Positions 1-41,969 of a DNA stretch of 41,969 nucleotides are shown in pieces. Numbering within the stretch: the stretch's first letter is position 1; the number at the start of each line of letters is the position of its first letter. This stretch comes from Bacteroidales bacterium (GTDB lineage: Bacteria; Bacteroidota; Bacteroidia; Bacteroidales; UBA932): positions 1 to 41,969 of the forward strand of contig JAKSKK010000017.1 in the NCBI GenBank assembly GCA_024401745.1, read 5' to 3'. The notes under the pieces are model-generated. The model was given only the letters and a program-made list of their open reading frames with translations. It was not told the origin of the DNA and did no database searches. Both the position numbers and the translations under genes were made by a program.

Positions 1-247
1 CCTTGCTCCCTGGATCGACAGTCCAGCGGGTAACGCCGTCAGAATATACGTCAATGCCGTTCCCGCTCGCTTTGAAGCAGGGAATCTGCACCGTGATGGT
101 TCCGTTGCAATGCACTTTCTGCATCACGAAGCTGTAATTCACCCTGACCCTTGAGACATCGAGCTTCTCCCGGATGCTGTCAAGGTCCTGCGCCCCCGCC
201 GCGAGGCAGAGGAACGCGAACACGCAGATAATTGCAGACTTTTTCAT
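1..247 (-). CDS. LolA-like outer-membrane lipoprotein carrier protein (N-terminal part, cut by window edge)
   Basis: Only the first 82 codons are inside the window. The product starts with a clear signal peptide (MKKSAIICVFAFLCLAAGAQ), so it is exported to the periplasm. The mature part includes FKASGNGIDVYSDGVTRWTV, which fits LolA-like chaperones of Bacteroidota (a bent beta-sheet that carries lipoproteins to the outer membrane; 'YSDGxTxW' is typical). The ATG overlaps the ftsK stop as ATGA, so it is probably translated by coupling from ftsK mRNA, and ftsK-lolA adjacency is common in this phylum. The C-terminal half cannot be judged. Confidence 0.75.
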   Translation of the reverse strand, partial: MKKSAIICVFAFLCLAAGAQDLDSIREKLDVSRVRVNYSFVMQKVHCNGTITVQIPCFKASGNGIDVYSDGVTRWTVDPGSK

Positions 248-2646
248 CTTCCGTAAGTTTCAAGGACAGCTTCCAGGCTGTCGAGGTCTCCGATGAGCAC
301 CTGGCGGGGCTTGCTGCCCTCCTGAGGTCCGACTATGCCCGCAGCCTCAAGCTGATCCATTACACGTCCTGCTTTTGCATAACCCATGCCTAACTTTCTC
401 TGAAGGTCGGAAGTCGAGCCGCGCTGGGTGGTGACAACCATCCTTGCAGCCTCTGCAAAGCGCTCGTCGAGGCTCTTGACATCAAGGCTGCCACCTGAGC
501 TCTCGCCGCCTTCAGCGGCAGGATCGGCGGGTGAAGGAAGGTAATATGGCGTGTTGTAGCTCTTGCCCCATCCCTTCTGGTCGCCGATGAATTCGGTGAT
601 GGAATCGATCTCCTCGGAGCTGATGTAGCCGCACTGGATGCGCTCGGTATCGATTCCGGCGCTGAAGAGCATGTCGCCCTTTCCTATGAGCTTCTCGGCA
701 CCGGGAGCGTCAAGGATGGTCATTGAGTCTATCCTGGAGGCAACTCGGAATGCTATGCGCATAGGGAAGTTGCTCTTGATGATACCGGAGATGACGTCGA
801 CTGAAGGTCGCTGGGTTGCAAGTATGACATGCAGACCTGCTGCACGTCCCTTCTGTGCCAGACGTATGATGGAGTTGGTTATGCTGCGGCTTGCGGCGCG
901 TGCGTCAGGCGATGCGCCGGTAGTCATCGTGAGGTCGGCATACTCATCGACAACGACAACGAGATAAGGCAGGAACCTGTGGCCGTTGTTGGGGTTCAGC
1001 TTGCGCTCCTTGTACCTTGCGTTGTAGTTCTTGATGTTGTTCGCACCGGCCTTGGCCAGGAGCTCGTAGCGCTCGTCCATCTCTATGCAGAGAGAGCGGA
1101 GTATCTTCTCGGCATCCTTCGGCTTCTTCACGATTGCATTCTCAGCCTCCTCATCCTCGTCGGCTGCGTCAGGCAGGACTGCGAGATAGTGATGCAGCAG
1201 CTGTGCATACGCGCTGAATTCCACCATCTTGGGGTCAATGAACACGAACCTGAGCTCAGAAGGATGGCGGCTGTACAGCAGGGAGTTGATTATGACGTTG
1301 AGTCCCACGGACTTACCCTGCTTGGTGGCACCGGCCACGAGGAGGTGGGGTGCGTCAGACAGGTCGAAGACCTTCACCTTCTGCTGGATGGTGTATCCTA
1401 TGGCCACGGGAAGCTCATACTTGCTCTCGCGGAAGGCGTCGTCGTTCAGCAGGGCCTTGAGGGGCACGATGCTCGAGCGGTCGTTGGCCACCTCGATGCC
1501 GACTGAGTCGGACAGGGTTATGACTCGCACACCCTTGGCATTGAGGCTCACGGCTATGTCCTCCTGGAGGCGCTTGATCTGGGCGATCTGCACGCCGGGA
1601 GCGGGATAGACCTTGTAGAGGGTGACGGTGGGGCCCATGACGGCCTTCACGTCGACCACCTGTATCTTGTAGTTGGCAAGGGTCGCACGTATCTTGTTGT
1701 TGTTGCGGGCGAGCTCCTCGTTCGAAACCTCGACCCTCGATGATGAATAGGCCTCGAGGAGGTCGATCGAAGGGAACTTGTACTTGGGAAGTCCGTCGGG
1801 CGGGTCAAGCCTGTTGTCGATGGGCTTGAGCTCCTTGGTGACGTCCTGATCCAGGGTGTCGTCTGTGATGACCTCGAAGCTGCCGTCAGCCACGGTTTCC
1901 TGAGGTGCAGGGACCGCCGGCTTTGCAGGTTCGGGCTTGGGCCTGGCCACCACGGGCTCAGGCTTTGCCACGGGCTCTTCCTTTACGGGAGCCGCAGGCT
2001 TGAACACAGGTGCCGGCTTGACGACCGGCTCGGGCTTCTTTGCTATGTCGGCAACCACGTCGGAAAGGTCGCCGTCAGATGAGCCGAGTCCTGAGAACCA
2101 GCGTGTAAAGCGCTTTGACGAGAAGAACAGCCATGCGGCAAGGAGAATGAGAACCAGGAGCCCGGTGACCACCGCACCAAGCAGGTTGTTGCTCCAGGAG
2201 ATGATTCCGGCACCCAGCCTGCCTCCGAGGCCTCCGCCGAAGATATAGTCGAGACCGATGATCTTTCCTATGAATGCAAGCAGCAGGGAAGCCACGAATG
2301 CGCCAGTGAGTGCGATCAGGGTGGTCTTTGCAAGAGAATACGGCCACTTGTCGGCGATGAGCCTTGCGCTGACTGCGGCAAGGATCAACGGAAGCGCGAG
2401 GCTTCCAAGGCCGAAGAGACTGCACACCAGGAAATGACCGGTGCGGCAGCCCAGCCTGCCTGCGGCGTTTGCCGCCGGGTCAAGGCCTGCGGCATCGCCA
2501 AGGATGCTCATGTCCTGACGCCAGTGGAAAAGGTATGACACTATCGCAATGAGGATGAAGAGTGTAAGCGCGGCAAAGCAGAGCCCGGCTATGCGGACCG
2601 CTGCGCGCCTCTCGTTCTCATCCCATGAATCCCAGATCTTTCTCAT
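244..2646 (-). CDS. ftsK: DNA translocase FtsK/SpoIIIE
   Basis: 800 residues. Septal DNA pump that clears and orients chromosome termini at division. Visible order: four membrane helices (about 15-40, 72-96, 108-130, 153-176), a Pro/Lys/Ala/Glu-rich linker (about 203-250), then the motor with Walker A GATKQGKSVG (439-448; most relatives have G instead of K in the fourth position) and Walker B VVVVDEYADL (about 560). The C-terminal winged-helix gamma domain (about 735-800) carries RKLGMGYAKAGRVMDQLE, which reads the polar KOPS-type sequence. An acidic insert (DEDEEAEN) lies in the motor. The start overlaps the upstream DUF4290 stop and the stop overlaps the LolA-like start, both as ATGA. Confidence 0.97.
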   Translation of the reverse strand: MRKIWDSWDENERRAAVRIAGLCFAALTLFILIAIVSYLFHWRQDMSILGDAAGLDPAANAAGRLGCRTGHFLVCSLFGLGSLALPLILAAVSARLIADKWPYSLAKTTLIALTGAFVASLLLAFIGKIIGLDYIFGGGLGGRLGAGIISWSNNLLGAVVTGLLVLILLAAWLFFSSKRFTRWFSGLGSSDGDLSDVVADIAKKPEPVVKPAPVFKPAAPVKEEPVAKPEPVVARPKPEPAKPAVPAPQETVADGSFEVITDDTLDQDVTKELKPIDNRLDPPDGLPKYKFPSIDLLEAYSSSRVEVSNEELARNNNKIRATLANYKIQVVDVKAVMGPTVTLYKVYPAPGVQIAQIKRLQEDIAVSLNAKGVRVITLSDSVGIEVANDRSSIVPLKALLNDDAFRESKYELPVAIGYTIQQKVKVFDLSDAPHLLVAGATKQGKSVGLNVIINSLLYSRHPSELRFVFIDPKMVEFSAYAQLLHHYLAVLPDAADEDEEAENAIVKKPKDAEKILRSLCIEMDERYELLAKAGANNIKNYNARYKERKLNPNNGHRFLPYLVVVVDEYADLTMTTGASPDARAASRSITNSIIRLAQKGRAAGLHVILATQRPSVDVISGIIKSNFPMRIAFRVASRIDSMTILDAPGAEKLIGKGDMLFSAGIDTERIQCGYISSEEIDSITEFIGDQKGWGKSYNTPYYLPSPADPAAEGGESSGGSLDVKSLDERFAEAARMVVTTQRGSTSDLQRKLGMGYAKAGRVMDQLEAAGIVGPQEGSKPRQVLIGDLDSLEAVLETYGR

Positions 2647-3323
2647 TTCTTCTTGTTTCCTCCCTTACCTCTGTTGTTCTTGTGGCCGCGGTTTCTCTGT
2701 CCGCCGCCCTGGCCTACGTTGATGCCCATCCCGGGGCGAGAAAACGTCGCCTCTGATGATATCTTGCTGAGGCTTATTCCCTCAGGAACCTTCAGCCTGT
2801 ATTCCGACAGCTTCTCGATGTCGGAGAATATCGTCTCGTCAGCCACATTGTCCTTGTTCCAGATAAGGTACTGCTGACGCATGTAGATTGCAAGGGAGCG
2901 TATCATCTCGGTCTTGACCTCACCGTCAGGCTGCTCGCAGAGAAGGTCGATTATCTTCTCTATGTTGCGGCCGTAGTGCGTAGCCCTGATCTTCGTGCCC
3001 TTCATGGGAATCTGCACGGGCTTGGTCTCGAACTCCTCAGCCACGGGGCAGGGATAAGGAGAGTCGATGTCCAGGTCGTAGCCTGCGATCATATACAGGT
3101 GGTCCCAGAGCTTCTGTTCGAAATTCTCCTGGCCATGCACCTGCGGGTTGAGCAGTTCCATGGTCTTCACCACAGCACGGGCCTGCTCACTGCGCTTCTC
3201 CTTGTCCTCGATGGCCTTCAGCTGCTCAACCATCTTGAGCACGTTGCGGCCATATTCGGGCATAAGCAGCTTTTCTCTCTGAGTGTTGTAATCCAGACCC
3301 TGGATGATATCTGTCCCTTCCAT
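2643..3323 (-). CDS. DUF4290 domain-containing protein
   Basis: 226 residues from the ATG at 3323. An in-frame start further upstream would lie across the TAnnTTTG promoter at 3348-3355, and family members begin near GLDYNTQREKLLMPEYGRN. Soluble, mostly helical protein found almost only in Bacteroidota; no enzymatic function is known. Conserved blocks seen: MPEYGRN, HLYMIAGYDLDIDSPYP and IRSLAIYMRQQYLIWNKD. The last 35 residues are rich in Gly, Asn, Arg and Lys (GGGQRNRGHKNNRGKGGNKK), a nucleic-acid-binding-like tail. It is the first gene of the DUF4290-ftsK-lolA unit. Confidence 0.85.
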   Translation of the reverse strand: MEGTDIIQGLDYNTQREKLLMPEYGRNVLKMVEQLKAIEDKEKRSEQARAVVKTMELLNPQVHGQENFEQKLWDHLYMIAGYDLDIDSPYPCPVAEEFETKPVQIPMKGTKIRATHYGRNIEKIIDLLCEQPDGEVKTEMIRSLAIYMRQQYLIWNKDNVADETIFSDIEKLSEYRLKVPEGISLSKISSEATFSRPGMGINVGQGGGQRNRGHKNNRGKGGNKKK

Positions 3324-3347
3324 ATTCTTTACTTTTAGTTTAACAGG

Positions 3348-3355
3348 CAAATATA
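3348..3355 (-). promoter_or_regulatory. Bacteroidota -7 box for the DUF4290-ftsK operon
   Basis: TATATTTG on the minus strand matches TAnnTTTG and sits 24 bases before the ATG at 3323, giving a leader of roughly 18 bases. No convincing -33 TTTG is seen at the expected spacing. It is divergent from the box at 3378-3385. Confidence 0.65.
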
Positions 3356-3377
3356 ACGAATTCAACTGAATTATCAT

Positions 3378-3385
3378 TATCTTTG
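3378..3385 (+). promoter_or_regulatory. Bacteroidota -7 box for the kinase-peptidase-ABC operon
   Basis: TATCTTTG matches TAnnTTTG. Transcription should start near 3391, leaving about 15 bases before the ATG at 3407. This rules out the in-frame TTG at 3383 as the start codon. The -33 element is weak. Confidence 0.65.
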
Positions 3386-3406
3386 TACGTTCAAGAAACC
3401 ATCAGA

Positions 3407-4288
3407 ATGACAAAGTCCTACAAAGTAGCAGAGCATATTTTCAACCTCACCCTCCCCGAAGGCAGCGTCCTCTGGGAGCATCTCGGCCAGTACGAGCCCT
3501 TCCTTCAGGAAGAGGTCTGCACGGCTCCCCTCTTCAGCCTGGAAGTGGGCGCCCAGCTGCCTGAGGGCGAACTTACTCCCGTCCTTCTTCCGGAGGCTGA
3601 AGACGGCGAGACAGTCATAAAGCTCTATCATATCGGCGAGGACTGGTGGTTCGAAGCAAGCCCCGACCATCGCATCCCCACGGTCGCCAAGACCTGGGCC
3701 AGCAAGGATTTCAGGCAGGGAAGGCTCGAAATAGTGAGCAGGAAGATAAGCAGCGCGGTATTCGGCATCAACAACGCCCTGATGCTCCTCTACGCCTTCA
3801 ACACCGCCACCCTGGGCACCCTTGAGATGCACGCCTCCATGGTCAGCAACAGCGGAAAAGCCTTCCTTTTCATAGCGAAGAGCGGAACAGGCAAGAGCAC
3901 ACACAGCCAACAGTGGCTGAACTACATACCGGGCACCGAGCTTATGAACGATGACAACCCCATAATCAGGGTATGGCCCGACGGCAGAGTGATTGCCTAC
4001 GGCTCCCCCTGGAGCGGGAAGACCCCCTGCTACCGCAACGTGGAGGCTCCCGTCGGAGCCATCGTGCGCATACGCCGCTGCCCCGAGAACAAGATAACCA
4101 GGTTCGGGATACTCGAGGCATACGCTTCGGTATATTCCTCATGCTCAGGGTTCAAGGCCCAGCGCGAAATGGCCGACGGACTGCACGCCAGCCTCGAGGC
4201 CATCGCCACCGGAGTACCCTGCTACGTCCTGGACTGCCGGCCTGACCAGGAAGCCGCTGAAGTCTGCAGCAAGGAGGTCCTGAAATGA
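3407..4288 (+). CDS. HPr-kinase-like P-loop protein of a peptide-modification/export type cassette
   Basis: 293 residues. The C-terminal half resembles the HprK/PEP-carboxykinase fold: LEMHASMV with a candidate catalytic His142, P-loop AKSGTGKST (157-165), LMNDDNP (179-185) and GSPWSGK (199-205). The N-terminal 130 residues are not assignable. It lacks the HPr-kinase N-terminal domain, so it is not canonical HprK. Relatives occur in RiPP gene sets, where such a kinase can phosphorylate a precursor peptide (as in some lasso-peptide clusters). Here it heads an operon with an S24/S26 peptidase (ATGA overlap at 4285) and an ABC exporter, which supports a peptide-processing role. Its substrate is unknown. 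Start chosen from the promoter position. Confidence 0.75.
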   Translation: MTKSYKVAEHIFNLTLPEGSVLWEHLGQYEPFLQEEVCTAPLFSLEVGAQLPEGELTPVLLPEAEDGETVIKLYHIGEDWWFEASPDHRIPTVAKTWASKDFRQGRLEIVSRKISSAVFGINNALMLLYAFNTATLGTLEMHASMVSNSGKAFLFIAKSGTGKSTHSQQWLNYIPGTELMNDDNPIIRVWPDGRVIAYGSPWSGKTPCYRNVEAPVGAIVRIRRCPENKITRFGILEAYASVYSSCSGFKAQREMADGLHASLEAIATGVPCYVLDCRPDQEAAEVCSKEVLK

Positions 4289-4728
4289 AGATGACCCTGC
4301 CGAACAGCATACTTCTGGCAGAAGTGAACCGCATGCTGCAGGAAGGGCATCCCGTGGTCATAATGACCAAGGGGAACAGCATGCTGCCCTTCATACGCGG
4401 AGACAAGGACAACGTGGAGCTCGTGAGGAACGGCAACCCTGCGGTAGACGACCTCGCCCTGTGCGAGATAGCCCCCGGGCACTACGTGCTGCACCGCATA
4501 ATCGGCATAGTGGACGGTGATGTCACCCTCAAGGGCGACGGCAACCTTCAGGGCACCGAACACTGCAGGCTGGAGAACGTGTGCGGAACGGTCACCAACA
4601 TCATCCGCCCCAACGGGAAGAGAATTGCGGTGAACACGGCGAAGTTTCTTCGCAGGAGTCACCTCTGGGCCAAGGTGCCCTATATTGTAAAACGATATGG
4701 TTTAGCTATTTACAGACGTATCGCATGA
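4285..4728 (+). CDS. S24/S26 family (SipW-like Ser/His) peptidase
   Basis: 147 residues. The motif GNSMLP gives the candidate nucleophile Ser32. The position that is Lys in bacterial type I signal peptidases is His here (VLHRIIG, His70), followed by LKGDGN (Asp85). This Ser-His layout is that of SipW/ER-type signal peptidases. No N-terminal membrane anchor is visible; the only candidate membrane contact is a basic, aromatic C-terminal tail (about 125-147). In this position it would be expected to trim a peptide before or during export by the neighbouring ABC protein, but that is inference. It is coupled by ATGA to both the kinase upstream and the transporter downstream. Confidence 0.75.
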   Translation: MKMTLPNSILLAEVNRMLQEGHPVVIMTKGNSMLPFIRGDKDNVELVRNGNPAVDDLALCEIAPGHYVLHRIIGIVDGDVTLKGDGNLQGTEHCRLENVCGTVTNIIRPNGKRIAVNTAKFLRRSHLWAKVPYIVKRYGLAIYRRIA

Positions 4729-6374
4729 AAGATTTCAAGACCTGCCACAGGGGCCTCATGAAGGCCACCAGACCCATGCTCGGGAAGATAGGCGTAAGCT
4801 GCATCCTGGGTGTGCTGACCGTTGCGGCCTCAATGGCATTCGTATGGTCGAGCAAGAGGGTCACCGACATCGCCACCGGAGCAATCCAGCAGGAGCTGAT
4901 GCCAAAGGTATGGGTGCTTCTCGGAGTGATGCTCTTCCAGGTGCTGATATCTACTGCAAGCAGGTACTGGGAAGGATACACCGTCGTCCAGTCTCAGAAC
5001 AGCAGAAGGCAGGAGATATTCGGCAAAGTCATGCGCAGCGTCTGGTCCGGCAAGGAGAAGTTCCACAGCGGCGACACCGTAAACCGTCTCGAGGAGGACG
5101 TCAGGGTCAGCACAGACTTCATCTGCGTGAGCATTCCGGGCATATTCGTGACCGTATTCCAACTGCTCGCAGCATCGGCATACCTCTTCTTCCTCTCCCC
5201 CAGGCTTGCCTGGATTCTGCTTCTCATAATGCCCGTAGCGGTCCTGAGCAGCAAGCTGTTCTTCCGCAAGCTCCGCCAGCTGACAGGAGAAATCCGCAAC
5301 TGCGACGGACAGATCCAGGGCCACATGCAGGAGAACCTGCAGCACAGGGTTCTGGTCAAGACCCTCGGATGCACCGAAGCAGTGCTCGAGAAGCTCGGCG
5401 GAATGCAGAGCACCGTCAAGGACCTTACTGTCACCAGACTCAACTACAATGCCCTTTCGAGGGGATTCATGAGGCTCGGATTCTCCGCCGGTTACGCTCT
5501 TGTATTCCTCTGGGGCGTGTTCGGACTCCAGAAAGGCACTGTGACCTACGGTATGATGGTGGCGTTCCTGCAGCTTGTCGGTCAGGTTCAGAGACCTGTG
5601 GCAGCCATCGCTCTTCAGATTCCTGCATACATCAGGGCCCTCAGCTCAGAGGAGCGCATCATGGACCTCACCGGCCTCGAGCAGGAGGACGAAAGCCCTC
5701 AAATATCGCTTCAGGGAGCCCCCGGAGTGCTTCTCGAGGACGTCAGCTTCAGCTATGAAGGCAGCAGCGAAATGGTGATCTCAGGCCTGAGCTTCGATTT
5801 CAAGCCGGGTTCCACCACAGTCATACTCGGTCCTACCGGTGCCGGAAAGTCCACTCTCATTCGCATGATACTCGCGCTTCTGAAGCCCACGCAAGGACAG
5901 ATCAAGCTGTATTCCGGCAGCGAGAGCATCGTTTCCGACACTCACACCCGCACCAACTTCATGTATGTGCCGCAGGGCAACAGCCTCATGAGCGGCACGA
6001 TCAGGAACAATCTGCTCATGGCAGACCCCAACGCCAGCGAGGAGCAGATGAAGGAGGCCCTGCACCTGGCAGCGGCAGACTTCGTGACTGAACTTCCCGA
6101 CGGTCTCGACACGTCCTGCGCGGAAGTCGGAAACGGCCTGTCAGAGGGTCAGGCACAGAGAATAGCCATAGCCCGCGCACTGCTGCGTCCCGGCGGAGTG
6201 CTGATTCTCGACGAGGCTACCTCGGCTCTGGACGCCGATACCGAAGAGCAGCTGCTCTCCCGCCTCGCCCAGCGCTTCCACGGAGCCAAGACCATAATAT
6301 GCATAACGCACAGGCCCGCAGCCACAAGTTATGCGGATGCGGTCCTGCGTATCGACAAAGCCTCTGATATCTAG
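4725..6374 (+). CDS. ABC transporter, fused membrane and ATP-binding domains (peptide/lipid exporter type)
   Basis: 549 residues from the ATG at 4725, which overlaps the peptidase stop as ATGA. In-frame codons upstream lie inside the peptidase gene. Residues 1-310 form a type IV exporter membrane domain with about six helices. The ATPase domain follows: Walker A GPTGAGKST, Q-loop VPQGN, signature LSEGQ (Gly to Glu from LSGGQ), Walker B GGVLILDEATSALD and an H-loop histidine in ICITHRP. There is no C39 peptidase domain, so any leader cleavage would need a separate protease, consistent with the S24/S26 gene beside it. Its stop shares the palindrome CTAG with the stop of the convergent transglycosylase gene. 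Confidence 0.88.
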   Translation: MKDFKTCHRGLMKATRPMLGKIGVSCILGVLTVAASMAFVWSSKRVTDIATGAIQQELMPKVWVLLGVMLFQVLISTASRYWEGYTVVQSQNSRRQEIFGKVMRSVWSGKEKFHSGDTVNRLEEDVRVSTDFICVSIPGIFVTVFQLLAASAYLFFLSPRLAWILLLIMPVAVLSSKLFFRKLRQLTGEIRNCDGQIQGHMQENLQHRVLVKTLGCTEAVLEKLGGMQSTVKDLTVTRLNYNALSRGFMRLGFSAGYALVFLWGVFGLQKGTVTYGMMVAFLQLVGQVQRPVAAIALQIPAYIRALSSEERIMDLTGLEQEDESPQISLQGAPGVLLEDVSFSYEGSSEMVISGLSFDFKPGSTTVILGPTGAGKSTLIRMILALLKPTQGQIKLYSGSESIVSDTHTRTNFMYVPQGNSLMSGTIRNNLLMADPNASEEQMKEALHLAAADFVTELPDGLDTSCAEVGNGLSEGQAQRIAIARALLRPGGVLILDEATSALDADTEEQLLSRLAQRFHGAKTIICITHRPAATSYADAVLRIDKASDI

Positions 6375-7243
6375 GGGATTATAATCTGGTAGTTCTTTCC
6401 GGCAGGGTTGTCAAGCTTGATATCCCTGAGCCACAGGTTCGCGGCCTTGAGCTTGGCGTAGGTGGTTCCGTACTCTTCAGCGAAATCCACGAGCGACTCG
6501 ATCGAAGTCCCGACGGTGACTACATCCTTCGGTTCCCTGTAGGGATATTTTTCAGAATCGGAAATCCTGAAGCCGAAGTCTGCGGGCGACTCGAACATCA
6601 TCTTCACGGCAAGCAGGCGATACATGTATCGGGCTGTCTCCTCCGGCGTCCACAGGTCCAGGCCGCAGCTCTGGTGCTGCTGCTCTATGCGCTTGGCTAT
6701 GCCGCCCTGGCCGGCGTTGTAGCTGGCGGCCACGGTCATCCAGTCGCCGAACTTGGCGTATGCCTTCTTCAGGAACTTGCATGCCGCAATGGTCTCCTTC
6801 TCGATGTTGTAGCGTTCATCGACACCTTCCCTGATCTCAAGGCCGTATTCCTTCGCAGTGGCCTTGGTGAACTGCCAGAGGCCGGCGGCTCCGGCTGTCG
6901 AAAGTGCCTTGGGGTCGAGGTTGCTCTCGATCACCATGAGATACTTGAGGTCGTCGGGAATGCCATACTGCCTGAGGATAGGCTCCACTATGGGGAAATA
7001 TTTGGGCGCGCGCTTGAGCATGAGCGAGGATGTGGAATGCATGTACGTGAAGGTCATGAGCTCACGGTCCATGCGCTCGTAGCGGTCAGGATCGGTAAGA
7101 TCGACCTTCTGCCCAGCGAAGACTGCCTTCGTCGGGACTGCAGGTGCCTTGGGATGGAACTCAGGCTCCTCATACACATTCTGCGCCGATGCGCATACAC
7201 AGGCTGCAAGCAGCGCTGCCAGAACTATTGCAATTTTCTTCAT
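6371..7243 (-). CDS. Lytic transglycosylase (SLT/MltD-like) with C-terminal LysM-like repeat
   Basis: 290 residues. Secreted murein-cleaving enzyme that forms 1,6-anhydro-muramyl ends. A signal peptide (about 1-20) is followed by a family-1 SLT domain: catalytic Glu106 in VIESNLDP, then GAAGLWQF (118-125) and SYNAGQGGI (174-182). The last 50 residues (VVTVGTSIESLVDFAEEYGT to NYQIIIP) have the pattern of one degenerate LysM peptidoglycan-binding unit; E. coli MltD has more. It is the third gene of the alr-peptidase-transglycosylase unit, 9 bases after the peptidase stop. Its own stop overlaps that of the convergent ABC gene and no terminator lies between them. Confidence 0.9.
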   Translation of the reverse strand: MKKIAIVLAALLAACVCASAQNVYEEPEFHPKAPAVPTKAVFAGQKVDLTDPDRYERMDRELMTFTYMHSTSSLMLKRAPKYFPIVEPILRQYGIPDDLKYLMVIESNLDPKALSTAGAAGLWQFTKATAKEYGLEIREGVDERYNIEKETIAACKFLKKAYAKFGDWMTVAASYNAGQGGIAKRIEQQHQSCGLDLWTPEETARYMYRLLAVKMMFESPADFGFRISDSEKYPYREPKDVVTVGTSIESLVDFAEEYGTTYAKLKAANLWLRDIKLDNPAGKNYQIIIP

Positions 7244-7252
7244 AAAAGACTG

Positions 7253-8620
7253 CTATTCTTCTCCAAGAAACATAGGGTCCCATGCGGGGAGCTTGATGGG
7301 GGTCTGCTGGAGCATCTGCATCACGTCAGCAGGCACGAAGCGCTTCTCGACCACAAGGCGGAACATGTATTCATTGAACCATTCGTCGGTCATGATTATG
7401 TTGCCCTTGTAGCCTGACTTCTCGCCCCAGCTGTTCTCGACCATCCACTTCACGGGCTCGCCGTCCTTGAGGTCGACGGCGATGAGAGTCATGGCGTGCG
7501 AAGATCCGCTGGCATGAGTCATGACGCGCTGCCTCTTGTCCATGGTGAAGTCAACGCCCAGCAATGAGTCGTAATCGAAGTTGGCAAGGTCAGCCACGCC
7601 CTTGTCCCTGTTCAGGAACTTGCTAACGTCGCATGAGAAGTACATTGCTGTATTGGCCTTGATGGAAGCGATCGCCATCTCCTTGATGCGCTCTATGGGA
7701 AGGTTGACATACAGCCAGTTGTCGCCGTCATAGACATGGCGGTCGTACTCGATCTCATATACCTTTCCGTACTCGCGCGAAGGGTCGTTCATGAGCATCA
7801 CATAGTTGTGCTCGAGGTCATAGCCGAGGAGCTCCTGATAGAATTCTACAGGAGTGTATGTCTTGCCTTTCCATTCGAATTCAGTCGGGGGCACGCCAAG
7901 GCAGATGGCAAGCACGTGATAGACCTCGGCAAGCATCTGGGTCTTAACCTTCTGCAGGAACTCAGGAAGAGCCTTTGCCTTCACACCTACGGGAGTCTCG
8001 CGAAGCTTGAGGCCGTCCTGACGAAGCAGGTTCTTCAGATGGGTCGACATCTGTGAAGTGCTGTTGGCCACGAAGGTCTCGGGCATCGCAGAAGCGGGAA
8101 CGACTCCGTACTTTGTCACAAGATTGGCCACGCCGGTGAAGGTGCCGCCGTCGCTGATGGGATGCGAGAAGAGCCAGTCGACCTCACGGTCGTCGATAGG
8201 CTTGTCGCGAGTGTCGATAACGGCCTGGAGGAAGAGGTTCGCCTTCTCGAGCTGGTCCCAGAAGAAGCAGTAGTTCTGCGAGAACTGGAAATCGCCCAGG
8301 TCGTACTTGTCGATTGCTGCGGCGCGGAGCACGTTCAGGCCCGTGAAAAGCCAGCAGCGTCCGCTGGACTTCTGGTCGGTGATACCCTTGGTCTTCACGC
8401 GGTCCGAGAACTCGGTATCTATCATGGCAGCGTTCTCGGCATTGGCCGAGAGCACGTTGATGGCAGTGGTGTTGATGGCATTGCGTATGGCCTTGTCGGC
8501 AGCCGTGCCCTCGTATCCTTTCTGGATCTCGGTGAGCATCTCGGGAGTGATTCCTCCATTGGTCTGGGCAGCCATACTTACTGATGCAAGTACGGCGAAG
8601 AGCATTGCTATCTTCTTCAT
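7253..8620 (-). CDS. Secreted bleomycin-hydrolase-type aminopeptidase C (family C1B)
   Basis: 455 residues. Papain-fold cysteine aminopeptidase. A signal peptide (MKKIAMLFAVLASVSMAAQ) is present, unlike cytoplasmic PepC, so it should work in the periplasm or outside the cell. The triad is visible: Cys89 in SSGRCWLF, His375 in SGSSHAMTL and Asn396 in MVENSWGE. The length fits the family. It starts 6 bases after the alr stop and probably shares its transcript. Bacteroidota often carry this secreted C1B form; natural substrates are likely peptides, and the bleomycin-hydrolase name is historical. Confidence 0.92.
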   Translation of the reverse strand: MKKIAMLFAVLASVSMAAQTNGGITPEMLTEIQKGYEGTAADKAIRNAINTTAINVLSANAENAAMIDTEFSDRVKTKGITDQKSSGRCWLFTGLNVLRAAAIDKYDLGDFQFSQNYCFFWDQLEKANLFLQAVIDTRDKPIDDREVDWLFSHPISDGGTFTGVANLVTKYGVVPASAMPETFVANSTSQMSTHLKNLLRQDGLKLRETPVGVKAKALPEFLQKVKTQMLAEVYHVLAICLGVPPTEFEWKGKTYTPVEFYQELLGYDLEHNYVMLMNDPSREYGKVYEIEYDRHVYDGDNWLYVNLPIERIKEMAIASIKANTAMYFSCDVSKFLNRDKGVADLANFDYDSLLGVDFTMDKRQRVMTHASGSSHAMTLIAVDLKDGEPVKWMVENSWGEKSGYKGNIIMTDEWFNEYMFRLVVEKRFVPADVMQMLQQTPIKLPAWDPMFLGEE

Positions 8621-8626
8621 ATCTAG

Positions 8627-9739
8627 TTATTTGTTGGTTATTATCCTTTCAATGCGCCTGGGCACCGAGGTCAGGATCTCGTATGGTATGGTTCCCAGTA
8701 TCCCGGCCAGTTCGCATATATCGGGGTCAACCCCGAAAATGGTTACCGTGTCACCGACCTCGCAGGGGATGCCTGTGACGTCGATCATGCACATATCCAT
8801 GCAGATATTGCCTATGGTAGGAGCACGGTGTCCTGCCACGCTGAAGCTTGCGTTACCGCGGCCAAGGTGCCTGTCGAGACCGTCGGCATAGCCGCAGGGA
8901 ATGGTGGCGATGGTTGTGCCGGCAGGTGCGACCTTGCCCCAGCGACCGTAGCCGATGGTTCCGTCCTCCGGCTTCAGCTGCTTGATCTGCAGTATCTTCA
9001 CCTTGAGACTGGCCACGGGAGCCAGCTTCACTCCCGGCAGGGCGCTGATTCCATAGATGCCGATTCCCAGGCGGACCATGTCGAACTGGTACTGGGGGAA
9101 GCGCTCAATTCCTGCAGAGTTGAGTATGTGCCACATGGGCCTGTAGCCCACGCTCTGGGTTATGGTGGTGGCGTTGCGCTCGAACATGCTGATCTGGCCG
9201 AGTGTGAACTCGTCCTCCTCAGGGTCCTCAGAGACTGCAAGATGGGAGTAGATCGACTTGACCTTCACCTCGTCGTGACTGGCAAGGAACTCGGTGAGGG
9301 CAGCAAGCTCGGAGGTCATGAAGCCGAGGCGATGCATGCCGGTGTCGAGCTTTATGTGCACGGGGTAGTTCTTGATGCCGCGGGAGGCAAGTTCTTCGCA
9401 GAATGCACTGAGAGTCTCAAGGTTGGGCATTCCCGGCTCGAGCTTGTACTGTATGATCTCAGGGAAGAAGTCGGTTCCGGCGGTGAGAACGAGAATAGGA
9501 AGGGAGATACCGTTCCTGCGAAGCTCGACGCCCTCGACGGGGAGCGCCACGGCAAGATAGTCGGCGCCCTGTGCCTGAAGCATGGACGCAAACTCCACCG
9601 CGCCGTGACCGTATGCATTGGCCTTCACGAGCACAAGCAGCTTGGTGGTCTGGCGCAGACGGGCCCTGAAGTATCTGTAATTGCTTCTCAGAGCCTTCAG
9701 GTCAAGTTCCAGCCTGGAAAAATCGTTCTCCTTCATCAT
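8627..9739 (-). CDS. alr: Alanine racemase
   Basis: 370 residues. PLP enzyme making D-alanine for peptidoglycan, which fits the murein-cleaving gene in the same unit. PLP-binding Lys39 is in VKANAYGHG and the second catalytic residue, Tyr264, in TIGYGR. Other family blocks are HIKLDTGMHRLGF, MVRLGIGIYG and GNICMDMCMIDVT. Domain order is a TIM barrel (1-240) then a beta domain (250-370). Length matches stand-alone Alr; it is not the MurF-Alr fusion seen in some Bacteroidota. Two adjacent ATGs (9739, 9736) are possible. The -7 box ends only 7 bases before the first, so the mRNA may be nearly leaderless. Confidence 0.95.
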   Translation of the reverse strand: MMKENDFSRLELDLKALRSNYRYFRARLRQTTKLLVLVKANAYGHGAVEFASMLQAQGADYLAVALPVEGVELRRNGISLPILVLTAGTDFFPEIIQYKLEPGMPNLETLSAFCEELASRGIKNYPVHIKLDTGMHRLGFMTSELAALTEFLASHDEVKVKSIYSHLAVSEDPEEDEFTLGQISMFERNATTITQSVGYRPMWHILNSAGIERFPQYQFDMVRLGIGIYGISALPGVKLAPVASLKVKILQIKQLKPEDGTIGYGRWGKVAPAGTTIATIPCGYADGLDRHLGRGNASFSVAGHRAPTIGNICMDMCMIDVTGIPCEVGDTVTIFGVDPDICELAGILGTIPYEILTSVPRRIERIITNK

Positions 9740-9745
9740 AGCTTA

Positions 9746-9753
9746 CAAATATA
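9746..9753 (-). promoter_or_regulatory. -7 box of the alr operon
   Basis: TATATTTG on the minus strand matches TAnnTTTG. Only six bases separate it from the first alr ATG, so the transcript would start at or next to the start codon. No clear -33 TTTG is visible. Confidence 0.6.
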
Positions 9754-9786
9754 GCAATTTTCCTCTTACTATGTACTGCGAATTTT

Positions 9787-9880
9787 GCCGCCACGGGGCT
9801 ACTGCCACGCTACGGGATTCTGCGACGGCCACGGAGGGCCTCGTCTCGAACCCGAATCCGCTTAGGCAGTACCCCGCGGC
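9787..9880. repeat. 94-base nested imperfect palindrome, possible structured RNA or dispersed repeat
   Basis: Ends pair as GCCGC 9787-9791/GCGGC 9876-9880, GGGG 9795-9798/CCCC 9872-9875 and ACTGCC 9801-9806/GGCAGT 9865-9870. Inside are GGATTC 9815-9820/GAATCC 9854-9859 and, innermost, GACG..GCC 9824-9830/GGCC..CGTC 9837-9845. It is much GC-richer than its AT-rich flanks. It lies between the rpmH terminator and the alr promoter. It lacks a following T-run on the plus strand and shows no tRNA, SRP or tmRNA signature that I recognise. A 70-codon frame runs through it on the plus strand but has no promoter or family match. See finding. Confidence 0.55.
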
Positions 9881-9909
9881 GAAAAAAAGATGATCAGAAG
9901 TAAAAACGA

Positions 9910-9935
9910 AAAAGCCGGCTATTCAGCCGGCTTTT
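9910..9935 (-). terminator. Intrinsic terminator after rpmH
   Basis: An 11-bp perfect stem (AAAAGCCGGCT/AGCCGGCTTTT) with a 4-base loop. On the minus strand it is followed by T-rich TTTTTCGTTTTTAC. It lies 20 bases after the rpmH stop and ends the polA-to-rpmH gene chain. Confidence 0.85.
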
Positions 9936-9954
9936 CAAGTCCGAAGATATCAGA

Positions 9955-10107
9955 CTAGAATCTGTCCTCTGAAGAAACGGTAAGTTTCTTGCGGCCATGT
10001 GCACGACGTGCAGCGAGCACGCGGCGGCCGTTGGGAGTACTCATACGCTCGCGGAAACCATGCTTGTTGACGCGCTTGCGGTTGGAGGGTTGGAATGTCC
10101 TTTTCAT
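9955..10107 (-). CDS. rpmH: 50S ribosomal protein L34
   Basis: 50 residues, very basic: [20 protein letters not shown] at the start, then [20 protein letters not shown] in the middle, ending [10 protein letters not shown]. This is the full L34 consensus (RxxKxxHGFRxRMxTxxGRxVLxxRRxKGR), with a short acidic C-terminal extension usual in Bacteroidota. L34 binds 23S rRNA near the exit tunnel. It lies 11 bases after rsmG but has its own promoter inside the rsmG 3' end and its own terminator. No DnaA gene or origin is seen next to it, unlike in many other bacteria. Confidence 0.97.
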
Positions 10108-10118
10108 ATCTTTGTTTT

Positions 10119-10751
10119 TTAATTATTCGATTTGGGAGGGCAAAGGTAATCTTTTCCGATTTCAATTACAAATTTTTCTGCAAAATATTCATCATCAAGC
10201 CACTCGCGTATGGGCCACGTGCCTATGATCGACGGCTTGAGCCTGAACTTCCTGAGGAGTTCGGATATCTCCTCGTTCACATCTCCCCCCTTGAGATACA
10301 GGATTCCTTCCCTGTACTTGCCCTTGACCCAGGGATAGAAGTTGTCAAGTGAGGTGACGGCCCTAGATACCACCCAGTCGAACTGCTCCGGCAGACTCTC
10401 GGCACGAGCGTTCACACAAGTCACGTTCTTAAGTCCAAGACCATCCGCAACTGCCTGTGCCACACGCACTTTCTTCCCTATCGAGTCGCAAAGCACGAAC
10501 TGCGCCTCAGGGTAGACCATCGCCAGAGGAATGCCGGGGAAGCCACCGCCGGTGCCAAGGTCCAGAATCTTTGCACCGGGCCTGAAACCGCCGGATTTTC
10601 TCTCGGCATATTCCGCGATAGCCAGAGAATGCAGCACATGATGCTCATAGATATTGTCTACATCCTTACGCGAAATCACGTTTATCTTTTCGTTCCACTC
10701 ACGCCAGAGCGCCACAGCAGCCTCGAACTGCTTCCTGTCAAATTCAAGCAT
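10119..10751 (-). CDS. rsmG: 16S rRNA (guanine-527-N7) methyltransferase
   Basis: 210 residues. Class I SAM methyltransferase acting on G527 of 16S rRNA in the 530 loop. The SAM-binding block is [17 protein letters not shown] (about 66-82); further family motifs are [14 protein letters not shown] and [15 protein letters not shown]. Length fits the family. It overlaps the glpC stop by 8 bases, so it is probably translated with the glp genes. Its last 25 codons also hold the -33 and -7 boxes of rpmH. Confidence 0.95.
10141..10172 (-). promoter_or_regulatory. rpmH promoter inside the 3' end of rsmG
   Basis: On the minus strand, TTTG (10172-10169), 20 bases, then TACCTTTG (10148-10141): a good match to the Bacteroidota TTTG-N19/20-TAnnTTTG promoter. 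The expected leader to the rpmH ATG is about 28 bases. Confidence 0.75.
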
Positions 10752-11970
10752 TGTTCAATTTCTTTGTCTTTTCAACGTCAATCGCACGGGCCAGCACGCT
10801 GATCGGATTCAGGGTCTCGAGTCCCGTGCCCTGTTCTATCTGCCACTTGCAGGTCTCGCAGTCAGTCACCACGGCATCCGGTGCCACGGTGCTGATGCTT
10901 CCGAAAAGTTTGCTTCCTATCTTCTGCGACAGATTGTAGTTCTCTTTCTTGAAGCCGAAGGTTCCGGCCATTCCACAGCATTCCTGATCAAGGACGACGA
11001 GATCGAGGCCGGGAATCATCCTGAGAAGCCCGATGGAATAGACTGCCCAGCCAAGCTTGCTCATATGGCAGGCCGTATGATATGCCATGCGGGCCTTGAA
11101 GCCGTCCTTGAAGGCCAGCTTCACCGTTCCCTGGTCGACCGCTGAATACAGCCACTTGACGGCCATCTCGATGCGCTCGGAATTGCCGTGCATGTCGAGC
11201 CCGAGAACCTGACTGTACTCGTCCCTGATTGTGAAGGTGCAGGTGGAGGATGTCGTGAGGATGGGGCCCTCGGATGCGTCGAACGCGGCGATGTTCGCCC
11301 TGGCCTGCTTCCTGGCCTGCTTTCCGAAGCCGTTGGAAATCAAGGCCACGCCGCAGCATCTCTCCCCTTCCAGCAGCTTCACTCCGTATCCGCATGCGTT
11401 CATCACCGCAACCAGGTCCTTCGCGAGCTGGGGGCAGTTGTAGTTCGCATAGCAGCCATGGAAATAGTTAAGCTGCCTGTCATACGCGGCCTGCTCTTCC
11501 CTGTGGGCTTCATACCATTGCACGAAGGTCTCGGAGGCATATTCGGGTATGGCCCTGCGCTGGTCTATTCCTACTGCGTTCAGGATGTTGCGTACCGGCT
11601 TGGAGTTTACCAGACCGTTGATTCCCGGGGCAGCCTTGCATGCCAGGGTGCCGGCAAGGTCGGTGCTGGCAAGCGCCATGTCGCGCAGAGGGTGGTTCTG
11701 CCTTGCATACTTAAGGCGCGCAATCTGAATGATGTCGCCCACTTTCACGCCGCTGGGGCATGCGACCTCGCAGCGCTTGCAGTTCAGACAGTACTTGAGC
11801 GTGAGGTCGAAGAAGCGCGGATCCTTGATGCGGTAGCGCTCACCATCAGGTCCGGCCTGCTTGGGACCGGGATATGACGGATTGGCAGCCATCATGGGGC
11901 ATACCGAATTGCAGATCGTGCACTTCAGGCACTGCTCGAAGTTGTTCTCGCTTATATTATGTTCCTGCAT
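10744..11970 (-). CDS. glpC: Anaerobic glycerol-3-phosphate dehydrogenase subunit C
   Basis: 408 residues. Iron-sulfur subunit that passes electrons from GlpAB towards the quinone pool. Two ferredoxin-type clusters are present: CLKCTICNSVCP (Cys14, 17, 20, 24) and CLNCKRCEVACP (Cys61, 64, 67, 71). Two CCG-type domains follow (CCGVALISNGFGKQARKQA and CCGMAGTFGFKKENY), with VVTDCETCKWQIE near the end. It matches the E. coli GlpC layout throughout. The start lies 19 bases inside the glpB reading frame and the end overlaps rsmG by 8 bases. Confidence 0.95.
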   Translation of the reverse strand: MQEHNISENNFEQCLKCTICNSVCPMMAANPSYPGPKQAGPDGERYRIKDPRFFDLTLKYCLNCKRCEVACPSGVKVGDIIQIARLKYARQNHPLRDMALASTDLAGTLACKAAPGINGLVNSKPVRNILNAVGIDQRRAIPEYASETFVQWYEAHREEQAAYDRQLNYFHGCYANYNCPQLAKDLVAVMNACGYGVKLLEGERCCGVALISNGFGKQARKQARANIAAFDASEGPILTTSSTCTFTIRDEYSQVLGLDMHGNSERIEMAVKWLYSAVDQGTVKLAFKDGFKARMAYHTACHMSKLGWAVYSIGLLRMIPGLDLVVLDQECCGMAGTFGFKKENYNLSQKIGSKLFGSISTVAPDAVVTDCETCKWQIEQGTGLETLNPISVLARAIDVEKTKKLNNA

Positions 11971-12500
11971 ACCGCTAATGCTGATTGTTCAATGTCCTTG
12001 CGGTCACATAGTATCTCCCCTGCCGCATAAAGGTTCTCGGCCGCCACGCCATGTATCATCGCGTGCCCGCAGCCGTCAGTCTCCACACCGAATTCCTCAA
12101 AGGGCTGAGGGCCGAAGAAATCAGTGTTCACCCATGCCGAACGGTCTTTGTCGTAACGCACGTCACAGCCGAAGATGGGCTCATATATCTCGTCCATGGT
12201 CGATGCCAGGCCCTTGCTGAAGAAGCGCCCCGTGGCAAGGATGAAATCCTTCGCCTCGATGGGCTCGGAACCAAGATTCCTTGTCCAGACGCGCAGCAGC
12301 CTGCTGCCTTTCCATTCTCCTCGCTTCACGAAATCGCCACGCAGGAACACTCCTCCCGCAGCAATGAACGCGGCGCGCGGCGTCTCATGGAGGCTCATGC
12401 CGCCGGCCACGACCACACAGCGCCTGCCTGCCCTCTGCAGCTCAAGCGCCGCAGTCAGTCCGGCCAGTCCACCGCCGATTATTACTACATCACATCTCAT
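11952..12500 (-). CDS. glpB: Anaerobic glycerol-3-phosphate dehydrogenase subunit B, short form
   Basis: 182 residues, against about 420 in E. coli GlpB. The N-terminal dinucleotide-binding motif is present (VVIIGGGLAGLTAALELQRA, residues 5-24). From about residue 45 the sequence aligns with the C-terminal third of GlpB: GGVFLRGDFV, VWTRN, FILATGRFFSKGL, EPIFGCDV, FFGPQPFEEFGV and ENLYAAGEIL. Roughly 230 internal residues of the E. coli protein have no counterpart. The frame is intact with no frameshift. It sits between glpA (ATGA overlap) and glpC (19-base overlap), which supports the identity. Whether the short form is functional or a family variant cannot be told here. Confidence 0.85.
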   Translation of the reverse strand: MRCDVVIIGGGLAGLTAALELQRAGRRCVVVAGGMSLHETPRAAFIAAGGVFLRGDFVKRGEWKGSRLLRVWTRNLGSEPIEAKDFILATGRFFSKGLASTMDEIYEPIFGCDVRYDKDRSAWVNTDFFGPQPFEEFGVETDGCGHAMIHGVAAENLYAAGEILCDRKDIEQSALAVCRNII

Positions 12501-14047
12501 TTCCTGTACAACTTGCGCATGTATTCCGCCTCACGCAGCGACTCTCCCCAGCAGACCGGGGCTATTCCCTTCCAACGTTCCTGCACATACTGGGCCACCA
12601 GCCTGTCGGCATCCTCGGGCCTGCCGAGTTCCTCGGCCAGCGCAGTCGCCACCTTGCCCATGCAGAACGAGCCCTGGCAGGTTCCCATTCCCACGCGGGT
12701 GCGCCGCCTGAGCTCCACGAGGTTGTGGACGTCGAGGTTCTTGACGGCGTATGCTATCTCAGCACGGGTCACATGCTCGCAGCCGCACAGGACCTCCGAC
12801 TTGCTGTCGAAGTCCATCTGCGACGAGCGGGTGCCGTGCCTCATGGCGGCCGCCTTGCGCGAAAGGTTTCCCTCGGCCGGGAAGAAATCCTTCTCGGAAC
12901 CGGGCAGAGGCTTGTCTGCAGTACGGCACCTGCGGCGTATCTTGAGCTTCTGGCACACCATGTCCGAGACCTGCTCGGCCATGAGCCTGTATGTCGTGAG
13001 CTTGCCGCCGGTGGCAGTGATGAAGCCATGCAGGCCGTCGCTGAGCTCATGGTCTATTATGGTGATGCCGCGGCTTACGCTTCGGCCGGTAGGATCATTG
13101 GACGCCGAATAGAGGGGACGCACTCCGGCGTAGGCCCTCAGCACCCTTGTCTGTGCCAGTATCGGTGCCAGGGCGCAGCCCTCCTGCAGCAGTTCATCCA
13201 CCTCAGCCGAGGTCACCCTGATGTTGTCGCACTCCTCGATGCTCACCTTGGAAGAGGTCGTGCCAAGCACACTCACCACGTCACCGGGCACAAGTATGTC
13301 GGCACTGGCGGGCTTGCGGCAACGGTTCAATGTCATCTTTGCCACTCTGTGGCCGAATATCAGAAGAGAACCCTTCGACGGCAGCAAGGTCAGCGGGACA
13401 TCTGCCATTCCAGCAATCTTCTGCCCCCAGACGCCCGCCGCGTTCACGGTGACGGCAGCGCGCACGGTCACCATCTCGCCGCTGTCCAGCTGCCTCAGAC
13501 GCGCACCCACGATGGATCCGTTCTCCCGCAGCAGCTGCACCACCTCGTGATATGTGAGGATGGTGGCACCGTGCAGACGTGCGTCGACGGCATTCGCCGT
13601 AGCCAGACGGAATGGATCGATGGATGCATCGGGCACCTTTATGGCACCGACGGCCGACTTGTTCAGGGCCGGTTCCAGGCGGATCGCTTCAGCGGGATCG
13701 ATCTCCTTCGCGTCTATGCCCGCTCTATGGCAGGCCTTCATAAGGGTGCCCGCATACCCTACATCGTCGCCCGGAAGGGTTACGAAAAGTCCGCCCGTGG
13801 GCTCCACGCAGTTGGCCGCTATGCGGCGCAGTATCCTGTTCTCCTTTATGCATTCGGCAGCCGAATCCGGGTCCGCCACCGCATAGCGTGCACCGCTGTG
13901 CAGCAGCCCGTGGTTGCGGCCCGTAGCTCCGTTAGTGAGGTCCTGGCGTTCCACAAGAATCGTCCTGAGCCCGCGCATGGCGCAGTCCCTGGCAATTCCG
14001 ACGCCGGTGATGCCGCCGCCTATGATAAGGACGTCGTATTCTTTCAT
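12497..14047 (-). CDS. glpA: Anaerobic glycerol-3-phosphate dehydrogenase subunit A
   Basis: 516 residues. FAD-dependent catalytic subunit oxidising sn-glycerol-3-phosphate to dihydroxyacetone phosphate. The FAD-binding start is VLIIGGGITGVGIARD (6-21). GATGRNHGLLHSGARYA, VNAAGVWGQKIA, YAGVRPLY and ATGGKLTTYRLMAE are DAO-family blocks. The C-terminal BFD-like [2Fe-2S] domain carries CGC and CQGSFC (about 410-450), as in GlpA but not GlpD. It is coupled by ATGA to the sigma-factor gene upstream and to glpB downstream. No glpK, glpF or glpT is in the window. Confidence 0.96.
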   Translation of the reverse strand: MKEYDVLIIGGGITGVGIARDCAMRGLRTILVERQDLTNGATGRNHGLLHSGARYAVADPDSAAECIKENRILRRIAANCVEPTGGLFVTLPGDDVGYAGTLMKACHRAGIDAKEIDPAEAIRLEPALNKSAVGAIKVPDASIDPFRLATANAVDARLHGATILTYHEVVQLLRENGSIVGARLRQLDSGEMVTVRAAVTVNAAGVWGQKIAGMADVPLTLLPSKGSLLIFGHRVAKMTLNRCRKPASADILVPGDVVSVLGTTSSKVSIEECDNIRVTSAEVDELLQEGCALAPILAQTRVLRAYAGVRPLYSASNDPTGRSVSRGITIIDHELSDGLHGFITATGGKLTTYRLMAEQVSDMVCQKLKIRRRCRTADKPLPGSEKDFFPAEGNLSRKAAAMRHGTRSSQMDFDSKSEVLCGCEHVTRAEIAYAVKNLDVHNLVELRRRTRVGMGTCQGSFCMGKVATALAEELGRPEDADRLVAQYVQERWKGIAPVCWGESLREAEYMRKLYRK

Positions 14048-14625
14048 TCGGATTTCATTTTCTCTATCATGGCCTTCGCCCTGCGGATGCGCGTGCGCAC
14101 CGTGTTAAGTTCCAGGCCGGTCTCCTCTGCAATCTCCTTGTACTGAAGGCCGTCGATAAGGCGCTTGCGAGCAATCTCCCTGTAGAGGTCGGGCAGGCCT
14201 TCGATGTACCCCTGGGTCTCCTCCTGGTCCTCGTTCTTGATTATACTGTCGAGAGGCGTATCGATATCATCCCTTATCTCGCTGATGTTCAGCTGCCTGC
14301 TGTCATCGTCAATCCACACGTATCCCCTCTGGGCGCGGGCCTCCTGCTCGATGGTGTCGAGCGCCGTGTTGTGCGCTATCACCTTGAGCCATGTCGAGAA
14401 CTGGCTCTTCGACGGGTCGTAGCTGCCTATCTGCCTGAACGCCTTCTCAAAGCTGCGGGAGCAGATGTCGTCGATGTAGAAGTCGTCAAGATGCTTCATT
14501 ATGCCCTTCAGATAGACCTTGAGGGCATCGATATGTGTGTCCCACAGTTTTGTGAAGGCGGCGCCGTCGCCTATCATCGCACGGCGGACAAGTTCATCAA
14601 TGGGCTTCAAGCCAGGTGCTGCCAT
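14044..14625 (-). CDS. ECF-type sigma-70 family RNA polymerase sigma factor
   Basis: 193 residues. Region 2 lies at about 25-95 (DDICSRSFEKAFRQI, FSTWLKVIAHNTALD) and region 4 at about 140-193 (LPDLYREIARKRLIDGLQYK, then EIAEETGLELNTVRTRIRRA), the HTH that contacts the -35/-33 element. No anti-sigma factor gene is adjacent. The ATG at 14625 lies 29 bases inside the end of polA; a later ATG at codon 17 would cut into the region-2 helix, so the first is preferred. The stop overlaps glpA as ATGA, so this regulator is made together with the glycerol-3-phosphate dehydrogenase. Its target promoters are unknown. Confidence 0.9.
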   Translation of the reverse strand: MAAPGLKPIDELVRRAMIGDGAAFTKLWDTHIDALKVYLKGIMKHLDDFYIDDICSRSFEKAFRQIGSYDPSKSQFSTWLKVIAHNTALDTIEQEARAQRGYVWIDDDSRQLNISEIRDDIDTPLDSIIKNEDQEETQGYIEGLPDLYREIARKRLIDGLQYKEIAEETGLELNTVRTRIRRAKAMIEKMKSE

Positions 14626-17212
14626 AATTGCATTCTACTGTTAAAGGTACATTCAATTTCATAACTCCCTCCATCTCACGCACCAGGATGTCGCGCACGC
14701 GACTGACCTCATCCACAGGCACTTCCAGAAGGAGTTCGTCGTGTATCTGCAGGACCATACGGGCCTTGAGGCCTTCCTGCCTGAGGCTGCGGTCGACGCC
14801 TATCATCGCAAGCTTGATGATGTCGGCGCTGGTGCCCTGTATGGGGGCGTTCACGGCATTCCTCTCGGCGAGAGCTCGCACGTTGCCGTTATGGCTGTTC
14901 ACGTCAGGCACGTAGCGCCTGCGGCCGAACAGGGTCTCGACGTAGCCTTTCTCGCGTGCGGAAGCAAGGGTCGTGTCGATGAACGAGCGTATGCTGGGGA
15001 AAGATGCGAAATAGTCGTCGATTATCTTCTTCGCCTCGGAGCGGGAGCACTTCAGGCGCTGGCTGAGGCCGAATGAGGAGATTCCGTACATTATGCCGAA
15101 GTTCGCGGTCTTGGCGACTCTGCGCTGGTCGGCAGTGACCTCCTCCACGGGGATGCCGTAGATCTTGGCCGCAGTGGCCGAATGCACATCGACTCCGGAG
15201 TTGAACGCGGCGCACAGGTGCTCGTCGCCACACAGGTGGGCCATGATGCGAAGCTCGATCTGGGAGTAGTCGGCGCTCATTATCACGCAGCCCTGCTCGG
15301 GCACGAATGCCTTGCGTATCTCCCTGCCCTGCTCCGTGCGTATGGGGATGTTCTGCAGGTTGGGGTTCGAGCTGCTGAGCCTTCCCGTACTCGTAAGTGC
15401 CTGATTGAAGGTAGTATGCACGCGGCCATCAGCCGGGCTGACATAGGTCGGGAAAGGTTCGATATAGGTGCTGAGGAGCTTGCGCGTGCCTCGGTAGTTG
15501 AGTATCTCGTCGATTATGGGGCTGCGGTCGGAGAGCTCGGAGAGGGTCTGTTCATCGGCCGGCCAGTTGCCTGACTTAGGCTTCTTCGCCTTCGGGTCAA
15601 GCTGCATTCTTTCGAAGATAAGCTCGCCTATCTGCTTGGGAGAGCTCACGTTGAGGCTGGGCATGCCGGCAATTTCACGGACCTTGGCCTCGGAACTTAT
15701 CATCTCCTTGCGCAGGCCGTCGGCAAAGTCCTTGAGCGATGGAATGTCGACCTTCACTCCGGCCAGCTCCATGCGGGAGAGCACACCCACCAGGGGCTCC
15801 TCTATCCTGTCGTAGAGCTCGCGGAGATTGTCGGTGGAATCGAGCTCCTTGTTCAGTACGGCGGCCAGACGGAACAGGACAACAGTCTCCAGATTGTGGT
15901 CAGGGCCTTCGGCTGCCTCGGCATCGTCGAAGAGCGAGCCGGTGCTCAGTTCTTCTCCGGCAGGCTCGAGGTCAAGCCCCAGATATGCCTTTGCCAGCAC
16001 GTCGAGCTTGTGGCTGCGCTCAGGGTTGAGCAGATAATGCATCAGCTCCACATCCTCGAGACGGCCGGCCACATTGATGTTCCATCCGCGGCTCAGGCTG
16101 TTCATCTGCGACTTGAGCCCGGTGCCTATCTTCACCACGGCCGGGTTCTCCAGCAGGGCGCGGAACTTTTCGGGATCGCCGGAGGCAACCTCGTCACCCA
16201 CTGCCACATACAGCCTGGAACCTTGCAGATTGACTGCCGCTGCAGGGCCTGCTACGGTATCCACGATTCTGTATGAGCCTGAAAAGCCGGTGGCAGCCGG
16301 GGCCGCTGCGCATGGCTCAGGAACGGTAGCGGTTCCGTAAAGCTCGGCTATCTTTGCGACCAGACGCTTCAGCGAAGGCATCTCGTGTTCATTCAGGAAA
16401 GCCTCGACTGCACGGTTGCGGGAAACGTTGGTCCTGAGCTCATCGGCCGTGACGTCCAGGGGAATGTCGGTCTTGATGGTGACCAGTTCCTTGCTGAGGG
16501 AGATATGGTCTGCGGCAGCCTCGAACTTCGACTTCTGGCTGGCCGTCAGCTCTCCCAGATGCTGGTATATGCCTTCCATGCTGTCGTACTTCATGAGCAG
16601 CTTGGAAGCGCTCACAGGGCCTATTCCGGCCACGCCCGGCACATTGTCGGCAGAATCGCCGCAGAGGGCAAGTATGTCGACGACCTGCGAGGTGCTCCTG
16701 ATGCCCCACTTCCCGCATATCTCCTGTTCGCCCAGCACCTCGTTGTCACCGCCGGCCTTTCCGGGCCTGTACTGCCATATATGCGGAGCCACCAGCTGGC
16801 CATAATCCTTGTCGGGGGTGACCATGTAGACGTCGAGTCCTTCAGCGGCGAAGCGCTTTGCAGCAGATCCTATCACGTCGTCGGCCTCGAAGCCCTTTAT
16901 CATGAGCACGGGAATGTCGAGAGCCTTCACGAACTCGGTGAGAGGTTCGAGCGCGTCGATGACCAGCTGCGGAGTTTCACCGCGGTTGGCCTTGTATGCG
17001 GGATACATCTCGTTCCTGAAGGTTCCTCCGGGAGGGTCGAAGCTGACTGCGATGTGGGTCGGCTTCTCCCTGTCGATGAGTTCCAGAAGATATTTGGCAA
17101 AGCCAAAGAGTATGGACGTGTCCTCCCCTTTGCTGTTAACCATAGGCCGGCCCAGGAATGCATAGTACATCTTGAAGACCAGCGCATGACCGTCTATAAG
17201 AAAAAGTTTCAT
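14597..17212 (-). CDS. polA: DNA polymerase I, proofreading domain apparently inactive
   Basis: 871 residues from the ATG at 17212 (MKLFLIDGHALVFK). An in-frame extension to 17275 is rejected because it adds residues before the conserved start. The 5'-nuclease domain covers about 1-290. The polymerase domain has motif A (MSADYSQIELR), motif B (RRVAKTANFGIMYG) and motif C (QIHDELLLEV). Between them, the 3'-5' exonuclease region is short and lacks the DxE of Exo I and the Asp of Exo II (GTGLKSQMNSL in place of GHNxKxD). So the enzyme probably repairs and removes RNA primers but does not proofread. It is the first gene of the chain leading to rpmH. Confidence 0.95.
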   Translation of the reverse strand: MKLFLIDGHALVFKMYYAFLGRPMVNSKGEDTSILFGFAKYLLELIDREKPTHIAVSFDPPGGTFRNEMYPAYKANRGETPQLVIDALEPLTEFVKALDIPVLMIKGFEADDVIGSAAKRFAAEGLDVYMVTPDKDYGQLVAPHIWQYRPGKAGGDNEVLGEQEICGKWGIRSTSQVVDILALCGDSADNVPGVAGIGPVSASKLLMKYDSMEGIYQHLGELTASQKSKFEAAADHISLSKELVTIKTDIPLDVTADELRTNVSRNRAVEAFLNEHEMPSLKRLVAKIAELYGTATVPEPCAAAPAATGFSGSYRIVDTVAGPAAAVNLQGSRLYVAVGDEVASGDPEKFRALLENPAVVKIGTGLKSQMNSLSRGWNINVAGRLEDVELMHYLLNPERSHKLDVLAKAYLGLDLEPAGEELSTGSLFDDAEAAEGPDHNLETVVLFRLAAVLNKELDSTDNLRELYDRIEEPLVGVLSRMELAGVKVDIPSLKDFADGLRKEMISSEAKVREIAGMPSLNVSSPKQIGELIFERMQLDPKAKKPKSGNWPADEQTLSELSDRSPIIDEILNYRGTRKLLSTYIEPFPTYVSPADGRVHTTFNQALTSTGRLSSSNPNLQNIPIRTEQGREIRKAFVPEQGCVIMSADYSQIELRIMAHLCGDEHLCAAFNSGVDVHSATAAKIYGIPVEEVTADQRRVAKTANFGIMYGISSFGLSQRLKCSRSEAKKIIDDYFASFPSIRSFIDTTLASAREKGYVETLFGRRRYVPDVNSHNGNVRALAERNAVNAPIQGTSADIIKLAMIGVDRSLRQEGLKARMVLQIHDELLLEVPVDEVSRVRDILVREMEGVMKLNVPLTVECNYGSTWLEAH

Positions 17213-17219
17213 ATCATAC

Positions 17220-17251
17220 GCAAAGATGAAACTTTTTGTGAAACTTTCCAA
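17220..17251 (-). promoter_or_regulatory. Possible polA promoter
   Basis: On the minus strand a TTTG, 20 bases and CATCTTTG lie just before polA. The spacing is right for a Bacteroidota promoter but the -7 box has CA instead of TA. Coordinates are approximate to a few bases. Confidence 0.35.
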
Positions 17252-17280
17252 AACGTAGTGGATAATTATTGTCAATTATT

Positions 17281-17288
17281 TATATTTG
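17281..17288 (+). promoter_or_regulatory. -7 box of the hydrolase-tadA-ettA unit
   Basis: TATATTTG matches TAnnTTTG, 25 bases before the ATG at 17314. It overlaps the in-frame upstream extension of the hydrolase reading frame, so that extension is not translated. No clear -33 box. Confidence 0.6.
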
Positions 17289-17313
17289 TAGATATGCCCT
17301 AACAATTCGCATC

Positions 17314-18237
17314 ATGCAGGAATTCACACTAAGATCTTCAGTCGACGCACTTGAGCTTGCGGTCGCCGTCCTGGAACCGGCAGGCACGGCCAAAGGAATA
17401 TTCCAGATTTCGCACGGTATGTGCGAGCACAAGGAACGCTACTACCCGTTCATGGAGTGGCTTGCCGCACAGGGGTACGTGTGCGTGATCAACGACCATC
17501 GCGGCCACGGTGCTTCGGTAAAGTGCCAGGATGACCTGGGCTTCATGTACGACGGGGGCTGGCGTGCCCTGGTCGAGGACCTGAAGACCGTCGGTGACTG
17601 GGCCCGCAGGCAGTATCCCGGGCTTCCCTTCACCCTCTTCGGCCACAGCATGGGTTCCCTCGCCGTAAGGTCCTACGCCAAGAGGTACGACGGCACCATC
17701 GACAGACTGATAGTATGTGGCAGCCCGTCCGACAATCCGGCCAAGGGCGCCGGCAAGGCTCTGGCAGCCGCAATAGGCTTCTTCCGCGGGACCCACTACC
17801 GCCCCATGCTCATCCAGAAGATGAGCTTCGGCGCGTTCAACAAGCCTTTCGAGGGCGAGACCAGCGCCACGGGCAGGCACTATCACAGTGCATGGGTATG
17901 CTCCAACAAGGAGATACTCGACGCCTACCACAAGGACCCTCTCTGCCAGTTCGTCTTCACCGCCAACGGCTTCAGGAACCTCATGGGCATGATGGAGGAC
18001 TGCTACTCCTCAAAGGGCTGGGCAATGCAGAACAGCGGCATGCCGGTACATTTCATATCCGGAGCCGAGGACCCCTGCCGCACTTCCGACAAGGACTTCT
18101 GGAAGGCAGTCGACGCCATGAAGGCCGTGGGATACGGCCACACTGACGGCAAGCTGTACCCCGGAATGCGCCACGAGATCCTCAACGAGACCGACAGGCA
18201 GACCGTGTGGAACGACATACTTTCAATGCTGGACTGA
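17314..18237 (+). CDS. Alpha/beta hydrolase, monoacylglycerol-lipase/lysophospholipase-like
   Basis: 307 residues from the ATG at 17314. Cytoplasmic serine hydrolase without a signal peptide. The nucleophile elbow is GHSMGS (Ser112), with the oxyanion-side motif SHGMCEH (33-39) and DHRGHGAS (61-68). Asp253 (SGAEDP) and His287 (GMRHEIL) complete the triad. Best compared with PldB/YqiA-type serine aminopeptidase S33 or monoacylglycerol lipases; the real substrate is unknown. tadA begins 1 base after its stop, so both are on one transcript. Confidence 0.85.
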   Translation: MQEFTLRSSVDALELAVAVLEPAGTAKGIFQISHGMCEHKERYYPFMEWLAAQGYVCVINDHRGHGASVKCQDDLGFMYDGGWRALVEDLKTVGDWARRQYPGLPFTLFGHSMGSLAVRSYAKRYDGTIDRLIVCGSPSDNPAKGAGKALAAAIGFFRGTHYRPMLIQKMSFGAFNKPFEGETSATGRHYHSAWVCSNKEILDAYHKDPLCQFVFTANGFRNLMGMMEDCYSSKGWAMQNSGMPVHFISGAEDPCRTSDKDFWKAVDAMKAVGYGHTDGKLYPGMRHEILNETDRQTVWNDILSMLD

Positions 18238-18238
18238 T

Positions 18239-18673
18239 ATGGAAGACGACCTGAGATTCATGCAGGAGGCCCTGCGCGAGGCCCGCATCTCACTTGAAGA
18301 GGGCGAGATACCCATCGGAGCCGTAGTGGTGTGCAGAGGGCGCATCATTGCCAAGGGGCACAACATGACCGAGCGCCTTCACGACCCGACGGCCCATGCC
18401 GAGATGATAGCGCTCACCGCCGCGACCGAGGCTATGGGAGGCAAGTACCTGACCGACTGCACACTGTACGTCACGGTCGAGCCCTGCCCCATGTGCGCGG
18501 CGGCTCTCAACTGGGCTCAGATAAGCCGCATAGTATATGCAGCGCCCGACCCCAGACGCGGATACTCGCTGTTCCAGCCGTCTCTTCTTCATCCAAAGAC
18601 ACAGGTATCGAACGGTGTCCTCGCAGATGAATGCGCGGAGCTTATGACAGAATTCTTTAAATCAAAACGCTGA
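18239..18673 (+). CDS. tadA: tRNA-specific adenosine-34 deaminase
   Basis: 144 residues. Zinc enzyme that turns the wobble adenosine of tRNA-Arg(ACG) into inosine. Zinc/catalytic residues: His53 and Glu55 in HAE, and Cys83 and Cys86 in PCPMC. PIGAVVV (25-31), HDPTAHAEM and WAQISRIVYAA are typical. Length fits the family. It follows the hydrolase by 1 base and precedes ettA by 20 bases. Confidence 0.95.
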   Translation: MEDDLRFMQEALREARISLEEGEIPIGAVVVCRGRIIAKGHNMTERLHDPTAHAEMIALTAATEAMGGKYLTDCTLYVTVEPCPMCAAALNWAQISRIVYAAPDPRRGYSLFQPSLLHPKTQVSNGVLADECAELMTEFFKSKR

Positions 18674-18693
18674 CAAATAAACGCTGACCTTTT

Positions 18694-20370
18694 ATGGCTG
18701 ACGAAAAAATCATCTTCTCGATGCACGGAGTGGGCAAGACCCTCCCGCACAACAACAAAGTAATACTCAAGGACATCTACCTGAGCTTCTTCTACGGTGC
18801 CAAGATCGGCATCATAGGTCTGAACGGTTCCGGTAAGTCCACCCTGCTCAAGATCATAGCAGGCGTGGAGAAATCATACAAGGGCGAAGTGGTCTGGGCC
18901 CCGGGCTACTCTGTAGGCTATCTGGAGCAGGAGCCCCAGATGGACCCTGAAAAGACAGTGCTCGAAGTGGTTCAGGAAGGCGTGCAGCCGGTGATGGACC
19001 TTCTCACCGAGTTCAACGAGATAGGCCTGAAGTTCTGCGAGCCCATGACTGACGACGAGATGAACGCCCTCATCGAGCGTCAGGGAGAGCTGACGGAACT
19101 CATCGAGCAGTGCAACGGATGGGAGATAGACTCCAAGCTGGAAAGGGCCATGGACGCCCTCCAGTGCCCGCCCTCCGACGCCATAGTCGCAAATCTCTCC
19201 GGAGGTGAGCGCCGCCGCGTGGCACTCTGCCGCCTGCTGCTCCAGCAGCCCGACGTGCTCCTCCTCGACGAGCCTACCAACCACCTCGACACCGAGAGCA
19301 TACAGTGGCTCGAGGCACATCTGCAGCAGTACAAGGGCACGGTCATCGCCGTCACCCATGACCGTTATTTCCTGGACAACGTGGCCGGCTGGATACTCGA
19401 GCTCGACCGCGGCGAGGGCATTCCCTGGAAAGGCAACTACTCTTCATGGCTTGACCAGAAGACGAAGCGTCTTGCCATGGAGGAGAAGCAGGAGAGCAAG
19501 CGCCGCAAGACCCTGGAGCACGAGCTGGAATGGGTGCGCATGGCTCCCAAGGCACGCCAGGCCAAGCAGAAGGCACGTATCGGCGCATACGAGAAGCTCG
19601 CCAGCGCCGACGTCAAGGAAAAGGAGCAGAACCTCGAGATATACATCCCCAACGGACCGCACCTCGGCAACAAGGTCATCGAGTTCCACGACGTCAGCAA
19701 GGCATACGGCGACAAGCTGCTCTTCGAGCACATGGACTTCGTGCTTCCTCCCGCAGGCATAGTCGGTGTGATCGGCCCCAACGGAGCCGGCAAGACCACC
19801 CTGTTCCGCCTTATCATGGGCATGGAGCAACCCGACAGCGGCGAGATCGTGATAGGCGACACCGTGAAACTCTCATACGTCGACCAGCAGCACAAGAGCA
19901 TAGACCCCGACCTTACAGTATTCGAGACCATAGCCGGCAATTCTGAATGGGTGCGACTCGGCAACCGCGACATCAACGCCCGCTCATGGGTGAGCCGCTT
20001 CAACTTCAGCGGCGCCGACCAGGAGAAGCTCTGCGGAGTGCTCTCCGGTGGTGAGAGGAACCGCCTGCACCTTGCGCTCACGCTCAAGGACGAAGGCAAC
20101 GTTCTGCTGCTTGACGAGCCCACCAACGACGTGGACGTCAACACGATACGTGCGCTCGAGGAAGGCCTGGACGGCTTTGCCGGATGCGCCGTGGTCGTAT
20201 CCCACGACCGCTGGTTCCTCGACAGGATCGCGACCCATATCCTGGCGTTCGAGGGCGACTCGAAGGTCTACTTCTTCGAGGGAAGCTACTCAGAATACGA
20301 GGAAAACCGCAAGGCCCGTCTCGGCAACGAGGAGCCCAAGCGCTTCAAGTACAAGAAACTGATGGAGTAA
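18694..20370 (+). CDS. ettA: Energy-dependent translational throttle protein (ABC-F)
   Basis: 558 residues. ABC-F protein that binds the ribosomal E site and gates the first elongation step according to ATP/ADP. Two ATPase domains are visible: Walker A GLNGSGKST and GPNGAGKTT, signatures LSGGERRR and LSGGERNR, Walker B VLLLDEPTNHLD and VLLLDEPTNDVD. The inter-domain linker (about 240-320) with LEWVRMAPKARQAKQKAR is characteristic of EttA, as is the arm region after the first Walker A. No membrane helices, so it is not a transporter. A tRNA gene with its own promoter follows. Confidence 0.95.
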   Translation: MADEKIIFSMHGVGKTLPHNNKVILKDIYLSFFYGAKIGIIGLNGSGKSTLLKIIAGVEKSYKGEVVWAPGYSVGYLEQEPQMDPEKTVLEVVQEGVQPVMDLLTEFNEIGLKFCEPMTDDEMNALIERQGELTELIEQCNGWEIDSKLERAMDALQCPPSDAIVANLSGGERRRVALCRLLLQQPDVLLLDEPTNHLDTESIQWLEAHLQQYKGTVIAVTHDRYFLDNVAGWILELDRGEGIPWKGNYSSWLDQKTKRLAMEEKQESKRRKTLEHELEWVRMAPKARQAKQKARIGAYEKLASADVKEKEQNLEIYIPNGPHLGNKVIEFHDVSKAYGDKLLFEHMDFVLPPAGIVGVIGPNGAGKTTLFRLIMGMEQPDSGEIVIGDTVKLSYVDQQHKSIDPDLTVFETIAGNSEWVRLGNRDINARSWVSRFNFSGADQEKLCGVLSGGERNRLHLALTLKDEGNVLLLDEPTNDVDVNTIRALEEGLDGFAGCAVVVSHDRWFLDRIATHILAFEGDSKVYFFEGSYSEYEENRKARLGNEEPKRFKYKKLME

Positions 20371-20393
20371 TTTTTACTTAGGGAAAAATTCAC

Positions 20394-20401
20394 TACATTT
20401 G
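20394..20401 (+). promoter_or_regulatory. -7 box of tRNA-Gln
   Basis: TACATTTG matches TAnnTTTG and lies 11 bases before the first tRNA base. No strong -33 TTTG is seen. Confidence 0.65.
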
Positions 20402-20412
20402 CAGCCCGGAAC

Positions 20413-20486
20413 TGAGGTATGGTGTAATGGTAGCACTACAGATTTTGGTTCTGTCTGCCCAAGTTCGAATCTTGGTACCTCAACCA
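20413..20486 (+). tRNA. tRNA-Gln (anticodon UUG)
   Basis: 74 bases. The acceptor stem TGAGGTA (20413-20419) pairs with TACCTCA (20476-20482). The discriminator is A20483 and CCA is encoded (20484-20486). The anticodon stem ACAGA/TCTGT encloses the loop TTTTGGT, giving anticodon TTG at 20445-20447. The T-arm carries GTTCGAATC. The D-loop contains GGTAG. Fully intact, with an own promoter and terminator. Confidence 0.97.
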
Positions 20487-20494
20487 GACAGCAG

Positions 20495-20528
20495 GCCCTG
20501 GCACAGCGTTGTGCCGGGGCTGTTTTTT
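20495..20528 (+). terminator. Intrinsic terminator after tRNA-Gln
   Basis: An 11-bp stem (20495-20505 with 20510-20520, one G-U pair) and a GCGT loop are followed by TGTTTTTTAT. It separates the tRNA transcript from the next operon, whose -7 box lies only 16 bases further on. Confidence 0.85.
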
Positions 20529-20543
20529 ATCAGAATTTTTGCC

Positions 20544-20551
20544 TAACTTTG
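20544..20551 (+). promoter_or_regulatory. -7 box of the membrane-protein/NTPase operon
   Basis: TAACTTTG matches TAnnTTTG, 26 bases before the ATG at 20578. The -33 zone coincides with the T-run of the tRNA terminator. It excludes the in-frame upstream start at 20509. Confidence 0.6.
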
Positions 20552-20577
20552 GGAAATATACTGATAATCACACCTAT

Positions 20578-21813
20578 ATGGAACCTGTTGTCAACACTAC
20601 GGCCTTTCTCTGCGGCTACTTCTCCATTGACGGGAAGACAGCCGGACGCATAGACCAGATAATGGACGGATCCGCCTGGGAGAAGCTGGAATACACCAAG
20701 GAAAGCACCGACCTGCTCCGCGATTTCTACTATCCCGAATTCGTGGATTTCTGCACACGGACGCGCAGCTCCTTCAAGCTGGGAATCAATAAAGAAATCA
20801 CTGCCGGCAGCAAGTTCGAGGTAGGTGAGGTCCAGATGGGCTTCTATCCCTTCGGCATCGTGATCTTCCACGTAGGCCTCACGTTCAGGGAAAGCACGCC
20901 GGAACTGGTCCGCAAGACCCTCGGCAAGCTCAGGAACTGCTGCTTTTATGAGAATGCAGGGCTCGACGAGTTCATCGACGCGGTGATCGAGCCGGTCAAG
21001 AAGGTCTACAGTGCCCTCGGCGGCACAGCCGACACATCCGGCGTATCATGCCCCTATCTCGTGGAGAGCGGCAACAAGTTCAAGCTCTTCCAGATAGTCG
21101 AAGGAGAGGCTGTGCCCAAGGATGAAAAAGAGATGGACAGGTTCCTGTACAGCTGCGGAACGCTTGCGGAATATGACGAGAACGCCCTGTACTCGACGAG
21201 CAGGGACTACTATGAGAAATCACTGGCGGAGAGCCGCCTGTCGGTATTCAACAACTGGAAGGCTCTGATGCTGCTGGATTCAGTCACATTTGCCGCGCTG
21301 GAAGTGTCGGACTTCTCGAAGAAGATATGGACCAGCGACTACTTCGGCATGATATATCTATACGAGCTTTACCGCAAGATGTACATGTACGAGCTGAACA
21401 TGCGCTTCCGCAGCGAAAAGGAGAAGGCCTCGAAGCTGTTCGAAGAACTTCAGCTCTTCGAGCGCAAGTATACATTCAGCTCCATCAGCTACAACTTCCT
21501 TCCCAATGAAGTCGACAAGGCAATCGAGAACAATCTGAACACAAGACAGGTGGAGGCCGACATCTACCATGTGATAGACCAGGAGACCACCGCGCAGGCC
21601 GCAGAGCACGAGAGCAGGACCAACCTGTTCCTGACCTTCCTCACCCTGATGGCATCCCTGTCAGCCGTATGGGACATCAGCAGCATGCTGGATGCCATCG
21701 TGAACTACGAGCAGACCTTCAACCTCGCCGCCACGGGATACCGCCTTGTGGTCACTCTGCTTATCGTGGTGATACTTCTTGTCGCACTCTTCTCACGTCG
21801 TAAGAAACACTGA
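20578..21813 (+). CDS. Unknown protein with large soluble domain and two C-terminal membrane helices (CorA-like layout)
   Basis: 411 residues from the ATG at 20578. I do not recognise the family. About 345 soluble residues come first: a mixed alpha/beta part (1-180), then a helical, charged stretch (about 255-345, including RFRSEKEKASKLFEELQLFE). Two hydrophobic helices follow (about 350-368 and 388-406), with a basic tail SRRKKH. This soluble-helical-TM-TM order recalls CorA or RMND1-like membrane proteins, but the GMN ion-channel motif is absent. There is no signal peptide. The NTPase gene starts 2 bases after its stop, so the two are surely co-transcribed. A membrane effector or anchor for the NTPase is a reasonable guess. 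Confidence 0.7.
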   Translation: MEPVVNTTAFLCGYFSIDGKTAGRIDQIMDGSAWEKLEYTKESTDLLRDFYYPEFVDFCTRTRSSFKLGINKEITAGSKFEVGEVQMGFYPFGIVIFHVGLTFRESTPELVRKTLGKLRNCCFYENAGLDEFIDAVIEPVKKVYSALGGTADTSGVSCPYLVESGNKFKLFQIVEGEAVPKDEKEMDRFLYSCGTLAEYDENALYSTSRDYYEKSLAESRLSVFNNWKALMLLDSVTFAALEVSDFSKKIWTSDYFGMIYLYELYRKMYMYELNMRFRSEKEKASKLFEELQLFERKYTFSSISYNFLPNEVDKAIENNLNTRQVEADIYHVIDQETTAQAAEHESRTNLFLTFLTLMASLSAVWDISSMLDAIVNYEQTFNLAATGYRLVVTLLIVVILLVALFSRRKKH

Positions 21814-21815
21814 CC

Positions 21816-24800
21816 ATGGCACTCCCCTACTCCCTGGCACACCCCCTGGAGCAGTTCCAGACGCACAGACAGGCCGGCAGCTGGTCAAAGGCAGCCAACT
21901 ACATGCTCGACTTCCTCGAAGTCAGCAGCCAGTACGTATCCATCGTGCTGCTCGGAAAAATCCGGGATCACGTCCTGGCAGGAGCGTCTCCCGACGAAGC
22001 CTGCGTCAAGGTAGTGAGCAAGATAGACGCCAAGCGGCCTCTCTCGTTCGGCGACTGGTGCAACGACATACTCCCTGTCGTGATGCAGTCGGCCTCGGCC
22101 GCGCTGCCTGACGACCCTGTTGTAATGAGCATATCGGCAGTCATCAACAGGAAGCGCAACATCTTCCTCGGAGGCAAGGGAGAGCAGAGCATGGTACAGG
22201 TCAGGAACGAGTACAAGGGCCATAGCACCACGCTGTCGGAAGCCATCTACAAGGATGTCGTGGAATCTCTGCTACCCCGCCTTGACACCTGGGCCGAAGC
22301 GCTGCAGGCTCTGGAGGATTATGACGGCGAAGCCAGCCTCTACCCTCTCATACACACCGACGAGCAGGGGCACGTATACGTGTTCCAGTCGCTCAAGGAG
22401 GAGAGCGTTTCATTCATATCGGCTGACGAAGACGCCCTGACATACATAGGAGAACGGTACAACAAGGACTTCGATGCCTGGATGCAGGTGCTGGTGCCGT
22501 CCTTCGACATTTCCAAGGACCTCAACTGGGATGAGTACGTGGCTCTCATGCACGGTCTGTGCGACCGCTACATGAAGCGCATCTACGCCCAGAAGAAATA
22601 CAACCGCGAACTCTTCGTGGAGCGCGACGCCCTCTCGGCAGGATTCAGCGCATTCGTCAATTCCGGCAAGAGCATCTTCCCTCTCCTCGGAGAGGCCGGT
22701 CAGGGCAAGACCAACCAGCTCTGCCACTGGACCGAGACCCTGCAGGAAGCCGGGGAGGCCGTGATGATCTTCTCGGGCTCCGACTTTGCCGAGATGACGC
22801 TCAGCGACCAGCTCAGGGAAAGCTTCGGCATCTCCCGCAGGAAACAGATCACCAGACTCACCGAGCCTCTGCAGAAACTTGCCGCCGAGCAGGACAGGAA
22901 GGTCTACGTCTTCTTCGACGCTGTGAACGAGTGCATAGCCTATCCCGGCAAAACAGACGACACTGACGGCCCCCTGATGCTGTTCAGGGAGATATGCGAG
23001 GTGTTCGGGAAGCCCGGATACTCCAACTTCAGGGTCCTCTTCACCTGCCGCAACTATACCTGGCATCAGAGGCTCGCCCCAGAGCTCAGCCGCATGGACA
23101 GTTCAATGTTCTTCAACCGTGGCACCGAAGACGAGATGTCGGTGCGCGGCTTCTCCGATTCCGAGGTCGAGAAGGCCTACGGCATCTACGGGGAACTGTA
23201 CCAGATGGCAACAGGATTCGGCGAGCTCGAGCGAAGCTGCGTGCTGAGGCTCAAGGATCCCCTGCTGCTGAAGATCGCCTGCACCAACTACCTCGGCAAG
23301 GAACTTCCGACCGACAATGCCCAGTACTGCTCAATAGCCATGTGGCGCAGGATGATGCAGGACATCGCATCGTCATACGCCGGACGTCGCCAGAAGGAGA
23401 CCATAGCCGAGATGAGCCGCATACTGCTGGAGCGCTACGAATCCGGCACCCCGGCAGACTCGCTGCTAATGAGTGAGCTGCGCAGGGCTTATTCCTGCCC
23501 TGATGACCCGCAGCACGGCATAGCGTCGCTGATATTCAAGAAAGACGGCACCACCATCGCGTTCGGAGAGCTGCTGAACAAGCCTGAAAGGCCCATACTC
23601 CGCCTCATCGATGGAGAGAAGATCCAGTTCATCTACGAGCGCTTCCTCGAATACCAGATGGCGAGGGCGTACTACGAAAGAGAGGCTGCCGCACTGCCGG
23701 AAGGCGCGAACATCGCGGCCGAGACCATAGTCGGAACCATCCGGAAGGCGGCCATGAACGAAGTGTTCATGGAGACCATGAGCTGCGTGCTCACAATGGA
23801 CTACGCCAATACCGGCAACCCTGAGACCCTCATACGGCTGATACAGGAGTTCGGCGACGACTTCACCGTCCTGACCCTGGTGACCGACGTGATGAACACG
23901 CTCGTGGCCGAGAACTATGAAGAGAAGCTGTTCTCGCTGGAGCGCACCCTCATGACCAGCATGGATCCCGCCACAGCGGCCCTTGTGAAGGAATACAATG
24001 AAGTCTGCAGGAAGATAGGCGCCAACAAGGCCGATTCCGAAGTCATTGCAAGGCACAAGGTGCTTTCGGCAAGCCTCACGCCCTTCATAAGGATGAGAGA
24101 ACTGGCATCATCCACCCTGATAAACGGCGTATTCCTGACTGACTACTGCAACGAGGACCTTTATCGGGAGGACCCCTACAGGCTTTTCGAGCTCCTCATA
24201 GACGAATCCATCTCCGAAGTCAGGGACAACACATGCATGCTCGTCTACTACCTCTTCAACAAGACGCATACGAGCAGCTATTCTCCCCTGAAAGAGAATG
24301 TCACGGAGCGCATCGTACGCAGGATGCTGTCGTCGGTCACGAGGAATCCACTGATGAAGACCGTGGCCGTGAAGAAGGTCCGAGACCGCGCCGTGGCCAT
24401 ACTTGAATCGGGTGTCAGGCTCAACGTACTGATGATCATCGACATGCTCCTGGGCGGAAGGAAAGAGGACAGGGAAAGGATATCCGGGCTGCTTGACGAG
24501 ATAACCGACATATTCAGCTACTTCACCCTGAAGTTCAGGCTGGTGAAGATGCTGATGCCCTTCTTCGACTGGATCATGAGACGCCAGTTCACCTTCCAGT
24601 CGGCATACGTCAACAATGTCATTGAATACCAGACCTTCTGGGATGACAGCGTGGTCCCTGTGCAGGGCTCGGCAGACCGCTGGGGCAGAGACGATTTCCG
24701 CGCACTGGCTCCCTTCATCGGATATTACTCCGACTACTTCTCTCCTGACGCCACAGCCAGCCCCGCAGACGCTCCGGACTTCGGGCCCATGGCTGAGCGT

Positions 24801-25760
24801 GTGCTGCAGGCATATCAGACCGGCGACAGCCTGTCATACTTTGCCCTCGAGAGAATAATGGTCATCATAGCCGTGGCTGACTGGGATGCCGTGCAGCCTC
24901 TGATGGAGCAGCTGCGCTACGGCAGTCTCCGGCAGACCGAATACTTCGACTACACCCAGATGTCCATCATCTACACCCTGTACCAGATGGGCATGAAGAT
25001 GCCACAGATGCCGGACTTCGTGTGGGAGATGCTGGAAGAATGGTGCGTCGACTGGACCAGACGCTGCAGGGGCTATTTCAAGGGACGCAACAGTTTCAAG
25101 GCCAACCCGCTGCAGCTTTACAAGAGGAATGTGATGACCTGGTACGCAATGGTCTACGCCCACAGGCACGGCGATGCCGAAGACGAGACCGGGAAGAGCG
25201 TCCCTGCATTCAGGGCCCTCATTTCGGAGGCTCTCCTGAACAGGGACAAGGAGCTTCTCGTGCATCTCATCAACAACATCTCCGAACTTGTGTCCGACTC
25301 CGGGTACATCAACACCGCACTGGACCTGCTCAAGCAGGTGCTGTCAGGAATAGACAGCCAGGCCGTGCTCGACAGCTTCGAGGCGAATGCCAGCAGCAGA
25401 TACCCCGACACTTCCGAGAGCATCGTGGCCCTGGTCGGCAAGGTCCTCGGTACGGCAAAGAACTACTTCCCCCGCGAAGTCAACCGCTTCATGAAGAAGG
25501 ACGCGCAGGCTCTCACTTTCCCGGGCCTCGCAGGATACAGGGACGAGATACTCGGATTCAACCCTGGCGGTGAGAAGCTTTCCGACCTGTTCACTCACAA
25601 GTTCGGCAACTTCGTGATATGGTCGCTCATCAACGAGAAGGCGGTGAACGAAGTTGCTGGAGAAGTGCTGGATGCGGCAGCCGCTGCACCGGACAGCATC
25701 AAATGGTTCGACAGGACCATACGCATAGTATTCAGACGCATGTTCAAGATCAAGATATGA
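21816..25760 (+). CDS. Large NACHT/STAND-type NTPase, possible anti-phage or stress sensor
   Basis: 1314 residues. N-terminal helical domain (1-170) with RNEYKGH (Arg130, His136), similar to the Rx4-6H motif of HEPN domains; then about 100 unassigned residues. The NTPase core has Walker A GEAGQGKT (292-299), Walker B KVYVFFDAVNE (362-372) with the DAxxE pattern of NACHT proteins, a sensor arginine in VLFTCR (412) and the NACHT-like DPLLLKIACT (481-490). About 750 residues follow, rich in helix-forming segments and fitting a helical-repeat sensor, but without a repeat I can define. No membrane helix or signal peptide. GC content and codon use look like the neighbours. It is flanked by a two-helix membrane protein (2 bases upstream) and a GDPD gene (ATGA overlap). 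Confidence 0.8.
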   Translation: MALPYSLAHPLEQFQTHRQAGSWSKAANYMLDFLEVSSQYVSIVLLGKIRDHVLAGASPDEACVKVVSKIDAKRPLSFGDWCNDILPVVMQSASAALPDDPVVMSISAVINRKRNIFLGGKGEQSMVQVRNEYKGHSTTLSEAIYKDVVESLLPRLDTWAEALQALEDYDGEASLYPLIHTDEQGHVYVFQSLKEESVSFISADEDALTYIGERYNKDFDAWMQVLVPSFDISKDLNWDEYVALMHGLCDRYMKRIYAQKKYNRELFVERDALSAGFSAFVNSGKSIFPLLGEAGQGKTNQLCHWTETLQEAGEAVMIFSGSDFAEMTLSDQLRESFGISRRKQITRLTEPLQKLAAEQDRKVYVFFDAVNECIAYPGKTDDTDGPLMLFREICEVFGKPGYSNFRVLFTCRNYTWHQRLAPELSRMDSSMFFNRGTEDEMSVRGFSDSEVEKAYGIYGELYQMATGFGELERSCVLRLKDPLLLKIACTNYLGKELPTDNAQYCSIAMWRRMMQDIASSYAGRRQKETIAEMSRILLERYESGTPADSLLMSELRRAYSCPDDPQHGIASLIFKKDGTTIAFGELLNKPERPILRLIDGEKIQFIYERFLEYQMARAYYEREAAALPEGANIAAETIVGTIRKAAMNEVFMETMSCVLTMDYANTGNPETLIRLIQEFGDDFTVLTLVTDVMNTLVAENYEEKLFSLERTLMTSMDPATAALVKEYNEVCRKIGANKADSEVIARHKVLSASLTPFIRMRELASSTLINGVFLTDYCNEDLYREDPYRLFELLIDESISEVRDNTCMLVYYLFNKTHTSSYSPLKENVTERIVRRMLSSVTRNPLMKTVAVKKVRDRAVAILESGVRLNVLMIIDMLLGGRKEDRERISGLLDEITDIFSYFTLKFRLVKMLMPFFDWIMRRQFTFQSAYVNNVIEYQTFWDDSVVPVQGSADRWGRDDFRALAPFIGYYSDYFSPDATASPADAPDFGPMAERVLQAYQTGDSLSYFALERIMVIIAVADWDAVQPLMEQLRYGSLRQTEYFDYTQMSIIYTLYQMGMKMPQMPDFVWEMLEEWCVDWTRRCRGYFKGRNSFKANPLQLYKRNVMTWYAMVYAHRHGDAEDETGKSVPAFRALISEALLNRDKELLVHLINNISELVSDSGYINTALDLLKQVLSGIDSQAVLDSFEANASSRYPDTSESIVALVGKVLGTAKNYFPREVNRFMKKDAQALTFPGLAGYRDEILGFNPGGEKLSDLFTHKFGNFVIWSLINEKAVNEVAGEVLDAAAAAPDSIKWFDRTIRIVFRRMFKIKI

Positions 25761-26554
25761 AGAAACTGATATTGGCACTGGCAGTTCTTTCAAGTGTCAG
25801 CTGCAGTTCACAGAATGGAGGGAACACAGACATGAAGATAGTAGCACATAGAGGAGGAGCCCTGATCGGGAATGAGAACACCCTGTCAGCCTTCAGCAAA
25901 GGACTGGAGGCAGGGGCTGACATGATAGAGCTGGACGTCCACCTGACATCTGACGGAGCAGTCGTGGTCTGCCATGACGACAGCATAGACCGCACCACCG
26001 ACGGCAAAGGCAGGATAGAAGACATGACACTGGATCAGTTCAAGAGCGCAAAGGCACTTGACAGAGAGTCCGGCCAGCCTACCGAGGAGCCGCTCCCCAC
26101 TCTGGAAGAAGCACTCGACCTTATTCATGGCAAGGCAGGGATCCTGCTGGAAATCAAGAAGTTTCACAAGGGCCAGTACGAAGGTATCGAGCAGAAGGTC
26201 CTTGATCTTGTCAATGCCAAGGGCATGCATGACGACGTGACCCTGCAGTCCTTTGACGACAGCATCCTAAGAAAGATTCATGAACTTGATCCGGGCATGA
26301 GAATCGAGAAGCTGATAATATGCCGCCCGCTCCCCGGGCTCTGCATCGACAACGGCCTCAGCACATTCTCATTCAGGAAATACGACTTCTGCGCATCCAT
26401 CAATTCCATGCGCGCACTCACTTCAAGACATTTCGTAAAGAAGTGCCACAAGGCAGGCAAGGAGATCAAGATATGGACCGTCAACTCCCCCGACAAGGTC
26501 ATACCGGGAGTGGACGCCGTGATCAGCAACCGTCCGGACCTGTTCAGGAAATAG
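25757..26554 (+). CDS. Glycerophosphodiester phosphodiesterase, probable lipoprotein
   Basis: 265 residues from the ATG at 25757, which overlaps the NTPase stop as ATGA. It hydrolyses glycerophosphodiesters to glycerol-3-phosphate plus an alcohol, presumably in the envelope. The N-terminus MKKLILALAVLSSVSCSSQ looks like a lipoprotein signal with Cys16, although the lipobox is weak (Ser at -3). Catalytic motifs: HRGG (His31), ENT (Glu40), ELD (Glu58, Asp60) and CHDD (His73), all in a TIM-barrel family. Its product would feed the GlpABC system elsewhere in the window. It may belong to the NTPase operon only by position. The stop overlaps the convergent msrA-proX gene by 11 bases. Confidence 0.9.
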   Translation: MKKLILALAVLSSVSCSSQNGGNTDMKIVAHRGGALIGNENTLSAFSKGLEAGADMIELDVHLTSDGAVVVCHDDSIDRTTDGKGRIEDMTLDQFKSAKALDRESGQPTEEPLPTLEEALDLIHGKAGILLEIKKFHKGQYEGIEQKVLDLVNAKGMHDDVTLQSFDDSILRKIHELDPGMRIEKLIICRPLPGLCIDNGLSTFSFRKYDFCASINSMRALTSRHFVKKCHKAGKEIKIWTVNSPDKVIPGVDAVISNRPDLFRK

Positions 26555-27665
26555 AGTCCGGATTGCAGTCAAGCCACTCGTACTCCCCTCCCCATATCTC
26601 AAGGAAACGCAGGAAGTCCTCCCGCGCAATGACCACCGATGCCGTGTTGTCGCATGGGTGGAAGCTGATGCGGGCAGCAGCCATGAGGTCCTGATCAATA
26701 TAGAACTTGACTCTATGGCCATTCTCGAACAATTCCTTATCGTTCCCTGCGGAATGCTCGTTAGCAGGCAGCGACCGAAGGGAGCCGGGGGACGTTATGA
26801 GGGCAGAGCCCCCATCAAAAGCGAAGCGTCGTTCGGGCTGATCATTGATCAGGCCGAATGGCGAAACGCTACCGGGGCGCAGACCTAAGCAGCGGGACAT
26901 CCTTTCAGGCGATGCGAAGGACAGCTTGCCCTGATGCAGGCGATGCTCGAGGGAATGGATGTCAAGTTCCTTGTGGCACTCGAAGCTTATCAGATAATGC
27001 CTGTTGCCCTTGTGGTTGCGCATGAAAAGGTTCTTGCAGTGCACAGCCTTGATGTCCTTCCAGTATTCCAGAGCCTTCTCTATCGTGGAGAGAGGCGGAT
27101 GGAAGTATATCTCGTATGGCAGGTTGTTGGCCTCCAGGAAATCACGGACACGGCGCATGGGGCATCTCGCTCCTCTTGACAGATCGAAGAGGGCTGCCGG
27201 CAGGTGACAGTATCCGTCAGGATTCTTGTCAAGGTAGTCCTGATGGTACTCCTCGGCAGGATAGAAGCACTTGAGAGGCAGGACCTCGACGGCAAGCGGC
27301 TCGCTGTACTTGCGTGCCTCACCCTCGAAAATGTAGTCAATGACATCGCGGTCCTCGGGATTCTCGTAATAGATTCCCGTGCGGTAGCGAGTTCCGCTGT
27401 CCTCGCCCTGCTGGTTGACGCTCACGGGATCGATGGCCTTGAAATACATCTCTACGAGGAATGCAAGGCTCAGTCTGTCAGGGTCATACTCCACCTCGAC
27501 AGTCTCGGCATGGCCGGTGGTGTCGGTGTATACCAGTTTGTACGAGGGTGCCTCGACGTCACCGTTGGCAAAGCCCACGCGGGTGGATACCACTCCGTAA
27601 ATCCTTTTCAGAAAATGCTCGGCGCCCCAGAAGCAGCCGCCTGCAAGGTATATCTTCTTTGTCAT
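26544..27665 (-). CDS. msrA: MsrA-ProX fusion: methionine sulfoxide reductase A plus prolyl-tRNA editing domain, with in-frame insertion
   Basis: 373 residues. Residues 1-165 are MsrA, which reduces methionine-S-sulfoxide in proteins: catalytic Cys11 in GGCFWG, then GHAETVEVEYDP, and Cys153 as a candidate resolving residue. Residues 170-373 match stand-alone ProX/YbaK enzymes that hydrolyse mischarged Ala-tRNA-Pro: HCKNLF with catalytic Lys211, LSFASPERM, GSVSPFGLIND, VKFYID and ISFHPCDNTA. Between LIND and VKFYID lie about 39 extra residues (278-316) that break a segment usually continuous in the family; see the separate entry. No msrB domain. The gene follows the ABC-F gene by 2 bases. Reading frame intact. 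Confidence 0.88.
   Translation of the reverse strand: MTKKIYLAGGCFWGAEHFLKRIYGVVSTRVGFANGDVEAPSYKLVYTDTTGHAETVEVEYDPDRLSLAFLVEMYFKAIDPVSVNQQGEDSGTRYRTGIYYENPEDRDVIDYIFEGEARKYSEPLAVEVLPLKCFYPAEEYHQDYLDKNPDGYCHLPAALFDLSRGARCPMRRVRDFLEANNLPYEIYFHPPLSTIEKALEYWKDIKAVHCKNLFMRNHKGNRHYLISFECHKELDIHSLEHRLHQGKLSFASPERMSRCLGLRPGSVSPFGLINDQPERRFAFDGGSALITSPGSLRSLPANEHSAGNDKELFENGHRVKFYIDQDLMAAARISFHPCDNTASVVIAREDFLRFLEIWGGEYEWLDCNPDSIS
26718..26834 (-). repeat. In-frame inserted segment of about 39 codons inside the ProX domain
   Basis: It encodes RRFAFDGGSALITSPGSLRS and following residues between ProX blocks that are normally adjacent. On the minus strand it contains short self-complementary stretches: GGGC-TCT-GCCC, a GGGGG/CCCCC pair and TTCC-GCA-GGGAA. 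Length, in-frame placement and local palindromes resemble protein-coding palindromic elements known in Rickettsia and Wolbachia. The boundaries are estimated from the protein alignment, so they may be off by several codons. No second copy was seen in this window. Confidence 0.5.
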
Positions 27666-27667
27666 GT

Positions 27668-29431
27668 TCAGATGCTGGAAAGCTCCAGCCAGCGCATTTC
27701 TTTCTCGTCAATGAGAGCAATCAGCTCCTGTATGCGTTCCGAGGACTTCTGCAGCTCGGCATACGCCAGTGTCCCTGAGCTCATGGCCTGCTCAAGCTCG
27801 CTCTTCTCCTGCTCCAGGACGGGCAGTTCTGCTTCAAGCGCCTCCAGCTCGCGCTGTTCCTTGAAGCTTAGCTTGCGCGGCTTGGGCTGGGCTGCAGGCT
27901 TGGGTGCGGCCGGCTTTGCCGCAGGCTTCTGCACCGCCTTCTGCCCGGCCTCGTAATCCTTTATATATGAGCGGTATTCGCTGAATGTACCTGTGAAGTC
28001 CTTGACCTTTCCTTCTCCGCAGAACACCAGCAGATGGTCTGCCACCCTGTCCATGAAGTGCCTGTCGTGAGATACTATCAGCAGCGTTCCCTTGAACTCC
28101 AGCAGATACTCCTCAAGGATGTTCAGGGTGACTATGTCGAGGTCGTTGGTCGGCTCGTCGAGGATGAGCAGGTTAGGCTCCTGCATGAGAATAGTCAGGA
28201 GGTAGAGCCTTCTCTTCTCGCCACCGGACAGCTTGCTGATGCGGGTATTGAGCATGTCGTGCGGGAAGAGGAAACGCCCCAGCAGGCGCGTGTCGTTCAC
28301 GGTCGCCAGCACGGTTTCGTCCTTCGTGAAGCTGATTCCGCTCTGCCTGTAGTAGCCGATCTTCAGCGACTCACCACGCTCGATTATTCCGGATGTGGGC
28401 TCCAGGCCACCCGTGAGCAGTTCGATGAAAGTGGTCTTGCCCACGCCGTTGCGGCCAACGATGCCCACCCTTTCGTAGCGCTGGAACTTATAGTCGAAGT
28501 CGCGCAGAAGAAACTTCCCGTCGCGCTCGAACGAAACCTTGCCGCAATCTATTATCTTGCTGCCAAGGCGGGACGCCGCGCCGACTCCATCAAGTGTGAT
28601 CTGCTTGGTCGTATAGACCTGCGCAGCCCTGTCGGCAAGCTCGTGGAAAGCGTTTATCCTATATTTTGCCTTGCCTGAGCGCGCGCACGGAGTGGCGTGT
28701 ATCCACTCAAGCTCACGGCGCAGCAGGTTGCGGACCTTGTCGGTCTCGGCATTGTAGTTGGCTATGCGCTCGTCACGCTTCTCAAGGTAGTTCTGATAGT
28801 TGCCACGGTAGGTGTACACGGCTCCGTGATCGAGCTCCATCACCGTATTGCACACACGGTCAAGGAAATAGCGGTCGTGCGTAACCATCAGCAGAGTGCA
28901 GCGGCTGCGACCGAGATAGCCTTCCAGGAATTCTATCGCCTCGATGTCGAGGTGGTTGGTGGGCTCGTCCATTATCAGGAACTCGGCATCCAGAGCCAGC
29001 AGTTCCGTCAGGGCGACGCGCTTGACCTCACCGCCGGAGAGTTCTCCCATCAGGCGGTCGGTACTGCCAAGCCGGAAGCCCGTGGCCAGCTCGCGCATGC
29101 GCTGCATGAAATCCTCCCTGTACTCGGGCGACATGCGCTCGGTCTGGGCATGGCTGTGAGAAACGATCTGCTGCTCGATGGTGAGTGCCTCGTCGTAGTC
29201 GTAGTCCTGCTCCAGGAATGCTATCCTGATATCCTTCAGGAAGAGTATCTTGCCGCCGGAATCGGACTTGTCCTCCCCTGCTAGGATACGCAGGAGCGAA
29301 GTCTTGCCCGTGCCGTTGGGCGCGATGAGCGCAATCTTGTCGCCCTCGTTGATGTTGAAGGCGATGTTCTCGAACAGCACTTTCTGCCCGTATGACTTGG
29401 AGATGTTCTCTATCTGAAGGAAACTGGCCAT
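27668..29431 (-). CDS. uup: ABC-F family ATPase, Uup-like
   Basis: 587 residues. Ribosome-associated ABC-F protein; Uup is linked to ribosome assembly and to genome stability (transposon excision). Two ATPase domains: Walker A APNGTGKTS and GRNGVGKTT, signatures LSGGEVKR and LSGGEKRR, Walker B FLIMDEPTNHLD and LLILDEPTNDLD. After the second domain come a Lys/Pro/Ala linker (about 500-525) and a C-terminal coiled coil (about 527-587), the DNA-binding type tail that separates Uup from EttA. It is second to ettA as an ABC-F gene in this window. Probably co-transcribed with msrA-proX. Confidence 0.88.
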   Translation of the reverse strand: MASFLQIENISKSYGQKVLFENIAFNINEGDKIALIAPNGTGKTSLLRILAGEDKSDSGGKILFLKDIRIAFLEQDYDYDEALTIEQQIVSHSHAQTERMSPEYREDFMQRMRELATGFRLGSTDRLMGELSGGEVKRVALTELLALDAEFLIMDEPTNHLDIEAIEFLEGYLGRSRCTLLMVTHDRYFLDRVCNTVMELDHGAVYTYRGNYQNYLEKRDERIANYNAETDKVRNLLRRELEWIHATPCARSGKAKYRINAFHELADRAAQVYTTKQITLDGVGAASRLGSKIIDCGKVSFERDGKFLLRDFDYKFQRYERVGIVGRNGVGKTTFIELLTGGLEPTSGIIERGESLKIGYYRQSGISFTKDETVLATVNDTRLLGRFLFPHDMLNTRISKLSGGEKRRLYLLTILMQEPNLLILDEPTNDLDIVTLNILEEYLLEFKGTLLIVSHDRHFMDRVADHLLVFCGEGKVKDFTGTFSEYRSYIKDYEAGQKAVQKPAAKPAAPKPAAQPKPRKLSFKEQRELEALEAELPVLEQEKSELEQAMSSGTLAYAELQKSSERIQELIALIDEKEMRWLELSSI

Positions 29432-29441
29432 AATACTTCCA

Positions 29442-29449
29442 CAAAAATA
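29442..29449 (-). promoter_or_regulatory. -7 box of the uup-msrA unit
   Basis: TATTTTTG on the minus strand matches TAnnTTTG, 10 bases before the ATG at 29431, so the leader should be only a few bases. It is back to back with the box at 29471. Confidence 0.5.
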
Positions 29450-29470
29450 GCACTAAAAGTGCAAATAATG

Positions 29471-29478
29471 TATATTTG
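29471..29478 (+). promoter_or_regulatory. -7 box of the CBM9-like gene
   Basis: TATATTTG matches TAnnTTTG, 26 bases before the ATG at 29505. Confidence 0.6.
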
Positions 29479-29504
29479 TATCTATAACCAAACACAGAAG
29501 AAAG

Positions 29505-30119
29505 ATGCAGAAGAATATCAACGTTCCCAAAGTCAGCAGTTTTGATGAACTCGGCAGCTTCGCCGCAATCGCAGTCGACCGCGTTCCCTGGCCCGAGCAG
29601 TTCCCCCTGAAACCGGAAGTTACCGCAAGGCTCGCCCACACCGACAAAGCCCTCCTCATCCGTTTCGACGTAAAGGAGAATGGCGTCCGTGCCGTCTGCA
29701 CCGAAGCCAACGGTCCCGTCTGGGAAGATGACTGCGTCGAATTCTTCGTGAAGGATCCTGACAGCAGGTATTATTTCAATTTCGAGAACAACTGCATAGG
29801 CGTAGGCCTTGCGGCAAAAAGACTGTCAAGGGATGAGTTCGAGTTCCTGGGCGACACTGCGGCAGCCAGAATCAGGCGCTGCGCCTCCCTGCCCTGCCAG
29901 CCTGTCGACATCGACGGCCCTCAGGCATGGTGCCTCACAATAGAAATTCCCTTCGAGGTCCTCGACTGCCCTGAAAAGCCGGAAACTCTCCTGGCAAACT
30001 TCTACAAGTGCGGAGATAAGACAAAACAGGCTCACTTCCTCTGCTGGAATCCCATAGAGACAGTGAAGCCTGATTTCCATCGTCCCGAATTCTTCGGGAA
30101 GCTGAACCTCGAGTGGTAG
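29505..30119 (+). CDS. Carbohydrate-binding family 9-like (CBM9/DOMON fold) protein
   Basis: 204 residues with no signal peptide or membrane segment, so probably cytoplasmic. The sequence follows the stand-alone CBM9-like family of Bacteroidota: ARLAHTDKALLIRFDVKE, VWEDDCVEFFVKDPD, YYFNFENNCIGVGL, LTIEIPFEVL, ANFYKCGDK and a closing HRPEFFGKLNLEW. A beta-sandwich that in secreted enzymes binds reducing ends of glycans; the role of the free cytoplasmic form is unknown. Monocistronic: it has its own promoter and a convergent neighbour 3 bases beyond its stop. Confidence 0.75.
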   Translation: MQKNINVPKVSSFDELGSFAAIAVDRVPWPEQFPLKPEVTARLAHTDKALLIRFDVKENGVRAVCTEANGPVWEDDCVEFFVKDPDSRYYFNFENNCIGVGLAAKRLSRDEFEFLGDTAAARIRRCASLPCQPVDIDGPQAWCLTIEIPFEVLDCPEKPETLLANFYKCGDKTKQAHFLCWNPIETVKPDFHRPEFFGKLNLEW

Positions 30120-30122
30120 AGA

Positions 30123-30731
30123 TTAGTCGAACTTGTAGCAGAAACCTATCTGGGCGGCCATGTTGCGGCCATCGTCATTCACGCCCTCGGCATACATACC
30201 GGGCTTGAATGTCCTGTTCAGTCCCCAGTCGAACTTGACGTCGACACCGAAGTTGTCGGTAATCATGTAATTCAGCTGCATGGCTATGCACACGTTGAAC
30301 CTGTTGCAGTCCTTCAAGGTATCTGTCGACACGTCACCGACCTTGGTCTTCGAGAAGAGAAGGTACCCGAATTCAGGGCCAAGCATGAGCGACAGGTCAT
30401 CAGTAAAATGATATCCTGCGAACACGGGGAGCATCATATAGCCAAGGCTGCGGCTGTAGTCAGGCAGGATCTCGCTCCTGTCGGAGTGCCCGCGACCTGC
30501 ATAGAGAAGCTCAGCCTGTACGAAGACATCGTCATAGACATCGACTGAAGCAAAGGCTCCAGCATAGAAATTATTGTGGGGAACAACAGTCTCGTATCCT
30601 GTCACGACAGTTCCCTTGAGCCAGCTGGCAGAGAAGCCTCCCTTCACGCCAAACTGTAAATCCTGTGCATCAGCCATGGTCCAAAGGGACATGAGCAATG
30701 CACAGGATGCAAGAATCTTGTAGAATTTCAT
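30123..30731 (-). CDS. Outer-membrane beta-barrel protein (porin/OprF-like fold)
   Basis: 202 residues. A signal peptide (MKFYKILASCALLMSLWTMA, cleavage near AQD) precedes alternating strands typical of small 8-stranded barrels: LQFGVKGGFSASWLKG, YAGAFASVDVY, DVFVQAELLYAGRG, YMMLPVFAGYHF and LMLGPEFGYLLFSK. The chain ends in an aromatic-rich strand (QIGFCYKFD) of the kind recognised by the BAM machinery. It follows a small lipoprotein gene by 8 bases. No transported substrate can be named. Confidence 0.8.
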   Translation of the reverse strand: MKFYKILASCALLMSLWTMADAQDLQFGVKGGFSASWLKGTVVTGYETVVPHNNFYAGAFASVDVYDDVFVQAELLYAGRGHSDRSEILPDYSRSLGYMMLPVFAGYHFTDDLSLMLGPEFGYLLFSKTKVGDVSTDTLKDCNRFNVCIAMQLNYMITDNFGVDVKFDWGLNRTFKPGMYAEGVNDDGRNMAAQIGFCYKFD

Positions 30732-30739
30732 CCTATATA

Positions 30740-31279
30740 TTATCTGTTTTTAGCAGAAGTGCACTTGACTACGGATACTACTGCAGATGCAGCATCGCAT
30801 ACGCCAAGCCCGAGGTCGCAGGTTCTCATCATATCCTCCTGGAGGTCGTCCCTCATCTGCCTGTAGGTAGACTTCACGCAGTCACGGAAACCTTCGAGGA
30901 TAGCCTTTGTTTCAACAAATGCACCGTCAAGCTCGATATTGACAAGCTCATTGTCAAGATAGACGAAAGTGGCGATGTATTCGCCAGTTTCAGAATAGTG
31001 ACGGCATGAGAGAAGACCCTCGGGAGTAATCTCTGACTCTACCATGAGGCTGTATGTGGAAACGCCATCTTCACCTATAAGAGTATAATAGACTGCATCG
31101 GCTGACTTGGTCTCGATTGCAGCGCCGGGAGTGATGTTGACGCAGACGTCATCAACATAAATAGCGGAAGGCAGCTCGCTCGAGGAAGGAACTGTCTTGG
31201 CCGACTGACGGTCGATTGCACTGCACCCAACCAGCACGAAGAGTACAGAAAGAACTGCGAGAAAATGTTTGGTATACAT
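30740..31279 (-). CDS. Small hypothetical lipoprotein
   Basis: 179 residues of unknown family. The N-terminus MYTKHFLAVLSVLFVLVGCS has a good lipobox (LVGC, Cys19), so it is probably anchored in the inner or outer membrane. The body is predicted soluble, with beta-type segments (about 35-120) and a helical end. Four cysteines lie in the last 45 residues (DCVKS, RTCD, GVCD, VKCT), which could form disulfides. Likely co-transcribed with the beta-barrel gene downstream. A degenerate box TATCTTCG at about 31316 could be its promoter. Confidence 0.65.
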   Translation of the reverse strand: MYTKHFLAVLSVLFVLVGCSAIDRQSAKTVPSSSELPSAIYVDDVCVNITPGAAIETKSADAVYYTLIGEDGVSTYSLMVESEITPEGLLSCRHYSETGEYIATFVYLDNELVNIELDGAFVETKAILEGFRDCVKSTYRQMRDDLQEDMMRTCDLGLGVCDAASAVVSVVKCTSAKNR

Positions 31280-31371
31280 AAATATTGGTGTGTTTGAATA
31301 CGTTTAACTTCTGCGAAGATAGAAAAATGATTGAACTTTGAAAAGTTTTCTTTAAAAAATTATAAGAAAAA

Positions 31372-31402
31372 TTTGTTTTTTGACAAGAAAACTTTACATT
31401 TG
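31372..31402 (+). promoter_or_regulatory. Consensus Bacteroidota promoter of the 4-TM/XRE unit
   Basis: TTTG (31372-31375), 19 bases, then TACATTTG (31395-31402): the best match to TTTG-N19-TAnnTTTG in the window. It lies 18 bases before the ATG at 31420. Confidence 0.8.
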
Positions 31403-31419
31403 CAGAAAGAAACGAAGAA

Positions 31420-31875
31420 ATGGAGCACAAATTGATTCCGCATAAATATCAAAAGCCCGCGCTTGTCACATTCCTGATAAGCCTCGTTCTGATGTTCGGT
31501 TCGGCCTGTCTGAACAACAGTTCCGCAGCATGTGCCGGATTCTTCGAACACACTGCCGTGCAGGTGGTGATCATCGTGCTCATGTACGCTTCGCTACTTG
31601 TCACGATCTTCTCATCCGAGAAGATTGAGGATGAAATGATTACGGCCATGAGGCTCCATTCGGCCGCCTTTGCGTTCCTCGTGGGCTTCTTCATCATCGC
31701 CGTGCTCAACATCATCCAGGCCGTACTCCCGGGAGATGCATACATCGCCCTCAGGGAATGGAGGACAGCACTATTCTGGAACGGCAATGCCGTGCTGTAT
31801 TTCATCCTTTTATATTTTATAGTATTCAAGATCAAAGTCTGGAAGTTGGAAAGGAGGATGCGCGATGAAGAATAG
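31420..31875 (+). CDS. Four-helix integral membrane protein of unknown function
   Basis: 151 residues with four hydrophobic helices (about 13-32, 45-64, 79-102, 120-138) and a basic C-terminal end (KLERRMRDEE). No enzymatic motif is visible. It overlaps the start of a small XRE-type regulator by 11 bases. This pairing of a short membrane protein with a 65-70-residue HTH protein is frequent in Bacteroidota and Firmicutes, where the regulator is thought to control the pair; the membrane protein's job is not known. Possible roles such as stress or surface sensing cannot be told from sequence. Confidence 0.75.
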   Translation: MEHKLIPHKYQKPALVTFLISLVLMFGSACLNNSSAACAGFFEHTAVQVVIIVLMYASLLVTIFSSEKIEDEMITAMRLHSAAFAFLVGFFIIAVLNIIQAVLPGDAYIALREWRTALFWNGNAVLYFILLYFIVFKIKVWKLERRMRDEE

Positions 31876-32074
31876 CATCAGAGTAGAAAGAGCCAGACTG
31901 AGGATGTCGCAGCAGGAGCTTGCTGACAAGCTGAATGTCACCAGGCAGACCATATATGCAATTGAAGCAGGGATGTTCAACCCCTCGACTCTTCTGGCAC
32001 TGAAGATGTCGGAACTGTTCGGAGTACCGGTAAACGACCTGTTCTCACTTGAGGAGGATGACTACAAGAAGTAG
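31865..32074 (+). CDS. XRE-family (YozG/Cro-like) transcriptional regulator
   Basis: 69 residues, nearly all helix-turn-helix: RLRMSQQELADKLNVTRQTI, then AIEAGMFNPSTLLALKMSEL. The final VPVNDLFSLEED is the usual short-form ending. DNA-binding repressor type; a likely target is the promoter at 31372-31402, but no clear operator repeat was identified. It overlaps the 4-TM gene by 11 bases at its start and the DUF1573 gene by 17 bases at its end, so the three form one transcript. Confidence 0.9.
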   Translation: MKNSIRVERARLRMSQQELADKLNVTRQTIYAIEAGMFNPSTLLALKMSELFGVPVNDLFSLEEDDYKK

Positions 32075-33182
32075 AATAGCTGCGACGATAATCCTCCTGC
32101 TTGCAGCACACGGCTTATGCCTCGCCAATGAAGACGGCATGAACGTGATGTCAGCGGAAAACACGATATGCGACCTCGGTCACATTTCAGTGAAAGACGG
32201 CCCTCAGACCTGCCGGTTCAGAATAACGAACAATGGTTCTGAAGAAATTGAAATAACTGATGCAGTCACTTCCTGCGGATGCACGACGGTACGGTTACCC
32301 GAGAAGCCCGTTGCTCCCGGTGAAACGGTAAGCGTGGAGGTGACATACGACAATAAAGAAGTCACAGAGTTCTTTGACAAGCGAATCGCATTGCGGTTCA
32401 AAGGTATAGACACCCCCCTCCTGCTCAGCGTCAGAGGGTCCACAGCCAAGGCTGGACGTAACAGGTTCAGATACGCCTGCGGATCCCTCAGATTCGAGAA
32501 GGAAGAATACAAGGTCGGTGATGTGATACAGGGATGCCCTGCAAGCGGAGAGATGAAGGCCATCTATCGTGGGTTCAGGCCCGCGGAGCTTGAAATGAGC
32601 AGTCCTGACGAAGGAATACGTGTCGAAGCAGCCCACACCCTGCTGAGACATGGTGATACGCTCAGCATTCACTTCACCGTCATCACGGATGCAGATGATT
32701 TCGGAACCAAGGAATACAGAGTCTTTCCCGTCCGGATCACAGAAAGAGGCAGGAAGCCAGGCAGGAAGGGAATAAGCATACGTGCTGTGTCTCATGCCGA
32801 AATGTGTTCAGAATCAGACGGAACCTGCAGCCCTGAATTGAAGACGGGCTGGAAGCAGATGAGCCTCGGCGCCATCAGGAAAGGTGAAGTCAGAGCAGTC
32901 GAGGTGCCTATAGAGAATACCGGAAAAGCCGATCTCACAATCTACAGGATTGATGGAGAGAACATTTCGACCGATTGCCCCGGTGCCGTCATAAAGCCCG
33001 GTGAGTCAAACACTTTCATTCTGAACCTTGAACCGAAACGCAGACGGAAAGGCAAATATGCAGATACGTTTACGGTTTATTCCAACGACAATGTCAAACC
33101 GGAATACAACCTTTACGTAACATACAATTTGACAAACAAACATTCCACATCAGACCACACCACCCGGCAAGACTCGATCTAG
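32058..33182 (+). CDS. Secreted DUF1573-domain protein
   Basis: 374 residues from the ATG at 32058, inside the end of the XRE gene. A signal peptide (about 1-23, IAATIILLLAAHGLCLA) is followed by an Ig-like DUF1573 domain with the hallmark TSCGCTTVRLPEKPVAPGET (about 69-88). A second, cysteine-poor Ig-like copy lies near 280-345 (VEVPIENTGKADLTIYRIDG, KPGESNTFILNLEP). Such proteins are common envelope proteins in Bacteroidota without a known role. The base composition is lower in GC than most of the window, as for the XRE gene, which may hint at a different history. The in-frame TTG at 32049 is less likely as start. Confidence 0.8.
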   Translation: MTTRSRIAATIILLLAAHGLCLANEDGMNVMSAENTICDLGHISVKDGPQTCRFRITNNGSEEIEITDAVTSCGCTTVRLPEKPVAPGETVSVEVTYDNKEVTEFFDKRIALRFKGIDTPLLLSVRGSTAKAGRNRFRYACGSLRFEKEEYKVGDVIQGCPASGEMKAIYRGFRPAELEMSSPDEGIRVEAAHTLLRHGDTLSIHFTVITDADDFGTKEYRVFPVRITERGRKPGRKGISIRAVSHAEMCSESDGTCSPELKTGWKQMSLGAIRKGEVRAVEVPIENTGKADLTIYRIDGENISTDCPGAVIKPGESNTFILNLEPKRRRKGKYADTFTVYSNDNVKPEYNLYVTYNLTNKHSTSDHTTRQDSI

Positions 33183-33270
33183 AGTAGTCTGTTATCACCG
33201 ATGGTCATATATAGCTTTCATTCCGCCACAGTGAAAACGAGCCGCTAACTTTGCGGCTCTGCCAAAAAAC

Positions 33271-33305
33271 AAGAGGCTGCCCGTGATGGGTAGCCTCTTT
33301 TTGTT
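33271..33305. terminator. Bidirectional intrinsic terminator after the DUF1573 gene
   Basis: A 12-bp stem (33271-33282 with 33288-33299, one G-T pair) and loop GTGAT are followed by TTTTTGTTG on the plus strand; the minus strand has TTGTTTTTTGG. The plus-strand T-run also overlaps the -33 element of the next promoter. Confidence 0.8.
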
Positions 33306-33334
33306 GTCACGACCAGGATTAATTGCTATATTTG
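33304..33334 (+). promoter_or_regulatory. Promoter of the alpha-mannosidase gene
   Basis: TTG (33304-33306), 20 bases, then TATATTTG (33327-33334). It lies 30 bases before the ATG at 33364. It rules out the in-frame upstream start at 33283, which lies within the preceding terminator. Confidence 0.7.
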
Positions 33335-33363
33335 TTTCATTGAAACAACTGAACCACATTCCT

Positions 33364-36300
33364 ATGAAACTTGCAAGAATCATCGTCTGCGCCATGCTGC
33401 CGCTTCTGGCAGGAACCGCGACCCTCGCACAAACCCAAGAAGAAAAGCCCACCGTATACATGGTAGGCAATGCACATTTCGACACTCAGTGGCGATGGAC
33501 AGTCCAGACGTCCATAAACGAGTACGTGCACAACACTCTGGTCCAGAACTTCGCCCTGATGGAGGAGTATCCCGACTACATCTTCAATTTCGAAGGAGCC
33601 ATCAAGTACCGCTGGGCAAAGGAGTATTATCCCGACCTCTACGAAAAGCTCAAGGAATACGTCAAGCAGGGTCGCTGGCACATATCTGGTGCATCATGGG
33701 ATGCGAACGACCCCAACATGCCGTCCATCGAGTCGAACATCAGGAACATCATGCTCGGCCAGGAATTCTACCGCAATGAGTTCGGCATCCTGTCGACCGA
33801 CATCATGCTGCCTGACTGCTTCGGATTCGGCTGGCAGCTGCCTTCAGTGGCCGCACACTGCGGCCTGATAGGCTTCGGCACGCAGAAGCTCCAGTGGCGC
33901 ACCCATCCCTTCTATGCCAACGGGAAGAAGATTCCGTTCTACTTCGGCGTATGGAAGGGTCTTGACGGCGAAAAGGTGATGGCCACCCTCGACGGCGGCG
34001 ACTATTCATGGAGCCCCAATGCCCCCATCACCGACATGGGCGATTTCAAGACCAGGCTCGAAGGCAGCCCCATACCCGCTGCGTTCAGATACTTCGGCAC
34101 CGGCGACCGCGGTGGCTCAGCAACGCCCACCGGCGTCAGGTTCGTCAGCGAGGCCATGCACAACCCCGGCGAAGCCTACAACGTCAAGTTCGCCACATCG
34201 GACGAGATGTTCAAGAAATATCTCTGGGACTCACGTCTTCCCGAATACGACGGCGAGCTCCTCATGGACGTCCACGCCACCGGAAACTACACATCCAAAG
34301 TTGAGATGAAGATGCTCAACCGCCGCAACGAACGCATGCTCGGAGCGGCCGAGGGCATAAGCAGCATGGCAGACTGGATGGGTGGCATCAGCTACCCCGC
34401 ATACACCATCGACGAAGGCTGGAAGCGCATACTCTGGCACCAGTTCCACGACGACCTCACCGGCACCAGCATCCCCAAGGTATATCAGTTCTCGTACAAC
34501 GATGAATACATCACCCTGAGGCAGATGGAAAGCGTCATCAGGACCGGCATGGAGTCAGTCGCTTCAGTGATGAACACCGCAGTCAAGGGCACTCCCGTTG
34601 TCGTATACAACCACGTGACGGCCGCCAACGGCAGCGTGGCATACATCGATATCGAACTTCCTGACGGCTGCAGGTCAGTAGATGTGTTCGGGCCTGACGG
34701 AAAGAAGGTAAAGTCTCAGATCATCGCCCGCGAAGGCAAGGTCGCAACCGTGGCATTTGCAGGATACGTTCCCTCGATGGGCCTCTCAGTCTATGACTTC
34801 AGGCCGTCGAAGAAGGCTGAAGCCAAGAGCTCAGCCCTCAAGGCTTCGGGCAGCACCATCGAGAACAGGATATACAGGCTCACGGTCAATGCCGACGGCG
34901 ACATCTGCTCGATCATCGACAAGCGCTACGGCAAGGAACTCGTCCGCCAGGGCGAGGCCTTCGGCTATGACTTCTTCCCCGACAACGTTTCTGAGGCATG
35001 GCCCGCATGGGAGATACTCAAGGACGTTGTCGACAGCACTCCCGAGAAAGTAAATGAGGACGTGAAGGTTTCCGTAGAGGAATGCGGCGCCCTCAGGGCA
35101 GTCCTGAAGGTTGAGAGGAAGCACAACGGCTCCACCTTCACCCAGAGGATCATCCTCACCGACGGAGCCACCGACGAGCGCATCGACATAGTCAACGACG
35201 TTGACTGGAACTCCAGGAAATCGCTGCTCAAGGCCAGCTTCCCCGTTGCATTTGACGCCAGGGAGGCCACATACGACCTTGGAATGGGACACGTCCGCAG
35301 GGGCGTGAACACCGAGACCGCATACGAAGTGGTGGCTCAGCAGTGGGCCGACATGACGGCTGAGGACGGTTCATACGGCGTGACCATAATGAACGACGGC
35401 CGCTACGGCTGGGACAAGCCCGACGAGCACACAGTCCGTCTGACCCTGTTCCACACACCTTCCGCAACCAAGGAGTGCACCGAGCAGCAGACACAGGACT
35501 TCGGAAAGCACACGTTCACATACTCGATCGTAGGGCACAAGGGCGCCCTTGACCCTGCAGCTGCCGACATCGATGCCGATGGGCTCAACCAGCCCAAGGT
35601 GGCATATACCACAGACAGGCACGAAGGCAAGCTCGGCAAGCAGTTCTCAATGCTCCACAGCACCAACAGGAACCTTCGCGTGAAGGCATTCAAGAAGGCC
35701 CAGGACGGCGACGGCTACATCGTACGCGTATATGAACTCTCAGGCAAGGGCGCTGAGGGCAGCATACAGTTCGCCGCCGGCATAAAGAGCGCCGAGGAAC
35801 TGAACGGCATCGAGGACTACAAGTGCGCTGCCACCACAGACGGCAAGTCACTCGACGTGAAGTCCGGCAAGTTCGCCCTTAGGACCTTCAGGGTACGCTT
35901 CGCAGACGCCCCTGCAACAATAGGCAAGGCTTCGTTCCAGAAAGTCGAGCTGCCCTGCAACATTGTGGCCATCACCAGCGACGACTTCACAAGCCAGGGC
36001 AACATCGGCAGGAGACGCGAGTCATTCGCAGCTGAAGTCCTGCCGGAAAACATCGAATACTGCGGTATCCCCTTCTCTTTCGGTGAGCCCAACTACCGTG
36101 ACGCAGTGGCCTGCAACTCTCAGAAGATCGAACTGCCCGAGGGCACCAAGACCCTTCACCTGCTCGCAGCATCGGCAGCGCACGACGCCGCTACGGTTAC
36201 GTTCAAGGTCGGCGACAAGGAATATGAGAGGACGGTATCGAACTACACCGGATTCTACGGAGTCTATGGCTGGCCCGGCTATTACGAGTCAGTCATGAGG

Positions 36301-36471
36301 ACGGACGACATCGCATACGTGAGCACCCACACCCATAATCCCAACGTCAGAAACAAGGCCTGCGTATATACTTACATGTACCTCGTGAGCATCCCCGTTG
36401 ATGGCGCGAAGGAGATCGAGCTTCCCGCCGACAGGAGGTTCACCATATTCGCCGCCACGGCAGAGAAATAG
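33364..36471 (+). CDS. Secreted GH38 family alpha-mannosidase
   Basis: 1035 residues. Signal peptide about 1-22 (IIVCAMLPLLAGTATLA), so periplasmic or outer-membrane associated. GH38 removes alpha-mannose from N-glycans or other mannosides with retention of configuration. Zinc ligands are visible in NAHFDTQWRW (His38, Asp40); the nucleophile is Asp151 in LPDCFGFGWQLP; a further metal-site region is HQFHDDLTGT (359-368). The long beta-rich C-terminal part (about 500-1035) is as usual for the family, with a probable extra sandwich domain at the end. Its own promoter and flanking terminators suggest a single-gene transcript. Confidence 0.9.
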   Translation: MKLARIIVCAMLPLLAGTATLAQTQEEKPTVYMVGNAHFDTQWRWTVQTSINEYVHNTLVQNFALMEEYPDYIFNFEGAIKYRWAKEYYPDLYEKLKEYVKQGRWHISGASWDANDPNMPSIESNIRNIMLGQEFYRNEFGILSTDIMLPDCFGFGWQLPSVAAHCGLIGFGTQKLQWRTHPFYANGKKIPFYFGVWKGLDGEKVMATLDGGDYSWSPNAPITDMGDFKTRLEGSPIPAAFRYFGTGDRGGSATPTGVRFVSEAMHNPGEAYNVKFATSDEMFKKYLWDSRLPEYDGELLMDVHATGNYTSKVEMKMLNRRNERMLGAAEGISSMADWMGGISYPAYTIDEGWKRILWHQFHDDLTGTSIPKVYQFSYNDEYITLRQMESVIRTGMESVASVMNTAVKGTPVVVYNHVTAANGSVAYIDIELPDGCRSVDVFGPDGKKVKSQIIAREGKVATVAFAGYVPSMGLSVYDFRPSKKAEAKSSALKASGSTIENRIYRLTVNADGDICSIIDKRYGKELVRQGEAFGYDFFPDNVSEAWPAWEILKDVVDSTPEKVNEDVKVSVEECGALRAVLKVERKHNGSTFTQRIILTDGATDERIDIVNDVDWNSRKSLLKASFPVAFDAREATYDLGMGHVRRGVNTETAYEVVAQQWADMTAEDGSYGVTIMNDGRYGWDKPDEHTVRLTLFHTPSATKECTEQQTQDFGKHTFTYSIVGHKGALDPAAADIDADGLNQPKVAYTTDRHEGKLGKQFSMLHSTNRNLRVKAFKKAQDGDGYIVRVYELSGKGAEGSIQFAAGIKSAEELNGIEDYKCAATTDGKSLDVKSGKFALRTFRVRFADAPATIGKASFQKVELPCNIVAITSDDFTSQGNIGRRRESFAAEVLPENIEYCGIPFSFGEPNYRDAVACNSQKIELPEGTKTLHLLAASAAHDAATVTFKVGDKEYERTVSNYTGFYGVYGWPGYYESVMRTDDIAYVSTHTHNPNVRNKACVYTYMYLVSIPVDGAKEIELPADRRFTIFAATAEK

Positions 36472-36496
36472 TCAAGATACGGCAGTGCCGGAAAAA

Positions 36497-36528
36497 CGAG
36501 AGACCCGAAGCCTGAGCTCCGGGTCTCG
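36497..36528 (-). terminator. Terminator after the lipocalin gene
   Basis: Stem GAGACCCG (36500-36507)/CGGGTCTC (36520-36527) with a 12-base loop. On the minus strand it is followed by TCGTTTTTCC. It lies just past the lipocalin stop and may also end the mannosidase transcript. Confidence 0.7.
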
Positions 36529-36531
36529 TGC

Positions 36532-37065
36532 TTAATAGACCATGGAATAATTCACCGGCTGTTCCACCCAGATCAGCTTGCTGGTGTCGTATCCCCTGTC
36601 CGACGCCGATGCCAGAATCGTCTTCAGCATGTCACCTGGAATATCGGGAGTCCTGGAAAGGATCCAGAGGTACTTCGAGCTCTTGGACCCCACGAGTGCA
36701 TAGCTGTAGTCATCGCCCAGCATCAATACCCTGTAATCGGAGTAGAACGGTCCGAAGAATGATACTCTCATGCGGCCTGCCGTATCGGTCAGTTTCGCCT
36801 TGCCGACGGAGGTCTTGCCCCTCCCGTTCTTGATGCCGCTGTTCACAACCGTCAAGGTTCCGTCAGCATTGAGGGAATAGCTGGCTATCGTACAGGTCAG
36901 GCCACGCTCGAAACCATGGTCGAAACGGGCTATCTCGTACCACGTTCCAAGGAAACGGTCAGGATTGAAGGCCTTGACTGGAGAATTGTTGATCTTCTGT
37001 CCCCTGCAGGAACATGATGCAAGACAAATGACCGATGCCATAAGAATGATCATATAACCTTTCAT
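36532..37065 (-). CDS. Blc-like outer-membrane lipocalin lipoprotein
   Basis: 177 residues. N-terminal signal with lipobox LASC (Cys18). Lipocalin motif 1 is present as FLGTWYEIARFDHGFE (GxW, about 38-53). Further bacterial lipocalin blocks are GKAKLTD, VSFFGPFYSDYRV, YALVGSKSSKYLWILSRTP. Bacterial lipocalins bind fatty acids or lysophospholipids and help envelope maintenance under stress. It starts 2 bases after the superoxide reductase stop, so the two stress-linked genes probably share a transcript. Confidence 0.88.
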   Translation of the reverse strand: MKGYMIILMASVICLASCSCRGQKINNSPVKAFNPDRFLGTWYEIARFDHGFERGLTCTIASYSLNADGTLTVVNSGIKNGRGKTSVGKAKLTDTAGRMRVSFFGPFYSDYRVLMLGDDYSYALVGSKSSKYLWILSRTPDIPGDMLKTILASASDRGYDTSKLIWVEQPVNYSMVY

Positions 37066-37067
37066 GA

Positions 37068-37484
37068 CTATCTGCAGCAGAAGCGTTTTCCGCAGTTGTC
37101 CTCAATCTCTGTCTTCCAGAGGCCATGTATGTTGCAGTATTCATAGACTGCGACGGGCTTGTCCTTTCTGCAGACATGGAATACTGCTTCCGGGGTATCA
37201 CCCGGCTTGAGGTACTTGACCTGTCCGCCATGCTCGGTTTCCAGGTAGATGAACGAGATGTGATGCTCAGGAGCCATGGGATGAGGCTGGGAGCCCACCT
37301 TGACCTTGATAACTCCGTCCTTTTCGAATTCGACGACCGGGAGATGCTTCTCCTTCATCGTCTCCTCGGTGGACGGGATGAGTTCCTGCATCTTCGCGCC
37401 GCAACAGTCAACGCCAACACCACTGTCGACGCATTTGAAGACGACATTTCCGCACATTGTGCAGACATAGAATTTTGTTGCCAT
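37068..37484 (-). CDS. Superoxide reductase (desulfoferrodoxin type, two iron centres)
   Basis: 138 residues. Reduces superoxide to hydrogen peroxide without making oxygen, as used by anaerobes. The N-terminal desulforedoxin-like rubredoxin centre is CTMC..DCC (Cys8, 11, 27, 28). The catalytic Fe(His)4Cys centre is built from EKHLP (Glu45, Lys46, His47), HPMAPEHH (His68, His74) and YCNIHGLWK (Cys117, His120). The second of two ATGs (37490, 37484) is preferred because homologues start a few residues before the first Cys. Upstream, TAAGTTTA at about 37508-37515 is a weak -7 candidate. Confidence 0.93.
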   Translation of the reverse strand: MATKFYVCTMCGNVVFKCVDSGVGVDCCGAKMQELIPSTEETMKEKHLPVVEFEKDGVIKVKVGSQPHPMAPEHHISFIYLETEHGGQVKYLKPGDTPEAVFHVCRKDKPVAVYEYCNIHGLWKTEIEDNCGKRFCCR

Positions 37485-37660
37485 AACCATTGTATGTTTT
37501 AATTGTTAAACTTATGTCTTTGCCGGCAGCCAAACGCTGCCACTCCGACATTGCAAAGGTGGCAATCAGAAATAAAATCCAATATTGATGTCGTAACTAT
37601 TTTTCAATATCTGTTATTGACAGCATCAATATGTCTGCACATGTATGTATAATAGATGAT
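37485..37660. other. AT-rich intergenic region
   Basis: About 175 bases between the superoxide reductase start and the GH43 stop. It must hold the superoxide reductase promoter but no consensus box is seen; TAAGTTTA near 37508 is the closest. No reading frame, tRNA or clear terminator was found. CAATATTGAT and TTTTTCAATATC near 37581-37610 share the core CAATAT, possibly chance. Confidence 0.4.
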
Positions 37661-38602
37661 CTATTCGACTATCCTGAGGGTGTCGCCAGTATCTTCAAGG
37701 GTGAAGAGCTTGGCCCTTTCCAGGCCGCCGCCGTTGGGTGAGTGCAGGACAAGGCGGAGCTTTCCTTCCAGGTCCTTGAATATCATCGCGTGGCCTCCGT
37801 CCTGCTTGAAGAGAGGCTCGCTCTGCTGGCGCCAGGGGCCCGCCAGCCTTCCTGTAAGCGACTCGGCGATGCATTCAGCATAGCCGTCGGGGCCGAAGCT
37901 CGCCCAGATCATGAGAAGCTTCCCGGTCTTCGTACGGTACATGAAGCATCCGTCGGTGACATAGTTCACATTGTCGGGCTCGGCCACAGGGCATGTGGAG
38001 CCGTAGAACATCCTGACGGGGTCAGTCACTGCCTTCGACAGCTTCTTGTCAAGCTTCACGAATTCCACCGTTCCATCGACGGTCTGCACCCACTCATGGC
38101 AGAATACCATGTAGGGTTCATTGTCCTCGACGAACAAGGTCCCGTCCAGCGCCATGTAGTCGATGGGCGTCTGAGGGAAGACTGACGTAGGTACGAACGG
38201 TCCCATGGGCGACTTTGAGCAGAATATCTGGGTTGCCCGGTAGATGTAGTCGGGCCAGTCCTCCTTGCTCATCTTCCACTTCGTGGGTTCGTTGACGGTT
38301 GCGAAAAGGTAGTACTTTCCTTTGTATTTGTGCACTTCGGGCGCCCATATACCTCCCTGAGACCAGTTCCCATCAGGCAATGTCATGACCTGGGTCCTGT
38401 CTGTCCAGCTCTTCAGGTCCTTGCTCGTATACACTGCCACGCCGCCTTTGCCGTCTACCGACGAGGATGCATACAGATAGTATGTGCCGTCGTCGACAAG
38501 AATGAACGGGTCACGGATATAGATGTCCTGGAGGGTCAGGCTCTGAGCGAACATGCTGATTGGCAGCAGAACGGAAACAAGAATCAGAAGTGTTCTTTTC
38601 AT
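37661..38602 (-). CDS. Secreted GH43 family glycoside hydrolase
   Basis: 313 residues from the ATG at 38602 (MKRTLLILVSVLLPISMFAQ is the signal peptide); the longer frame to 38629 overlaps the promoter. Five-bladed propeller family acting on arabinans, xylans or galactans. The catalytic base is the Asp of YIRDPFIL (about residue 32), WAPEVHKYKGKYYLF marks blade two, YMALDGTLFV and YMVFCHEW the central blade. The general-acid Glu is probably in the CHEW segment. A plain catalytic domain without a carbohydrate-binding module. The GH43 subfamily and substrate cannot be settled by eye. Confidence 0.85.
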   Translation of the reverse strand: MKRTLLILVSVLLPISMFAQSLTLQDIYIRDPFILVDDGTYYLYASSSVDGKGGVAVYTSKDLKSWTDRTQVMTLPDGNWSQGGIWAPEVHKYKGKYYLFATVNEPTKWKMSKEDWPDYIYRATQIFCSKSPMGPFVPTSVFPQTPIDYMALDGTLFVEDNEPYMVFCHEWVQTVDGTVEFVKLDKKLSKAVTDPVRMFYGSTCPVAEPDNVNYVTDGCFMYRTKTGKLLMIWASFGPDGYAECIAESLTGRLAGPWRQQSEPLFKQDGGHAMIFKDLEGKLRLVLHSPNGGGLERAKLFTLEDTGDTLRIVE

Positions 38603-38626
38603 AAAAAATCGAATGTAAGTGTTTTT

Positions 38627-38634
38627 CAAAGTTA
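38627..38634 (-). promoter_or_regulatory. -7 box of the GH43 gene
   Basis: TAACTTTG on the minus strand matches TAnnTTTG, 24 bases before the ATG at 38602. It diverges from the box at 38675-38682. Confidence 0.6.
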
Positions 38635-38674
38635 ATCATAAATGCGCATTTTACGAAATTCGGAAAGGATTCCA

Positions 38675-38682
38675 TATCTTTG
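38675..38682 (+). promoter_or_regulatory. -7 box of the choloylglycine-hydrolase-family gene
   Basis: TATCTTTG matches TAnnTTTG, 19 bases before the ATG at 38702. The GH97 gene, which lacks a box of its own, may be read from here as well. Confidence 0.6.
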
Positions 38683-38701
38683 TAAGATAATGACAACAGA
38701 T

Positions 38702-39853
38702 ATGAAAAAAACTGTGATACTTGGCTCTCTGTGCACGATAGCGATAGCTTGCGGGAGCCCGAAATCTGACAACCCGATATGTATACATACTGCCCCCGTG
38801 CCCGTCGCGCCCGATGCCACGAATGGTGATGAGCATCTCTATACAATAACCTTCAACGACCTTGACTTCTTCGCTGCCGGAGAAGTCATAAAAAAGTTCT
38901 ACGATGTAAACGAGGCCAGACCAGCAGGATGCTCATCTGTCAGAAACGGGAAGTACTATGGTAGGAATCTCGATTACTACATCAACAGAAATGCCGATTT
39001 TGTCATCACTACTCCTGCTGCCAAAGACAGATATGCTTCGATAGGCATGTCGGCTGACTATCCGCTTTGCCTGAAGGAAAGTGTCGACAATGGCACCCTC
39101 ACCGAAGAGGACTATGCAGCCATCGCCTATTACATGACCGATGGCATCAACGAGAAGGGCGTGGCCATCAACGGAAACGTCGTGCCTTGCGGAGAGTGCA
39201 CACGCACTACCGGCACCAACCCGGGAGCGCCTACCGTGGTCACCAACGGAGTCGTACGATACGTGCTCGACCATGCGGCATCGGTCGACGATGCTATTGA
39301 TCTCCTCAAGGGTATTAACATAATGGTTCCCAGCATGGAGAAGTTCCCTTTCGAGGAGCATTGGATGATTTCTGATCCCACGAAGACGGTCTGCGTTGAA
39401 ATCTGGAACAACGAGCTCGTGGTTGTGGACGACAATGTGATGACCAACTTCTATGTCAGCCATCCCGACACTGAAATGGGTATAGGCCACGAGCGCTATG
39501 AACTGCTCAAGGCCCACCTTGACGAAGGATCCTCGGTTGACGGCATGCACAGACTCATGAAGCGTGTATGGTACTCCAATGCATATTCGACAAAGACTGA
39601 TCCCCTGTGGTACTCCGACAACCTCGAAGACGGCTGCGGATTCACATGGAGTGACATCAAGGCTGGCAACGTTGAATCGGCATACGCCATTATTCAGGAG
39701 TCCGAGCTTCAATATGGTTCACTAGAATACCAGAAGAGCATACGGACAGCCAAGGAATGGTACACTACACATTCCATCGTATATGACCTCGAAGAAAAGA
39801 CAATGTCGCTGATCGCACAGGAGAACGAAACTGTGTGGAAGTTCAGACTGTAA
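38702..39853 (+). CDS. Choloylglycine hydrolase/linear amide C-N hydrolase family lipoprotein
   Basis: 383 residues from the ATG at 38702. The N-terminus MKKTVILGSLCTIAIACGS has a lipobox (AIAC, Cys17). The Ntn-hydrolase nucleophile is Cys77 in PAGCSSVRNGKYYGRNLDY, with Arg81 and Asp91 as further conserved residues; NPGAP (about 174) is another family block. The family includes bile-salt hydrolases, penicillin acylases and N-acyl-amide hydrolases. Cys77 sits behind about 60 residues of mature N-terminus, longer than in classical bile-salt hydrolases, so a bile-salt role should not be assumed. The GH97 gene follows after 52 bases. Confidence 0.8.
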   Translation: MKKTVILGSLCTIAIACGSPKSDNPICIHTAPVPVAPDATNGDEHLYTITFNDLDFFAAGEVIKKFYDVNEARPAGCSSVRNGKYYGRNLDYYINRNADFVITTPAAKDRYASIGMSADYPLCLKESVDNGTLTEEDYAAIAYYMTDGINEKGVAINGNVVPCGECTRTTGTNPGAPTVVTNGVVRYVLDHAASVDDAIDLLKGINIMVPSMEKFPFEEHWMISDPTKTVCVEIWNNELVVVDDNVMTNFYVSHPDTEMGIGHERYELLKAHLDEGSSVDGMHRLMKRVWYSNAYSTKTDPLWYSDNLEDGCGFTWSDIKAGNVESAYAIIQESELQYGSLEYQKSIRTAKEWYTTHSIVYDLEEKTMSLIAQENETVWKFRL

Positions 39854-39905
39854 GCTCCTCAGGCTTGCTTATAAGACAGATACACGAAATAACACTAATC
39901 TGGAT

Positions 39906-41873
39906 ATGAAACATTTATTTGACATCACCATTTCATCTGCAGCTGCACTTCTGCTCGCTGCCATTATCACCGTGACTGCCTCGGCAGCACCCAAGTCAAA
40001 GACCATCAATGTCAAGTCTCCCAACGGAGAGACCGAATTGACAGTCACCGTCGCAGGTGACATCAAGTATGACCTCATCAGCAAAGGAGAGACCCTTATG
40101 GCCGGCAACAAGGTCGCCATGCATCTTGCCGACCGCACGCTCGGAGAGCAGGCAGTCGTCAGCAGCAGCAAGATCACGGAAGTAAGGCAGACCGTCCGCC
40201 CCGACTTCAAGTTGAAGTTCGCTGAAGTGGAGAACAGCTACAACCTCCTGACATTGACCTTGAAAGGAGGTTACTCGATACTCTGGAGAGTATATGATGA
40301 CGGCATGGCCTACCGCTTCGTCACGAAGCTGCCGGGAGAGATCGAAGTGCTCAGTGAGGACGCCCAGTTCAACATGACGGGGTCCGAGACTCTCGTCGGA
40401 CAGATCACCAGGAACGTCGAGACCGCCTGCGAGGAACTGTATTCCACTGTGAATTCTTCCGAGCTCACATCCGACCAGATATGGGAAGTTCCTTTCATCG
40501 CGACCTATCCGAAGCACAAGGTTCTGGTGAGCGAATTCGATCTTGAAGACTATCCGGCTCTTTTCATGAAGCCTTGCGGGGAGAAATCCATCAATGCATA
40601 TCTTCCCCTGAATCCGGAGAAGGTCGAGCCCGATGGCGACAGACGCCAGGAGATTCTCGAATACAGCAGATGGATAGCACGGACCTCCGGCACAAGGTCA
40701 TTCCCCTGGAGATATGTCCTTATCACGCAGGACGACCGCGCTCTGGCCGAGAACGCCATGCCGATCAGGCTTGCTCCCAAGTCAAGGATAGACATCTCGT
40801 GGATCAAGCGCGGAAAGACCACCTGGGACTGGCTTAACGGCACGCCCTTCGGGCCGGGCATCGACTTTGTCGGCGGAATCAATCTGGAAACTTATAAATA
40901 CTACACTGACTTCGCCCAGAAGAACGGCGTGGATTATATCCTGCTTGACGAAGGCTGGGCTCTCGATACTGAGAATCCCTATGACACCACTCCTGAACTT
41001 CAGCTTCCCGAACTGATCAGATATGCCGGTTCAAAGGGTGTCGGAGTCATGCTCTGGCTGCCCTGGCTCACTGTCGAGAACAATATCGACAAGATGTTCG
41101 CCACCTTCGAGGAATGGGGCATCAAGGGCGTGAAGATCGATTTCATGAACCGCCTGGACCAGTGGATGGTGAACTACTACGAAAGAGTGGCGAAGGAAGC
41201 TGCCGAGCATCACATCGTCGTCCTGTTCCACGGAGCATTCCACCCCAGCGGCCTCGAGTACCGCTATCCCAACGTCCTTTCGTACGAAGGAGTGAGGGGT
41301 CTGGAATTCTGCAGGAACTGTACGCCAGACAATACTGTATTCCAGCCGTTCATCCGCAATGCGGTGGGCCCCATGGACTTCACTCCCGGCATGATGGAAT
41401 GCCGCCAGCCCGAGCATTATAGCGGTGGACGTCCCGAAACGCCTGCTGTGGGCACAAAAGCCTCCCAGCTCGCGCAACTCGTGGCCTTCGAGTCAGGCAT
41501 CCAGATGCTGGCCGACAACCCTTGCCGTTATGACATGTACCCCGACTGCAGGGACTTCATGTGCGGCGTTCCCGTCGAATGGGACGACACCAAGGTACTG
41601 GCCGGAATGCTGGGTGAATATTACGTAGTGGCAAAGCGAAGCGGAAATGTGTGGTACATAGCAGGACTCAACAACTCCACCGCACGCGATGTCGAAATCG
41701 ATCTGGGATTCCTGGGCACTGGCAGGAAGTGGGCCATGTCCTCGTTCATCGATGGCCCCGTAGCGGGCAGGATCGCCATGGACTACCGCAACAAAAAGTC
41801 AGAGGTCGACGGCACACAGAACATCACAATCCATCTGGCCCGCAACGGAGGCTTCGCCGCACAGATCAAATAA
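39906..41873 (+). CDS. Secreted GH97 family alpha-glycosidase, probably retaining (alpha-galactosidase-like) type
   Basis: 655 residues. Signal peptide about 1-27 (SAAALLLAAIITVTASAAPK). N-terminal beta-sandwich (30-300), TIM barrel (about 300-570: DYILLDEGWA, GVMLWLPWLTVENN, GIKGVKIDFMNRLDQWMVNYY) and a C-terminal beta domain. GH97 contains inverting alpha-glucosidases (SusB) and retaining alpha-galactosidases. Asp412 in KIDFM lies where retaining members have their nucleophile, so that subtype is favoured. Calcium-binding Glu residues are likely but not assigned. No consensus -7 box lies just upstream, so it is probably co-transcribed with the hydrolase gene before it. Confidence 0.88.
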   Translation: MKHLFDITISSAAALLLAAIITVTASAAPKSKTINVKSPNGETELTVTVAGDIKYDLISKGETLMAGNKVAMHLADRTLGEQAVVSSSKITEVRQTVRPDFKLKFAEVENSYNLLTLTLKGGYSILWRVYDDGMAYRFVTKLPGEIEVLSEDAQFNMTGSETLVGQITRNVETACEELYSTVNSSELTSDQIWEVPFIATYPKHKVLVSEFDLEDYPALFMKPCGEKSINAYLPLNPEKVEPDGDRRQEILEYSRWIARTSGTRSFPWRYVLITQDDRALAENAMPIRLAPKSRIDISWIKRGKTTWDWLNGTPFGPGIDFVGGINLETYKYYTDFAQKNGVDYILLDEGWALDTENPYDTTPELQLPELIRYAGSKGVGVMLWLPWLTVENNIDKMFATFEEWGIKGVKIDFMNRLDQWMVNYYERVAKEAAEHHIVVLFHGAFHPSGLEYRYPNVLSYEGVRGLEFCRNCTPDNTVFQPFIRNAVGPMDFTPGMMECRQPEHYSGGRPETPAVGTKASQLAQLVAFESGIQMLADNPCRYDMYPDCRDFMCGVPVEWDDTKVLAGMLGEYYVVAKRSGNVWYIAGLNNSTARDVEIDLGFLGTGRKWAMSSFIDGPVAGRIAMDYRNKKSEVDGTQNITIHLARNGGFAAQIK

Positions 41874-41969
41874 GGAGATCCTTTCTTATTCAATCCATGA
41901 TCAAGGGCAAGGTCTAAAGCTTTGGCTTCTGAACAATGCAGACGATACGGGAGACGATGTATATGATTA
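41874..41969. other. Window end after GH97
   Basis: 96 bases after the GH97 stop. No complete gene, promoter box or terminator is recognised. An open minus-strand frame runs through it but continues antisense into GH97, so it is not called. Confidence 0.4.

Follow-up and report, generated by a model that had tools for sequence, protein, structure and literature searches.

The window, by which we mean the whole 41,969-nucleotide stretch of Bacteroidales DNA analyzed here (contig JAKSKK010000017.1), encodes in three closely spaced genes a membrane protein with two predicted C-terminal membrane segments (2TM protein), a NACHT/STAND NTPase and a glycerophosphodiester phosphodiesterase (GDPD). We regard the chances as evenly balanced that the three gene products form an immune or controlled-death module that targets the membrane under the control of the STAND protein. 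The set looks like a membrane-directed alarm system that has yet to be described, and no description of the three-gene set was found in the open literature searched.

Organization of the locus

The three genes and the elements immediately upstream of them are:

20413-20486: tRNA-Gln, upstream neighbour
20494..20521, + strand: terminator-like hairpin 3' of tRNA-Gln, a neighbour outside the module
20539..20568, + strand: promoter-like site 5' of the 2TM gene, a consensus match only
20578..21813, + strand: 2TM membrane protein gene (411 aa), first gene
21816..25760, + strand: NACHT/STAND NTPase gene (1314 aa), second gene
25757..26554, + strand: GDPD gene (265 aa), third gene

The hairpin appears to divide the module from the genes upstream, and TAACTTTG at 20544-20551 resembles what we take to be the Bacteroidales -7 element. 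The initial annotation had described a 411-residue protein with two C-terminal membrane helices followed after 2 bases by a 1314-residue NTPase, and these coordinates and lengths are exact. Its proposal of a two-gene unit holds with respect to the pairing of both genes, but the unit is larger, as the GDPD gene, which shares its first 4 bases with the end of the STAND gene, stop codon included, had been overlooked. A survey for enrichment near defence genes had been suggested as a check; PADLOC searches of the ten nearest genes of the window recovered no convincing defence gene, no defence island and no CRISPR genes. Six of these ten had no PADLOC match, and the other four matched only as apparent housekeeping proteins, namely PolA, a deaminase and two ABC-F ATPases (named by eye). 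No plasmid or phage records matched the STAND protein, no plasmid records matched the 2TM protein, and IMG/VR viral contigs yielded no relative of the 2TM protein or of the STAND alignment. Thus, as judged by the ten nearest genes and the plasmid and phage records for STAND, the window's copy of the module does not lie among defence or mobile genes. To look for a version of this locus without the module, eight of the 22 genomes with an EttA match were inspected; the stretches taken contained no other neighbour from the window, so that none could be read as an empty site.

Linkage, distribution and selection

In 29 of 31 related loci a GDPD gene follows STAND on the same strand at a distance of no more than 87 bases, and in 18 of these 29 it overlaps the stop of STAND (with starts chosen by script). 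A 2TM gene is present no farther than 1.4 kb from STAND in 27 of the 31: it is divergent in 24 of them; in 2 it lies co-directionally upstream, and in 1 downstream. The claim that the 2TM and STAND genes belong together is thereby borne out, and the predominance of unlinked homologues that the initial annotation had named as its main counter-evidence did not appear. Three of the four genomes lacking a linked 2TM gene carry an unlinked one elsewhere, which could serve another regulator; the genome of L021 yielded none, and neither did G021 and G504, in both of which STAND sits at a contig edge. The distance matrices of the three genes correlate with r of 0.93, 0.91 (GDPD and STAND) and 0.86 in a Mantel test of 18 representatives that omits L037, a locus with a split STAND gene, and none of 2000 permutations was as high; as the loci share common ancestry, neither these values nor the linkage counts are independent.

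The module is scattered among gut Bacteroidales: the 31 loci fall into 15 context groups, several of which share their context internally, and within the genus STAND is present in 6 out of 121 genomes. In the order, 3 of 393 genomes have a full STAND protein (23 genomes matched, of which 20 did so only within profile positions 280-548 and are hence not counted). For the seven pairs of relatives computed, dN/dS ranges from 0.025 to 0.214 across all three genes, in keeping with purifying selection; these values are rough given that dS exceeds 1 in some pairs. The sole pair involving the window (with L020) is saturated and yields no value. The recurrence in other species and the low dN/dS argue against a chance reading of the genes.

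The STAND NTPase

The protein consists of an N-terminal domain, the NACHT module and a long C-terminal region of probable helical repeats, with the following features:

22203..22223, + strand: HEPN-RNase-like motif RN.Y.GH at aa 130-136, of the form R-x5-H with N directly after the R
22689..22712, + strand: Walker A GEAGQGKT (aa 292-299)
22917..22931, + strand: Walker B DAVNE (aa 368-372)
24456..25757, + strand: presumed C-terminal sensor region (aa 881-1314), conserved to the same degree as the NTPase

Going by its motifs (Walker A, a DAxxE Walker B and a downstream Arg and Pro), it is a member of the STAND/NACHT NTPases, as had been proposed, and the previously noted Walker A, Walker B and DPLLL-type motifs are conserved in its relatives: 1) G.AG.GKT is found in 31 of 32 proteins, including that of the window; 2) DA.NE is found in 32/32; 3) [DN]P[LM].LK is again found in 31/32 with the window's included, the lone exception to it and to Walker A being the split gene of L037; and 4) T[CI]R[NST]YTW is found in 32/32. 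At E<=0.1 Pfam NACHT is matched by 20 of the 24 members, 4.5e-11 being the best value; the window protein itself scores 15.4 against a cut-off of 26.7 bits. Both STAND and 2TM fall below every curated Pfam and NCBIfam cut-off; the initial annotation had been unable to match the first gene to a named defence family. Further, the RN.Y.GH motif is present in all 32 STAND proteins, and L163, a distant relative, has two tandem copies of it. It fits the HEPN motif Rx4-6H, in which R is followed by a polar residue, as that motif is defined in PMC3710099 (cited in part); no HEPN family is among the Pfam matches listed (25 of 32 families, for 24 STAND members). Over 22 sequences, 54 of 434 positions are invariant in the presumed sensor region (aa 881-1314) versus 24 of 190 in aa 271-460. 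A sensor region that is not hypervariable and a low dN/dS are unlike a fast arms race.

The 2TM protein

The 2TM protein has a soluble N-terminal part, a helical-looking middle (by eye) and two membrane segments followed by a basic tail:

21625..21681, + strand: predicted membrane segment 1 (aa 350-368), marginal, mean hydropathy 1.61
21736..21792, + strand: predicted membrane segment 2 (aa 387-405), mean hydropathy 2.66

Segment 2 exceeds the hydropathy threshold in 27/27 relatives and segment 1, which contains a conserved S-[AT]-x-[WYT]..D motif, in 16/27, the remaining 11 being slightly under it (1.32-1.59). No sequence relatives were found in the PDB at E<=5. The same family, often accompanied by a partner of ~200 aa, also occurs with TPR-SpoIIE phosphatases, which are a regulatory and not an immune partner. 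One match, in G212, was dropped as a 69-residue stretch in a TolC-like protein (named by eye).

Weak matches to PADLOC CorA models, obtained for 18 of the 23 members with 4e-7 as the best E, raised the candidacy of the 2TM protein as a member of the CorA family (PF01544), and the initial annotation had likewise called its layout CorA-like. Kinship with canonical CorA fails: the GMN motif that closes the first membrane helix of CorA is present in 0 of 28 2TM proteins, a single one of 23 members matches Pfam CorA at E<=0.1, with E 0.036, and profile comparison with hhalign gave 0.1% against canonical CorA (15 sequences picked for having GMN). For Cas-CorA the signals differ, the PADLOC matches standing beside an hhalign value of 1.1% against a profile of just 2 sequences labelled by their full-length match to the PADLOC CorA model and not by CRISPR linkage (L061 was omitted for its interrupted frame); as positive control, the two CorA profiles gave 94% with each other.

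The GDPD

By its score (PF03009, E 4.4e-41, 142 bits against a cut-off of 23.6) and its catalytic HR, ExD and H residues, the third protein is a member of the GDPD family, which feeds glycerol-3-phosphate metabolism; the motifs HRG, ExD and HD are intact in 30/30 module GDPDs. It is not known to be related to NrN. Its N-terminus is lipoprotein-like (by eye), and its relatives, such as that of G021 with a hydrophobic extension, are usually hydrophobic or lipoprotein-like there. The extension on most module GDPDs suggests export or anchoring, with a location that is not uniform, since those of L022, L036 and L044 (3/30) lack it. GDPDs are common in such genomes (0 to 11 matches each in 41 relatives), and those of the module group apart from 29 others, with 3 label changes versus a shuffled mean of 19.9 and 0 of 500 shuffles as low; these 29 are the ones with loci built out of more GDPD places, and ten of them fill less than half of the columns. 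The module GDPDs do not form one clean clade, and G051, a genome without STAND or 2TM, has a GDPD of the same clade.

Proposed function and alternatives

From what was observed, namely which genes are present and linked, their motifs, their correlated divergence, their patchy occurrence and the selection on them, we infer a trigger, a mode of activation, enzyme substrates and an anti-phage role. The C-terminal region of STAND would sense a conserved trigger, upon which the protein, like others of its family, would oligomerise via NACHT on ATP, and so activate its HEPN-like N-terminal domain (a putative RNase) and/or the 2TM protein. The latter may then perturb the inner membrane, where the GDPD could act on lipids or on what they break down to, cleaving phosphodiester head groups, and so either worsen the damage or clean up after it. 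A more tentative version of this scheme is an NLR-like module that attacks or remodels membrane lipids, with STAND licensing a new family of 2TM effectors and a dedicated GDPD; the 2TM protein, re-wired elsewhere to TPR-SpoIIE phosphatases, would be an interchangeable membrane executioner.

It is possible, if somewhat doubtful, that the locus is instead an envelope-stress or phospholipid-homeostasis switch unconnected with phages, in which STAND responds to a host cue, membrane damage for instance, and adjusts 2TM and GDPD for lipid remodelling. The place of GDPDs in glycerol-3-phosphate metabolism, the housekeeping-like neighbours, the conserved sensor region with low dN/dS, the groups of loci with common context and the regulatory partners of other 2TM proteins are all consistent with this; however, patchiness within one genus and 15 context groups would be odd for homeostasis, the NACHT module is nearest to that of an immune NTPase (Avs2), and the universal RN.Y.GH motif suggests a damaging effector. 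That STAND and 2TM form a two-gene system with the GDPD as a co-transcribed passenger strikes us as improbable: L030, with STAND and 2TM and no GDPD, and the abundance of GDPDs speak for it, but the enzyme is present in nearly all loci, often overlapping STAND, clusters away from other GDPDs, diverges in step with STAND and keeps its catalytic motifs.

We give very little credence to the 2TM protein being a CorA-type ion channel, as in type III CRISPR systems, gated by a signal that the phosphodiesterase must clear. The missing GMN, the low profile scores and the N-terminal extension on most module GDPDs, with its suggestion of export or anchoring, all tell against it, and no signal synthase came to notice in passing; these points are set against the PADLOC matches, the similar layout and the need of CorA immunity for a phosphodiesterase (PMC12255297, in part).

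Regarding the immune or controlled-death module that we prefer, the points in its favour are the linkage of GDPD and 2TM, the 15 context groups, the correlated distances, the clustering of GDPDs, purifying selection, nearness to Avs2 and patchiness. Those against a classical defence system are the housekeeping-like neighbours, the lack of plasmid or phage matches, purifying selection and a sensor region conserved like the NTPase. Were the module as we propose, bacterial NLR-like proteins would count a lipid-phosphodiester enzyme among their effectors, and one membrane-protein family would be common to two unrelated regulators. The module would also illustrate that conserved linkage can reveal systems outside defence islands, and the three genes are a compact set for testing.

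Relationship to known systems

The closest relative is an anti-phage STAND NTPase, Avs2 (AVAST type 2), which shares the NACHT/STAND core: PADLOC Avs2 matches 24/24 STAND members (best E 4.6e-17), and the best solved match is the Avs2 structure PDB 9o4e (E 2.1e-4). Unlike in Avs2, STAND here has two partner genes, and the match of the window protein spans just ~aa 287-426, the NTPase part; full membership was rejected, the NCBIfam Avs2 score being 20.9 bits against a cut-off of 1000. Anantharaman et al. 2013 (PMC3710099, in part) have described bacterial proteins in which a HEPN RNase domain precedes a STAND NTPase. At the level of the motif our protein resembles them, carrying ahead of its NTPase an R-x5-H whose R is followed by N; the module differs from them in its membrane and GDPD partners. 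CorA immunity in type III CRISPR, which requires the phosphodiesterase NrN (PMC12255297, in part), likewise pairs a membrane protein bearing two C-terminal helices with a phosphodiesterase, but the module has no GMN, no kinship with the canonical CorA profile and no CRISPR genes among the PADLOC matches of the ten nearest window genes. The metallophosphatase-NACHT system DS-8 of DefensePredictor also links NACHT to a phosphodiesterase-type enzyme, but is a single protein with another enzyme class, for which the part of PMC13092281 cited here mentions no membrane partner. Finally, the SLATT 2TM effectors (PMC7159879, in part) resemble the module in layout, being two-helix membrane effectors that adjoin NTPase-based machinery in NTP-dependent conflict systems.

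The three-gene unit and its conservation

An ORF listing and translation reproduced exactly the coordinates given in the initial annotation for a membrane protein of CorA-like layout (here the 2TM protein) and a NACHT/STAND NTPase (here STAND), which it had paired as a two-gene sensor and effector. Both genes are present as described, but a third, encoding a glycerophosphodiester phosphodiesterase (GDPD), had been overlooked:

20578-21813, + strand: 2TM protein, 411 aa (ORF listing, translation)
21816-25760, + strand: STAND NTPase, 1314 aa (ORF listing, translation)
25757-26554, + strand: GDPD-family enzyme (Pfam PF03009 at 142 bits; cut-off 23.6)

In the window two bases separate the 2TM gene from the STAND gene, whose stop codon is overlapped by the GDPD gene by four bases. 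The unit is directly preceded by a tRNA-Gln and then a terminator-like hairpin, and is bounded downstream by a convergent gene that by eye resembles msrA/B. Genes resembling glpC and glpA by eye, for glycerol-3-phosphate oxidation, the path of the GDPD product, are found at 10744-14047, some 6.5 kb upstream of 2TM, probably by coincidence.

Searches of the species-genome collection with a profile of four STAND proteins recovered 31 loci, 30 from Bacteroidota and one from a Chlorobiota MAG; three of these (L030, L040 and L049) are the genomes of the other three seed proteins and match by construction. A GDPD gene lies 3' of STAND, on the same strand and within 87 bases, in 29 of the 31, and overlaps it in 18 of the 29 (gene starts chosen by script); the exceptions are L030, with a trpS-like gene (by eye) in that place, and L046, where the contig stops inside STAND. 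At 27/31 loci a 2TM gene is found within 1.4 kb of STAND, divergent upstream in 24, co-directional upstream in two (at L049 with a small gene in between) and downstream in one (L040, past GDPD and a small gene); thus the gene order of the window is the rarer arrangement, and the linkage has outlasted rearrangement. Whole-genome searches for the four loci lacking a linked 2TM gene found one elsewhere in three genomes (G430, G431 and G432), where it could work for another regulator, and none anywhere in G429. The loci fall into 15 context groups, defined by at least one homologous gene in common among up to three per side, some flanks being short.

Among 18 representatives carrying the complete set, the pairwise distances of STAND correlate with those of 2TM at 0.93 and with those of GDPD at 0.91, and 2TM correlates with GDPD at 0.86, values that contain shared species history and were reached in none of 2000 permutations. 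In the pair L025/L026 the dS of the 2TM genes is 1.20, against 0.20 for STAND and 0.06 for GDPD, and the 2TM gene alone was therefore probably exchanged. Across seven pairs dN/dS is 0.025-0.214 for all three genes, with dS above 1 in some and the window/L020 pair saturated. At L037 (1831-5886, from a MAG) the STAND gene lies in two open frames broken near the Walker A region, which could be a sequencing error.

Within the genus, STAND occurs in 6 of 121 genomes, and in 2 of the 53 near-complete ones. A linked 2TM gene is present in four of the six (the window, G032, G464 with locus L022 and G485 with L020); in G021 and G504 the start of STAND adjoins the contig end, and their genomes yielded no 2TM gene elsewhere. 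GDPD accompanies STAND in all but G032. An order-level sample of 393 genomes contains full STAND in three, all with 2TM, and 2TM matches in nine, one of which was dropped; in a phylum-level sample of 395, 2TM matched three, one being the window's own and one weak.

The constituent families

The two C-terminal membrane helices of the initial annotation are both recovered as hydrophobic segments, although the first is marginal: of 27 relatives, all have a second segment above the threshold, and 16 a first one. The 2TM protein of the window has no match in Pfam at E<=1 and a weak one to PADLOC CorA (E 2e-4), a profile matched by 18 of 23 aligned members (best 4e-7). Classification as CorA is not warranted: the GMN motif of canonical CorA occurs in 0/28 2TM proteins, and hhalign gave its profile 0.1% against 15 canonical CorA sequences and 1.1% against two of PADLOC-CorA type, sets small enough for very remote kinship to escape them, as against 94% between these two sets.

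The remaining five 2TM genomes of the order sample (L014-L018) encode TPR-SpoIIE phosphatases (by Pfam in three, by similarity to the eye in two) and a protein of about 200 aa alongside 2TM, apparently a second module built on the same family; the STAND-linked and SpoIIE-linked 2TM groups match at 100% (E 6e-57) in profile comparison. At L017 there is a fusion to the TPR-SpoIIE phosphatase, and STAND-NTPase-like genes (by eye) lie near some of the five. The ~200-aa family, absent from the window module and without a Pfam match for the two proteins tested, also adjoins the 2TM gene at L040 (4911-5504), L049 (5134-5709), L056, L058 and L164. DUF350-like membrane proteins (L162:760-1257 and L164:15239-15748; Pfam result for L164 only, below cut-off) are encoded near genes of one or the other family in two distant genomes.

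A tree was built from 30 GDPDs of modules and 29 others, with long and short rows leaving parts of it unsure; on it the module label requires 3 changes, against a shuffled mean of 19.9 (0/500 as low). The module enzymes form no exclusive clade, as the branch holding all 30 (support 93/85) includes two background rows: L124, which is in fact G021's module GDPD divided between two overlapping contigs, and L110 (G051), a genome in which profiles found neither STAND nor 2TM. The HRG, ExD and HD motifs are kept in 30/30 and 26 positions are invariant, and hence the enzyme looks catalytically competent. Ahead of HRG, 19 carry a long extension, eight a short hydrophobic one and three none (L022, L036 and L044). 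Some long extensions are lipoprotein-like, as is the window's by eye, with the strict lipobox pattern matched only by L020, L043 and L047; others resemble membrane anchors (e.g. L035, L039 and G021). From these N-termini most copies look exported or anchored, and three do not.

The window STAND displays a Walker A (GEAGQGKT), DAVNE and DPLLLK. On its own it falls under the Pfam NACHT cut-off; at E<=0.1 this family is matched by 20 of 24 members, the lowest E being 4.5e-11. Its N-terminal domain bears R130-N131-x-Y133-x-G135-H136, conserved in 32/32 STAND proteins. The relevant passages of one study define HEPN by Rx4-6H with a polar residue after the arginine, and describe bacterial HEPN-STAND proteins (PMC3710099). 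The motif fits that definition as a putative HEPN-RNase-like site; no HEPN family is among the Pfam families shown for STAND members. When 345 genomes of the class were searched with a profile of this domain, three matched: that of the window and two distant genomes (L162 and L163), in both of which RN.Y.GH precedes other NTPases. At L162 the domain is joined to an NTPase with TPRs. L163 has two tandem RN.Y.GH domains followed by an NTPase-like domain (5351-7846; a sub-threshold match to Pfam AAA_22). Several near-repeated genes follow downstream, of which the single one run is TPR-rich, and a 2TM gene lies 4 kb from the tandem-motif gene. The STAND relative at L049:5737-10152 (also L013) carries at its N-terminus a sterile alpha motif (SAM) domain, matched in Pfam at E 1.4e-11.

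Functional implications

The persistence of linkage despite rearrangement, the presence of a 2TM gene in the same genome for three of the four unlinked cases and correlated divergence together argue for the three genes being one working unit. Among the open PMC papers searched we found none with a description of this set. The NTPase type and the N-terminal motif argue for a putative alarm-and-effector mechanism, with 2TM and GDPD as pointers to the membrane. A membrane-targeting immune or suicide module has, in our estimate, an even chance of being the correct reading. Several observations weigh against classical phage defence: the module's neighbours in the window are housekeeping-like, STAND had no match among plasmid or phage records, nor the 2TM protein among plasmid records, dN/dS is low, and the presumed sensor region (aa 881-1314; 54 of 434 positions invariant) is conserved as much as the NTPase (aa 271-460; 24 of 190). 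A switch in envelope homeostasis is a possible but less probable alternative.

Returning to the immune or suicide reading, the closest known system is the anti-phage STAND NTPase Avs2, whose PADLOC profile matches 24/24 STAND members (best 4.6e-17), the window protein aligning over its NTPase, and whose structure (PDB 9o4e) is the best solved relative, again over the NTPase portion (E 2.1e-4). The NCBIfam Avs2 score of the window protein is 20.9 bits against a cut-off of 1000; hence we describe it as Avs2-like in its NTPase rather than filing it as Avs2.
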